Shown: piece by piece, positions 1-38,957 of the stretch
Numbering within the stretch: position 1 is the stretch's first letter
How the letters are laid out: every line of letters begins with the position of its first letter
Assembly: GCA_013815355.1 (NCBI GenBank)
Contig: JACDGG010000008.1
Coordinates: 1 to 38,957 of the forward strand
Length of the DNA stretch: 38,957 bases
Reading direction: 5' to 3'
Source of the DNA: Solirubrobacterales bacterium
GTDB taxonomy: Bacteria > Actinomycetota > Thermoleophilia > Solirubrobacterales > Solirubrobacteraceae
The notes under the pieces: model-generated
The model's input: only the letters and a program-made list of their open reading frames with translations
Databases searched by the model: none
What the model was told of the DNA's origin: nothing
Position numbers and translations under genes: made by a program

Positions 1-1
1 C

Positions 2-1633
2 ACCTGGGGCGAGCTGAGCGCCTGCGTCGCCCAGGCCGCGGGCGGGCTGCGCGCGCTCGGCGTGCAGCCCGGCGATCGCGTGGTCGCCTACATGCCGAAC
101 ATCGCTGAGACCTTGATCGCGTTCCTGGCGAGCGCGAGCGTCGGCGCGGTGTGGTCGAGCGCCGCGCCCGAGTTCGGGGCGCGCGCCGTGATCGACCGCT
201 TCGCGCAGATCGAGCCGAAGGTGCTCTTGACCGTCGACGGCTACCGCCACGGCGGCAAGGACTTCGACCGCGCGGCGAACGTCGGGGCGATCCTCGCGGA
301 GCTTCCGACGGTCGAGCACATCGTCGTGCTGGCATATCTCGACACCTCCCGCGAGGCGGGCGCGATCGCTCGGGGAGCGCTCGCCTGGGATGAGCTGCTC
401 GACCTCGACCCGCCCGCGCCTCAGAGCGCGGCGAGCTTCGAGCAGGTGCCCTTCGACCACCCGCTGTGGGTGCTCTACTCCTCGGGCACGACGGGGCTGC
501 CGAAGGCGATCGTCCAGAGCCAGGGCGGCATCCTGATCGAGCAGCTCAAGAAGCGCATGCACCTCGACCTGCGCGCGGGTGATCGCATGTTCTGGTTCAC
601 GACGACGGGCTGGATGATGTGGAACTTCCTCGTCGGCGCGCTGCACAGCGAGGCGGCGATTGTGCTGTATGACGGCAGCCCTGCACACCCCGACCTGGGG
701 GTGCTGTGGTCGCTCGCCGAGCGTGGAGGGATCACGTGCATGGGCCTGAGCGCGGGCCTGTTGGCGAGCACCGAGAAGGCCGGGGGGGCGCCGCCCCGCG
801 AATACGACCTGTCGGCGCTGCGCGCGATCGGCTCGACCGGCTCGCCGCTGGCCCCCGAGAGCTTCCGCTGGATCTATGAGCAGTTCGGCTCCGATCTGTG
901 GCTGTTCTCCACGAGTGGCGGCACCGACGTGTGCACCGCGTTCGTCGGCGGCTGCCCGCTGCTGCCCGTATACGAGGGCGAACTGCAGGCGCGTATGCTC
1001 GGCTGCGCGGTGCAGGCGTGGGATGAGCAGGGCAACAGCGTCACCGACGCGGTCGGCGAGCTCGTGATCACCGAGCCGATGCCCTCGATGCCGATCTACT
1101 TCGTGGGCGACCCCGGCGGCGAGCGTCTGCGGGAGAGCTATTTCGAGATGTTCCCGGGAGTCTGGCGCCACGGCGACTGGATTCGCATCACCCCGCGCGG
1201 CGGCGCGGTGATCTATGGGCGCTCGGACTCGACGATCAACCGGCAGGGTGTGCGCATGGGCACGAGTGAGATCTACCGCGCGGCTCACTCGCTGGAGCAG
1301 GTGCTCGACACGCTGGTCGTGGACGTGCCGAAGGGGGGAGGCGAAGGCGAGCTGTGGATGGTCCTGTTCGTCGTGCTCGCGCCGGGTGTCACCCTCCACG
1401 AGGAGCTGACCGCGCAGATCAAGCGCCGTATCCGCGAGGACTGCTCGCCGCGGCACGTTCCCAACGAGATTCGCCAGATCCAGGAGGTCCCGCGCACGCT
1501 CTCGGGCAAGGTGCTCGAGGTGCCGGTCAAGCGCATCCTGATGGGCGCGGCGCCGAGCGAGGCCGCGAGCATCGACTCGCTCGCCAACCCCGCCTCGCTG
1601 GACTACTTCGTGGAGCTCGCGAAGAGCCTCTAA
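2..1633 (+). CDS. aacS: Acetoacetyl-CoA synthetase, 5'-truncated by window edge
   Basis: This ATP-dependent ligase activates acetoacetate to acetoacetyl-CoA in the cytosol, feeding ketone-body or PHB-derived carbon into lipid synthesis. The open frame runs in from the window edge, so about 543 codons of a family usually near 650 residues are present and the N-terminus is missing. The AMP-binding P-loop YSSGTTGLPK lies near residue 159 of the visible part. It is followed by the tryptophan-rich FWFTTTGWMMWN segment typical of the acetoacetate branch rather than plain acetyl-CoA synthetase. The C-terminal PRTLSGKVLEVPVKR carries the adenylation lysine. The gene ends 5 bp before a convergent acyl-CoA dehydrogenase. 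The family call is firm. Substrate preference is inferred from these motifs. Confidence 0.93.
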   Translation, partial: TWGELSACVAQAAGGLRALGVQPGDRVVAYMPNIAETLIAFLASASVGAVWSSAAPEFGARAVIDRFAQIEPKVLLTVDGYRHGGKDFDRAANVGAILAELPTVEHIVVLAYLDTSREAGAIARGALAWDELLDLDPPAPQSAASFEQVPFDHPLWVLYSSGTTGLPKAIVQSQGGILIEQLKKRMHLDLRAGDRMFWFTTTGWMMWNFLVGALHSEAAIVLYDGSPAHPDLGVLWSLAERGGITCMGLSAGLLASTEKAGGAPPREYDLSALRAIGSTGSPLAPESFRWIYEQFGSDLWLFSTSGGTDVCTAFVGGCPLLPVYEGELQARMLGCAVQAWDEQGNSVTDAVGELVITEPMPSMPIYFVGDPGGERLRESYFEMFPGVWRHGDWIRITPRGGAVIYGRSDSTINRQGVRMGTSEIYRAAHSLEQVLDTLVVDVPKGGGEGELWMVLFVVLAPGVTLHEELTAQIKRRIREDCSPRHVPNEIRQIQEVPRTLSGKVLEVPVKRILMGAAPSEAASIDSLANPASLDYFVELAKSL

Positions 1634-1638
1634 GTCGA

Positions 1639-2796
1639 CTACAGCCCCATCGAACGGCCGACGATCTCCTTCATGATCTCGTTGGCGCCTCCGTAGATGC
1701 GCGTCACGCGCGCGTCGGCGAAGGCGCGGGCGATCGGGTACTCGAGCATGTAGCCGTAACCGCCGAACAGCTGCAGGCAGCGGTCGATGACGCGTCCCTG
1801 CAGATCCGTGCACCACCACTTCGCCATCGCGGCGTCCTCGGGGGTCAGCTCGCCGGCATTCAAAGCCTCCGCGCAGCGGTCGATGTAGACGCGGCCGATC
1901 TCGATTTCGCTGCGCACCTCGGCGAGCGTGAAGCGCGAGGCCTGGAAGGAGCCGATCGACTGTCCGAAGGCCTTGCGCTCGAGCACGTACTCGAGCGTCC
2001 AGCCGAGCGCGGCCTCGGCCGCCGCCACCGCGGAGGCGGCGATCGAGAGACGCTCCTGGGGCAGGTTGGAGACGAGGTAGAGAAACCCCTGGCCCTCCTC
2101 GCCGAGCAGGTTCTCGACCGGCACGCGCACGTCGAGGAAGGACAGCTCGGCGGTGTCCTGGGAGTGCTGGCCGATCTTCTCGAGGTTTCGCCCGCGCTCG
2201 AAGCCCTCCATGCCGCGCTCGAGGATCAGCAGGCTGATGCCGCGGTGGCGCTCGGATGGATTGGTCTTCACGGCGGTGATCACGAGATCGGCGTTGATGC
2301 CGTTGGTGATGAACGTCTTGGCGCCGTTGAGGAGGAAGTGATCGCCGTCGCGCTTGGCCGTGGTGGACATCGCAGCGAGGTCTGAGCCGATGCCCGGCTC
2401 GGTCATCGCCACGGCCGTGATCAGCTCGCCGGCTGCGATCCCCGCCAGCCAGCGCTCGCGCTGTGCGGCGTCACAATAGCTCAGGAAGTAGGGCAGGCAG
2501 ATGTCGTTGTGCAGCGTGATGCCCAGGCCGAAGCCGCCGACGGCTGCGCGTTGGGTCTCCTCGCCGATCACGAGGTTCAGGCGGAAGTCCTCGGCACCCG
2601 CACCGCCGTGCTCCTCCGGCACGGCCATCCCCGTGAAGCCTCCGGCGCCGGCTCGGGCGAAGACCTCGCGCGGCACGAGACCCTCGCGCTCCCACTGTCC
2701 GTAGCGGTTCTCCTCGCCGATCACCTCGCGCTCGAGGAACGTGCGAAAGCTCGCACGGAAGTCTTCGTGGAGATCCTCGTAGAGCCTGCGGCGCAT
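1639..2796 (-). CDS. Acyl-CoA dehydrogenase, long-chain (ACADL) type
   Basis: This 385-residue flavoenzyme should oxidise acyl-CoA to trans-2-enoyl-CoA and pass electrons to ETF. The FAD/substrate segment MTEPGIGSDLAAM, the KAFGQSIGSFQ helix and the C-terminal LFGGYGYMLEYPIAR and YGGANEIMKEIV blocks are all present. At the site where medium-chain enzymes have the catalytic Glu (YEG), this protein has Gly (YGG). That is as in long-chain and isovaleryl-type enzymes, whose base lies in the helix before KAFG. The ATG at 2796 is preceded by a TAGGCT -10 box at 7 nt, which overlaps the stop codon of the upstream cyclopropane synthase, so it probably has its own leaderless promoter. Family membership is certain. 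Chain-length specificity is an inference. Confidence 0.93.
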   Translation of the reverse strand: MRRRLYEDLHEDFRASFRTFLEREVIGEENRYGQWEREGLVPREVFARAGAGGFTGMAVPEEHGGAGAEDFRLNLVIGEETQRAAVGGFGLGITLHNDICLPYFLSYCDAAQRERWLAGIAAGELITAVAMTEPGIGSDLAAMSTTAKRDGDHFLLNGAKTFITNGINADLVITAVKTNPSERHRGISLLILERGMEGFERGRNLEKIGQHSQDTAELSFLDVRVPVENLLGEEGQGFLYLVSNLPQERLSIAASAVAAAEAALGWTLEYVLERKAFGQSIGSFQASRFTLAEVRSEIEIGRVYIDRCAEALNAGELTPEDAAMAKWWCTDLQGRVIDRCLQLFGGYGYMLEYPIARAFADARVTRIYGGANEIMKEIVGRSMGL

Positions 2797-2809
2797 GCGC
2801 CGGAGCCTA
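2797..2809 (-). promoter_or_regulatory. Leaderless-type -10 box of the acyl-CoA dehydrogenase gene
   Basis: On the minus strand TAGGCT (2809-2804) lies 7 nt before the ATG, the spacing expected if transcription starts at the start codon. The box includes the TAG stop of the preceding gene. No convincing ribosome-binding site is visible. Confidence 0.55.
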
Positions 2810-4114
2810 CAGCGCCCCCAGCGGCTCGGCGCGGTTGGCGGGCTTGGCCAGCAGCAGCTGGATGTCCTGGATGCGCCGCTCGCGAAAGCCGCCCTCGCAG
2901 TAGCTCAGGTAGAGCTCCCACAGCCGGCGGAAGCGCTCGTCGTAGCCGAGCTCGGCGACTCGCTCGGTGCGCGCCAGGAAGCGCTCGCGCCAAAGCGCGA
3001 GCGTGGTGGCGTAGTGGGCGGTGATGTCCTCCAGGTGGACCTGGCGCAGATCGGTGGCGCGCGCCAGCGAGCGCGAGATGATCTCCATCGAGGGCAGGCA
3101 GCCGCCGGGGAAGATGTGGGTGTTGATGAAGCTGCGCCCGCCCTTCTCGACCTCATAGGCGCGGTCGTCGATCGTGATCGCCTGCAGGAGCATCGCGCCG
3201 TCCTGCACCAGGAGCTCTGAGCAGCAGCGGAAGAACGTCTCGAAGTACTGCCAGCCGACCGCCTCGATCATCTCGATCGAGACGAGCTTGTCATAGGTGC
3301 CGCTGAGGTGGCGATAGTCCTCGAGCAGCAAGGTCACGCGGTCCTCGACGCCGGCTTCGCGCACGGCCTGCGAGGCATAGGCATGCTGCTCGCGGGAGAT
3401 CGTCGTGGTGGTCACGCGGCAGCCGTAGCGCGTGGCGGCGTACACCGCGAAGCCGCCCCAGCCGGTGCCGATCTCGAGCACGTGGTCCTCGGGTCCGAGC
3501 GCGAGCTTCGCGCAGACGCGCTCGAGCTTGGCCAGCGAGGCCTCTTCGAGGCTCGCCTCGGGGGTCTCGAAGACCGCGCACGAGTACATCATCGTCGGGT
3601 CGAGGAACAGCGCAAAGAGCTCGTTGCCGAGGTCGTAGTGGGCGGCGATCTGCCTGCGCGAGCGTCCCGGTGTGTTGCGCGCCAGCCAGCGCAGCCAGCG
3701 CTGCAATGGGATCAGCACGGGAGCCGTACGCCGGCGCAGCGTGTCGAGCTTGCCGACGTTCAGCGCCGCGATTCGCGTCAGCGAGACGAGATCCTCGCAC
3801 TCCCACATGGCGCGCATGTAGGACTCACAGAGGCCGACGCTGCCACGCAGGAGCTGGCGATAGAAGCGCGGCGAGCGCACCTCGATCAGGGCGCTCAGTG
3901 GGCGCTCGTCGAGCAGCTCACCGAACTCGAGACGCTCTTTGTCCTCGATCAGCACGAGCTGCCCGCCGCGCAGCCCGCCGAGCAGGCGCAGCACGATGCG
4001 GCGAGCGAGGCGGTCGCCGGGACGCTGAAACCAGCGTCGAGACGCGCCCGCCGGCGCGTGCGTCGCGGACGGCGCCGGCGCCATTGTCGGGGCGGTGATC
4101 TCCTGGGTGCTCAT
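2807..4114 (-). CDS. cfa: Cyclopropane-fatty-acyl-phospholipid synthase family methyltransferase
   Basis: This 435-residue SAM-dependent enzyme of the CFA/mycolic-acid cyclopropane synthase family methylates or cyclopropanates double bonds of membrane phospholipid acyl chains. The SAM site VLEIGTGWGG lies at residues 212-221. It is preceded by AAHYDLGNELFALFLDP and followed by IEMIEAVGWQYFETFF and GGRSFINTHIFPGG, all hallmark CFA blocks. The start ATG overlaps the stop of the DUF1365 gene in an ATGA overlap, so the two are translationally coupled. Together with the upstream FAD oxidoreductase it forms a recurrent lipid-modification cluster. The exact product (cyclopropane, methyl-branched or furan precursor) cannot be told from sequence. 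Confidence 0.94.
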   Translation of the reverse strand: MSTQEITAPTMAPAPSATHAPAGASRRWFQRPGDRLARRIVLRLLGGLRGGQLVLIEDKERLEFGELLDERPLSALIEVRSPRFYRQLLRGSVGLCESYMRAMWECEDLVSLTRIAALNVGKLDTLRRRTAPVLIPLQRWLRWLARNTPGRSRRQIAAHYDLGNELFALFLDPTMMYSCAVFETPEASLEEASLAKLERVCAKLALGPEDHVLEIGTGWGGFAVYAATRYGCRVTTTTISREQHAYASQAVREAGVEDRVTLLLEDYRHLSGTYDKLVSIEMIEAVGWQYFETFFRCCSELLVQDGAMLLQAITIDDRAYEVEKGGRSFINTHIFPGGCLPSMEIISRSLARATDLRQVHLEDITAHYATTLALWRERFLARTERVAELGYDERFRRLWELYLSYCEGGFRERRIQDIQLLLAKPANRAEPLGAL

Positions 4115-4893
4115 CGTGAGGCGGCGGGGCGGCTCGGGTGCGGGAAGTAGCTGGCGCCGCGCAGCCGCAGGCGCAGCGCGTGCCCGTAGATGCGCGCCAT
4201 GATCCGCGGCGTGAGCAGCGGGTAGCGCACGAGCGCGCGGGCGAGCGCGGTGGGGCTGATCTCGCGCCGGCGCAGGGAGAGCGTCGCATCGAAGACGCTC
4301 TCGCCGCTCGGACGCTCGGAGGCGATGTGCACGGCGAGCTGCTCGTCGGGCTCGGTAAGGCGCCAGCGGTAGGTGTGCTCCATGCCCATCAAGGGCGAGA
4401 CGTGCAGCTGCTTTGCAAAGCTCGCGCTCATCAGCGCGGTGCTGCCGTGGTCGGCGGTCTCCGAGACGGCCATCACGTAGCTGTGGCGCTCACCCCACGG
4501 GGTGTTTGTGACCTCGGCGACGACGGCTGCGACCTCGCCCGCGCGCGGCCCGGAGGCGGCGTAGCAGTAGTAGAAGCTGACGGGGTTGAAGCAGTGACCG
4601 AAGGTGCGCATGTGCGTGAGCAGGCGGATCGGCCCGTCGGCCTGCACGCCCACGCGTTCGCGCACGAGCTCGCGAACCGACTGCACGAGTGCTACTGCGG
4701 GGTCGCCGAGGTAGTCGCTGCGGCGAAACCAGGCCAGCGCGGGTCGCCGCGCCGACCACAGCCAGCGCCCGTCGAAGAGCTCGGGCAGCTCGTCGAGGTC
4801 GAGGTAGGCCATGTACAGCGGGTAGCTGAACTCGTCGCTCAGCTCCGCACGGCGGCGGTGGCGCACGCGTCCTTCGTACAGGCAGCTGTTCAC
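4111..4893 (-). CDS. DUF1365 family protein
   Basis: This 260-residue DUF1365 protein begins MNSCLYEGRVRHRR and contains the conserved FGHCFNPVSFYYCY block and MEHTYRWRLTEP. The family has no settled biochemical role that I can cite with certainty. It is repeatedly found between an FAD-dependent amine-oxidase-like protein and a CFA-type methyltransferase, as here. That points to a role in the same lipid modification. The GTG start at 4893 overlaps the stop of the FAD gene (GTGA) and the stop overlaps the start of cfa (ATGA), so all three genes are probably one transcript with coupled translation. No signal peptide or clear membrane helix is seen. Confidence 0.9.
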   Translation of the reverse strand: MNSCLYEGRVRHRRRAELSDEFSYPLYMAYLDLDELPELFDGRWLWSARRPALAWFRRSDYLGDPAVALVQSVRELVRERVGVQADGPIRLLTHMRTFGHCFNPVSFYYCYAASGPRAGEVAAVVAEVTNTPWGERHSYVMAVSETADHGSTALMSASFAKQLHVSPLMGMEHTYRWRLTEPDEQLAVHIASERPSGESVFDATLSLRRREISPTALARALVRYPLLTPRIMARIYGHALRLRLRGASYFPHPSRPAASR

Positions 4894-6137
4894 AGGCTCA
4901 CCGCGAAGGGCTCGCAGGCGCGCAGCGCGCTGCGCACGCCGTCCTCGTGAAAGCCCCAGCCCCAGTAGGCGCCGCAGTAGTGCGTGCGCTGGGCGTGGCC
5001 GCTGATCTCTGCATGGCGTGCCTGCGCCGATACGCCGGCGGGCGTGTAGACGGGGTGCGAGTAGGCGATCGTGCGGATGATCCTCGCAGGATCGATTGCC
5101 TCGGTGCGGTTGAGCGTCACGCAGTAGTCCTCCTGCGCATGCAGGCGCTGGAGGTGGTTCATGTAGTAGGTGACAGTGCTCAACGGCTTCGGTTCCTCGA
5201 GCAGATGGAAGTTCCAGGCCGCGCGGGCGGCGCGCCGGCGTGGCAGCAGGCTGCTGTCCGTGTGCAGGACCGCCTCGTTGGCCTGGTAGGGAATCGCGCC
5301 AAGCAGTTGCGACTCCCGTGGCGAGGGGTCCTCGAGCATTGCCAGGGCCTGGTCGGAGTGCGTGGCGATCACGACCTGGTCGTAGCGCTCGGGCTCTGAG
5401 CCTGTGCTCGTCACCGTGACATGATCGGCGCCGCGCGCGATCGCCTGCACCGGCGTGTTCAGGCGGATGCGCTCGCGGAATGGGGCGATCAGGGCATCGA
5501 CATAGCGTGCCGAGCCGCCGCGGATCGTCGACCAGTTGGGACGGTCGCGGAAGCCCAGCATCCCGTGATTGGCGAAGAACTCAGCCATGAAGCGCACGGG
5601 AAAAGCATCCATCTGGCGCGGGTCGGCCGACCACACGGCCGATGCCTGCGGCACGATCAGGCGCTCGATGAATCCGTGCGAGAAGCGGTGGCGCTCGAGG
5701 AAATCGCCGAGCGAGCCCTCATCGCCGCCGTCACCGTCGAGCATCGCGCGCAGCATCCGGTTGAAGCGCACCATGTCCACGAGCATCCGCTGGAAGGAGG
5801 CGCTGATCAGGTTGCGGGGTTGGCAGAAGATTCCTCGCGGTGTGCCCGCGTACTCGAAGTCCTGCGCCTCGCCCTTGACCGAGAAGCTCATGTGCGTCGG
5901 CTGGCGCGCGACGGCGAGCCGGTCGAGCAGGCGCGTGAAGTTGGGATAGTTGCGGTCGTTCATCACGATGAAGCCGGTGTCGATGTGATGGGAGCCGAAG
6001 GGCGTATCGACACGGACGGTGTTCGTATGCCCGCCCGCGTAGGCGCCTGCCTCATAGATCACGATCTCGTGCTCGCGGTGCAGCAGGTGCGCGGCCACGA
6101 GTCCCGAGACGCCGGCGCCGACGATCGCGATCCTCAC
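4890..6137 (-). CDS. FAD/NAD(P)-binding oxidoreductase (amine-oxidase fold)
   Basis: This 415-residue flavoprotein begins MRIAIVGAGVSGL, a Rossmann GxGxxG for FAD, followed by YEAGAYAGGHTNTV. The C-terminal block YCGAYWGWGFHEDGVRSA is typical of the amine-oxidase-like proteins encoded beside DUF1365 and CFA synthase. It likely desaturates or otherwise oxidises a fatty-acyl chain before or after methylation, but that is inferred from context. A GTG start at 6137 is chosen because it gives the expected N-terminal dinucleotide-binding fold. The start overlaps the end of a 25-codon upstream frame. Regulation may involve the ECF-like promoter at 6227-6252. Confidence 0.9.
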   Translation of the reverse strand: MRIAIVGAGVSGLVAAHLLHREHEIVIYEAGAYAGGHTNTVRVDTPFGSHHIDTGFIVMNDRNYPNFTRLLDRLAVARQPTHMSFSVKGEAQDFEYAGTPRGIFCQPRNLISASFQRMLVDMVRFNRMLRAMLDGDGGDEGSLGDFLERHRFSHGFIERLIVPQASAVWSADPRQMDAFPVRFMAEFFANHGMLGFRDRPNWSTIRGGSARYVDALIAPFRERIRLNTPVQAIARGADHVTVTSTGSEPERYDQVVIATHSDQALAMLEDPSPRESQLLGAIPYQANEAVLHTDSSLLPRRRAARAAWNFHLLEEPKPLSTVTYYMNHLQRLHAQEDYCVTLNRTEAIDPARIIRTIAYSHPVYTPAGVSAQARHAEISGHAQRTHYCGAYWGWGFHEDGVRSALRACEPFAVSL

Positions 6138-6211
6138 GAGCTCACCGCGGCGTGGGAGCGATGCCGGGCACTGGGGCGCGTGCTGTCTGGATGTGTTCGC
6201 TTGCGGGGCAT
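6134..6211 (-). CDS. Possible 25-residue leader ORF coupled to the FAD oxidoreductase
   Basis: A minus-strand ATG at 6211 lies exactly 7 nt after a TAAGCT -10 box. It opens a 25-codon frame (MPRKRTHPDSTRP...) whose TGA overlaps the GTG of the oxidoreductase as GTGA. Position and overlap suggest a leaderless leader peptide that delivers ribosomes to the downstream start. The peptide is basic and has no recognisable domain. It may be just an untranslated leader. Confidence 0.35.
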   Translation of the reverse strand: MPRKRTHPDSTRPSARHRSHAAVSS

Positions 6212-6218
6212 GATCTCG

Positions 6219-6252
6219 AGCTTAGATACGTCACCGATGAGGCGATGGATCA
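6219..6252 (-). promoter_or_regulatory. Promoter region of the FAD/DUF1365/cfa operon with ECF (RpoE/ChrR)-like element
   Basis: On the minus strand TGATCC (6252-6247) is followed after 16 nt by CGTATC (6230-6225), then directly by TAAGCT (6224-6219). TGATCC with CGTA matches what I recall of the ECF11 (Rhodobacter RpoE/ChrR, singlet oxygen) promoter, whose regulon includes cfa-type genes. TAAGCT fits the housekeeping -10 boxes seen elsewhere in this window. The sequence is seen directly. The sigma assignment is inference, and no ECF gene is in the window. Confidence 0.5.
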
Positions 6253-6312
6253 TCCCCGTTGCGCTGTTCGGGGAGGAGTGCGGGGCGGGGACGTCGAACA
6301 GAAGCGCCGACG

Positions 6313-7215
6313 ATGAAGCGCTCTGCGACAAAGACCCCTGAGGCGCCGCTCGCGCCGGCCAACGGCACGAGCGAGCACCAGAGCCTCTCGAAGTACATCC
6401 AGGCCCGCTTCGAGGAGTGCTCACGCTCGCAGAAGGACGTCGCCCAGTACATCGTCGACCATCTCGACGAGGCAGCCTTCCAGACGGCCGAGGAGCTGGC
6501 GCGCCGCGCGAACACTTCGAGCTCGACGGTCGTGCGCTTCTCCCAGGCGCTTGGCTTCGAGGGCTTTCCCGAGCTGCAGGCGGCCGCGCGCGAGGAATAT
6601 CGCCGCGTCAACGCCAAGGCCGCCAAGGAGGGCGCCCCCGCGGGCGGCTCCTCCACGCCGCTCTTCTCCCTCGATCAGAACGAGTTCGAGGCGGCGCTCG
6701 CCGCCGATCACCTCAACATCGAGGAGACCGCGCGCAAGGTCTCGCGCAGCTCGGTCGAGGCGCTGATCGAGGCGATCATCAGCGCCGAGAAGGTGCTCGT
6801 CGCGGGCACCGACCAGATGGCGTTCTTCGCAAGCTATCTGCGCCACCTGCTGATGCTGCTCGACCTGCGCGTCGACGTCGTGGCGAGTCCCTCCCAGGAG
6901 GCGCTCAGCCGTCTCGGGCGCATCGACACGAGCACGCTCGTGATCGGCCTCTCGGCCGGACGTCCGCACCCGCTGGTGGTGCGCGCGATGAAGCTCGCCC
7001 GCCACCGTCAGGCGCGCACCGCGGCGATCACCGACGCGACGCTCTCGGAGGTCGCCAAGCTCGCGCAGATCAAGCTCTACTATTCCTCGAACAGCCCCGC
7101 CTACGTGCGTTCGCACTCGGCACTCTTGAGCATCATCCAGGCTCTCGCCTACGGCGTCTACGCGCAGGACACCGCGCAGTATGACGACCGCATCAAGGCC
7201 TTCCGGCTGAAGTAG
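6313..7215 (+). CDS. RpiR-type transcriptional regulator (HTH + SIS domain)
   Basis: This 300-residue regulator has an N-terminal RpiR helix-turn-helix ([20 protein letters not shown], roughly residues 60-90) and a C-terminal SIS phosphosugar-binding domain ([20 protein letters not shown] through [19 protein letters not shown]). RpiR proteins usually sense phosphosugars. Here the gene stands just before pdxS, whose substrate is ribose/ribulose 5-phosphate, so pentose-phosphate sensing is a reasonable but unproven idea. The ATG at 6313 is preferred over an in-frame ATG at 6259 because the extra 18 residues are low-complexity Arg/Gly. No strong Shine-Dalgarno is seen near 6313, and GGGAGGAG lies about 35 nt upstream. 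The family call is firm. Confidence 0.88.
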
Positions 7216-7282
7216 TCATCCGGGCCGGGCGAGCTGAGACGTTCAGCGTGGACTCCCGGAGGGAAGATCCTTACGCCCGAGA

Positions 7283-7295
7283 TAGACTGAAGCGC
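7283..7295 (+). promoter_or_regulatory. Leaderless-type -10 box of pdxS
   Basis: TAGACT (7283-7288) lies 7 nt before the ATG at 7296, with no ribosome-binding site. The same hexamer at the same distance precedes yebC. It supports ATG 7296 over an in-frame GTG at 7248. Confidence 0.6.
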
Positions 7296-8180
7296 ATGCG
7301 CGACGAGGCGACATTCCGGGTCAAGAGCGGCCTGGCCGAGATGCTCAAGGGCGGCGTGATCATGGACGTGGTCACCCCCGAGCAGGCCGTCGTCGCCGAG
7401 GAGGCGGGCGCCGCGGCGGTGATGGCGCTCGAGCGCGTCCCCGCGGACATTCGCCGTGACGGCGGCGTGGCGCGGATGTCCGACCCGGAGATGATCGAGG
7501 GCATCCAGGAGGCGGTCAGCATCCCCGTGATGGCCAAGGCGCGCATCGGTCACTTCATGGAGGCGCGCGTGCTCGCGGCGCTCGAGGTGGACTACATCGA
7601 CGAGTCCGAGGTGCTGACCCCGGCGGACGAGCGCAACCACATCGACAAGTGGGACTTCAAGGTGCCGTTCGTGTGCGGCGCCACGAACCTCGGCGAGGCG
7701 CTGCGCCGGATCGGCGAGGGCGCCGCGATGATTCGCTCCAAGGGCGAGGCGGGCACAGGCGACATCGTCGAGGCGGTGCGGCACATGCGCCAGATCAACG
7801 GCGAAATCCGCCGGCTGAGCACGCTTGGCGCCGAGGAGATCGCGACGAGCGCCAAGGAGCTGGGCGCGCCGCTTGAGATCGTGCGCGAGGTTGCGGGCGA
7901 CGGTCGCCTGCCGGTCGTCCTCTTCTGCGCCGGCGGCATCGCCACCCCGGCCGATGCCGCGCTGATGATGGCGCTCGGCGCCGAAGGCGTGTTCGTCGGC
8001 TCGGGCATCTTCAAGTCTGATGACCCGCCGAGCCGCGCTCGCGCGATCGTCGCCGCGACGACCCACTGGCAGGACCCCGAGCGCGTCGCCGGGGCCTCCC
8101 GTGGGCTCGGCCCGGCGATGGAGAGCCTCGAGAGCTCCAAGCTCGAGGGCGGGCAGCTGCTCGCCCAGCGCGGCTGGTAG
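7296..8180 (+). CDS. pdxS: Pyridoxal 5'-phosphate synthase lyase subunit PdxS
   Basis: PdxS builds PLP from ribose 5-phosphate (or ribulose 5-phosphate), glyceraldehyde 3-phosphate and ammonia in a dodecameric complex with PdxT. The 294-residue protein matches the family length. It contains [15 protein letters not shown] at its start. The first catalytic lysine is Lys81 in [10 protein letters not shown] and the second is Lys149 in [11 protein letters not shown]. The phosphate-binding loop [14 protein letters not shown] and [10 protein letters not shown] are intact. PdxT follows 121 bp downstream on the same strand, with an RpiR regulator upstream. The start at ATG 7296 is supported by the TAGACT box 7 nt before it. 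Confidence 0.97.
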
Positions 8181-8208
8181 GACGGCCGATGGCCGGCGCT
8201 GCGCGGCG

Positions 8209-8228
8209 TCCTCGGTCGCTCGCGTGCT
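8209..8228 (+). repeat. Short intergenic repeat, copy 1 (second copy 27362-27382)
   Basis: TCCTCGGTCGCTCGCGTGCT in the pdxS-pdxT gap recurs at 27362-27382 with C replaced by TT. Both copies are intergenic. This may be a dispersed repeat of the genome or chance in GC-rich sequence. Confidence 0.35.
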
Positions 8229-8301
8229 ACCGCACGCCACTCTCCCTGCGTCCTTGCGCAGCTTGACCCTCGACCGTCCTACAAGCGTCCCGTCCGGGAC
8301 A

Positions 8302-8895
8302 ATGTCCGCCTCAGTGATGATCGGCGTGCTCGCGCTGCAGGGTGGATTCGAGGCGCACGAGCGGATGCTGCGGCGGCTGGGGGCCGAGACGTGCCAGGTG
8401 CGCGTGCCGGTCGATCTCGATGGGCTCGACGGGCTCGTGATCCCAGGCGGGGAGTCGACGACGATGACGCTCGGCGTCGAGCGCGAGGGTCTGGTCGAGC
8501 CGCTGCGAGAGCTGGCCGCGGCGGGAACGCCGATTCTCGGCTCGTGCGCGGGGATGATCATGCTCGACCGCGAGCATCTCGGGCTGATGGACATGCGCGC
8601 CGAGCGCAACGCCTTCGGCCGCCAGATCCGCAGCTTCGAGACCGATCTCGAGATCCGCGGCATCGAGGGCCCGCCGCTGCGTGGGATCTTCATACGTGCA
8701 CCCTGGATCGCCGAGCACACAGAGGAGGTCGAGATCCTCGGCAGCGTCGACGGACGCGCTGTGGCGGCGCGCCAGGGCGAGCTGCTGGCCGTGGCCTTTC
8801 ACAGCGAGCTGAGCGAGGACGATCGCCTGCACCGGCTGTTCGTGGAGCGCGTCAACGCGCGCGTCGCGGCACGCCAAGCGGGTCAGGCGCGCTGA
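8302..8895 (+). CDS. pdxT: Pyridoxal 5'-phosphate synthase glutaminase subunit PdxT
   Basis: PdxT hydrolyses glutamine and channels ammonia to PdxS. The 197-residue protein carries the class I glutamine amidotransferase features: GGESTTM near residues 49-55, nucleophile Cys82 in GSCAGM, and His167/Glu169 in AFHSELSED completing the triad. The start is ambiguous. ATG 8302 gives MSASVMIGVLALQGG. In-frame GTG 8314 and ATG 8317 are close, and GACAAT at 8298-8303 could be a -10 box for a leaderless GTG. The gap after pdxS is 121 bp, so it may have its own promoter, although the products work as one complex. Confidence 0.96.
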   Translation: MSASVMIGVLALQGGFEAHERMLRRLGAETCQVRVPVDLDGLDGLVIPGGESTTMTLGVEREGLVEPLRELAAAGTPILGSCAGMIMLDREHLGLMDMRAERNAFGRQIRSFETDLEIRGIEGPPLRGIFIRAPWIAEHTEEVEILGSVDGRAVAARQGELLAVAFHSELSEDDRLHRLFVERVNARVAARQAGQAR

Positions 8896-8983
8896 TGCGC
8901 GTCTCGCTCTGCGCCGATGAGCTCGTAGGGGTCGCTGGAGCGCTGCTCGCGAACGTCGCGCATCTCGCTGAGATCGAAGCTGA

Positions 8984-10024
8984 TCAGGCGGCCTCGAAGC
9001 GCACTACGCCGTCGCGCTCACGCTCGCGCACGAGGCCGTCGCGCAGCAGCAGGTCGACATGGCCGAGCACCTCGGAGAGCGTCAGGTATGCCTGAGTGAC
9101 CGCCACGTTGCCCCACAGCTCCTGCGCGATCTCGTGGGCCGTGCGCGGCGCCGCCGCGATCAGGCGGTTGATCTTCGCGGCGCGGCGGGCGTGCAGGCGG
9201 AAGCGCTCGTCGATCAGCGAGGCGTGCTCGGTGATCGGGCGCCCGTGACCGGGGAGCACCAGCTCCAGCTCCATCGCGCGCGTCTGTTCGAGTGAGGCCA
9301 TGTAGGTGACGAGCGCCTGCGGGCGATCGCCGGCCTTCGCACGGTCGAGATACTCCTCTCCCGCCTCCAGCGGACGCGCGAGCAGGGGATTGGAGGAGAT
9401 GTGCGCGATCAGATGGTCTGCCGCGAGCAGGATGCCGCGCTCGGCGTCGTGGAAGACCGTGTCGGAGGGGCTGTGGCCGGGGCGGTGAAGGACGCGAAGC
9501 GTGCGGTCGCGCAGCTGCAGCTCCGAGTCGGCCAGCAGCGGGCGCGTCACCTCGACAGCCGAGCCCCAGGCGCGGAAGCCGGCTGAGACGGCCCGTAGCG
9601 CCGTCACGATTTCGGCGGGGATGCCGTGGCGCAGCATCAGGATCTCCGCGAGGCTGTCGTCGAGGTCGGTCTGGGCGCCGTAGGCGGCCAGGAAGGGAGC
9701 AAGCGGAGCGAGCGCTGCGACCTCGGCTCCAGAGCGCCGGGCCAGGATCGAGGCGAGCCCGAAGTGGTCCATGTGCTGGTGGCTTATGACCAGCAGCTCG
9801 ATGTCCTCGATCCTGTGCCCGCGCTGCTCGAGCAGCTGCTCGAGCTCGTCCAGCGCCTTGGCCGAGTTGGGGCCCGAGTCGATCAGCGTGAGCGGGGAGT
9901 CCTCGATCAGATAGGCGTTGACGCGCCCGACCATGAACGGCGTGGGGATCGCCAGGCGGTGAATGCCCGCCGCGGCCGCGACCGCGAGTGACTCGTGCTC
10001 GGCGGCGTCCTCCAGCTCGCTCAC
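8984..10024 (-). CDS. Metallo-beta-lactamase-fold hydrolase
   Basis: This 346-residue protein has the zinc motif HQHMDH at residues 82-87, then RPGHSPSDTVF, the bridging Asp in LLAADHLI and the late His in VLPGHGRPI. After the hydrolase domain come about 80 residues with a winged-helix look (APRTAHEIAQELWG, LLRDGLVRERERDG), as in LACTB2-like MBL proteins. The substrate is unknown; glyoxalase II-like thioesterase or nuclease activity are both possible. GTG 10024 is chosen as start because it overlaps the phosphomannomutase stop (GTGA), implying coupled translation. In-frame codons further upstream lie inside that gene. Confidence 0.85.
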   Translation of the reverse strand: MSELEDAAEHESLAVAAAAGIHRLAIPTPFMVGRVNAYLIEDSPLTLIDSGPNSAKALDELEQLLEQRGHRIEDIELLVISHQHMDHFGLASILARRSGAEVAALAPLAPFLAAYGAQTDLDDSLAEILMLRHGIPAEIVTALRAVSAGFRAWGSAVEVTRPLLADSELQLRDRTLRVLHRPGHSPSDTVFHDAERGILLAADHLIAHISSNPLLARPLEAGEEYLDRAKAGDRPQALVTYMASLEQTRAMELELVLPGHGRPITEHASLIDERFRLHARRAAKINRLIAAAPRTAHEIAQELWGNVAVTQAYLTLSEVLGHVDLLLRDGLVRERERDGVVRFEAA

Positions 10025-11454
10025 GACCCGGTCGGCGCGGCCGAGCGGATCAACGCGAGCACCTCGTCGCGGCGGCGCTCCATGTCGGCGCTCGAGACGA
10101 GTGACTCCAGGCACAGGCGCAGCAGCGGCTCGGTGTTCGAGGAGCGAACGTTGAAGTGCCAGTCCTCGTAGTCGATCGAGATGCCGTCGAGCTGTTTCTG
10201 CTCGGCATCGGCGTATACGCCGGCGATCTCCTTCATCTTCGCCTCGGCGTCTGTGACCTCGGAGTTGATCTCGCCCGAGATGAAGTAGCGCTCGCGGTAT
10301 GGGGCCAGCAGCTCAGACAGGCGCTTGCCCTCGCGCGAGAGCAGCTCGAGCACGAGCAGCGCGGGGATCGTGCCGGAGTCCGCGCAATAGAAGTCGCGGA
10401 AGTAGTAGTGCCCTGAGACCTCGCCGCCGAACAGCGAGCCCTCGGCGCGCATACGCGTCTTGAAGAACGCGTGCCCGACGCGGTTGACGTAGGGCGTGCC
10501 GCCTGCCCCGAGAACCGTGTCGGCGACGGCGCGGGAGGCGCGAACGTCATACAGGACCGCCTCGCCGGGGCTCTTCTTCAGCAGTGACTCGGCAAGCAGC
10601 GCGGTGAGGAAGTCGCCGTCCACGAAGGCGCCCGTGTCGTCGATGAAGAAGCAGCGGTCGGCGTCGCCATCCCAGGCGATGCCGAGGTCGGCGCCCGTGG
10701 CGCGGACACGCTCGATGATCAGCGCGCGGTTCTCGGGCAGCAGCGGGTTGGGCTCGTGGTCGGGGAAGTTGCCGTCCGGCGTCCAGTAGGTCTCGATCAG
10801 CTCGAGGTCGAGGCGCTCGAGCAGCGGCCCCACCATCGGGCCCGCCATGCCGTTACCGCCGTCGAGCACGACCTTCAGCGGTCCTCCGCCCGCCGGCGCG
10901 CGGATCGCGTCGGGATCGATGAAGCGCAGCGCCGCCTCCTGGAACTCGCCGTAGAGGTCGACTTCGCTGACCGTTCCCTCCTCGACCGCAGCCGTGTCAC
11001 CGGTCGGTCGCGGCCACGCCAGCTCCGCTTCGACCTCGCGGCGGATGTCCTGGATGCCGGACTCGCCCGACAGCGCGATCGCGCCGTCGCGCACGAGCTT
11101 CGCGCCGGTGTAGGCCTTCGGGTTGTGCGAGGCCGTGCACATCAGACCGCCGTCGAGCTCGCGCGAGCCGACGAGGAAGTAGAGCATCTCGCTGCCGATG
11201 AGCCCGGCATCGACGACGTGCGCGCCCTCGGCGAGCATCCCGCGGCGGTAGCGCGCGGCGAGCTCCGGAGCGCTCAGGCGCATGTCGCGCCCGAGGCCGA
11301 TGCGCAGTGTCGCGACGTCCTTCTCGCGCAGCCGCGCGAGCACGCGGGCGAAGGCGCCGCCGATCAGCTCGGCGATGTCACCATCGATCTGCTCGCCGTA
11401 GAGGCCGCGGATGTCATAGGCCTTGAAGATCTCGGGGGTCAGCTCTGCGGGCAT
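10021..11454 (-). CDS. manB: Phosphomannomutase/phosphoglucomutase
   Basis: This alpha-D-phosphohexomutase interconverts hexose 6- and 1-phosphates, supplying mannose- or glucose-1-phosphate for cell-envelope sugars. All four family loops are visible in 477 residues: phosphoserine loop TASHNPKAY (Ser109), metal loop DGDADRCFF, sugar loop GEVSGHYYF and phosphate loop RSSNTEPLLRL. The gene is divergent from yebC, with 85 bp between starts, and coupled to the MBL hydrolase downstream. A TAGGAT -10 box lies 9 nt before the ATG, leaving almost no leader. Whether mannose or glucose is preferred cannot be read from sequence. The nearby cytidylyltransferase uses glucose 1-phosphate, which this enzyme could supply. 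Confidence 0.92.
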   Translation of the reverse strand: MPAELTPEIFKAYDIRGLYGEQIDGDIAELIGGAFARVLARLREKDVATLRIGLGRDMRLSAPELAARYRRGMLAEGAHVVDAGLIGSEMLYFLVGSRELDGGLMCTASHNPKAYTGAKLVRDGAIALSGESGIQDIRREVEAELAWPRPTGDTAAVEEGTVSEVDLYGEFQEAALRFIDPDAIRAPAGGGPLKVVLDGGNGMAGPMVGPLLERLDLELIETYWTPDGNFPDHEPNPLLPENRALIIERVRATGADLGIAWDGDADRCFFIDDTGAFVDGDFLTALLAESLLKKSPGEAVLYDVRASRAVADTVLGAGGTPYVNRVGHAFFKTRMRAEGSLFGGEVSGHYYFRDFYCADSGTIPALLVLELLSREGKRLSELLAPYRERYFISGEINSEVTDAEAKMKEIAGVYADAEQKQLDGISIDYEDWHFNVRSSNTEPLLRLCLESLVSSADMERRRDEVLALIRSAAPTGS

Positions 11455-11469
11455 GTCACGCGCATCCTA
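11455..11469 (-). promoter_or_regulatory. -10 box of the phosphomannomutase/MBL operon
   Basis: Minus-strand TAGGAT (11469-11464) is 9 nt before the ATG at 11454, giving a leader of at most a few nucleotides. Confidence 0.45.
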
Positions 11470-11526
11470 TGCGCCCCGCCCGCCGCCCGCCGGGGCGCCG
11501 CAGGACGCCGCGCGCAGGCAGATTCG

Positions 11527-11539
11527 TAGACTTGGTGAT
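11527..11539 (+). promoter_or_regulatory. Leaderless-type -10 box of yebC
   Basis: TAGACT (11527-11532) sits 7 nt before ATG 11540, identical in sequence and spacing to the pdxS box. No Shine-Dalgarno is visible. Confidence 0.6.
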
Positions 11540-12289
11540 ATGTCAGGGCACTCCAAGTGGGCGAGCATCAAGCACAAGAAGGCGATCGTCGACTCGCGGC
11601 GGGGCGCGCAGTTCTCAAAGCTCACGCGCGCGATCACCGTCGCCGCGCGCGACGGCGGCGCCGACCCGGTCGGCAACCCCGCGCTCGACCTCGCGATCCG
11701 CAAGGCAAAGGTTGCCTCGATGCCGAAGGACAACATCGAGCGCGCGATCCTCAAGGGCAGCGGCGGCGGCGGCGAGGCCGACGCGATCGAGAGCGTCCTC
11801 TACGAGGGCTACGGCCCCGGTGGCGTCGCCGTGCTCGTGGAGGCGCTGACCGAGAACCGCAATCGCACGGGCGCCGAGATCAGACACGCCTTCTCCAAGC
11901 ACGGCGGCAACCTCGGCGAGCCCGGCTCGGTGGCCTATCTGTTCGACAAGAAGGGCACGATCGTGATCGACTCCTCGGCCTACTCCGAAGACGACCTGAT
12001 GGCGGCCGTGGAGGCCGGCGCCGAGGATGTCCTCACCGACGAGGGCGTCTTTGAGGTGATCGCCGAGCCGGCAGACTTCACGGGCGTGCGCCAGGCGCTC
12101 GAGGACTCAGGCGTGGAGATGGAGAGCGCCGAGATGAGCTACCGGCCATCGACCGTCGTGCCCGTCGAGGAGGGCCAGGCCGGGCGCCTGATGAGGCTGA
12201 TCGAGCTGCTCGAGGACAACGACGACGTCAGCGCCGTGCACGCCAACTTCGACATCTCCGCCGAGGTGCTCGAACGTGTCGCCGGCTAG
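11540..12289 (+). CDS. yebC: YebC/PmpR family protein (TACO1-like)
   Basis: This 249-residue YebC-family protein begins with the signature MSGHSKWASIKHKKA and contains NPALDLAIRKAKVASMPKDN, the characteristic N-terminal helix bundle. The family was described as DNA-binding regulators. Members have also been linked to easing ribosome stalling, as for mitochondrial TACO1. A run of glycines (GSGGGGEAD) replaces the usual short loop. The classic position is directly upstream of ruvC, but here a cytidylyltransferase and a cyclase are inserted. Its last 14 bp overlap the cytidylyltransferase GTG, so the two are probably cotranscribed. Confidence 0.96.
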   Translation: MSGHSKWASIKHKKAIVDSRRGAQFSKLTRAITVAARDGGADPVGNPALDLAIRKAKVASMPKDNIERAILKGSGGGGEADAIESVLYEGYGPGGVAVLVEALTENRNRTGAEIRHAFSKHGGNLGEPGSVAYLFDKKGTIVIDSSAYSEDDLMAAVEAGAEDVLTDEGVFEVIAEPADFTGVRQALEDSGVEMESAEMSYRPSTVVPVEEGQAGRLMRLIELLEDNDDVSAVHANFDISAEVLERVAG

Positions 12290-13052
12290 CGGCGCGCGCC
12301 GCCCGCCCGTCGTGATCCTCTGCGGCGGGCGCGGCACCCGCCTGCAGGAGCACACGCAGGAGATGCCCAAGCCGCTCGTGGAGATCGGCGGGCACCCGAT
12401 CCTCTGGCATGTGATTCGCCTGTATGCGGCGCACGGCTTCGAGCGCTTCCTGCTGGCGAGCGGCTACCGCGGCGAGATGATCGAGCGCTTCGCCGCCGCC
12501 GAGCGCTGGCCGGCGGGCGTCGCCGTCGAGTGCCACGACACGGGCCCTGACACCCACACGGGCGGGCGCATCAGGAGGCTCGCGCCGCAGCTCGCCGGCG
12601 AGGAGCGCTTCTGCGCCACCTACGCCGACGGCGTCGCCGACATCGACCTCGATGCGCTGCTCGACTTCCACGCGGGCCACGGCGCGCTCGCGACGATGAC
12701 CGTCGTGCGTCCCCGGCTGCAGTTCGGCGTGACCGAGCTCGACGGCGAGACGGTCTCCGGATTTCGCGAGAAGCCGCGATCGGAGCACTGGATCAACGGC
12801 GGCTTCTTCTGCTTCGAGTCCGGCGTGCTCGGCCACCTCGACGAGGACAGCGTGCTCGAGCGCGCCCCGCTGGAGCGGCTGGCGAGCGCCGGGGAGCTGC
12901 GCGGCTACCGCCACGACGGCTTCTGGGAGTGCATGGACACCTACAAGGACGCCGTCGCGCTGAACGACATGTGGGCCGCCGGGGCCGCGCCCTGGCAGGT
13001 GTGGGGGCGAGACGACGCGCCCCCTCTCGCGGCCGTCCAGAGCGTCCCTTGA
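12276..13052 (+). CDS. rfbF: Glucose-1-phosphate cytidylyltransferase
   Basis: This 258-residue nucleotidyltransferase should make CDP-glucose from CTP and glucose 1-phosphate, the entry step to CDP-3,6-dideoxyhexoses or CDP-linked sugars. It has the nucleotide loop CGGRGTRLQEHTQEMPKPL, then HPILWHVIRLYAAHGF, CHDTGPDTHTGGR, TYADGVADID, WINGGFFCFE and GFWECMDTYKD, the full RfbF-type pattern. No CDP-glucose 4,6-dehydratase or other partner is nearby, so it is a lone pathway gene. It overlaps the yebC end by 14 bp and ends 1 bp before a convergent cyclase. The GTG start is the only one keeping the nucleotide loop near the N-terminus. Confidence 0.9.
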   Translation: MSPASGARRPPVVILCGGRGTRLQEHTQEMPKPLVEIGGHPILWHVIRLYAAHGFERFLLASGYRGEMIERFAAAERWPAGVAVECHDTGPDTHTGGRIRRLAPQLAGEERFCATYADGVADIDLDALLDFHAGHGALATMTVVRPRLQFGVTELDGETVSGFREKPRSEHWINGGFFCFESGVLGHLDEDSVLERAPLERLASAGELRGYRHDGFWECMDTYKDAVALNDMWAAGAAPWQVWGRDDAPPLAAVQSVP

Positions 13053-13053
13053 G

Positions 13054-14175
13054 CTAGCTGCTCGGCTGCCTGCGCACGCGATACAGCGCCACCGGTTCGC
13101 GAATGCCGCGCAGCCGGCGCTCGCCGGCGAACGACCAGCTGTAGGAGTCGAGCGCCGACTCGCGCATCTCGCGCTCGGCCAGCATGCTGCCGGGACGGGC
13201 GATCGAGGTGATGCGGCTGGCGAGGTTGACGGGACGCCCGAACCAGTCGCCCGCGCGCAGCACCGCCTGCCCATGCGCCGCGCCGGCCTTCAGCAGGGGG
13301 AAGTCCGGGCCTTCGGCGTCGGCCGCCGCGATCAACTCGAGAGCAGCGTCGATCAGCGGCTCGGGCTCGACGGAGGCGAGCATCGCGGCATCGCCGATCG
13401 TCTTGACCAGGCGCACCGGCGCCACCGCCACATCGCCGGCGAGCGCTTCCAGGCGCACGGCCAGGCGCCCGAGCTCATCGGGCGAGACTTCCTCACCGAG
13501 GCGCGTGAACCCGACGAGGTCGGCGAAGCACACGGCGACCTGGCGCGCGCCGAGCAGATGCCCGCCGCTGCGCTCCATCGCGCTGATCACCTCGCTCTGG
13601 GTAGCGTGGCGCACGTGCAGCGCGAGCAGGTTCGAGATCAGTGGATCGAGCAGGGGATACAGCGCCGCGGCCGCCGCGGCATAGCTGTGCGCGAGCTCGT
13701 GCTCGGTGATCCCCGGTTTCAGCACCAGTTTCAGCGGCAGCGCGCGCAGGCTTTCGGCGGCCTGCGAGAGCCCGCGCCCGAGCACGCGCATCAGATCGAG
13801 CACTTCGGCGTCGGTGATGCCCGCATCGCGCGCGACGTGGATCATGCGCGTGGCCTCGAGGTCTGCGTCGGTGTAGACGGCCTCGTCGGGCTCGGGGATC
13901 GGCAGCCCCATCGCGCGGCGCACTTTGACGAGGAAGTCCGTGTCCACGCCGCTCAGCTCGGCGACCTGCGCGGAGGTGTAGCGGTCGCTGCCGACGATCA
14001 CGCGGTCGGCGGGCAGGAGCATCAGCGTTCCGCTCGTGCTCGCGCGGCGCAGTTCCGCCAGCGACACGCCGTCGGCGGCGAGCTGCTCGAGCAGCGTCAG
14101 GCGTTCCGCCCGTTCGCTCCCCTCGAGCCCGTCGAGCAGTCCCGCGGCGCCAAAGTCGATGTTCCCCTCGGCCAT
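13054..14175 (-). CDS. Class III adenylate cyclase with N-terminal regulatory domain (Rv1264-like)
   Basis: This soluble 373-residue cyclase should make cAMP from ATP. The C-terminal catalytic domain keeps every canonical residue: first metal Asp219 in CFADLVGFT, purine-specifying Lys258 and second metal Asp262 in LVKTIGDAAM, Asp310 in DWFGRP, and transition-state Asn317 and Arg321 in VNLASR. The first 200 residues resemble the alpha-helical autoinhibitory domain of mycobacterial Rv1264, which responds to pH; whether this one does is inference. No membrane segment is seen. The gene converges on rfbF and is divergent from ruvC. ATG 14175 has TACGCT 7 nt upstream. Confidence 0.9.
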   Translation of the reverse strand: MAEGNIDFGAAGLLDGLEGSERAERLTLLEQLAADGVSLAELRRASTSGTLMLLPADRVIVGSDRYTSAQVAELSGVDTDFLVKVRRAMGLPIPEPDEAVYTDADLEATRMIHVARDAGITDAEVLDLMRVLGRGLSQAAESLRALPLKLVLKPGITEHELAHSYAAAAAALYPLLDPLISNLLALHVRHATQSEVISAMERSGGHLLGARQVAVCFADLVGFTRLGEEVSPDELGRLAVRLEALAGDVAVAPVRLVKTIGDAAMLASVEPEPLIDAALELIAAADAEGPDFPLLKAGAAHGQAVLRAGDWFGRPVNLASRITSIARPGSMLAEREMRESALDSYSWSFAGERRLRGIREPVALYRVRRQPSS

Positions 14176-14188
14176 CCCCGCCAGCGTA
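14176..14188 (-). promoter_or_regulatory. Leaderless-type -10 box of the cyclase gene
   Basis: Minus-strand TACGCT (14188-14183) lies 7 nt before the ATG at 14175. Confidence 0.5.
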
Positions 14189-14197
14189 TGGCACCCC

Positions 14198-14213
14198 GGT
14201 GGCCACGGCCACC
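14198..14213. repeat. Perfect inverted repeat between cyclase and ruvC
   Basis: GGTGGCC-AC-GGCCACC, a 7-bp perfect arm pair with a 2-nt centre, lies between the divergent cyclase and ruvC promoters. It could be an operator. No known regulator site is recognised. Confidence 0.4.
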
Positions 14214-14265
14214 CCGAGGGGCTGGGACAGGCAGGCGTCCGCTGCGAAGCGCAGAATCACTGACC

Positions 14266-14766
14266 GTGATCGTTCTCGGCATAGACCCGGGCCTCGCAAA
14301 TACGGGCTACGGCGTCGTCGCGCGCCGCGGCGGGCACCTCGTGGCGCTCGACGGCGGCGTCATCCAGACGCGCGTCGAGGCGCCCCAGGAGCGGCGGCTG
14401 GCCGACATCCACGCGGCCGTCGAGGCGCTGATCGACGAGCACGAGCCCGACGCGATGGCGCTCGAGCAGCTGTACTTCGGCCAGAACGTGCGCACCGCCT
14501 TCGCCGTCGGACAGGCGCGCGGCGTGGTCATGCTCGCGGCCGGCCAGCGTGGCCTCGAGTGCACGAGCTACACCCCCCAGCAGGTCAAGGGCGCCGTCTG
14601 CGGCAGTGGGCGCGCGCAGAAGGATCAGGTCGCGCGGATGGTCAAGACGCTGCTCGGCCTGCTCGAGGAGCCGCGCCCGGATCATGCCTCCGACGCGCTC
14701 GCCGTGGCCATCTGCCACGCCAACTCGGCTCCCCTGGCGAGCGCGCTGGCGCAGGTGAGCTCGTGA
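14266..14766 (+). CDS. ruvC: Holliday junction resolvase RuvC
   Basis: RuvC cuts four-way DNA junctions made during recombination and repair, working with RuvAB. The 166-residue protein shows the acidic catalytic residues: Asp7 in VLGIDPGLANTGYG, Glu in ALEQLYFGQN, and the C-terminal pair in DHASDALAVAICH. GTG 14266 is chosen as it starts MIVLGIDPG at the family position. CAGAAT at 14252-14257 stands 8 nt before it as a likely -10 box. The stop overlaps the ruvA start by GTGA, so ruvCAB is one coupled operon. Confidence 0.96.
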   Translation: MIVLGIDPGLANTGYGVVARRGGHLVALDGGVIQTRVEAPQERRLADIHAAVEALIDEHEPDAMALEQLYFGQNVRTAFAVGQARGVVMLAAGQRGLECTSYTPQQVKGAVCGSGRAQKDQVARMVKTLLGLLEEPRPDHASDALAVAICHANSAPLASALAQVSS

Positions 14767-15368
14767 TCGCGCTGCTCGCGGGCGAGGTCGCTGTGCGCCG
14801 CTCAGACCACATGGTCGTGCTGTGCGGGAACGTCGGCTATCGCGTGGCGGTCTCCGCGGAGACGCTGCGCCACGTGGGCGCCCTCGGCGAGCAGGTGACG
14901 CTGCACACCCATCTGATCGTCCGCGAGGATGCGCTCGCGCTGTACGGCTTCCACGTCGAGCAGGAGCGCGATCTGTTCCTGCTGCTGCTCTCGGTGCAGG
15001 CCGTCGGGCCGAAGGTGGCGCTGGCGGTGCTCTCGGCGGGAACTCCGGCCGAGCTGATCGGCGCGCTCGCCGCCGGCGATGCGGCGCGCTTTCAGGCGGT
15101 GCCGGGGATCGGCAAGCGCACGGCGGAACGGATCATCGTGGAGCTGCGCGAGAAGGTCGGTGTGGCGGCGGGCGATGGAGCGCCCGTGCGGATGCCGATC
15201 ATCGCCCGTCGCGGCGAGGCGCTCGCGCCCCGGATGCTCGCCCGCGAAGGACTGCTCGAGCTCGGCTATGGCTCGGATGAGGCCGACGAGCTGCTGGCCG
15301 GCGCAGAGGGAGACAGCGCCGAGGATCTGCTGGGCGCGGCGCTGCGCCTGGCGCGGGCGCCATCGTGA
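14763..15368 (+). CDS. ruvA: Holliday junction branch-migration protein RuvA
   Basis: RuvA binds Holliday junctions as a tetramer and loads the RuvB motor. The 201-residue protein begins [13 protein letters not shown], has the helix-hairpin-helix region [13 protein letters not shown] and the second one [20 protein letters not shown], and a C-terminal RuvB-contact domain ([15 protein letters not shown]) after a flexible linker. The GTG start overlaps the ruvC stop and the gene ends 4 bp before ruvB. Confidence 0.96.
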
Positions 15369-15372
15369 GCCG

Positions 15373-16398
15373 ATGAGCGAGATCGCAGCCCGCATCCAGA
15401 CTCCCTACCTCGTGCCCGAGGACGAGCTCGACCGCTCTCTGCGCCCGCGACGCCTGGAGGAGTTCGTCGGGCAGGCCTCGCTGCGCGGCCAGCTCTCGGT
15501 GGCGATCGAGGCCTGCAGCGCCCGCGGGGAGGCGCTCGACCATGTGCTGCTCGCCGGGCCGCCCGGGCTCGGCAAGACCTCGCTGGCGCAGATCGTTGCG
15601 GCCGAGCTGGAAGTCCCGTTCGTGCAGACCGCCGGCCCGGCGCTCGAGCGCAAGGGCGACATCGCGGCCTTTCTGACCGCGCTCGAGCCGCGCAGCGTGT
15701 TCTTCGTCGATGAGATCCACCGCCTCGCACGCACGCTCGAGGAGACCTTCTATCCCGCAATGGAGGACCAGCGCCTGCCGATCACCGTCGGCGCCGGCGC
15801 CGGGGCGCGCGTCGTGACGCTCGAGCTGCCGCCCTTCACGCTCGTCGGCGCCACGACGAGGACGGGCCTTTTGACGACGCCGCTGCGCGACCGCTTCGGC
15901 ATCCAGGCGCGGCTTGAGCCCTACTCCGTGGAGGAGCTCGCCGTGATCGTGCGCCGCTCGGCCGGGATTCTCGAGATCGGACTGGAGGAGGACGGGGCGC
16001 TGGCGATCGCCGCCCGCAGCCGCGGCACCCCGCGCGTGGCCAACCGCCTGCTCAAGCGTGTGCGCGACTACGCCGAGGTGCGCATGGAGGGCGTGGTCAC
16101 CGCTGCGGCCGCTCACGAGGCCCTGGAGCTGCTGGAGGTCGACGAGCGCGGGCTCGACCGCCTCGATCGCCGGATTCTCGAGGTGATCTGCATGAAGTTC
16201 GCCGGTGGCCCGGTCGGCCTCTCGACGCTGGCGGTCGCCGTCGGGGAGGAGCAGGACACGGTCGAGGACGTGTATGAGCCCTACCTGCTGCAGGAGGGGC
16301 TCATAAAGCGCACGCCGCGCGGGCGTGCGGCCACGGCGGCCGCCTTCGAGCACCTCGGTCTCGAACCGCTGCTCGAGGCCGGGCAGTCGCTGTTTTGA
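15373..16398 (+). CDS. ruvB: Holliday junction helicase RuvB
   Basis: RuvB is the hexameric AAA+ motor that drives branch migration. The 341-residue protein has Walker [14 protein letters not shown], Walker [10 protein letters not shown], sensor 1 [18 protein letters not shown] with the arginine finger, and the C-terminal winged helix ([35 protein letters not shown]). It is the last gene of the ruvCAB operon. A strong hairpin follows at 16406-16433. Confidence 0.97.
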
Positions 16399-16405
16399 GC
16401 GGCTC

Positions 16406-16433
16406 GGAGGCCGCCGCCGGCACCGCGGCCTCC
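16406..16433 (+). terminator. Hairpin terminator after ruvB
   Basis: GGAGGCCGC and GCGGCCTCC form a perfect 9-bp stem with a 10-nt loop, 8 bp after the ruvB stop. There is no U tract, as is common in high-GC actinobacteria. Confidence 0.6.
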
Positions 16434-16448
16434 TCCGGCGGGCTTGCG

Positions 16449-16466
16449 TAGTCTGTAGAGAGACAC
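16449..16466 (+). promoter_or_regulatory. -10 box of the zinc-ribbon/PAS gene
   Basis: TAGTCT (16449-16454) is 12 nt before ATG 16467, predicting a leader of only about 5 nt, too short for a ribosome-binding site. Confidence 0.45.
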
Positions 16467-16916
16467 ATGGCGCATCCATTCATCTGCCCCAACTGCGGCC
16501 ACCGCACCACCGAGCTCGACCGCAACATCGGCTTCACACGCCAGCCCAAGGGCTGCCCGAAGTGCGGCTTCGCGTTCCTCTTCGAACTGCTCGACGACTA
16601 TTACCCGGCTCCCGACGCAGCGTTCTTCGTCTGCGACGGTGAGGGGCGCGTGGTCGGTTGCGGCAAGAACTCCTTCGCCTTCACGGGGCTCGAGGAGGAA
16701 GAAGTGATCGGCCAGCGCGTCGATCAGGTGCTCGGCCTGCGCTTCTCAAACGGCGAGGACCCGGTCGCCACGGTGCTCGAGTGGGGCGTGCGCAAACTGG
16801 AGGTCCCGGTGGAGGTCTCCGGGGAACGCGACGTGGCCGCCAACGCCAAAGCCGACATGTTCCCCGCCTACGACGATGACGGCGGGCTGTTGCTCGTGTT
16901 GACGCCCGACAAGTAG
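16467..16916 (+). CDS. Zinc-ribbon plus PAS-like domain protein of unknown function
   Basis: This 149-residue protein begins with a four-cysteine zinc ribbon (CPNCG at residues 7-11 and CPKCG about 25 residues later), followed by a PAS-like domain (PDAAFFVCDGEGRVVGCGKN, FTGLEEEEVIGQRVDQVLGL) and a short Asp/Gly-rich end. It has no kinase, cyclase or DNA-binding module. It occupies the slot between ruvB and secD where most actinobacteria carry yajC, yet it has no membrane helix and is no YajC homologue. A role in sensing small molecules, redox or zinc is possible. No function is claimed. Confidence 0.75.
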   Translation: MAHPFICPNCGHRTTELDRNIGFTRQPKGCPKCGFAFLFELLDDYYPAPDAAFFVCDGEGRVVGCGKNSFAFTGLEEEEVIGQRVDQVLGLRFSNGEDPVATVLEWGVRKLEVPVEVSGERDVAANAKADMFPAYDDDGGLLLVLTPDK

Positions 16917-16928
16917 TCTGCTCAGAGC

Positions 16929-19922
16929 ATGACCGATCGCCGCCGCAACCTTTTCATCCTGTTGATCGTCGCCGGGCTGATCGCCGGCTCGCTCGCGATG
17001 ATCGTCACCAAAAAGACGCGCCTCGGGCTGGACCTGAAGGGCGGGGTGGAGCTCGTCTACAAGGGCAAGGCTACGGCGCAGTCGAAAGTCGACGCCGCAT
17101 CGCTCGAACGCGCGATCGACATCATGCGCAAGCGCGTCGACGGGCTCGGCGTCGCCCAGCCGGAAATCCAGCGCTCCGGCGAAAACGAAATCGACGTGGC
17201 GCTGCCCGACGTCAGCAACGCCACGCGCGCCGAACAAGAGGTCGGCAAGACCGCCCAGCTCTACTTCTACGACTGGGAGCCGAACGTGATCGGCGCCGAA
17301 GGCAAACCCGCGCCGAGCGAAGCAACCGCGACCGGCGGGGCCAACGCCGGCGCCTCGCAGTTCGGCCTGCTCGAGTACCAGGCCGCGCTGCGCGCCGCCA
17401 AGCGTCAACCGATCCTACGCAAGACGGACACGACGTGGGACTGGCGCGCGCGTTGTACGCCCCAGCAGAGCAACGGCTGCATCTACGGCAGCTGGTATCT
17501 CCTCGACAGCGCTCACGAAAAGGTGCTGCGCGGCCCCGAGGAAACCGAAAAGAACCTCTACAGCGAAACGAAGATCCCGCCGGGCACGAAGACCAAGGCC
17601 GTGCGCGTCAACCCGGGGACGGTGCTCGTGCGCGCGCGGCAGGTGGAAAGCGCGGCGGGCAAGGTCACGCAGAAGAACCCGAACAGCTTCTTCGTCTTGA
17701 ACGACAACCCGGTGCTGACGGGCGCGGACATCAAGAACCCGCAACAGGGTTTCGACGAAGGGGGTGGCGGCACCGGCGCGCCGAATGTCACCTTCGGCTT
17801 CACCAACCACGGCAAGAGCGTCTTCCAGGGCGTGACCAAGAAGATCGCCGAACGCGGCCAGGAAGCCCAGCTTCCCGGAGCGGGGAGCAAGGAAGCCGTC
17901 CAGCAGCACTTCGCGGTCGTGCTCGACGGCCAGCTGATCACGGCGCCCTCGATCGACTTCACGAAGTACCCCGAAGGCATCGACGCCACGACGGGCTCGC
18001 AGATCTCCGGCGGCTTCACGATCACCTCCGCGCAGGAACTCGCGGGCGAGCTGCAGTCCGGGGCGCTGCCGATCAGGCTCGAACTGATCTCCAACTCGCA
18101 GGTCTCCGCGACGCTCGGGAAAACGGCGCTCAACCAGGGTCTCGTGGCCCTGCTCGTCGGCTTCGGCCTGGTGTGCCTGTTCCTGCTGCTCTTCTACCGC
18201 GTGTTGGGTGCGATCGCGGTCGCCGGTCTCGTCATCTACGGCATCTACTTCTTCGCGCTGATCAAGCTGATCCCGATCACGCTGACGCTTCCGGGCATCG
18301 CGGGTCTGATCCTTACGATCGGCGTCGCGGCCGATGCGAACATCGTGATCTTCGAGCGCGTCAAGGAGGAGATCCGCGGCGGAAGATCGGTGATCTCGGG
18401 TATCGCCACGGGCTACAAGCGCGGCTTCGCGGCGATCGTCGACGCCAACGTCGTGACGTTCATGACGGCCTTCATCCTGTTTGCGCTTGCGACCGCGGAA
18501 GTCAAGGGCTTCGCCTTCACGCTCGGCATTGGCACACTCGTCTCGCTGTTCACGGCCGTGCTCGCCACGCAGGCCGCGCTCGGCGCGATGGGCCGCTCGA
18601 AACTCGTCACGCACCCCTCGGCGCTCGGCGCGGAGCGGCGCGGGCGCGGCTGGACGTTCGACTTCATGGGCGCCTCGAAGTGGTTCTTCTCGCTGTCGGG
18701 CACGATCCTCGCGGTCGGCGCGCTGGCGATCGGCGGCAGCGGCCTGAACTTCGGCATCGACTTCAAGTCCGGCACGCGCATCCAGACCGCCCTCGCCAAG
18801 CACGTCAACGAGGGGGAAGTGGCCTCCGCGATGACCGCGGCCGGCTACGGCAACGCCCATGTGCAGAAGTTCGTCAACAAGAGCATCGGCGGCACGGGCT
18901 TTCAGATCTCGACCAAGACGCTGCGCCCCGACACCGTGAAGAAGGTGCACGCGGCGCTCGACGCGAAGTTCGCCAACGGGACGACGCCCGGGACGAAGAA
19001 CTTCTCCTCGACCTCGATCGGGCCGACGTTCGGCAAGACGATCGCCAAGAGCGCGATCATCGCGATCATCGCCTCGCTGCTGGTGATCTCCGCCTACATC
19101 GCGCTGCGCTTCGAGTGGAAGTACGCGGTGCCGGTGCTGATCGCGCTGATGCACGACCTGCTGATCACGGCAGGCGTCTACTCGCTCACGGGGAGGGAAG
19201 TCACGACGGCCACAGTCGCCGCTCTGCTGACGATCCTGGGGTACTCGCTCTACGACACGATCATCGTGTTCGACCGTGTGCGCGAGAACGTGCCGAGGAT
19301 GCCGCGCGCGGCCTTCTCGCAGATCGTCAACCGCTCGATGTCCGAGGTGCTGACCCGATCGCTGGCGACGAGCTTCTGCACGCTGCTGCCGGTCACCGCG
19401 CTGTTGCTCTTCGGCGGGGAAACGCTGAAGGACTTCGCCTTCGCGCTGATGATCGGCATCGCCTCCGGCGCGTATTCCTCGATCTTCATCGCCTCACCGG
19501 TGCTGACGCACTGGAAGGAGCGCGAGGGCGCCTACCGCTCCAGGCGCACACGCATCGTTCGCGAGCTCGGCGCGGTGCCGGCCTACGCCACCACGGCCGG
19601 CGGCGCCCCTGAGGACGTCGAGCCGGTCGAGAGCCGCAAAAAAACGCGCCGCGGACGCATCACCGCGCCGGAGGAGCCCGGAGCGCCGATCTCGCGCGAT
19701 GAGTTCCAGGAGCTCGTCGCGGACCTCGACGTCGACGGCGGCAACGGCTCGGCGCGGGGCGGCGCGCGCACGGGCGTGGCGAGCCCCAAGACCAAGGCGA
19801 AACCAGAGCAGCGTGACCCGGCGGCGGATCTCGCGCCCGAGGATCTCGTGCTCAAGGAAGAGCCCAAGCAGCGCCAGAAGAACCGCCGTCCGCGTAACAA
19901 ACGACACGGGAGGGCGCGCTGA
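16929..19922 (+). CDS. secDF: Fused protein translocase subunit SecDF
   Basis: SecDF uses the proton gradient to pull exported proteins out of the SecYEG channel. Here SecD and SecF are one 997-residue polypeptide. The SecD half has an N-terminal helix (LFILLIVAGLIAGSLAMIV), the motif LGLDLKGGVELVY, a large periplasmic P1 region to about residue 380, and GVAADANIVIFERVKEE near 465. The SecF half starts near 585 with FFSLSGTILAVGALAI, then FKSGTRI, SIGPTFGKTIAKSA and YDTIIVFDRVREN near 774. A long charged tail ends RRPRNKRHGRAR. Glu codons in the first half are mostly GAA, unlike neighbouring genes. TAGTCT at 16914-16919 is 9 nt before ATG 16929, so a near-leaderless start is possible. Confidence 0.95.
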   Translation: MTDRRRNLFILLIVAGLIAGSLAMIVTKKTRLGLDLKGGVELVYKGKATAQSKVDAASLERAIDIMRKRVDGLGVAQPEIQRSGENEIDVALPDVSNATRAEQEVGKTAQLYFYDWEPNVIGAEGKPAPSEATATGGANAGASQFGLLEYQAALRAAKRQPILRKTDTTWDWRARCTPQQSNGCIYGSWYLLDSAHEKVLRGPEETEKNLYSETKIPPGTKTKAVRVNPGTVLVRARQVESAAGKVTQKNPNSFFVLNDNPVLTGADIKNPQQGFDEGGGGTGAPNVTFGFTNHGKSVFQGVTKKIAERGQEAQLPGAGSKEAVQQHFAVVLDGQLITAPSIDFTKYPEGIDATTGSQISGGFTITSAQELAGELQSGALPIRLELISNSQVSATLGKTALNQGLVALLVGFGLVCLFLLLFYRVLGAIAVAGLVIYGIYFFALIKLIPITLTLPGIAGLILTIGVAADANIVIFERVKEEIRGGRSVISGIATGYKRGFAAIVDANVVTFMTAFILFALATAEVKGFAFTLGIGTLVSLFTAVLATQAALGAMGRSKLVTHPSALGAERRGRGWTFDFMGASKWFFSLSGTILAVGALAIGGSGLNFGIDFKSGTRIQTALAKHVNEGEVASAMTAAGYGNAHVQKFVNKSIGGTGFQISTKTLRPDTVKKVHAALDAKFANGTTPGTKNFSSTSIGPTFGKTIAKSAIIAIIASLLVISAYIALRFEWKYAVPVLIALMHDLLITAGVYSLTGREVTTATVAALLTILGYSLYDTIIVFDRVRENVPRMPRAAFSQIVNRSMSEVLTRSLATSFCTLLPVTALLLFGGETLKDFAFALMIGIASGAYSSIFIASPVLTHWKEREGAYRSRRTRIVRELGAVPAYATTAGGAPEDVEPVESRKKTRRGRITAPEEPGAPISRDEFQELVADLDVDGGNGSARGGARTGVASPKTKAKPEQRDPAADLAPEDLVLKEEPKQRQKNRRPRNKRHGRAR

Positions 19923-20224
19923 TGGGGATGCTCGGCTGGGTGATGATGGGCCTTGCGATCTGGCACTTCACGATCTTCCTGCCCGACCGCTTCTGGGGCG
20001 GCATCGTCGGCGCCTTCGTCGGCTCGCTGATCGGCGCGATCCTCGTCGGCATGATCATCTACGCGGTCAAGGTCTCCGCCGTGCGGGTGCCGGGTGAAAA
20101 GGCGACCGACATCGGCGTGATCCTCTACGCGGTGCCGGGCGCCCTGATCGGCATGGCGCTCGTCTACCTCGAGGGCATGAGGCGCGAACGCGCCACAGAG
20201 CTTCTGCGTCACCCGCTCGAGTAG
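19922..20224 (+). CDS. Small membrane protein, function unknown
   Basis: This 100-residue hydrophobic protein overlaps the secDF stop by 1 bp (TGATG), so it is probably cotranslated with it. Two or three membrane segments are visible: MGWV-type helix at residues 4-20, then a glycine-rich helix GAFVGSLIGAILVGMIIYAV, and a weaker one around VILYAVPGALIGMALVYL. The C-terminus is charged. I do not recognise the family. Coupling to SecDF suggests an envelope or export role. Confidence 0.65.
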   Translation: MGMLGWVMMGLAIWHFTIFLPDRFWGGIVGAFVGSLIGAILVGMIIYAVKVSAVRVPGEKATDIGVILYAVPGALIGMALVYLEGMRRERATELLRHPLE

Positions 20225-20254
20225 CGCCGCGGCGGTTCCGTCTCATACGGGCCG

Positions 20255-20266
20255 TAGTCTCGGCCG
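20255..20266 (+). promoter_or_regulatory. Leaderless-type -10 box of recJ
   Basis: TAGTCT (20255-20260) lies 6 nt before the GTG start at 20267. Confidence 0.5.
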
Positions 20267-22036
20267 GTGAGCCGCTGGCGCCTTGAGATCCCCGACTGCC
20301 CGCCCGAGCAGGTGGCTGCGCTGCGCCGCGAGCTGGGTGTCAGCGACACGCTCGCACAGGTGCTCGTGCGTCGCGGGCTGGGCGATCCGCAGGCGGCGCG
20401 CACGTTCCTCGCCGCCGCCGAGGAGCATCCGCCGAGCGCCTTCAAAGGCATCGGCGAGGCGGTCGCACTCGTGCTCGAGCACATCGGCCGCGGCGAGCGC
20501 ATCACGGTCCACGGCGACTACGACGTCGACGGGATCTGCTCCACGGCAGTGCTCGTGCGCGCGCTGCGCGGCCTCGGCGCCGATGTCGACTCCTACCTGC
20601 CCGACCGCGCGAGCGACGGCTACGGCCTGGCCGAGAGCACGGTCAGACGCCTGGCCGAGCGCGGCACACGCCTCTTGATCACCGCCGACTGCGCGATCAC
20701 CGCCGTCGCCGAGGTCGCGCTTTCGAAGGAGCTGGGCATGGCGGTGATCGTCAGCGACCACCACGCGCCGCGAGCCGACGGAGCGCTGCCGCAGGCGCCG
20801 ATCGTGCACCCGGCGCTATGCGGCTATCCCTGCAAGGAGCTGTGCGCGACAGCGGTCGCATACAAGCTGGCCCAGGCGATCCACACCGCCGCCGGGCGCG
20901 ATCCGCAGGAGCTGCGCGGAGACCTCGACCTGGTGGCGCTTGCGACGATCGCCGATGTCGTCGAGCTGCGCGGTGAGAACCGCACGCTCGTGCGCCGTGG
21001 CATGCGTGCCCTCGCCGGCACCGCCAGGCCCGGGCTGCGCGCGCTGATGGCGGTCGCGCGGATCGAGCCCGCGAAGGTCAACGAGCGCGCTGTGGGCTTC
21101 GCGCTCGCGCCGCGGCTGAACGCCGCCGGGCGCCTGTATCGCGCCGACGCAGGCCTCGAGCTCATCCTCACCGAGGACCCCCTGCGCGCCGCGCAGATCG
21201 CACAGGAGCTCGACGCCGCCAACAACGAGCGCCGCCAGGTAGAGCTGCGCATCCGCCACGAGGCCGAAGCGCAGCTTGCAGAGCAGGGCGAGCGCTCCGC
21301 CTACGTGCTCGCGGGCGAGGGCTGGCACGCAGGCGTGATCGGGATCGTCGCCTCGCGCATGGTCGAGCAGTGCGGGCGCCCGGTCGTGATGATCGCGCTC
21401 GACGGCGAGCACGGCAAGGCCTCGGGCCGCAGCATCGACGCGTTCGACCTGCTCGGCGGACTCACCGCCTGTGCGCCGCTGCTCGGACGCTTCGGCGGGC
21501 ACCGCGCGGCCGCGGGCCTGGAGATCACGCGCGAGAACGTGAGCGCGTTCGCCGCTGCGCTCGACGAGCACGCCGCGGGCGTGCTCGACACGGCGGAGCT
21601 GACCGGAGTCGAGCGCGTCGATGCGATCGTCGCGGGCGCGGATCTCGGCATGGCGCTCGCCGAGGAGTTGCAGAGCCTCGCGCCGTTCGGGCGCGGCAAC
21701 CCGACCGTGTCGCTGATGGCCGCCGACGCGGTGTTCGCCGATGCGCGCCCGATGGGAGAAGGCAAGCACGTGCGCTTCACCGTGGAGTCGCGCGGCGTGA
21801 GGGCGCGCGCTGTCGCCTTCGGCAACGGCGGACGCCTGCCGGTGGCGGAAGGCGTGCCCGCCGAGGCGACGTTCACGCTCGAGGTGAACGAGTGGAACGG
21901 GGTCTCAGAGCCGCGCCTGGTGCTGCGCCGCGCGCAGCCGGCGGAGCTCGCAGCGGCGCAGATCGCCGAGCCGCAGGCCGCGGCGGAGGAGGTCGCCGCG
22001 GAGGCTGAGGAGCTGGTCCTGTTCGCGCTGCCATAG
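20267..22036 (+). CDS. recJ: Single-stranded-DNA-specific exonuclease RecJ
   Basis: RecJ degrades single-stranded DNA 5' to 3' in recombination, mismatch and base-excision repair. The 589-residue protein contains the DHH-phosphoesterase motifs: HGDYDVDGICSTA near residue 82, ITADCAIT, SDHHAPRADGALP with the DHH signature, and the DHHA1 block GGHRAAAGLEI, followed by an OB-like C-terminal domain. It starts with GTG, supported by a TAGTCT box 6 nt upstream. It stands between the secDF unit and rel, where many actinobacteria have apt. Confidence 0.95.
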   Translation: MSRWRLEIPDCPPEQVAALRRELGVSDTLAQVLVRRGLGDPQAARTFLAAAEEHPPSAFKGIGEAVALVLEHIGRGERITVHGDYDVDGICSTAVLVRALRGLGADVDSYLPDRASDGYGLAESTVRRLAERGTRLLITADCAITAVAEVALSKELGMAVIVSDHHAPRADGALPQAPIVHPALCGYPCKELCATAVAYKLAQAIHTAAGRDPQELRGDLDLVALATIADVVELRGENRTLVRRGMRALAGTARPGLRALMAVARIEPAKVNERAVGFALAPRLNAAGRLYRADAGLELILTEDPLRAAQIAQELDAANNERRQVELRIRHEAEAQLAEQGERSAYVLAGEGWHAGVIGIVASRMVEQCGRPVVMIALDGEHGKASGRSIDAFDLLGGLTACAPLLGRFGGHRAAAGLEITRENVSAFAAALDEHAAGVLDTAELTGVERVDAIVAGADLGMALAEELQSLAPFGRGNPTVSLMAADAVFADARPMGEGKHVRFTVESRGVRARAVAFGNGGRLPVAEGVPAEATFTLEVNEWNGVSEPRLVLRRAQPAELAAAQIAEPQAAAEEVAAEAEELVLFALP

Positions 22037-22043
22037 GCACCGC

Positions 22044-22078
22044 TTCAATCCGGGCGGGCGGTCCCCTACCCTTTGGTT
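22044..22078 (+). promoter_or_regulatory. Promoter of rel
   Basis: TTCAAT (22044-22049), 17 nt, TACCCT (22067-22072), then 6 nt to ATG 22079. Spacing is ideal and transcription should begin at the start codon. It selects ATG 22079 over an in-frame TTG 6 nt upstream. Confidence 0.55.
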
Positions 22079-24424
22079 ATGGAGATCGCTGAAGATGCCA
22101 AGAGCCCGCAGCTGACCGAGCCGGCGAGCGGGACCCCGGTGCCCGTGCGCGCGGAGCCCAAGCCCGCGCTTACGCTGAGTGCCTCTGAGCGCCGCCTGCT
22201 CAGCGACCTGTTCGCGATCGTCTCCGAGCACGCCGCGGACTCATCGGTCCAGATCGACCGTGAGCGCGTGCAGGACGCATTCGTGTTCGCCTGCGAGCAC
22301 CACGCCGCGCAGCGGCGCAAGTCCGGTGAGGACTTCATCGTGCACCCCGTCGGCGTGGCGCGCATCTGCGCGGGCATGCGCCTGGACACCGAGACGCTCT
22401 GCGCGGCACTGCTGCACGACACCGTCGAGGACACCTCGGCCTCGCTGGAGGAGGTGCGTGAGCGCTTCGGCGATGAGATCGCCGCGATCGTCGACGGCGT
22501 CACGAAGCTGACCGGCATCACCTTCCAGTCGCGCGACGAGGCGCAGGCCAACAACTACCGCAAGATGATGGTCGCGATGGCCACCGACGTGCGGGTCATC
22601 CTGATCAAGCTCGCCGACCGCCTGCACAACATGCGCACGATCGAGGCGATGCCCAAGCAGAAGCAGATCGACAAGGCGCGCGAGACGATCGAGATCTACG
22701 CGCCGCTGGCGCACCGCCTCGGTATCCACGCGATCAAGTGGGAGCTCGAGGACCTCGCCTTCGCGACGCTGCACCCGCGCAAGTACCAGGAGATCAAGGG
22801 TCTCGTCGCCCAGCAACGCGACGAACGCGAGCACTACGTCAGCGAGGCCGGCGACTACCTGCGCAGCGAGCTGGGCAAAGTCGGGATCGAGGCGGAGATC
22901 GCAGGGCGTGCCAAGCACTTCTACTCGATCTACTCGAAGATGACGAAGAAGGGCCGCGAGTTCAACGAGATCTATGACCTCACCGCGATGCGCGTAATCG
23001 TCGACTCGGTCAAGGACTGCTACGGCACCGTCGGCGTGATCCACTCGCTGTGGAAGCCGCTGCCGGGACGCTTCAAGGACTTCATCGCGATGCCGAAGTT
23101 CAACATGTACCAGTCGCTGCACACGACCGTGATCGGGCCCGAGGGACGCCCTCTGGAGATCCAGATTCGCACGCACGAGATGCAGGAGATGGCCGAGTTC
23201 GGCGTCGCGGCGCACTGGGTCTACAAGCATCAGACCGGCGAGGGCACGAGCGGCGAGGCCGGCTCGGGATGGCCCGCGGCGGGCGAGGACGCAAAGCTCA
23301 AGTGGCTGCGCTCGATGCTCGACTGGGGCAAGGAGCTCTCCGACCCGCGCGAGTTCATGGAGACGCTGCGCACGGACCTCTTCGAGGAGGAGGTCTACGT
23401 ATTCACGCCCAAGGGCGAAGTCAAGTCGCTCGCGGCCGGGGCCACGCCGCTGGACTTCGCCTACGAGGTCCACACCGAGATCGGCCACCGCTGCGTGGGC
23501 GCGCGCGCGAACGGCAAAATCGTGCCGCTGCACTACGAGCTGCGCTCGGGGGACATCGTCGAGATCCTCACCGCCAAGCGCGAGCGCGGACCATCGCGCG
23601 ACTGGCTGGCGATGGTCAAGACGACGCGCGCCCGCAACAAGATCAAGGCCTGGTTCAAGGCCGAGTCGCGCCAGGACACCGAGCACACCGGGCGCGAGCT
23701 GCTGCAGGAGCACCTGCGCAAACAGGGGCTGCCCGCGCAGAAGATCACCGGCTCGGCGCTGCTCGCCGACGTGATCCGCGAGGTCGGCTACCGCAAGGCC
23801 GATGACTTCTACATCGCGCTCGGCGCCGCCAAGGTCTCGCCGAAGCTCGTCGTCAGCAAGGTCCTGCAGCGCCTCAAGCAGGGCGAGTCAGCCGATGGCG
23901 AGGACACCGCCTCAGACCTTCTGCGCGTCGGGCGGGCGCGCCGGCGCCCGACCAAGTCCTCGGGCCAGTACGGCATCCGCGTCGATGGCGTCGACGATGT
24001 GATGCTGCGCCTGGCGAAGTGCTGCCGTCCGGTGCCGGGCGATGACATCCTCGGCTACATCTCACTGGGACGCGGGATCACGATCCACCGGGAGGACTGC
24101 CCCAACGCCACGCTGTTGCGCAAGAACCCCGAGCGTTTCGCCAACGTCGCCTGGGAAGGTGACCAGTCCACCGCGTTCATCGTCGAAATCCAGATCGACG
24201 CGTGGGACCGCCACAGGCTGCTCGAGGACCTTTCGCGCGCCTTCTCGGAGTCCGGCGCGAACATCATGGAAGCGCGCTGCCTGTCGATGCCGCCGATGGT
24301 CAAGAACCGCTTCGTGGTCGAGGTCGCAGACACCCACACGCTGAAGGGCGCGATCACGCGCCTGCGCAACATCGACTCCGTGTTCGACGCCTATCGCGTC
24401 ACACCCGGCGCCAGCGCCGCTTGA
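22079..24424 (+). CDS. rel: Bifunctional (p)ppGpp synthetase/hydrolase Rel
   Basis: This 781-residue RSH enzyme makes and degrades (p)ppGpp, the stringent-response alarmone, on the ribosome and in the cytosol. Domains in order are: the HD hydrolase (RRKSGEDFIVHPVGVAR, ALLHDTVEDT near residue 112, LADRLHNMRT), the synthetase (GRFKDFIAMPKFNMYQSLHT and LEIQIRTHEMQEMAEFGVAA), the TGS domain (VYVFTPKGEVKSLAAGATPL), the zinc-finger region (LAKCCRPVPGDDILGY, ITIHREDCPN) and a C-terminal ACT domain. Both catalytic halves look intact, so bifunctional activity is expected. It is convergent with the lipid kinase gene. Confidence 0.96.
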   Translation: MEIAEDAKSPQLTEPASGTPVPVRAEPKPALTLSASERRLLSDLFAIVSEHAADSSVQIDRERVQDAFVFACEHHAAQRRKSGEDFIVHPVGVARICAGMRLDTETLCAALLHDTVEDTSASLEEVRERFGDEIAAIVDGVTKLTGITFQSRDEAQANNYRKMMVAMATDVRVILIKLADRLHNMRTIEAMPKQKQIDKARETIEIYAPLAHRLGIHAIKWELEDLAFATLHPRKYQEIKGLVAQQRDEREHYVSEAGDYLRSELGKVGIEAEIAGRAKHFYSIYSKMTKKGREFNEIYDLTAMRVIVDSVKDCYGTVGVIHSLWKPLPGRFKDFIAMPKFNMYQSLHTTVIGPEGRPLEIQIRTHEMQEMAEFGVAAHWVYKHQTGEGTSGEAGSGWPAAGEDAKLKWLRSMLDWGKELSDPREFMETLRTDLFEEEVYVFTPKGEVKSLAAGATPLDFAYEVHTEIGHRCVGARANGKIVPLHYELRSGDIVEILTAKRERGPSRDWLAMVKTTRARNKIKAWFKAESRQDTEHTGRELLQEHLRKQGLPAQKITGSALLADVIREVGYRKADDFYIALGAAKVSPKLVVSKVLQRLKQGESADGEDTASDLLRVGRARRRPTKSSGQYGIRVDGVDDVMLRLAKCCRPVPGDDILGYISLGRGITIHREDCPNATLLRKNPERFANVAWEGDQSTAFIVEIQIDAWDRHRLLEDLSRAFSESGANIMEARCLSMPPMVKNRFVVEVADTHTLKGAITRLRNIDSVFDAYRVTPGASAA

Positions 24425-24491
24425 ACGAGCCTCCGCGGCGCGGGCGTCGAGCCTCGCCCCCCGGGACAGCGCGGCTGCCGCCCCGAGGCGC

Positions 24492-25505
24492 TCAGGAGAT
24501 GACGCTGAGCGCGTCGGGCACGACGGAGTAACGCGCTTCGGTCACCTCGCCGAGGTAGTCGCCGTCGACCTGCAGCGGCAGCGTACGCCCGTCGATCGAG
24601 CGCACGGTCATCTCGCTGAGGTTCGACAAACCGCTGACTTTGCGATGCCCGGCGACGCGCGCCCGCGGCGAGAACGCGCGCCAGGCGATCGAGGGCATCG
24701 ACAGCAGCGTGGCGCTGTGCAGCACGCCGCCGGTGAGCGAGCCGGAGTCCAGGGCGCCGCCATCGGTGATCTCGATCGGGCGGTTCTGGAAGTAGGTGAA
24801 GGGCGAGCCGTTCTGCACGACCGCGGTGACGCCCTGAAGGCGCTTGGTGCCCGCTTGCACCTCCAGGCGGGGAGGGCTCACGAGGTAGCGGCGCATGTAC
24901 GTCGAGACGGCCACCCAGGTGAAGTAGTAGGCGCCGAGGCGCGCCTTCAGACGGGGGTTGGAGTCGACGCGCTGCACGACGCTCGCATCCAGGCCGAGGC
25001 CCGAGGCGAACGTGAAGTAGCGCCCGTTGACGAGACCCAGATCGACACGGCGCGGCTGCCAGTCATCGGCCATCGCCAGCAGGTGCTCGGTCGCGTCCAC
25101 GACGTCGCCGGGAATTCCGAGCATCTTGCCGAACACGTTGGCCGAGCCGCCCGGCAGGCAGCACAGCGGCGTGGGGGAGCCGAGCAGGCCGTTGGCGGCT
25201 TCGTTGACGGTGCCATCGCCGCCGAAGGCCACGACGACGTCATAGCCCTCGTGCGCGGCCTCGCGGCAGAGCTCGGTCGCGTGGCCGCGAGCCTCGGTGT
25301 CGACGGCGTCGACCTCGAAGCGGCCCTGAAGCGCATAGACGACGAGATGGCGCAGGCGGTCAGAGACAGTCGTGGCGTAGGGATTGACGATGATCAGCAT
25401 GCGCCGACGTGTCGCCGGCGATGCGAAGCGGAACGGCTCGGCGCCCTCGGCGGTGCGCTCGTCGAGCTGAGGTGTGGTGGTGCTCATCGGTGTGGTGGTG
25501 CTCAT
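24492..25505 (-). CDS. Diacylglycerol/sphingosine kinase-like lipid kinase
   Basis: This 337-residue protein of the DagK/YegS/LCB5 family should phosphorylate a lipid alcohol such as diacylglycerol, recycling it to phosphatidic acid. The ATP-binding fold shows IVNPYATTVSDRLRH, the glycine loop FGGDGTVNEAANGL and LPGGSANVFGKML. The C-terminal beta-sandwich ends in QVDGDYLGEVTEARY. The N-terminus holds an exact-type tandem duplication of the start region (MSTTTP MSTTTP), so either ATG 25505 or ATG 25487 may be used. The true lipid substrate is not evident. Confidence 0.88.
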   Translation of the reverse strand: MSTTTPMSTTTPQLDERTAEGAEPFRFASPATRRRMLIIVNPYATTVSDRLRHLVVYALQGRFEVDAVDTEARGHATELCREAAHEGYDVVVAFGGDGTVNEAANGLLGSPTPLCCLPGGSANVFGKMLGIPGDVVDATEHLLAMADDWQPRRVDLGLVNGRYFTFASGLGLDASVVQRVDSNPRLKARLGAYYFTWVAVSTYMRRYLVSPPRLEVQAGTKRLQGVTAVVQNGSPFTYFQNRPIEITDGGALDSGSLTGGVLHSATLLSMPSIAWRAFSPRARVAGHRKVSGLSNLSEMTVRSIDGRTLPLQVDGDYLGEVTEARYSVVPDALSVIS

Positions 25506-25508
25506 CGC
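25473..25508 (-). repeat. Tandem 18-bp duplication covering the kinase start codon
   Basis: TGTGGTGGTGCTCATCGG (25473-25490) is repeated at 25491-25508 with one mismatch at its last base. Each unit contains an in-frame ATG on the minus strand, giving two alternative starts six codons apart. Confidence 0.8.
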
Positions 25509-25592
25509 AAGGCCTACACCGGGCGCCGTGAGGCGTTACCCGCCTGCGGCCATCTGTCGGCTACAGCCCGCTGCCGGGGTTCAAGGCGCGCC

Positions 25593-25620
25593 TTGCGTTC
25601 GCCGATACGGTTGCTAAGCT
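25593..25620 (+). promoter_or_regulatory. Promoter of the thrC riboswitch transcript
   Basis: TTGCGT (25593-25598), 16 nt, TAAGCT (25615-25620). Predicted initiation near 25627 is just ahead of the riboswitch 5' strand. Confidence 0.6.
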
Positions 25621-25637
25621 TCCGCATTACATCGACG

Positions 25638-25733
25638 TACACATCGAGAGGGGTGGAGGGCCTGGCCCTGCGAAACCCCGGCAACCACCGCCAAGTCACA
25701 GGCGGGAACGGTGCCAATTCCAGGTGATGTGTG
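25638..25733 (+). promoter_or_regulatory. SAM-I-like riboswitch upstream of thrC
   Basis: The conserved SAM-I core is present: GAGAGGGGTGGAGGG, CTGGCCC, GAAACC, GGCAACC and GGTGCCAATTCC in the right order. P1 pairs CACATC (25640-25645) with GATGTG (25726-25731). P3 is CCGCC/GGCGG. No P4 helix is visible between AATTCC and P1, and that 3' part looks more like the SAM-IV class. Downstream, GTGTGGC (25729-25735) can pair with GCCACAC (25753-25759), which would compete with P1. There is no U tract, and the thrC ribosome site AAGGAG is at 25783-25788, so control of translation is more likely than termination. That switching mechanism is inference. Confidence 0.88.
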
Positions 25734-25796
25734 GCCGGGCTTCGCGCTCTTCGCCACACGTGACAAGGCGAAGGTTATAGCGAAGGAGCCCCCAAA

Positions 25797-27059
25797 ATGG
25801 CTGTAAGTCATCTTCAGTGCAAGGAGTGCAAGGCCGAGTATCCGCTCGAGGCGCTCTACGTCTGCGATCAGTGCTTCGGACCGCTCGAGGTCGTCTATGA
25901 CCACAGCGCCAGCACCGGCGACGTCGCCGAGCTGCGCCGCCGTATCCAGGGCGGTCCCCAGAACATCTGGCGCTACGCGGACTTCCTGCCGCTCGCGGGC
26001 GGCCCTCCCGGGCCCTCCGGGCGCTTGGCCTCACGTGTCGGGCTGCCGGCTGGCTGCACGCCGCTGATCCGCGCCGACCGGCTCGCCGAGCGCCTCGGCC
26101 TGCGCGAGGTGTGGGTCAAGAACGACGCGGCCAACCCGACTCACTCCTTCAAGGACCGTGTCGTCTCGGTCGCCGTGACGCGTGCGCGCGAGCTCGGCTT
26201 CGAGACGATCGCCTGCGCCTCCACGGGCAACCTCGCCAACTCCGTCGCCGCCCACGGCGCGGCGCTCGGCATGGACTCCTATGTCTTCATCCCGGCCGAC
26301 CTCGAGGAGCAGAAGATCCTCGCGACCGGCATCTACGGGACGAACCTCGTGGGCGTCGAAGGCAACTACGACGACGTCAACCGCCTCTGCACCGAGCTGT
26401 GCGCGGAGCGCGAGTGGGCGTTTGTGAACATCAACCTGCGCCCCTACTACGCCGAGGGTTCCAAGACGCTGGCCTTCGAGATTGCCGAGCAGCTCGGCTG
26501 GGAGCTGCCCGATCGCTGCATCGTGCCCGTCGCCTCCGGCTCGCTGTTCACGAAAATCGCCCGCGGCTTTGAGGAATGGACCGAGCTCGGCCTGCTCGAC
26601 GGCGAGCTGCCGCGCATGAACGGCGCGCAGGCCGAGGGCTGCTCGCCCGTGGCCAGCGCCTACGCCGCTGGAGCGGACGTCTGCCGTCCGGTCAAGCCGA
26701 GCACGATCGCCAAGTCGCTTGCGATCGGCAACCCCGCCGATGGGCCCTACGCGCTCGACCTCGCACGCCGCAGCGGCGGCGGCGTCGACGCCGTCAGCGA
26801 CGATGAGATTCGCGCCGCCATCAAGCTGCTGGCCGAGACGACAGGCGTGTTCACCGAGACCGCCGGCGGCGTCACCACGGCCGTGCTGGCAAAGCTCGCC
26901 GCCCGCGGTGAGATCGACCCCGACGAGCGCGTCGTGCTCGTCATCACCGGCGAGGGCCTGAAGACGCTGGATGCGGTGCGTGGCACGTTCGAGACGCGCA
27001 CGATCGCGCCGAGCGTCGAGGCCTTCGAGGCCGGTGTGCGTCAGACGGTGAGCGTCTGA
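25797..27059 (+). CDS. thrC: Threonine synthase (PLP-dependent)
   Basis: ThrC converts O-phosphohomoserine to threonine. The 420-residue protein opens with a zinc ribbon (Cys8, Cys11, Cys23, Cys26; CKECKAEYP and CDQCFGPLE), as in actinobacterial and Thermus-type enzymes. The PLP lysine is Lys119 in NPTHSFKDR. CASTGNLANSVAAHGAALG and VPVASGSLFTKIARGF follow. A good ribosome site AAGGAG is 8 nt before the ATG. Two things are odd: a SAM riboswitch in the leader, and a CysO-like sulfur carrier overlapping its stop by 1 bp. Both raise the possibility that the enzyme, or a branch of it, serves homocysteine formation. The ThrC family call itself is firm. Confidence 0.93.
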   Translation: MAVSHLQCKECKAEYPLEALYVCDQCFGPLEVVYDHSASTGDVAELRRRIQGGPQNIWRYADFLPLAGGPPGPSGRLASRVGLPAGCTPLIRADRLAERLGLREVWVKNDAANPTHSFKDRVVSVAVTRARELGFETIACASTGNLANSVAAHGAALGMDSYVFIPADLEEQKILATGIYGTNLVGVEGNYDDVNRLCTELCAEREWAFVNINLRPYYAEGSKTLAFEIAEQLGWELPDRCIVPVASGSLFTKIARGFEEWTELGLLDGELPRMNGAQAEGCSPVASAYAAGADVCRPVKPSTIAKSLAIGNPADGPYALDLARRSGGGVDAVSDDEIRAAIKLLAETTGVFTETAGGVTTAVLAKLAARGEIDPDERVVLVITGEGLKTLDAVRGTFETRTIAPSVEAFEAGVRQTVSV

Positions 27060-27334
27060 TGTCCGTCACGGTGAAGATCCCCACGCAGCTGCGCGCGGCG
27101 GCCGGGGGAGAGGCCGAAGCCTCGCTCGACGGCGCGACCGTGCAGGAGGTGCTCGACGGCCTGTTCGACCGCTTCGAGGAGCTGCGCGCGCGCATCTCCG
27201 ATGAGGACGGCTCGTTGCGGCGCTTCGTCAACGTGTATCTCGCGGGCGAAGACATCCGATTCCTCGACGGGCTCGCCACACCCGTCAAGGACGGCTCGGA
27301 GCTGACGATCCTGCCCGCCGTCGCCGGGGGCTAA
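27059..27334 (+). CDS. cysO: CysO/ThiS/MoaD-family sulfur carrier protein
   Basis: This 91-residue ubiquitin-fold carrier ends in the essential diglycine (ILPAVAGG), where a C-terminal thiocarboxylate would form. The blocks VTVKIPTQLR, LRRFVNVYLAGEDIRFLDGL and the VAGG end strongly resemble mycobacterial CysO, which donates sulfur to CysM for cysteine synthesis. Here there is no cysM or mec gene beside it. Instead its ATG overlaps the thrC stop as TGATG, so it is under the same SAM riboswitch. Its partner PLP enzyme may be ThrC-like, or it may serve a cysM elsewhere in the genome. Confidence 0.87.
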   Translation: MSVTVKIPTQLRAAAGGEAEASLDGATVQEVLDGLFDRFEELRARISDEDGSLRRFVNVYLAGEDIRFLDGLATPVKDGSELTILPAVAGG

Positions 27335-27434
27335 GGCACCGCGGAGCGGCGCGAGGTCTCCTCCTCGGTTTGCTCGCGTGCTGGCCGATCGGAGATGCCG
27401 TCGATCTAAGGCGCTGGCTGCGTAGCGGCTGGCG
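27335..27434. other. Convergent intergenic gap with the second short repeat copy
   Basis: These 100 bp between cysO and the convergent ctaG contain TCCTCGGTTTGCTCGCGTGCT at 27362-27382, nearly the same as 8209-8228. No convincing terminator or gene is seen. Confidence 0.35.
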
Positions 27435-28367
27435 CTAGATACGCTCGGACGCCGGTTCGGCGTCGCGCTCGCTTGCCTTGCCACTTGCTTCCAGGCGCCT
27501 GCGCAGCTCCGGCCCGCGGCCGGCGGCGACGGCGCGCGCGGCGCGCGCGTCGGTCAGCTCGAGTCCCTGGGCGCTGGCGAAGTCGAGCAGATTCTGGCGC
27601 TCCTCGCCCTCGCGGGCAGTGCGCAGGAACAACCAGCAGAACAGCCCGAGCGTGAGCAGCGACTCCTCGACCATCATGATCGCGCCCGCGAGGTTCTGAT
27701 CGGCGATCGGCGAGATGTGAAAGACGGCGTCGCCGTGCAGGTAGAAGGGGTAGAAGATGCTGCCCGACCACAGGAAGATGTTGCCGAGCACGGTCGCGGT
27801 CAAACGCACCGCGACGATGTAGAGGAGGCGTCCGAGGTTGCCGAACCACTGCGGCATCGGCAGCGGGCCGAACAGGCACATCCACATGTTGACGCCGAGG
27901 CCGAGGAACATCGCGTGCTCGAGCGCGTGCACGGGGCCGTGGCGCAGCGCGGCCTGGTAGAGCACGGGCAGGTGCCAGACATACAGGTCGATCGCCCACA
28001 GCGGGAACGCGATCGCGGGATGCGACAGCGCCCGCAGGCGATCGAAGAAGCCGATGCGCAGGATCGGCGCGAGCAGCGGCCCGGTGAGACCGAGCACGAT
28101 CAGGAGCGCCCCTATGTCGCCGAGCGCCAGGTGCTCGATCATGTGCGCGTAGAGCAGTTCCTCGCTGGCGGTGCCGAGGCCCGTGAGCGCCGCCGCGATC
28201 ACCACGAAGCCGCTGTAGAAGCTCGCCTGACGCCATCCCGAGACGGCGCGCGGGGAGCCGGCCAGCTTGTGCACGCGCAGCGCGTAGAGCAGCGCGATCA
28301 GCACCAGCGGTCCGAGCTGGATCGAGTCGGAGAGCGTCTCGGAGACAGCCAGGGGCAGCGCGACCAT
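27435..28367 (-). CDS. ctaG: CtaG-like cytochrome c oxidase assembly membrane protein
   Basis: This 310-residue polytopic membrane protein matches the Caa3_CtaG family needed to assemble cytochrome caa3 oxidase. Recognisable blocks are YAHMIEHLALGDIGALLIVL, WAIDLYVWHLPVLYQAAL, HALEHAMFLGLGVNMWM and LHGDAVFHISPIADQNLAG, with conserved His residues in hydrophobic helices. About seven or eight membrane segments are visible. The last 60 residues are soluble and charged. It is convergent with cysO. ATG 28367 has TAACCT 8 nt upstream on the minus strand, fitting a leaderless transcript. No oxidase subunits are in the window. Confidence 0.9.
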   Translation of the reverse strand: MVALPLAVSETLSDSIQLGPLVLIALLYALRVHKLAGSPRAVSGWRQASFYSGFVVIAAALTGLGTASEELLYAHMIEHLALGDIGALLIVLGLTGPLLAPILRIGFFDRLRALSHPAIAFPLWAIDLYVWHLPVLYQAALRHGPVHALEHAMFLGLGVNMWMCLFGPLPMPQWFGNLGRLLYIVAVRLTATVLGNIFLWSGSIFYPFYLHGDAVFHISPIADQNLAGAIMMVEESLLTLGLFCWLFLRTAREGEERQNLLDFASAQGLELTDARAARAVAAGRGPELRRRLEASGKASERDAEPASERI

Positions 28368-28381
28368 GGCCCTTCAGGTTA
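28368..28381 (-). promoter_or_regulatory. Leaderless-type -10 box of ctaG
   Basis: Minus-strand TAACCT (28381-28376) lies 8 nt before ATG 28367. Confidence 0.5.
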
Positions 28382-28493
28382 CGCGAGCACGCGGCCGGCG
28401 CAAAGGTCCGTCGATTGTCCATTTGTGGGGCACTTCGGAAGTTCTTAACAGCTGTTGAGACTGCTATGACTAGCATGCGATTAGCTGACTTCC

Positions 28494-28898
28494 ATGACCC
28501 CACAGACACTGATCCGTCTCGCCGCCGACGGGCTGACCGAGAGGTTTGATCCGATCGCCTGTCTGGACGAGCGAGTCCGCCACGAGGCCTCGCTTGCCGA
28601 GCCCGCCGCGCCAGGTCGCTACCTGCAGATCCAGGGGCCCGAGCGCAGCCTGCTGATCTCGCTCACTGATGAGCCGCTGCACATCGGGCGCGGCATCTCC
28701 GCCGGTCTGCGTCTCGACGAGAGCTCGGTCTCGCGTCGCCACGCGATCCTCGTGCCGCGGCCCGGCGGCGCCAGGATTCTCGATGACCGCAGCTCGAACG
28801 GCACTTGCGTCAACGGCCGGCGCGTCCAGCAGGCAGACCTGACAGACGGTGATGTGATCCTGCTCGGACGCATCCTGCTGCGCTATCTAGAGCTCTAG
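28494..28898 (+). CDS. FHA-domain protein
   Basis: This 134-residue protein consists of about 45 N-terminal residues with no clear fold and one forkhead-associated domain that binds phosphothreonine. The FHA signature is complete: LHIGRGISAGLRL, SSVSRRHAI and DDRSSNGTCVNGRRV. It likely reads Ser/Thr kinase signals, but no kinase gene is adjacent. TTAGCT lies 7 nt before the ATG in the position of a -10 box, though its second base is off-consensus. A 10-bp palindrome AACAGCTGTT at 28447-28456 lies upstream and could be an operator. A hairpin terminator follows directly. Confidence 0.88.
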   Translation: MTPQTLIRLAADGLTERFDPIACLDERVRHEASLAEPAAPGRYLQIQGPERSLLISLTDEPLHIGRGISAGLRLDESSVSRRHAILVPRPGGARILDDRSSNGTCVNGRRVQQADLTDGDVILLGRILLRYLEL

Positions 28899-28900
28899 GC

Positions 28901-28927
28901 CGACCCCGGAGCCTGAGCCGGGGGTCG
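28901..28927 (+). terminator. Hairpin terminator after the FHA gene
   Basis: CGACCCCGG (28901-28909) pairs with CCGGGGGTCG (28918-28927) with one bulged G and an 8-nt loop, 2 bp after the stop codon. No U tract. Confidence 0.55.
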
Positions 28928-29001
28928 ACCTCGGGGCCTGACGCCGGAGGGCCTTGATGCTCGGGGCCCGACAGAGGCAACACGCGCCCAGCGCCCGGTG
29001 C

Positions 29002-29007
29002 TAGGAT
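29002..29007 (+). promoter_or_regulatory. Candidate -10 box for the penicillin-acylase gene
   Basis: TAGGAT at 29002-29007 would start a transcript with a leader of about 55 nt containing the ribosome site GAGGGAGG at 29058-29065. No good -35 is seen. Confidence 0.35.
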
Positions 29008-29069
29008 CGCGCCGAGGGGTAGTCATCGGGAGGCCAGACGGTCTCTTATCGGCTAACGAGGGAGGCGGA

Positions 29070-31568
29070 ATGTTGTCAGCTGAGGGGCTTACGACGCGCG
29101 CGGTCACGACGGGGAGAGCGCGCCGAGCCTGGCGCATCGCGCTGGCCGGGATGGCGTGCTGTGCCCTGCTGGCGCTTGGCGCCGCGCCCGCGAGCGCCCT
29201 GGTCGACCTGTCGGGCCCGGCCTTCCAGATCCTCGCTCCAGGCGAGGACGGCGGCCTGCCGCCGACGCAGTTTTCGACCGACCAGGGGATGCTCTACGAC
29301 GCCCTCACCCCGCACCGCGGCAACGTCACCGCGAAAATCATCGAAGAAGATTATTTGCCGGAGAAGTTCGGAGTCCAGGGCCCCGTGCTGCGCACCGAGA
29401 ACACCGGCCGGGCCGGGCTCGTAATCGAACGCGACAGCCACGACATCCCGCATGTCTTCGGCGAAACACGCGCCGATGTGATGTTCGGCTCGGGCTGGAT
29501 CGCCGCCGAGGATCGCGGGTTTCTGCTGCGCCTGGGGCTCGGTCCCGCCTACACCGCGGCGCTTGAAATCCCGGGCGTCAGCCCCTTTGGGCTGCTCCTG
29601 AGCGCACGCTCCTTCACCCCGAGCGCGCAGGCCGTCGAATACGTCGCCAACCAGAAGAACACGCTGCTCGAACACGGAGCCAAGGGCGAACAGGTGCTCT
29701 CCGACCTCGAAAGCTGGGTCGAAGGCGTCAACGCCTACGAGCAGACGCTGCCGCCCCAGGCGCGCCTGCGCACGGTCACGCTCGCCGACGCGATCGCGGG
29801 CTTCGCGTTCATCGGCTCGATCTTTGGCAACGGCGGCGGCGGCGAAGTCGCCAACTCTGACCTGCTCGCGGGCCTCGAGAGCCAGCTCGGCACGAGCGAA
29901 GGGCTCAAAGTATTCCGCGACCTGCGTCAGGTCAACGACGCCGAAGCGCCGACGACCACGACCAAACCGTTCCCCTACGACACGGTGCCCACGGGCCCGA
30001 CGCCGGGATCGCTCGTGATCGACCACGGCTCGGCGAGCGCCTCCGCCGTGCAGGCGGCGAGTACCGCGAAGGCGGCGCGCCGCAAGGCATCGAACTTCCT
30101 CGTGGTCGGAGCGGCGCACACCAAATCCGGGCATCCGCTCGCGGTCATGGGCCCGCAGCTCGGTTACTTCTACCCGGAGATCGTGATGCAGGCCGACCTG
30201 CACGGCGGCGGCATCGACGCGCAGGGCATCATCGCGCCGATCTCGCCCTACGTGTTCATCGGCCGCGGGCGTGACTTCGCATGGAGTCTGACGAGCGCCG
30301 GCAGCCAGAACACGATGCAGTTCCTGGAGAAGCTCTGCAACACCGACAAAAGTCCCGCGACCCGCTCCTCCGACCACTACCTCTACAACGGTGAATGCAT
30401 CCCGCTGAAGACGATCGACGCGGGCCTGCTCGGGGCCGGCGGCGGCGAAAGCGAACACGAGGTGTTCTTCAAAGAAAGCGTGCATGGCCCGATCAGCGGC
30501 ACGGTCACGGTCAAAGGCGAGCCGTATGCGATCGCCAAGGAGCGCTCGACGCGCGGTCGCGAGCCGGTCGGCGAGATCGCCTTCAGCGACTTCGACTCGA
30601 ACGTCGTGCACTCGCCCGAACAGTTCTTCGCAACCGCGAACGAGCTCGAGACGACATTCAACATGTCCTACCTCGACAGCAAACGGATCGCCTACTTCTC
30701 GACAGGGCGCCTGCCGATCCTCGCACCGGGGACGGATCCCAGCCTGCCGACGCTGGGCACCGGCGAATATGACTGGCAGGGGTTCCTCTCCGAGGAACAG
30801 CACCCCCACGAGGTCGCGCCGGCGAGCGAACGGTTCACGAACTGGAACAACAAGCCCGCGCCTGAATGGGGCGCGGCGTCCGATCAGTACAACTACGGTC
30901 CCGTGCACCGCGTCCAGCTGTACACGGGCTTCGGCGAGAAAATGACCGAGGCCAAGGACGTCTCGATCATGAACAAGGCGGCCACCACCGACCTCGGCGG
31001 CGTGCAGGACTGGCCGCTGGTCAAGCAGGTCCTCGACGGAGGCCCCGCTCCGAGCCCGCTGGCCGAACAGGCAGTCGCGCTGGTCGACTCCTGGGTCCAC
31101 GAAAAGGAAGCGAGCCGCTTCGGCGAGCAGCGTCCGCGGGGCCCGGGCCCCGCGATCTTCGACGCCGCGTGGGCGCCGATCGCCGAAGCCGTTCTCGGGC
31201 CGGTGCTCGGCGAACTCCTACCGGAGTTCAAGTCGATCGACTCGCCGGCTGACATCCCGTCCTTCGACGGCGGTTGGTACAGCTACGTCAACAAGGACCT
31301 GCGCAGCGAGCTGGGCCAGCCGGTCTCGGCGCCCTACAGCCGCAACTACTGCGGCAACGGCAGCCTCGAAGCCTGCCGCGCCTCACTGTGGGCTGCGATC
31401 CAGGCGACGGTCGAAAAACTCACTGCCACACAGGGTTCCAACCCGAGCCGCTGGAAAGCCGCGAAGCAGCGGATCACCTTCGCGCCGGGAATCCTGCCCT
31501 ACTCGATGCGCTGGACGAACCGCTCGACCTTCCAGCAGGTCATCGAATTCACCGGCCACCAGGAATAG
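29070..31568 (+). CDS. Secreted penicillin acylase family (Ntn) amidohydrolase
   Basis: This is an 832-residue precursor of an N-terminal-nucleophile amidohydrolase, the family of penicillin, aculeacin and AHL acylases, which cleave acyl-amide bonds after self-processing. A signal peptide is clear: basic TGRARRAWR, hydrophobic IALAGMACCALLALGAAP, then ASA. The predicted new N-terminal nucleophile is Ser341 in KASNFLVVGAAHTKSG. Downstream FTNWNNKPAPEWG holds the conserved Asn region. ATG 29070 is chosen because GAGGGAGG lies 4 nt upstream and the signal peptide starts there. Glu is coded mainly by GAA, as in the first half of secDF. The substrate is unknown. Confidence 0.9.
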   Translation: MLSAEGLTTRAVTTGRARRAWRIALAGMACCALLALGAAPASALVDLSGPAFQILAPGEDGGLPPTQFSTDQGMLYDALTPHRGNVTAKIIEEDYLPEKFGVQGPVLRTENTGRAGLVIERDSHDIPHVFGETRADVMFGSGWIAAEDRGFLLRLGLGPAYTAALEIPGVSPFGLLLSARSFTPSAQAVEYVANQKNTLLEHGAKGEQVLSDLESWVEGVNAYEQTLPPQARLRTVTLADAIAGFAFIGSIFGNGGGGEVANSDLLAGLESQLGTSEGLKVFRDLRQVNDAEAPTTTTKPFPYDTVPTGPTPGSLVIDHGSASASAVQAASTAKAARRKASNFLVVGAAHTKSGHPLAVMGPQLGYFYPEIVMQADLHGGGIDAQGIIAPISPYVFIGRGRDFAWSLTSAGSQNTMQFLEKLCNTDKSPATRSSDHYLYNGECIPLKTIDAGLLGAGGGESEHEVFFKESVHGPISGTVTVKGEPYAIAKERSTRGREPVGEIAFSDFDSNVVHSPEQFFATANELETTFNMSYLDSKRIAYFSTGRLPILAPGTDPSLPTLGTGEYDWQGFLSEEQHPHEVAPASERFTNWNNKPAPEWGAASDQYNYGPVHRVQLYTGFGEKMTEAKDVSIMNKAATTDLGGVQDWPLVKQVLDGGPAPSPLAEQAVALVDSWVHEKEASRFGEQRPRGPGPAIFDAAWAPIAEAVLGPVLGELLPEFKSIDSPADIPSFDGGWYSYVNKDLRSELGQPVSAPYSRNYCGNGSLEACRASLWAAIQATVEKLTATQGSNPSRWKAAKQRITFAPGILPYSMRWTNRSTFQQVIEFTGHQE

Positions 31569-31577
31569 TCTCGCGGC

Positions 31578-31605
31578 GGCGCCCTCAGGATCCTCTGGGG
31601 GCGCC
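31578..31605. terminator. Bidirectional hairpin after the acylase gene
   Basis: GGCGCCC (31578-31584) and GGGCGCC (31599-31605) form a 7-bp stem with inner CAG/CTG pairing. It follows the acylase stop by 9 bp and includes the stop of the minus-strand dehydrogenase remnant. Confidence 0.5.
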
Positions 31606-31749
31606 GGCGAGCTCGAAGCGCACGCCGGTCAGCTCCTCGGCGACACTCCACAGCCGCGCGGCACTCTGCTCGTCGCGGGCGGCGCGGCTCGGTGAGACCA
31701 CCCGCGGGTGGCCGCGAAACTCGCCGATTCTCCGCGCTCCACTTGGCGT
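31585..31749 (-). pseudogene. C-terminal remnant of a short-chain dehydrogenase/reductase
   Basis: A 54-codon minus-strand frame reads through IGEFRGHPRVV, AARDEQSAARLW and SVAEELTGVRFEL to a stop. This matches the conserved C-terminus of retinol-dehydrogenase/protochlorophyllide-reductase-like SDRs. A TGA in the same frame at 31752-31750 closes it upstream and no start or Rossmann domain precedes it, so about 80 percent of the gene is gone. It is tail-to-tail with the acylase gene. Confidence 0.6.
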
Positions 31750-31797
31750 TCATCAGGTTTCCCCGTATCCGCAACCGCGTCGGCGCGCGCAATGCGC

Positions 31798-32163
31798 TCA
31801 GGCCTGTTCGGCGGCTGAGTCCTGGACACCCGCATCCAGACTCTCGAAGGGCAGCACGTCGATCAGGCCGGTCAGCTCGAACAGCCGTTGAACTGCCGGC
31901 GATCCCGGCACGAGCGAGAATCGATACTCGTGCTGCTCGCAGACCTTGCTCGCGTGGACGATCGCCGCGAGCCCGGTCGAGTCCATGAACTTCAGCCGGC
32001 TGAGGTCGATCCTGACCGCTTGCGTGCGATCGGGGCTGAGACGATTGACCGCGGCGTTCAACGCGGGGACGGAGGCGATGTCGAGTTCTCCTCCGAGGCT
32101 GAGCGTGTGCACGCCCTCGTGCTCGCGCTCGCGTAGATCTAGGCCGATCGGCGGTATCGCCAT
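31798..32163 (-). CDS. STAS-domain anti-sigma factor antagonist
   Basis: This 121-residue single STAS-domain protein (SpoIIAA/RsbV type) acts in partner-switching control of sigma factors: when unphosphorylated it binds an anti-sigma kinase. The fold shows VHTLSLGGELDIASVPAL and IDLSRLKFMDSTGLAAIVHA, with phosphorylatable Ser in FMDSTGLA. ATG 32163 is chosen because it overlaps the stop of a 16-codon upstream frame (TGATG) and starts near the domain. An in-frame ATG about 70 nt further upstream would give a longer form. No anti-sigma kinase or sigma gene is adjacent. Confidence 0.85.
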   Translation of the reverse strand: MAIPPIGLDLREREHEGVHTLSLGGELDIASVPALNAAVNRLSPDRTQAVRIDLSRLKFMDSTGLAAIVHASKVCEQHEYRFSLVPGSPAVQRLFELTGLIDVLPFESLDAGVQDSAAEQA

Positions 32164-32213
32164 CACGACGTTCGGCCTTGGTTGCGGGATGATTCGCTCA
32201 CGAGATGAGACAT
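32163..32213 (-). CDS. Possible 16-residue leader ORF coupled to the STAS gene
   Basis: ATG 32213 with GGAGGA 4 nt upstream opens a 16-codon frame (MSHLVSESSRNQGRTS) that ends in TGATG, overlapping the STAS start. The ribosome site and overlap suggest coupled translation. Function unknown. Confidence 0.35.
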   Translation of the reverse strand: MSHLVSESSRNQGRTS

Positions 32214-32284
32214 GGATTCCTCCGCACATTGACACTTGCTGTGCGAGAGTCCACCCCCGGCTGCACTGCCGCCGCAGCGCCAAT

Positions 32285-32313
32285 CCGGCACAGAGACAGC
32301 CCTGCTGTGCCGG
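32285..32313. repeat. Inverted repeat in the STAS/channel intergenic region
   Basis: CCGGCACAG and CTGTGCCGG form a perfect 9-bp inverted repeat with an 11-nt spacer, in the 314-bp gap between the two divergent genes. It could be an operator or a transcript hairpin. I see no gene in the rest of this gap. Confidence 0.5.
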
Positions 32314-32477
32314 CGAGTCCTTCCGCCGATCTTGCGCCACCTGGCCCCTGAAGGAGCCGCACGGCGCACTCGGGAAGGTTACCGCACCGATTGCGCCCGA
32401 GACGAAGCCTGCGTCGCCTCCAGGTCAGCCCCACGGCTCCTATGCGATATTGATGCATGTCTTCCGAGGAGGGCCGG

Positions 32478-33602
32478 ATGCGCGATGTGCTCGTGATCGG
32501 CGAAGCCGGAGGCTTGGCCGCTGCGCTGCTGCTGAAGCTCGAGCAGGCGGGGGTGGGCGCCGAGAGCGCGCTGGCGCTCAGCGACAGCCAGACCGCGGTG
32601 CTGCTCGCGGAACCTCGCTTCGGTGCGGTGGCCGTCATAACCCGCGACGACGTGCTTGCGCTGCGCCTGACGCTGCTCAGCGCGCACCTGCGACCGGATC
32701 TGCCGCTGTGGGTGACGATGTTCGACCGCACGATCACACGCGAGCTCGGCCATGTGGTGCCCGCCGTGCACGTGCTCTCGCCCTCGGAACTGGTCGCGGC
32801 GGACCTCGCGGCGCAGTGCGTCGCGGCGGCCCTTCCGAGCCGGCGCCGTCCGCGCGGGACACGGCTCGTGGACGATGCGCTGCGCCTGCTGGTGCGCGCG
32901 GGCACCGGCCTGCTGGCGACGCTCCTGTTCGAGTCGGCGATCTCGATGCTCGCGCTGCACGAGAGCCTCGTCGATGCGCTCTACTTCAGCACCCGGTCGG
33001 TCGCGACCGTCGCGGGTGCCCCGGGAGCGGGCGCGGGGGCGGCCTGGTTCAAGATCCTCTCGGCGATCGACACGCTCGCGGCGCTGCTGCTCGTCGCGGT
33101 GTTCACCGCGGCGCTCGTGCGCCGCCTGAGCCGCCCGCGCCTGACGACGCTGCTCGGCGCACGCGCCGCCCCAGCTCGAGGGCACGTCCTGCTGGTGGGC
33201 TTCGGGCAGGTCGGCTTCCGTCTCTCCCAGGAGCTCGTGCGGCTCGGCATCCCGGTGCTGGGTGTCGAGCGGGACCCCGATGCCCAATGCGTGCGGCTCG
33301 CCCGCGCGGCTGGCATCCCCGTGGCGATCGGGCGTGGCGATGACCGCGAGACGCTCGAACGGCTCGGCATCCGCCACTGCGCCGCGGTCGCCGCTGTCAC
33401 CTCGACGGATCTCGTCAATGTCGCCGTTGGGCTCGCGGTGAGCGATCTAGCGCCGGACACGCCGCTGGTGTTGAGGCTCGGCGACGGGGAGGTCGCGGCG
33501 GAGACAGATTCGCTGCTTCACCTCGGACGCATCTGCGACGCGCACAAGATCGCCGCCGAGACGCTCGTGCGGGGACTGCGCGCCTCGAGCGAGGCTCGCT
33601 AG
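32478..33602 (+). CDS. Two-RCK (TrkA-N) membrane protein related to K+ channels, filter lost
   Basis: This 374-residue protein has an N-terminal Rossmann-like domain (DVLVIGEAGGLAAALLL), a central membrane part and a second, canonical TrkA-N domain (HVLLVGFGQVGFRLSQELVR with GxGxxG). The membrane part has helix LLATLLFESAISMLAL, then LVDALYFSTRSVATVAGAPG and helix IDTLAALLLVAVFTAALV. In K+ channels the middle segment is the pore loop ending TVGYGD; here it reads TVAGAPG, so potassium selectivity is doubtful. ATG 32478 is preceded by GAGGAGGG at 4 nt; ATG 32457 in the same frame is an alternative. It converges with the next gene, sharing a CTAG at the two stops. Confidence 0.75.
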   Translation: MRDVLVIGEAGGLAAALLLKLEQAGVGAESALALSDSQTAVLLAEPRFGAVAVITRDDVLALRLTLLSAHLRPDLPLWVTMFDRTITRELGHVVPAVHVLSPSELVAADLAAQCVAAALPSRRRPRGTRLVDDALRLLVRAGTGLLATLLFESAISMLALHESLVDALYFSTRSVATVAGAPGAGAGAAWFKILSAIDTLAALLLVAVFTAALVRRLSRPRLTTLLGARAAPARGHVLLVGFGQVGFRLSQELVRLGIPVLGVERDPDAQCVRLARAAGIPVAIGRGDDRETLERLGIRHCAAVAAVTSTDLVNVAVGLAVSDLAPDTPLVLRLGDGEVAAETDSLLHLGRICDAHKIAAETLVRGLRASSEAR

Positions 33603-34246
33603 CGCGGGTCCTCGCGATCGAGGTTCCAGTGGCGAGAGGTCGAGCAGGCCCACAGCCACGGCTCCTCATCGCCGGCGTGCGTGCGAGGGGTGATGAAGAA
33701 GCGCGTGATCGTGCGCTGGCCGCCCTCGTGGTCGCCGTAGAGGACATCGATGCTGATGCCCCTGCCGGCCTCGATCGCCTCGCGCGTGGGGGCGTAGAGC
33801 GGGTCCTCGCGGTCGCGCAGCGCGGCCTGCCAGAAGCTGATGTCGCCGGCGGGCACGTAGAGGTCGCGCTGCAGGCGGCGAAAGTCATCGACCGAGGGCT
33901 CCGAATCGTTTCCGCGACGATGCTCGGAGAGGTGCCAGCCATGCAGCACCGCCAGCCCCGATGCGACATTTCGCAGCGGGATGGCCAGGTAGAGCCGCTC
34001 ATCGTCGATCTGCGCAGCGGCGAGCCCGTCGCGCAGTCTCACCCAGTGATCGTCGATGTAGCCGACCTTCTGCGGTGGGTCCTGAGGACGCGCGTTGAAC
34101 AGCACGGGGCGCAGGCCGGCCTTCAGCGACTGCTCGGAGATGCGCGCCGCCCGGTTGGCCGAGCGGGTCGAGGAGAACGTCGCGACCGCCAGCACGAGCG
34201 TGCCGCCTGCGGTCGCAAGCGAGGCGATCGTGGAGGTGTCGGCCAT
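33599..34246 (-). CDS. Hypothetical protein with one N-terminal membrane helix
   Basis: This 215-residue protein begins MADTSTIASLATAGGTLVLA, a membrane helix followed by basic RSANRAARISEQ, then a soluble domain (LRPVLFNARPQDP, LYLAIPLRNVASGLAVLHGW, IDVLYGDHEGGQRTITRFFI). The beta-rich domain after a single helix looks like a common actinobacterial and proteobacterial hypothetical family, to which I can attach no function. ATG 34246 is chosen because TACCCT stands 8 nt upstream on the minus strand and because longer frames lie in the divergent gene's region. Confidence 0.7.
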   Translation of the reverse strand: MADTSTIASLATAGGTLVLAVATFSSTRSANRAARISEQSLKAGLRPVLFNARPQDPPQKVGYIDDHWVRLRDGLAAAQIDDERLYLAIPLRNVASGLAVLHGWHLSEHRRGNDSEPSVDDFRRLQRDLYVPAGDISFWQAALRDREDPLYAPTREAIEAGRGISIDVLYGDHEGGQRTITRFFITPRTHAGDEEPWLWACSTSRHWNLDREDPR

Positions 34247-34260
34247 CGGCGCCCAGGGTA
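34247..34260 (-). promoter_or_regulatory. Leaderless-type -10 box of the 33599-34246 gene
   Basis: Minus-strand TACCCT (34260-34255) is 8 nt before ATG 34246, the same hexamer as before rel. Confidence 0.45.
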
Positions 34261-34300
34261 TCGGCCGCGCTCTCCCCGAGCAGCGGGGCTGGGTGCCGCC

Positions 34301-34319
34301 GCCTGCGAAGATCGCAGGC
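34301..34319 (+). repeat. Perfect 8-bp palindrome abutting the TPR gene start
   Basis: GCCTGCGA-AGA-TCGCAGGC ends exactly one base before ATG 34320. GAAGAT inside it lies 7 nt before the ATG, where -10 boxes sit in this genome. It could be an operator covering the promoter, or a hairpin at the start codon. Confidence 0.6.
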
Positions 34320-34808
34320 ATGAGCTCGGCACAGGAAGGCTGGGAGCAGCGCAGCGCAGCGCTGTGGGCCAAGATCGACGAGCACGACGAGCAGGGCTTC
34401 ATCGCGCTGATCGACGCGCTCGCCGAGGAGCTCGGGAGCGACAGCGCGATCGCGCGCTTCGAACGCGGCGCGGCGCGCGACTCGACGGGGCATCCCGAGG
34501 AGGCGATCGCGCTCTACCGGGCCGCGTTGGAGGCCGGACTGCAGGGCGAGCGCCGCCGCCGTGCCGTCATCCAGATGGCAAGCTCGCTGCGCAACCTCGG
34601 CGATGCACAGCAGGCAGTCGAGCTGCTGGACGCCGAGCTGCACGCCGCTCACGACCCGCTCGACGGCGCGGTGCGCGCCTTTCTCGCGCTCGCGGACCTC
34701 GGCCGCGAGCGCGAGGGTCTGCAGCTTGCGCTGAGCGCGCTGTCTGAGTATCTGCCCCGCTACAGCCGATCGCTCGCTCGCTACGCCGAGGATCTCGCCG
34801 CCGAGTGA
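34320..34808 (+). CDS. Tetratricopeptide-repeat protein
   Basis: This 162-residue all-helical protein belongs to the small TPR family common in actinobacteria. TPR-like units are visible in SAIARFERGAARDSTGHPEE AIALYRAAL, RRRAVIQMASSLRNLGDAQ and AVRAFLALADLGREREGLQ, ending LPRYSRSLARYAEDLAAE. TPR proteins are protein-binding adaptors; no partner is indicated. ATG 34320 directly follows a perfect palindrome. No Shine-Dalgarno is seen. The gene is divergent from 33599-34246 with 73 bp between starts. Confidence 0.85.
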   Translation: MSSAQEGWEQRSAALWAKIDEHDEQGFIALIDALAEELGSDSAIARFERGAARDSTGHPEEAIALYRAALEAGLQGERRRRAVIQMASSLRNLGDAQQAVELLDAELHAAHDPLDGAVRAFLALADLGREREGLQLALSALSEYLPRYSRSLARYAEDLAAE

Positions 34809-34845
34809 TTTTGCGCGGCGGCGCCGGGTGCGCCCGTTGCACGCG

Positions 34846-34874
34846 TTGACGCCTCAGCTGCGATCCCCTACCGT
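34846..34874 (+). promoter_or_regulatory. Consensus sigma70-like promoter of a small gene
   Basis: TTGACG (34846-34851), 17 nt, TACCGT (34869-34874). This is the best -35/-10 pair in the window. Predicted start near 34881 gives a 56-nt leader. Confidence 0.7.
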
Positions 34875-34936
34875 TTTCACAGCGTGGTCGTGGAGGATTG
34901 GGGAGCCGCGCATCACAGTTCAAGGAGGGACGGCAC

Positions 34937-35074
34937 ATGGGGGAATCACGGAGGGATCTGCGGCGCGTGATGCGCCGCGTGGCGGCGGCGGTCGCGGTCA
35001 GCGATGTCGCCTACCGGATGTTCATGCGCGCCCCGCTGCGGCGGGCGCTCGGCATCGAAGTGGGGCACGCCTGA
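34937..35074 (+). CDS. Small 45-residue basic protein, overlooked gene
   Basis: ATG 34937 is preceded at 7 nt by AAGGAGGG, a full anti-16S match, and by a consensus promoter. It encodes a 45-residue peptide starting MGESRRDLRRVMRRVAAA and ending RRALGIEVGHA, with an amphipathic Arg/Ala-rich helix. A 9-bp hairpin terminator follows 26 bp after the stop. A complete expression cassette makes a real gene likely. I recognise no family. High expression is inferred from the signals. Confidence 0.6.
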   Translation: MGESRRDLRRVMRRVAAAVAVSDVAYRMFMRAPLRRALGIEVGHA

Positions 35075-35099
35075 GGGGGCGTTTCACGTCGTGAGCGCG

Positions 35100-35128
35100 G
35101 GTCCCGGCTGTTGCTAGCGGCCGGGACC
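35100..35128. terminator. Strong bidirectional hairpin terminator
   Basis: GGTCCCGGC and GCCGGGACC form a perfect 9-bp stem with an 11-nt loop between two convergent genes. No U tract. Confidence 0.6.
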
Positions 35129-35158
35129 GTCGTGCCCGACGCTCCGCTGCGGCGCATC

Positions 35159-35752
35159 TCAGCCGAAGCGCGCTTCGGCTGAGACCCAGTCGAGCGCGAT
35201 CACGCGCTGGGCCTGAGTGAGGGACATCGTGCCGGCGCACACGCGCCTGTTCAGGGTCCGCTCGAGGCGATCCTTGGGATTCAGATAGAAGCCTGAGCGC
35301 AGCGGATAGTCCGGCTCGGGCCAGAGGTTGCGCGCGTCGTTGACCGCGCCGCCGAGCTCGAGCGGCACGAGGTGGTCGTACTCGAAGCCCGCGGTGGCGC
35401 TGCCGTCGCCGTAGGCCGCCATGCTCCCGAGCTTCTCCCTGTTGGTGATCGAGACCGGCGGGCGCACCGTCGCCGTCCAGCCGGCGCGGCAGATCGTCGT
35501 GTGAATGCTCGCCGGTCTCACCGCGGGGTTTACCGCGCCCGGGGTGCAGCGCGCATCGGGCAGGGCCGTGAGGCCCGCCCCGCGCGCATGACAGCTCCCG
35601 GGCGGCGGTTGGCGCTGCACGACGTGGGCACTCGCCGTGCTCACGGGCACGCTCCGGGCGGTCGTGGCGCCCGGGGACGCCGCCAACGGTCCGAGCGCGG
35701 CGAGCATCGCCGCGGAGACGGTCACGAGCAGTCGAGCGTGGCGAGCAGGCAC
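35159..35752 (-). CDS. Secreted HNH-like protein
   Basis: This 197-residue protein has a signal peptide (basic PARHARLL, then VTVSAAMLAALGPLAASPGA). Its C-terminal domain contains FEYDHLVPLELGG, NDARNLWPEPDYP and NPKDRLERTLNRRVCAG, the pattern of an HNH/beta-beta-alpha-metal nuclease seen in secreted actinobacterial proteins. The DH...N spacing fits, but a complete HNH triad is not certain, so activity is unproven. GTG 35752 is supported by TAGCCT 7 nt upstream and by the signal peptide. It might scavenge DNA outside the cell or be a toxin. Confidence 0.78.
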   Translation of the reverse strand: MPARHARLLVTVSAAMLAALGPLAASPGATTARSVPVSTASAHVVQRQPPPGSCHARGAGLTALPDARCTPGAVNPAVRPASIHTTICRAGWTATVRPPVSITNREKLGSMAAYGDGSATAGFEYDHLVPLELGGAVNDARNLWPEPDYPLRSGFYLNPKDRLERTLNRRVCAGTMSLTQAQRVIALDWVSAEARFG

Positions 35753-35765
35753 GTCCTGGAGGCTA
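35753..35765 (-). promoter_or_regulatory. Leaderless-type -10 box of the HNH-like gene
   Basis: Minus-strand TAGCCT (35765-35760) is 7 nt before GTG 35752. Confidence 0.5.
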
Positions 35766-35801
35766 GAGCAGGCTGCGGCTGCCCTGGCCGCTTGAGGAAC
35801 C

Positions 35802-35918
35802 GCTCCGGGCCTACCCAACCAGGCGTCGGGAGCGCTGCGGAGATCCTCATCCGTGTGGTCGAGGAATCGCTCCGGAGATCCGCGGGTGAATGGTCCGAGA
35901 TGCTCCGGAGATCGCGGG
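35802..35918. repeat. Degenerate direct repeats of about 33 bp in a 320-bp gap
   Basis: Copies start near 35802, 35834, 35869 and 35902, at steps of 32, 35 and 33. The best two share GCTCCGGAGATC and CGCGGG. They lie between the HNH-like gene and the antitoxin. No gene is supported in 35766-36050. They could be protein-binding iterons or decayed coding repeats. Confidence 0.4.
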
Positions 35919-36050
35919 CGAGGGGCTACCGTGGGAAGGCGATGAGTGTGAGCGAGACATGATCGCGCCCGCCACTGCGAGGCTCGTGCTCGCCGTCGGG
36001 CACAGCGAGTATGGGCGCCCGAACTCTCGTGTGACCGTCCGGCGCCATGA

Positions 36051-36085
36051 CTAAGGTTAGCTAGACAGATGCTAAGCTCAGCGGC
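36051..36085 (+). promoter_or_regulatory. Promoter/operator of the Phd-PIN toxin-antitoxin operon
   Basis: TAAGCT (36073-36078) is 7 nt before ATG 36086. TTAGC (36057-36061) and GCTAA (36071-36075) form an inverted repeat overlapping this box, and CTAAGGTTAG (36051-36060) supplies a further half-site. This is the layout expected for an antitoxin that represses its own operon. Confidence 0.55.
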
Positions 36086-36325
36086 ATGGCCCGCGTGGGA
36101 ATGCACGAAGCCAAGACTCACCTCTCGCGACTGGTGGCCCGGGTGGAGGCTGGTGAGGAGGTTGTCATCCAGCGCAACGGCAAGCCTGTCGTGCGACTGG
36201 TGCCGATCGTAGAGGAGCCCCGAACCCTTGCCTCGGTGCGCGGTGCCTGGCGCGGACGTGTGCGCATGGCAGCGGACTTCGACGAGCTTCCCGAGGACAT
36301 AGCCGAGGTGTTTGGCGCCCGGTGA
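36086..36325 (+). CDS. Phd/YefM-type antitoxin
   Basis: This 79-residue antitoxin has an N-terminal DNA-binding Phd/YefM fold (VGMHEAKTHLSRLVARVEAG, EVVIQRNGKPVVRLVPI) and a C-terminal toxin-wrapping tail with Trp and acidic residues (GAWRGRVRMAADFDELPED). It should neutralise the PIN RNase encoded next and repress the shared promoter. Its stop overlaps the toxin GTG (GTGA). A TAAGCT box 7 nt upstream supports ATG 36086. Confidence 0.92.
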   Translation: MARVGMHEAKTHLSRLVARVEAGEEVVIQRNGKPVVRLVPIVEEPRTLASVRGAWRGRVRMAADFDELPEDIAEVFGAR

Positions 36326-36696
36326 GGCTGCTGGCGGATACCCACGCGGCGCTCTGGCTTCTGGGCGAAGACAAACGCCTGAGTCCCAGCGCCGAGGAGA
36401 TGCTGACCGACGCTTCCAACGAGGTGATGCTCAGCGCGGCGGTCGTGTGGGAGGTCGCGATCAAGCGCTCGCTCGGCAAGCTTGACGCGCCCGACGGGTT
36501 CGCGGGGCTGCTACTGGCTGCTGGAGCCGTGCCCTTGGCCGTCAGTATCGACCATGCACGGGCGGTCCGTTCGCTGCCGTGGCACCACCGCGACCCATTC
36601 GACCGCCTGCTGGTAGCCCAAGCCGCTCTCGAGGACGCCGTCCTCATCTCGAACGATGAGCGGCTGTCCGCCTACGACGTGCGGGTCGTCTGGTAG
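36322..36696 (+). CDS. vapC: VapC-type PIN-domain toxin (RNase)
   Basis: This 124-residue PIN-domain ribonuclease cuts RNA, often tRNA, when released from its antitoxin. The acidic metal-binding residues are in place: Asp6 in LLADTHAALW, Glu44 in VVWEVAIKR, Asp94 in DPFDRLLVAQA and Asp112 in LISNDERL. It matches the short PIN toxins paired with Phd-like antitoxins. The GTG start overlaps the antitoxin stop by 4 bp. With all catalytic residues kept, the pair is probably functional. Confidence 0.93.
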   Translation: MRLLADTHAALWLLGEDKRLSPSAEEMLTDASNEVMLSAAVVWEVAIKRSLGKLDAPDGFAGLLLAAGAVPLAVSIDHARAVRSLPWHHRDPFDRLLVAQAALEDAVLISNDERLSAYDVRVVW

Positions 36697-36721
36697 CGGA
36701 CTGGTCGGTCGCTGTAAACAC

Positions 36722-36767
36722 ATGCCTGGCAGGATTCGAACTTGCGACTTCTCGCTCCGGAGGCGCC
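36722..36767 (-). other. tRNA-derived fragment (3' half), possible attachment-site remnant
   Basis: Minus strand: GCAAG TTCGAAT CCTGC (36745-36729) is a T-arm with one mismatch. The preceding CTCCGGA could be an anticodon loop (U33, anticodon CCG), with a stem that pairs only in its inner three base pairs. No D-arm or matching acceptor strand is found, so this is not a working tRNA. Such fragments often mark integration sites. No integrase is in the window. Confidence 0.5.
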
Positions 36768-36849
36768 TTGCGGGAGCCTGGCTGAGGCGCGAATACCGCA
36801 TTGGATTGCGGCATTACGGCATGGGACGGGCTGGTGCGCCTCTCGGCGC

Positions 36850-36905
36850 GGATGACCGCGATTTTACGGGCGTTTCGGGGCGATAGTGGCAGGGCTGCCA
36901 TTTCC
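36850..36905. repeat. Dispersed diverged repeat, copy A
   Basis: The first 40 bp (36850-36889) match 38101-38140 at 32 positions and similarity continues to GCCATTTC. Read on the minus strand it encodes SPRNARKIAVIRAE. Confidence 0.6.
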
Positions 36906-36971
36906 TCGGCGTCGGCCGGCGCGTCGTCGGGCCGCACGGACTGCTTGGTCTGCGCCATCGGGACGCGCACG

Positions 36972-36983
36972 TAGCATCGACGG
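36972..36983 (+). promoter_or_regulatory. Leaderless-type -10 box of the HTH antitoxin
   Basis: TAGCAT (36972-36977) is 6 nt before ATG 36984. Confidence 0.45.
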
Positions 36984-37237
36984 ATGCTCACGATCGTAGA
37001 GGCGGCAGAGAGGGTCGGCCGAAGTACCGGCACTGCTCGTCGTTGGATTCGCGAGGGTCGTCTGCCGGCGGACACGGAGCATGGCGAGCGCCTGATCGAC
37101 TCTGGCGATCTTGACGTGGTGCGCGACTCGATCTATCCGATGTTGCCGTCGGCGCTTGAGTGGCAGCGGCTTGAGGACGGTATGCCCGCGCCGAATTGGG
37201 TCGCGGGGGGGTGGCGCTCTCGCGGCTCGGACGTTGA
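36984..37237 (+). pseudogene. Excisionase/MerR-like HTH antitoxin, frameshifted
   Basis: The gene starts MLTIVEAAERVGRSTGTARR, a helix-turn-helix of the kind used by antitoxins paired with PIN toxins, and runs to DGMPAPNWVAG. At 37205-37211 lies a run of seven G. One extra G would continue the frame as VALSRLGR to a TGA at 37235-37237. As given, the frame instead runs on out of character. So it is a decayed gene or carries a one-base sequence error. Confidence 0.55.
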
Positions 37238-37338
37238 CGCTCGTCATCAACGCGAGCCCCGCTTCCGCCGCTGGCGTCACGTGGCTGGCCCGAGCACTCG
37301 GGCTCATTCGCATCCGAGTAATGGGCCATCCTGGTTGA
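37234..37338 (+). pseudogene. Possible remnant of a PIN toxin N-terminus
   Basis: TTG 37234 overlaps the restored antitoxin stop as TTGA and begins LTLVINASPASAAGV, similar to the first strand of PIN toxins (LVIDAS), with the metal-binding Asp changed to Asn. It stops after 34 codons. The call rests on position and a short match only. Confidence 0.3.
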
Positions 37339-37340
37339 TC

Positions 37341-37655
37341 GTGGAAGACCAGCCGACCGCCGCTGAGACGACCGATCCTGAGGGTAGACGGGTGGTCTTG
37401 GCGGATGTGGTCTGGCGCGAGAAGATCGTCCGCGACCATCCCGAGATCGACACGCATATGTCCGATGTCGTACAGGCTGTGACCAAGCCCGATCATGTTG
37501 CTGCCGACCCGATCTTCGCCGCGCGCACCCGTTACTACGCGCGGGGCGTCGGTCCAAGTCGATGGCTGCTGGTCGTCGTAAGCTATGCGCAGGTGCCGGC
37601 GCGGATCGTGTCCGCGTTCGCCAACCGGAAGGACCCAAGATCATGGAGCGCGTGA
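37341..37655 (+). CDS. DUF4258-like / RelE-fold toxin candidate
   Basis: This 104-residue protein contains VVLADVVWREKIVRDHPEID, VVQAVTKPDHVAADP and YYARGVGPSRWLLVVVSY followed by ARIVSAFANRKDP. The helix-then-four-strand order and the final ARxxSAFxxRK are those of DUF4258/RelE-like toxins. It overlaps a DUF2283 gene by 13 bp, a pairing seen in putative toxin-antitoxin modules. The start is uncertain; GTG 37341 fits the domain length. Upstream the same frame continues into the frameshifted HTH gene, so a fused reading is artificial. Toxicity is inferred. Confidence 0.6.
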   Translation: MEDQPTAAETTDPEGRRVVLADVVWREKIVRDHPEIDTHMSDVVQAVTKPDHVAADPIFAARTRYYARGVGPSRWLLVVVSYAQVPARIVSAFANRKDPRSWSA

Positions 37656-37930
37656 ACATCACGATCGGACCGCTGAGTTTCGATCACGCCGACTACGACG
37701 CCGACAACGACGTGCTGTATCTGCATGTCGGCGAGCCGCAGGCGGGCGAGGGGGAGGAGACGCCGGAGGGGCACGTCATCCGCTACGTGCCTGGGACTAG
37801 TCACATCGTAGGACTGACGGTACTTGGAGCACGTCGAGTCCTGGAGCGTGACGGGCGCCTTTCGGTCACGATCCCCGGCACGGTTGAGACGACGGCCGAG
37901 CAACTGGCGCCGGCTCTGGCTGCCGTTTAG
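37643..37930 (+). CDS. DUF2283 protein, putative antitoxin
   Basis: This 95-residue DUF2283 protein shows the signature FDHADYDADNDVLYLHVGEP and GHVIRYVPGTSHIVGLTVLG. ATG 37643 has GGAAGGA about 10 nt upstream inside the preceding gene and overlaps that gene's end by 13 bp. DUF2283 proteins are often encoded beside DUF4258-type toxins and are thought to be their partners. No independent promoter is seen. Confidence 0.85.
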   Translation: MERVNITIGPLSFDHADYDADNDVLYLHVGEPQAGEGEETPEGHVIRYVPGTSHIVGLTVLGARRVLERDGRLSVTIPGTVETTAEQLAPALAAV

Positions 37931-38089
37931 CTCGTAGGTCGCACATGGTTGCTCGATGAACGTGAGCCATCATCGCCGACATTGAGCGGTTGACCAGCGA
38001 CTACCCAAACGCAAGCGGCCACGACGTCCGGCAAGCGCTTTGGGCGGCGACGTCAACGTGGACGGAAGGCCTGATCAACTTGACTCACG
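37931..38089. other. Gap with no recognisable gene
   Basis: These 159 bp after the DUF2283 gene hold no supported gene or RNA. GC content is lower than in the core part of the window. Confidence 0.4.
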
Positions 38090-38862
38090 TTGCCCTTTGC
38101 GGATGACAGCGTTTTTGCGGGCATCTCGAGGCGACGGTGGGCACGGCGGGGTCGCCATTTCGCGGGTCTCAGTAGAGCCTTACTCCATCGCGGCACCAGA
38201 GGATCGAGACGACAGCGCAGGATCAAAATCAGCGAAGAGATCGATCGGGCTCACGAGCAAGGACAGGTCATCTCGCGTCTTGCAAACGATCTCGGAGTGC
38301 TCGCGAACAAGGCTGGGGCGTTCTCACTCGCGGAGGCCTACTCGCTCCGGGCCGAACAAGAGGAACGACTTGGCCACCGCTACACGCTCTGGTCTCTCGG
38401 CCTCGGAGTGATGACCGTGTCAGTGATTGCACTTGTGGCGATCCTCACCCTCAAGGAGCACACGAGCGTCACCACCGCGGCCCAGCGCGCCGCGTTCGGA
38501 ATCCCGCTGGCACTGCTTGCCGCATACGTGAATCGACTGGCCTCCGCGTACCGCAACCAGGCCTGGAAGCTTCGGCATCTGGAGCTGCAATTGAGAACCC
38601 TGAACCCGTTTCTCGCCGGCCTCGAGGACGTGGCGGGAAATCCGTCCTGGCGGACTTGGCCCTTCGCTTCTTCTCAGGGCACGAGGGAGTGGTATCGAAC
38701 AGTGAGAACCATGGCGGGGGGACAGTCTCGCTCGACGCTGAGCAACTGCTCGCTCTCCTGATGCGCGTGCAGCCACTTGGGGCGACATCGCTAGAGTCAC
38801 AGCCTGTTACGCCCCCCATTGGGGTGCCTGCTAGTCGGAAGTTTTTGTGGCTGGGCCGCTGA
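38090..38862 (+). pseudogene. Two-helix membrane protein, frameshifted
   Basis: The conserved-looking part begins ISEEIDRAHEQGQVISRLAN, continues with a coiled-coil stretch (FSLAEAYSLRAEQEERLGHR), two membrane helices (LGVMTVSVIALVAILTL and AAFGIPLALLAAYVNRLA) and a soluble tail (LQLRTLNPFLAGLEDVAG). After GGG at 38635-38637 the sense shifts to another frame: KSVLADLALRFFSGHEGV through EQLLALLMRVQP to a TGA at 38860-38862. A single missing G explains this. The start is unclear. An A run at 38225-38228 may hide a second shift joining AAPEDRDDSAGSK to ISEEID. No family name is recognised. The layout resembles two-helix effector-like proteins, with no further support. Confidence 0.55.
38101..38162. 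repeat. Dispersed diverged repeat, copy B
   Basis: This copy matches 36850-36905 (32 of the first 40 positions). The minus strand encodes SPRDARKNAVIRKG, parallel to copy A. Confidence 0.6.
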
Positions 38863-38869
38863 ATCTCGC

Positions 38870-38906
38870 GGGGTGGCGGGGATTTGACCGTGTTTGGGGT
38901 GGCGGG
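38870..38906. repeat. Direct repeat GGGGTGGCGGG, possible insertion-sequence end
   Basis: GGGGTGGCGGG occurs at 38870-38880 and 38896-38906, separated by a TTTGACCGTGTTT-containing spacer, beside the end of a minus-strand gene at the window edge. This layout recalls the subterminal repeats of insertion sequences. Confidence 0.4.
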
Positions 38907-38912
38907 TTCTGT

Positions 38913-38957
38913 CTACGCGGCGAGCTTGATGTCGAGTAGTTCTAGTGCTCTGGCCTG
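38913..38957 (-). CDS. C-terminal end of a gene cut by the window, possibly a transposase
   Basis: Only the last 14 codons are visible (QARALELLDIKLAA, then TAG). The open frame continues past the window edge. Closeness to a repeated GC-rich motif suggests a transposase of an insertion sequence, but 14 residues cannot establish the family. Confidence 0.35.
   Translation of the reverse strand, partial: QARALELLDIKLAA

Follow-up and report, generated by a model that had tools for sequence, protein, structure and literature searches.

The question raised by this locus is why a SAM riboswitch should stand in front of a gene annotated as threonine synthase. The locus lies in the window, i.e., the whole stretch of 38,957 nucleotides from a Solirubrobacterales bacterium that was analysed, and was taken in a preliminary description as a SAM-I-like riboswitch without P4 in unusual control of thrC, with a 3' side resembling SAM-IV and an alternative helix that competes with P1 close to the ribosome site. 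The likeness to SAM-I, the missing P4 and the competing helix were all recovered here; the resemblance to SAM-IV and threonine synthase as the target were not. The best explanation, to which a probability of about 0.86 is given, is that a metM-metO operon of a Thermoleophilia bacterium (probably of the Solirubrobacteraceae) is under a SAM-I riboswitch without P4 acting as a translational switch, and that the product would be homocysteine.

The aptamer consists of the following parts:

25638-25733, plus strand: SAM-I riboswitch aptamer without P4 (RF00162, 66.2 bits; no RF01725 or RF00634 match)
25638-25645 and 25726-25733, plus strand: the two sides of P1, from the RF00162 alignment
25680-25686, plus strand: core element GGCAACC
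25710-25721, plus strand: core element GGTGCCAATTCC
25722-25725, plus strand: linker AGGT at the usual place of P4

In the cmscan search of the window, the RF00162 (SAM-I) model was matched completely (model positions 1-108, E 2e-13), and this was the sole match above cut-off (44.4 bits, the gathering cut-off of RF00162); it was reproduced when the short stretch was rescanned. The match is far beyond chance, and the window element is the only one above the RF00162 cut-off in its own genome. As in other SAM-I (S-box) riboswitches, the P1-P2-P3 core is present with GGCAACC and GGUGCC; P1, P2 with its internal turn, P3 and the core elements all aligned, and the P2-loop and P3 consensus is intact. 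Among the 66 distinct aptamers compared, each of P1 pairs 4-8 is of a standard type in 65 or 66. Unlike the usual SAM-I aptamer, that of the window has no P4: only the four linker bases lie between the CC (25721) and P1, AATTCC being joined straight to P1 with no helix in between, and the P4 section of the model (19 positions) is reduced to one unaligned base. When the three Rfam covariance models were compared, RF00162 alone gave a significant match. RF01725 (SAM-I/IV) matched nothing in the own genome at E values up to 10, and RF00634 (SAM-IV) had none at the locus, its best score in the genome (14.7 bits, elsewhere) being noise. Membership in SAM-IV or SAM-I/IV was therefore rejected. P4 is treated here as typical of SAM-I and not as defining it, the P4-less copy being scored well above the cut-off by RF00162, and the element, a SAM-I riboswitch, would be expected to bind SAM. 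Upstream of it, at window positions 25475-25506, a short direct repeat (of the GTGTGGTGGTGCTCATC type) duplicates the start of a divergent lipid kinase gene (MSTTTPMSTTTP...), which gives this gene two possible start codons.

Between the aptamer and the start codon, the following elements of a putative expression platform were found:

25727-25735 (ATGTGTGGC) and 25753-25761 (GCCACACGT), plus strand: predicted anti-P1 hairpin, competing with P1 (forced-helix folding; above-shuffle pairing in relatives)
25737-25743, plus strand: anti-Shine-Dalgarno strand GGGCTTC, predicted to pair with GGAGCCC at 25785-25791 (minimum free energy (MFE) and constrained folds)
25749-25773, plus strand: hairpin of CTTCGCC (25749-25755) and GGCGAAG (25767-25773), followed by no T run
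25783-25788, plus strand: Shine-Dalgarno sequence AAGGAG, 8 nt ahead of the start codon (from the sequence)

The core of the anti-P1 hairpin is the helix GTGTGGC (25729-25735)/GCCACAC (25753-25759) of the preliminary description, and the pairing extends to 9 bp. Among 60 relatives, the 3' strand of P1 and the leader formed a mean of 6.3 Watson-Crick pairs vs 4.7 in shuffled leaders, and pairing was above shuffles at p<0.05 in 24 of them. Anti-Shine-Dalgarno pairing of like kind was seen by eye in three loci (L036, L038, and L148). The leader of the window has an MFE of -72.5 kcal/mol vs -62.1 kcal/mol for shuffles (z -2.5), and the MFE fold of 25638-25805 combines the aptamer, with P1, and a GGGCTTC/GGAGCCC hairpin covering the Shine-Dalgarno sequence. 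In ligand-free folding of growing transcripts, under an energy function that leaves the pseudoknot, the kink-turn and the ligand outside, the anti-P1 hairpin was favoured by 5.3, 8.5, 3.5, and 2.8 kcal/mol at 3' ends 25762, 25768, 25775, and 25780, respectively, and P1 with sequestration by 4.0 and 8.4 kcal/mol at 3' ends 25790 and 25797. When P1 was forced, 25785-25791 were unpaired at most 5%; when anti-P1 was forced, 25787-25791 were unpaired 79-84% and 25785-25786 (GG) only 25-29%, and the ribosome site was thus partly freed. Since the ligand-free MFE fold of the full-length leader is already the OFF fold, the ON state would depend on kinetics. No sigma-70 promoter was found when the leader was scanned.

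These modelled folds suggest a kinetic, translational switch. At low SAM, the nascent leader would form the anti-P1 hairpin, trapping the strand that would otherwise mask the ribosome site, and metM-metO would be translated. At high SAM, P1 would be closed by the aptamer, and the freed strand would pair with the Shine-Dalgarno sequence and turn translation off. The OFF direction, the translational mode and the co-transcriptional timing are all predicted from folding. The riboswitch could instead act on transcription, with CTTCGCC/GGCGAAG as a weak or Rho-assisted terminator, since many relatives carry a clear hairpin and T run, i.e., an intrinsic terminator for transcription attenuation, at the matching position. 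However, the T run is absent both from the window and from its closest relatives (L035 and L036), and the ribosome site lies within a helix in the OFF fold. Transcriptional control at this locus is therefore considered unlikely, and the CTTCGCC/GGCGAAG hairpin is apparently a relic of the terminator of the relatives.

Two genes that follow the leader bear on the choice of target:

25797-27059, plus strand: metM-type gene, annotated thrC (PF00291; TIGR00260, 290 bits; clade; motifs)
27059-27334, plus strand: metO-type gene for a sulfur carrier of the ThiS/MoaD (ubiquitin-like) fold (PF02597, NF041918)

The first encodes a fold-type II PLP enzyme with an N-terminal zinc-ribbon-like segment (CxxC...CxxCFGPLE) and the motif NPTHSFKDRVV. 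ThrC-family genes were found in all 42 genomes searched, nearly all of which had two; one member of the same family with no riboswitch match (G194) had a single copy. In the own genome, the translations showed a separate, canonical thrC in a hom-thrC-thrB operon with homoserine dehydrogenase and homoserine kinase. The canonical ThrC scored about 354-369 bits against solved bacterial threonine synthases, and the window protein about 165-201 bits against its nearest solved structures, which are threonine synthases as well. In a tree of 36 rows, the MetM and ThrC1 clades stood apart on a long branch with 100/100 support each, and the window protein fell outside the ThrC group of the hom-thrC-thrB operons, in its own clade (100/100 support). 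Around the PLP lysine, 105 of 136 sequences read NPTHSFKDRVV; the riboswitch-linked group also bears N[VLM]RPYYAEGSKT and the CxxC...CxxCFGPLE segment, whereas canonical copies have NPTGSFKDRGM and SVNxFRxEGQKT instead. The window gene thus probably encodes an O-phosphohomoserine-dependent homocysteine synthase of the MetM type and not a threonine synthase. If so, SAM control here would be ordinary feedback on methionine synthesis, and the target would not be an odd one.

It could be argued that this gene codes for another genuine threonine synthase in addition to the canonical one, and that SAM balances O-phosphohomoserine between threonine and methionine. The score of the window protein with the threonine synthase equivalog TIGR00260 is above the cut-off of that model, its nearest solved structures point the same way, and a Microcystis relative, 51.6% identical to MetM, yielded threonine in vitro and was mainly assigned the activities of a threonine synthase and a deaminase (PMC12172450). 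However, a canonical ThrC is already encoded beside hom and thrB, repression of threonine synthesis by SAM would make little metabolic sense, and both the adjacent sulfur carrier and the absent homocysteine enzymes would be left unexplained. A second threonine synthase is accordingly regarded as quite improbable, and the MetM assignment is retained. A third, divergent MetM-like PLP enzyme was observed in G000 (contig C74, 4566-9795; L140, 67-5296), flanked by a paralogue of leucyl/methionyl-type tRNA synthetases and a circularly permuted ATP-grasp gene; a related PLP enzyme is present in G186 (L145), and the C74 locus is possibly a small biosynthetic cluster.

The start of metO overlaps the stop of metM, and the metO-type protein ends in ...PAVAGG. 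The known routes to homocysteine were searched for in the own genome, which is 91% complete and in which lone absences are weak evidence, and in four single-contig relatives (G017, G160, G093, and G103). None of the five had a full-length MetX or a PF01053 match (MetB, MetC, MetY, or MetZ) above 37 bits, and MetA and HcyBio were absent from all 22 genomes searched, these five included. The TIGR01392 matches (25-37 bits, about 60 residues) were rejected as MetX and the PF01053 matches of 24-37 bits as MetY, both being weak and assigned to other alpha/beta hydrolases and other fold-type I enzymes, respectively. MetH is full length in all five. With MetH present and the known homocysteine enzymes absent, homocysteine needs another source, and this gap would lend indirect support to its formation from O-phosphohomoserine by the window MetM. 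MetM would turn O-phosphohomoserine into homocysteine, from which MetH would then make methionine, and sulfur would probably be delivered as a thiocarboxylate on MetO. The ThiF-cysO-cysM-JAMM cluster on contig C259 of the own genome could possibly load MetO and release the product. Against this reading, several relatives have MetX and MetY alongside the riboswitch-metM pair.

A comparable design is known from CysM-CysO-Mec of Mycobacterium, where cysteine is made by a fold-type II PLP enzyme from a phosphorylated amino acid with a ThiS-fold carrier. The window system shares the enzyme type, the carrier fold and, as predicted, a phosphorylated substrate; its predicted product, however, is homocysteine and not cysteine. 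For the HcyS-MetY system of Wolinella, PMC5764234 cites Krishnamoorthy and Begley (2011). In this system, a protein thiocarboxylate is reportedly the sulfur donor for homocysteine. Such a donor is also proposed here, but the Wolinella route uses MetY (PF01053), which the genome of the window lacks. The closest precedent is Streptomyces MetM, which converts O-phosphohomoserine to homocysteine (Hasebe et al. 2024, AEM, doi 10.1128/aem.01247-24, as reported in PMC12172450); according to the same report, the gene is accompanied in S. albulus by metO, for the carrier, and preceded by a SAM riboswitch. As far as that report goes, the two systems agree in a ThrC-like enzyme adjoining a sulfur-carrier gene with a SAM riboswitch upstream, and differ in that the present one belongs to another class of Actinomycetota, has a P4-less aptamer and is known from sequence alone. 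The MetM-MetO mechanism is that of Hasebe et al. (2024), again as reported there; what is added here is the P4-less aptamer, the probably translational platform and the wider distribution. The nearest proxy for the S. albulus MetM is that of Nonomuraea (Actinomycetes), where riboswitch, metM and metO stand in the same order and the protein is 54% identical.

The distribution was examined by a scan of GTDB genomes with protein alignment, in which 80 loci were kept from at least 590 candidates. Among these 80, the carrier gene adjoins metM in 74 and a SAM-I riboswitch lies upstream of metM in 62. By their record labels, the kept loci belong to Actinomycetota (Thermoleophilia, Acidimicrobiales, Nitriliruptorales, and others), Aquificaceae, Nitrospira, Nitrospinota, Chloroflexi and Acidobacteria. 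Ten riboswitch-less loci (Nitrospira, Nitrospirae, Nitrospirales, or Nitrospinota) have relatives of ThiF and JAMM nearby; in the one locus read fully (L193 of Nitrospira, 1180-6128), the genes encode a CysM-like protein, ThiF, MetM, MetO, NIL, ThiF and JAMM, and the MetO tail (GGGHG), extending beyond GG, suggests proteolytic activation. In two Chloroflexi loci (L190 and L204), metM is likewise followed by a NIL gene; NIL also occurs in the DUF39 homocysteine route. The metM-carrier pair is present in the Aquificaceae loci L187 and L191, and a metagenome-assembled genome labelled Aquifex aeolicus (L222) has metM with no carrier found nearby. The loci of family f7 showed no carrier gene behind metM, which also speaks against the MetM-MetO reading. 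In L066-L074 (family f7 and others), a riboswitch precedes a metM-like gene with no carrier found directly downstream, and the leaders are mostly very short (20-44 nt where measured).

The absence of P4 extends beyond the window. RF00162 is present in 130 of 199 genomes of the class, and the spacing between GGTGC and the P1 end has a bimodal distribution, with 24-25 nt in copies without P4 and about 39-49 nt in copies with it. In the first set, 21 of the 66 distinct aptamers are without P4; these belong to families f1, f2 and f7. Of the loci fetched by protein, which form the second set, about 32 of 62 are P4-less, among them a large group labelled as or placed near Acidimicrobiales; this count was made manually, excludes three loci with the pattern inside P4 and overlaps the first set. 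P4-less copies also occur in other Actinomycetota. Copies with and without P4 are found side by side in the window's own family, ahead of the same gene. We conclude that within SAM-I, P4 was lost repeatedly. That the missing P4 and the leader mark a distinct class of SAM riboswitch, or an intermediate of SAM-I and SAM-IV (the latter being without P4 too; PMC6890682), is highly improbable, as the SAM-I model spans the aptamer from end to end at 66 bits with its P2-loop and P3 consensus kept, the SAM-IV and SAM-I/IV models give no match, and P4-bearing copies precede the same gene in the same family. A literature search for P4-less SAM-I aptamers, with subscription journals mostly outside its reach, returned nothing useful. 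In six leaders of the Acidimicrobial type (L178, L181-L184, and L192), P4-less SAM-I aptamers end within a few bases of the start codon, and the ribosome site is apparently inside or right after the 3' strand of P1 (GATGAGGA, then GG...), a simpler design.

Price et al. (2018) wrote that at least one route to homocysteine still awaited discovery, and gave Aquifex aeolicus, Pyrolobus fumarii and Acidimicrobium ferrooxidans as cases (PMC5764234). The Aquificaceae and Acidimicrobiales loci above come from relatives of such organisms. Taking the loci together, we lean, with some reserve, towards the reading that MetM-MetO is widespread, that it accounts for homocysteine in Aquificaceae and Acidimicrobiales, and that it is often under a SAM-I riboswitch that has repeatedly lost P4 and works with at least three kinds of platform, namely termination, masking of the ribosome site, and placement of that site in or beside P1. 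The P4-less copies also show that several lineages do without the P4 hairpin of SAM-I in nature. Based on the MetM assignment, the annotation 'thrC' would be misleading across a large bacterial group, and the apparent oddity of the riboswitch target would be explained. The arrangement also offers a direct test for the origin of homocysteine in Aquificaceae, Acidimicrobiales and many Actinomycetota, i.e., for the gap pointed out in PMC5764234.
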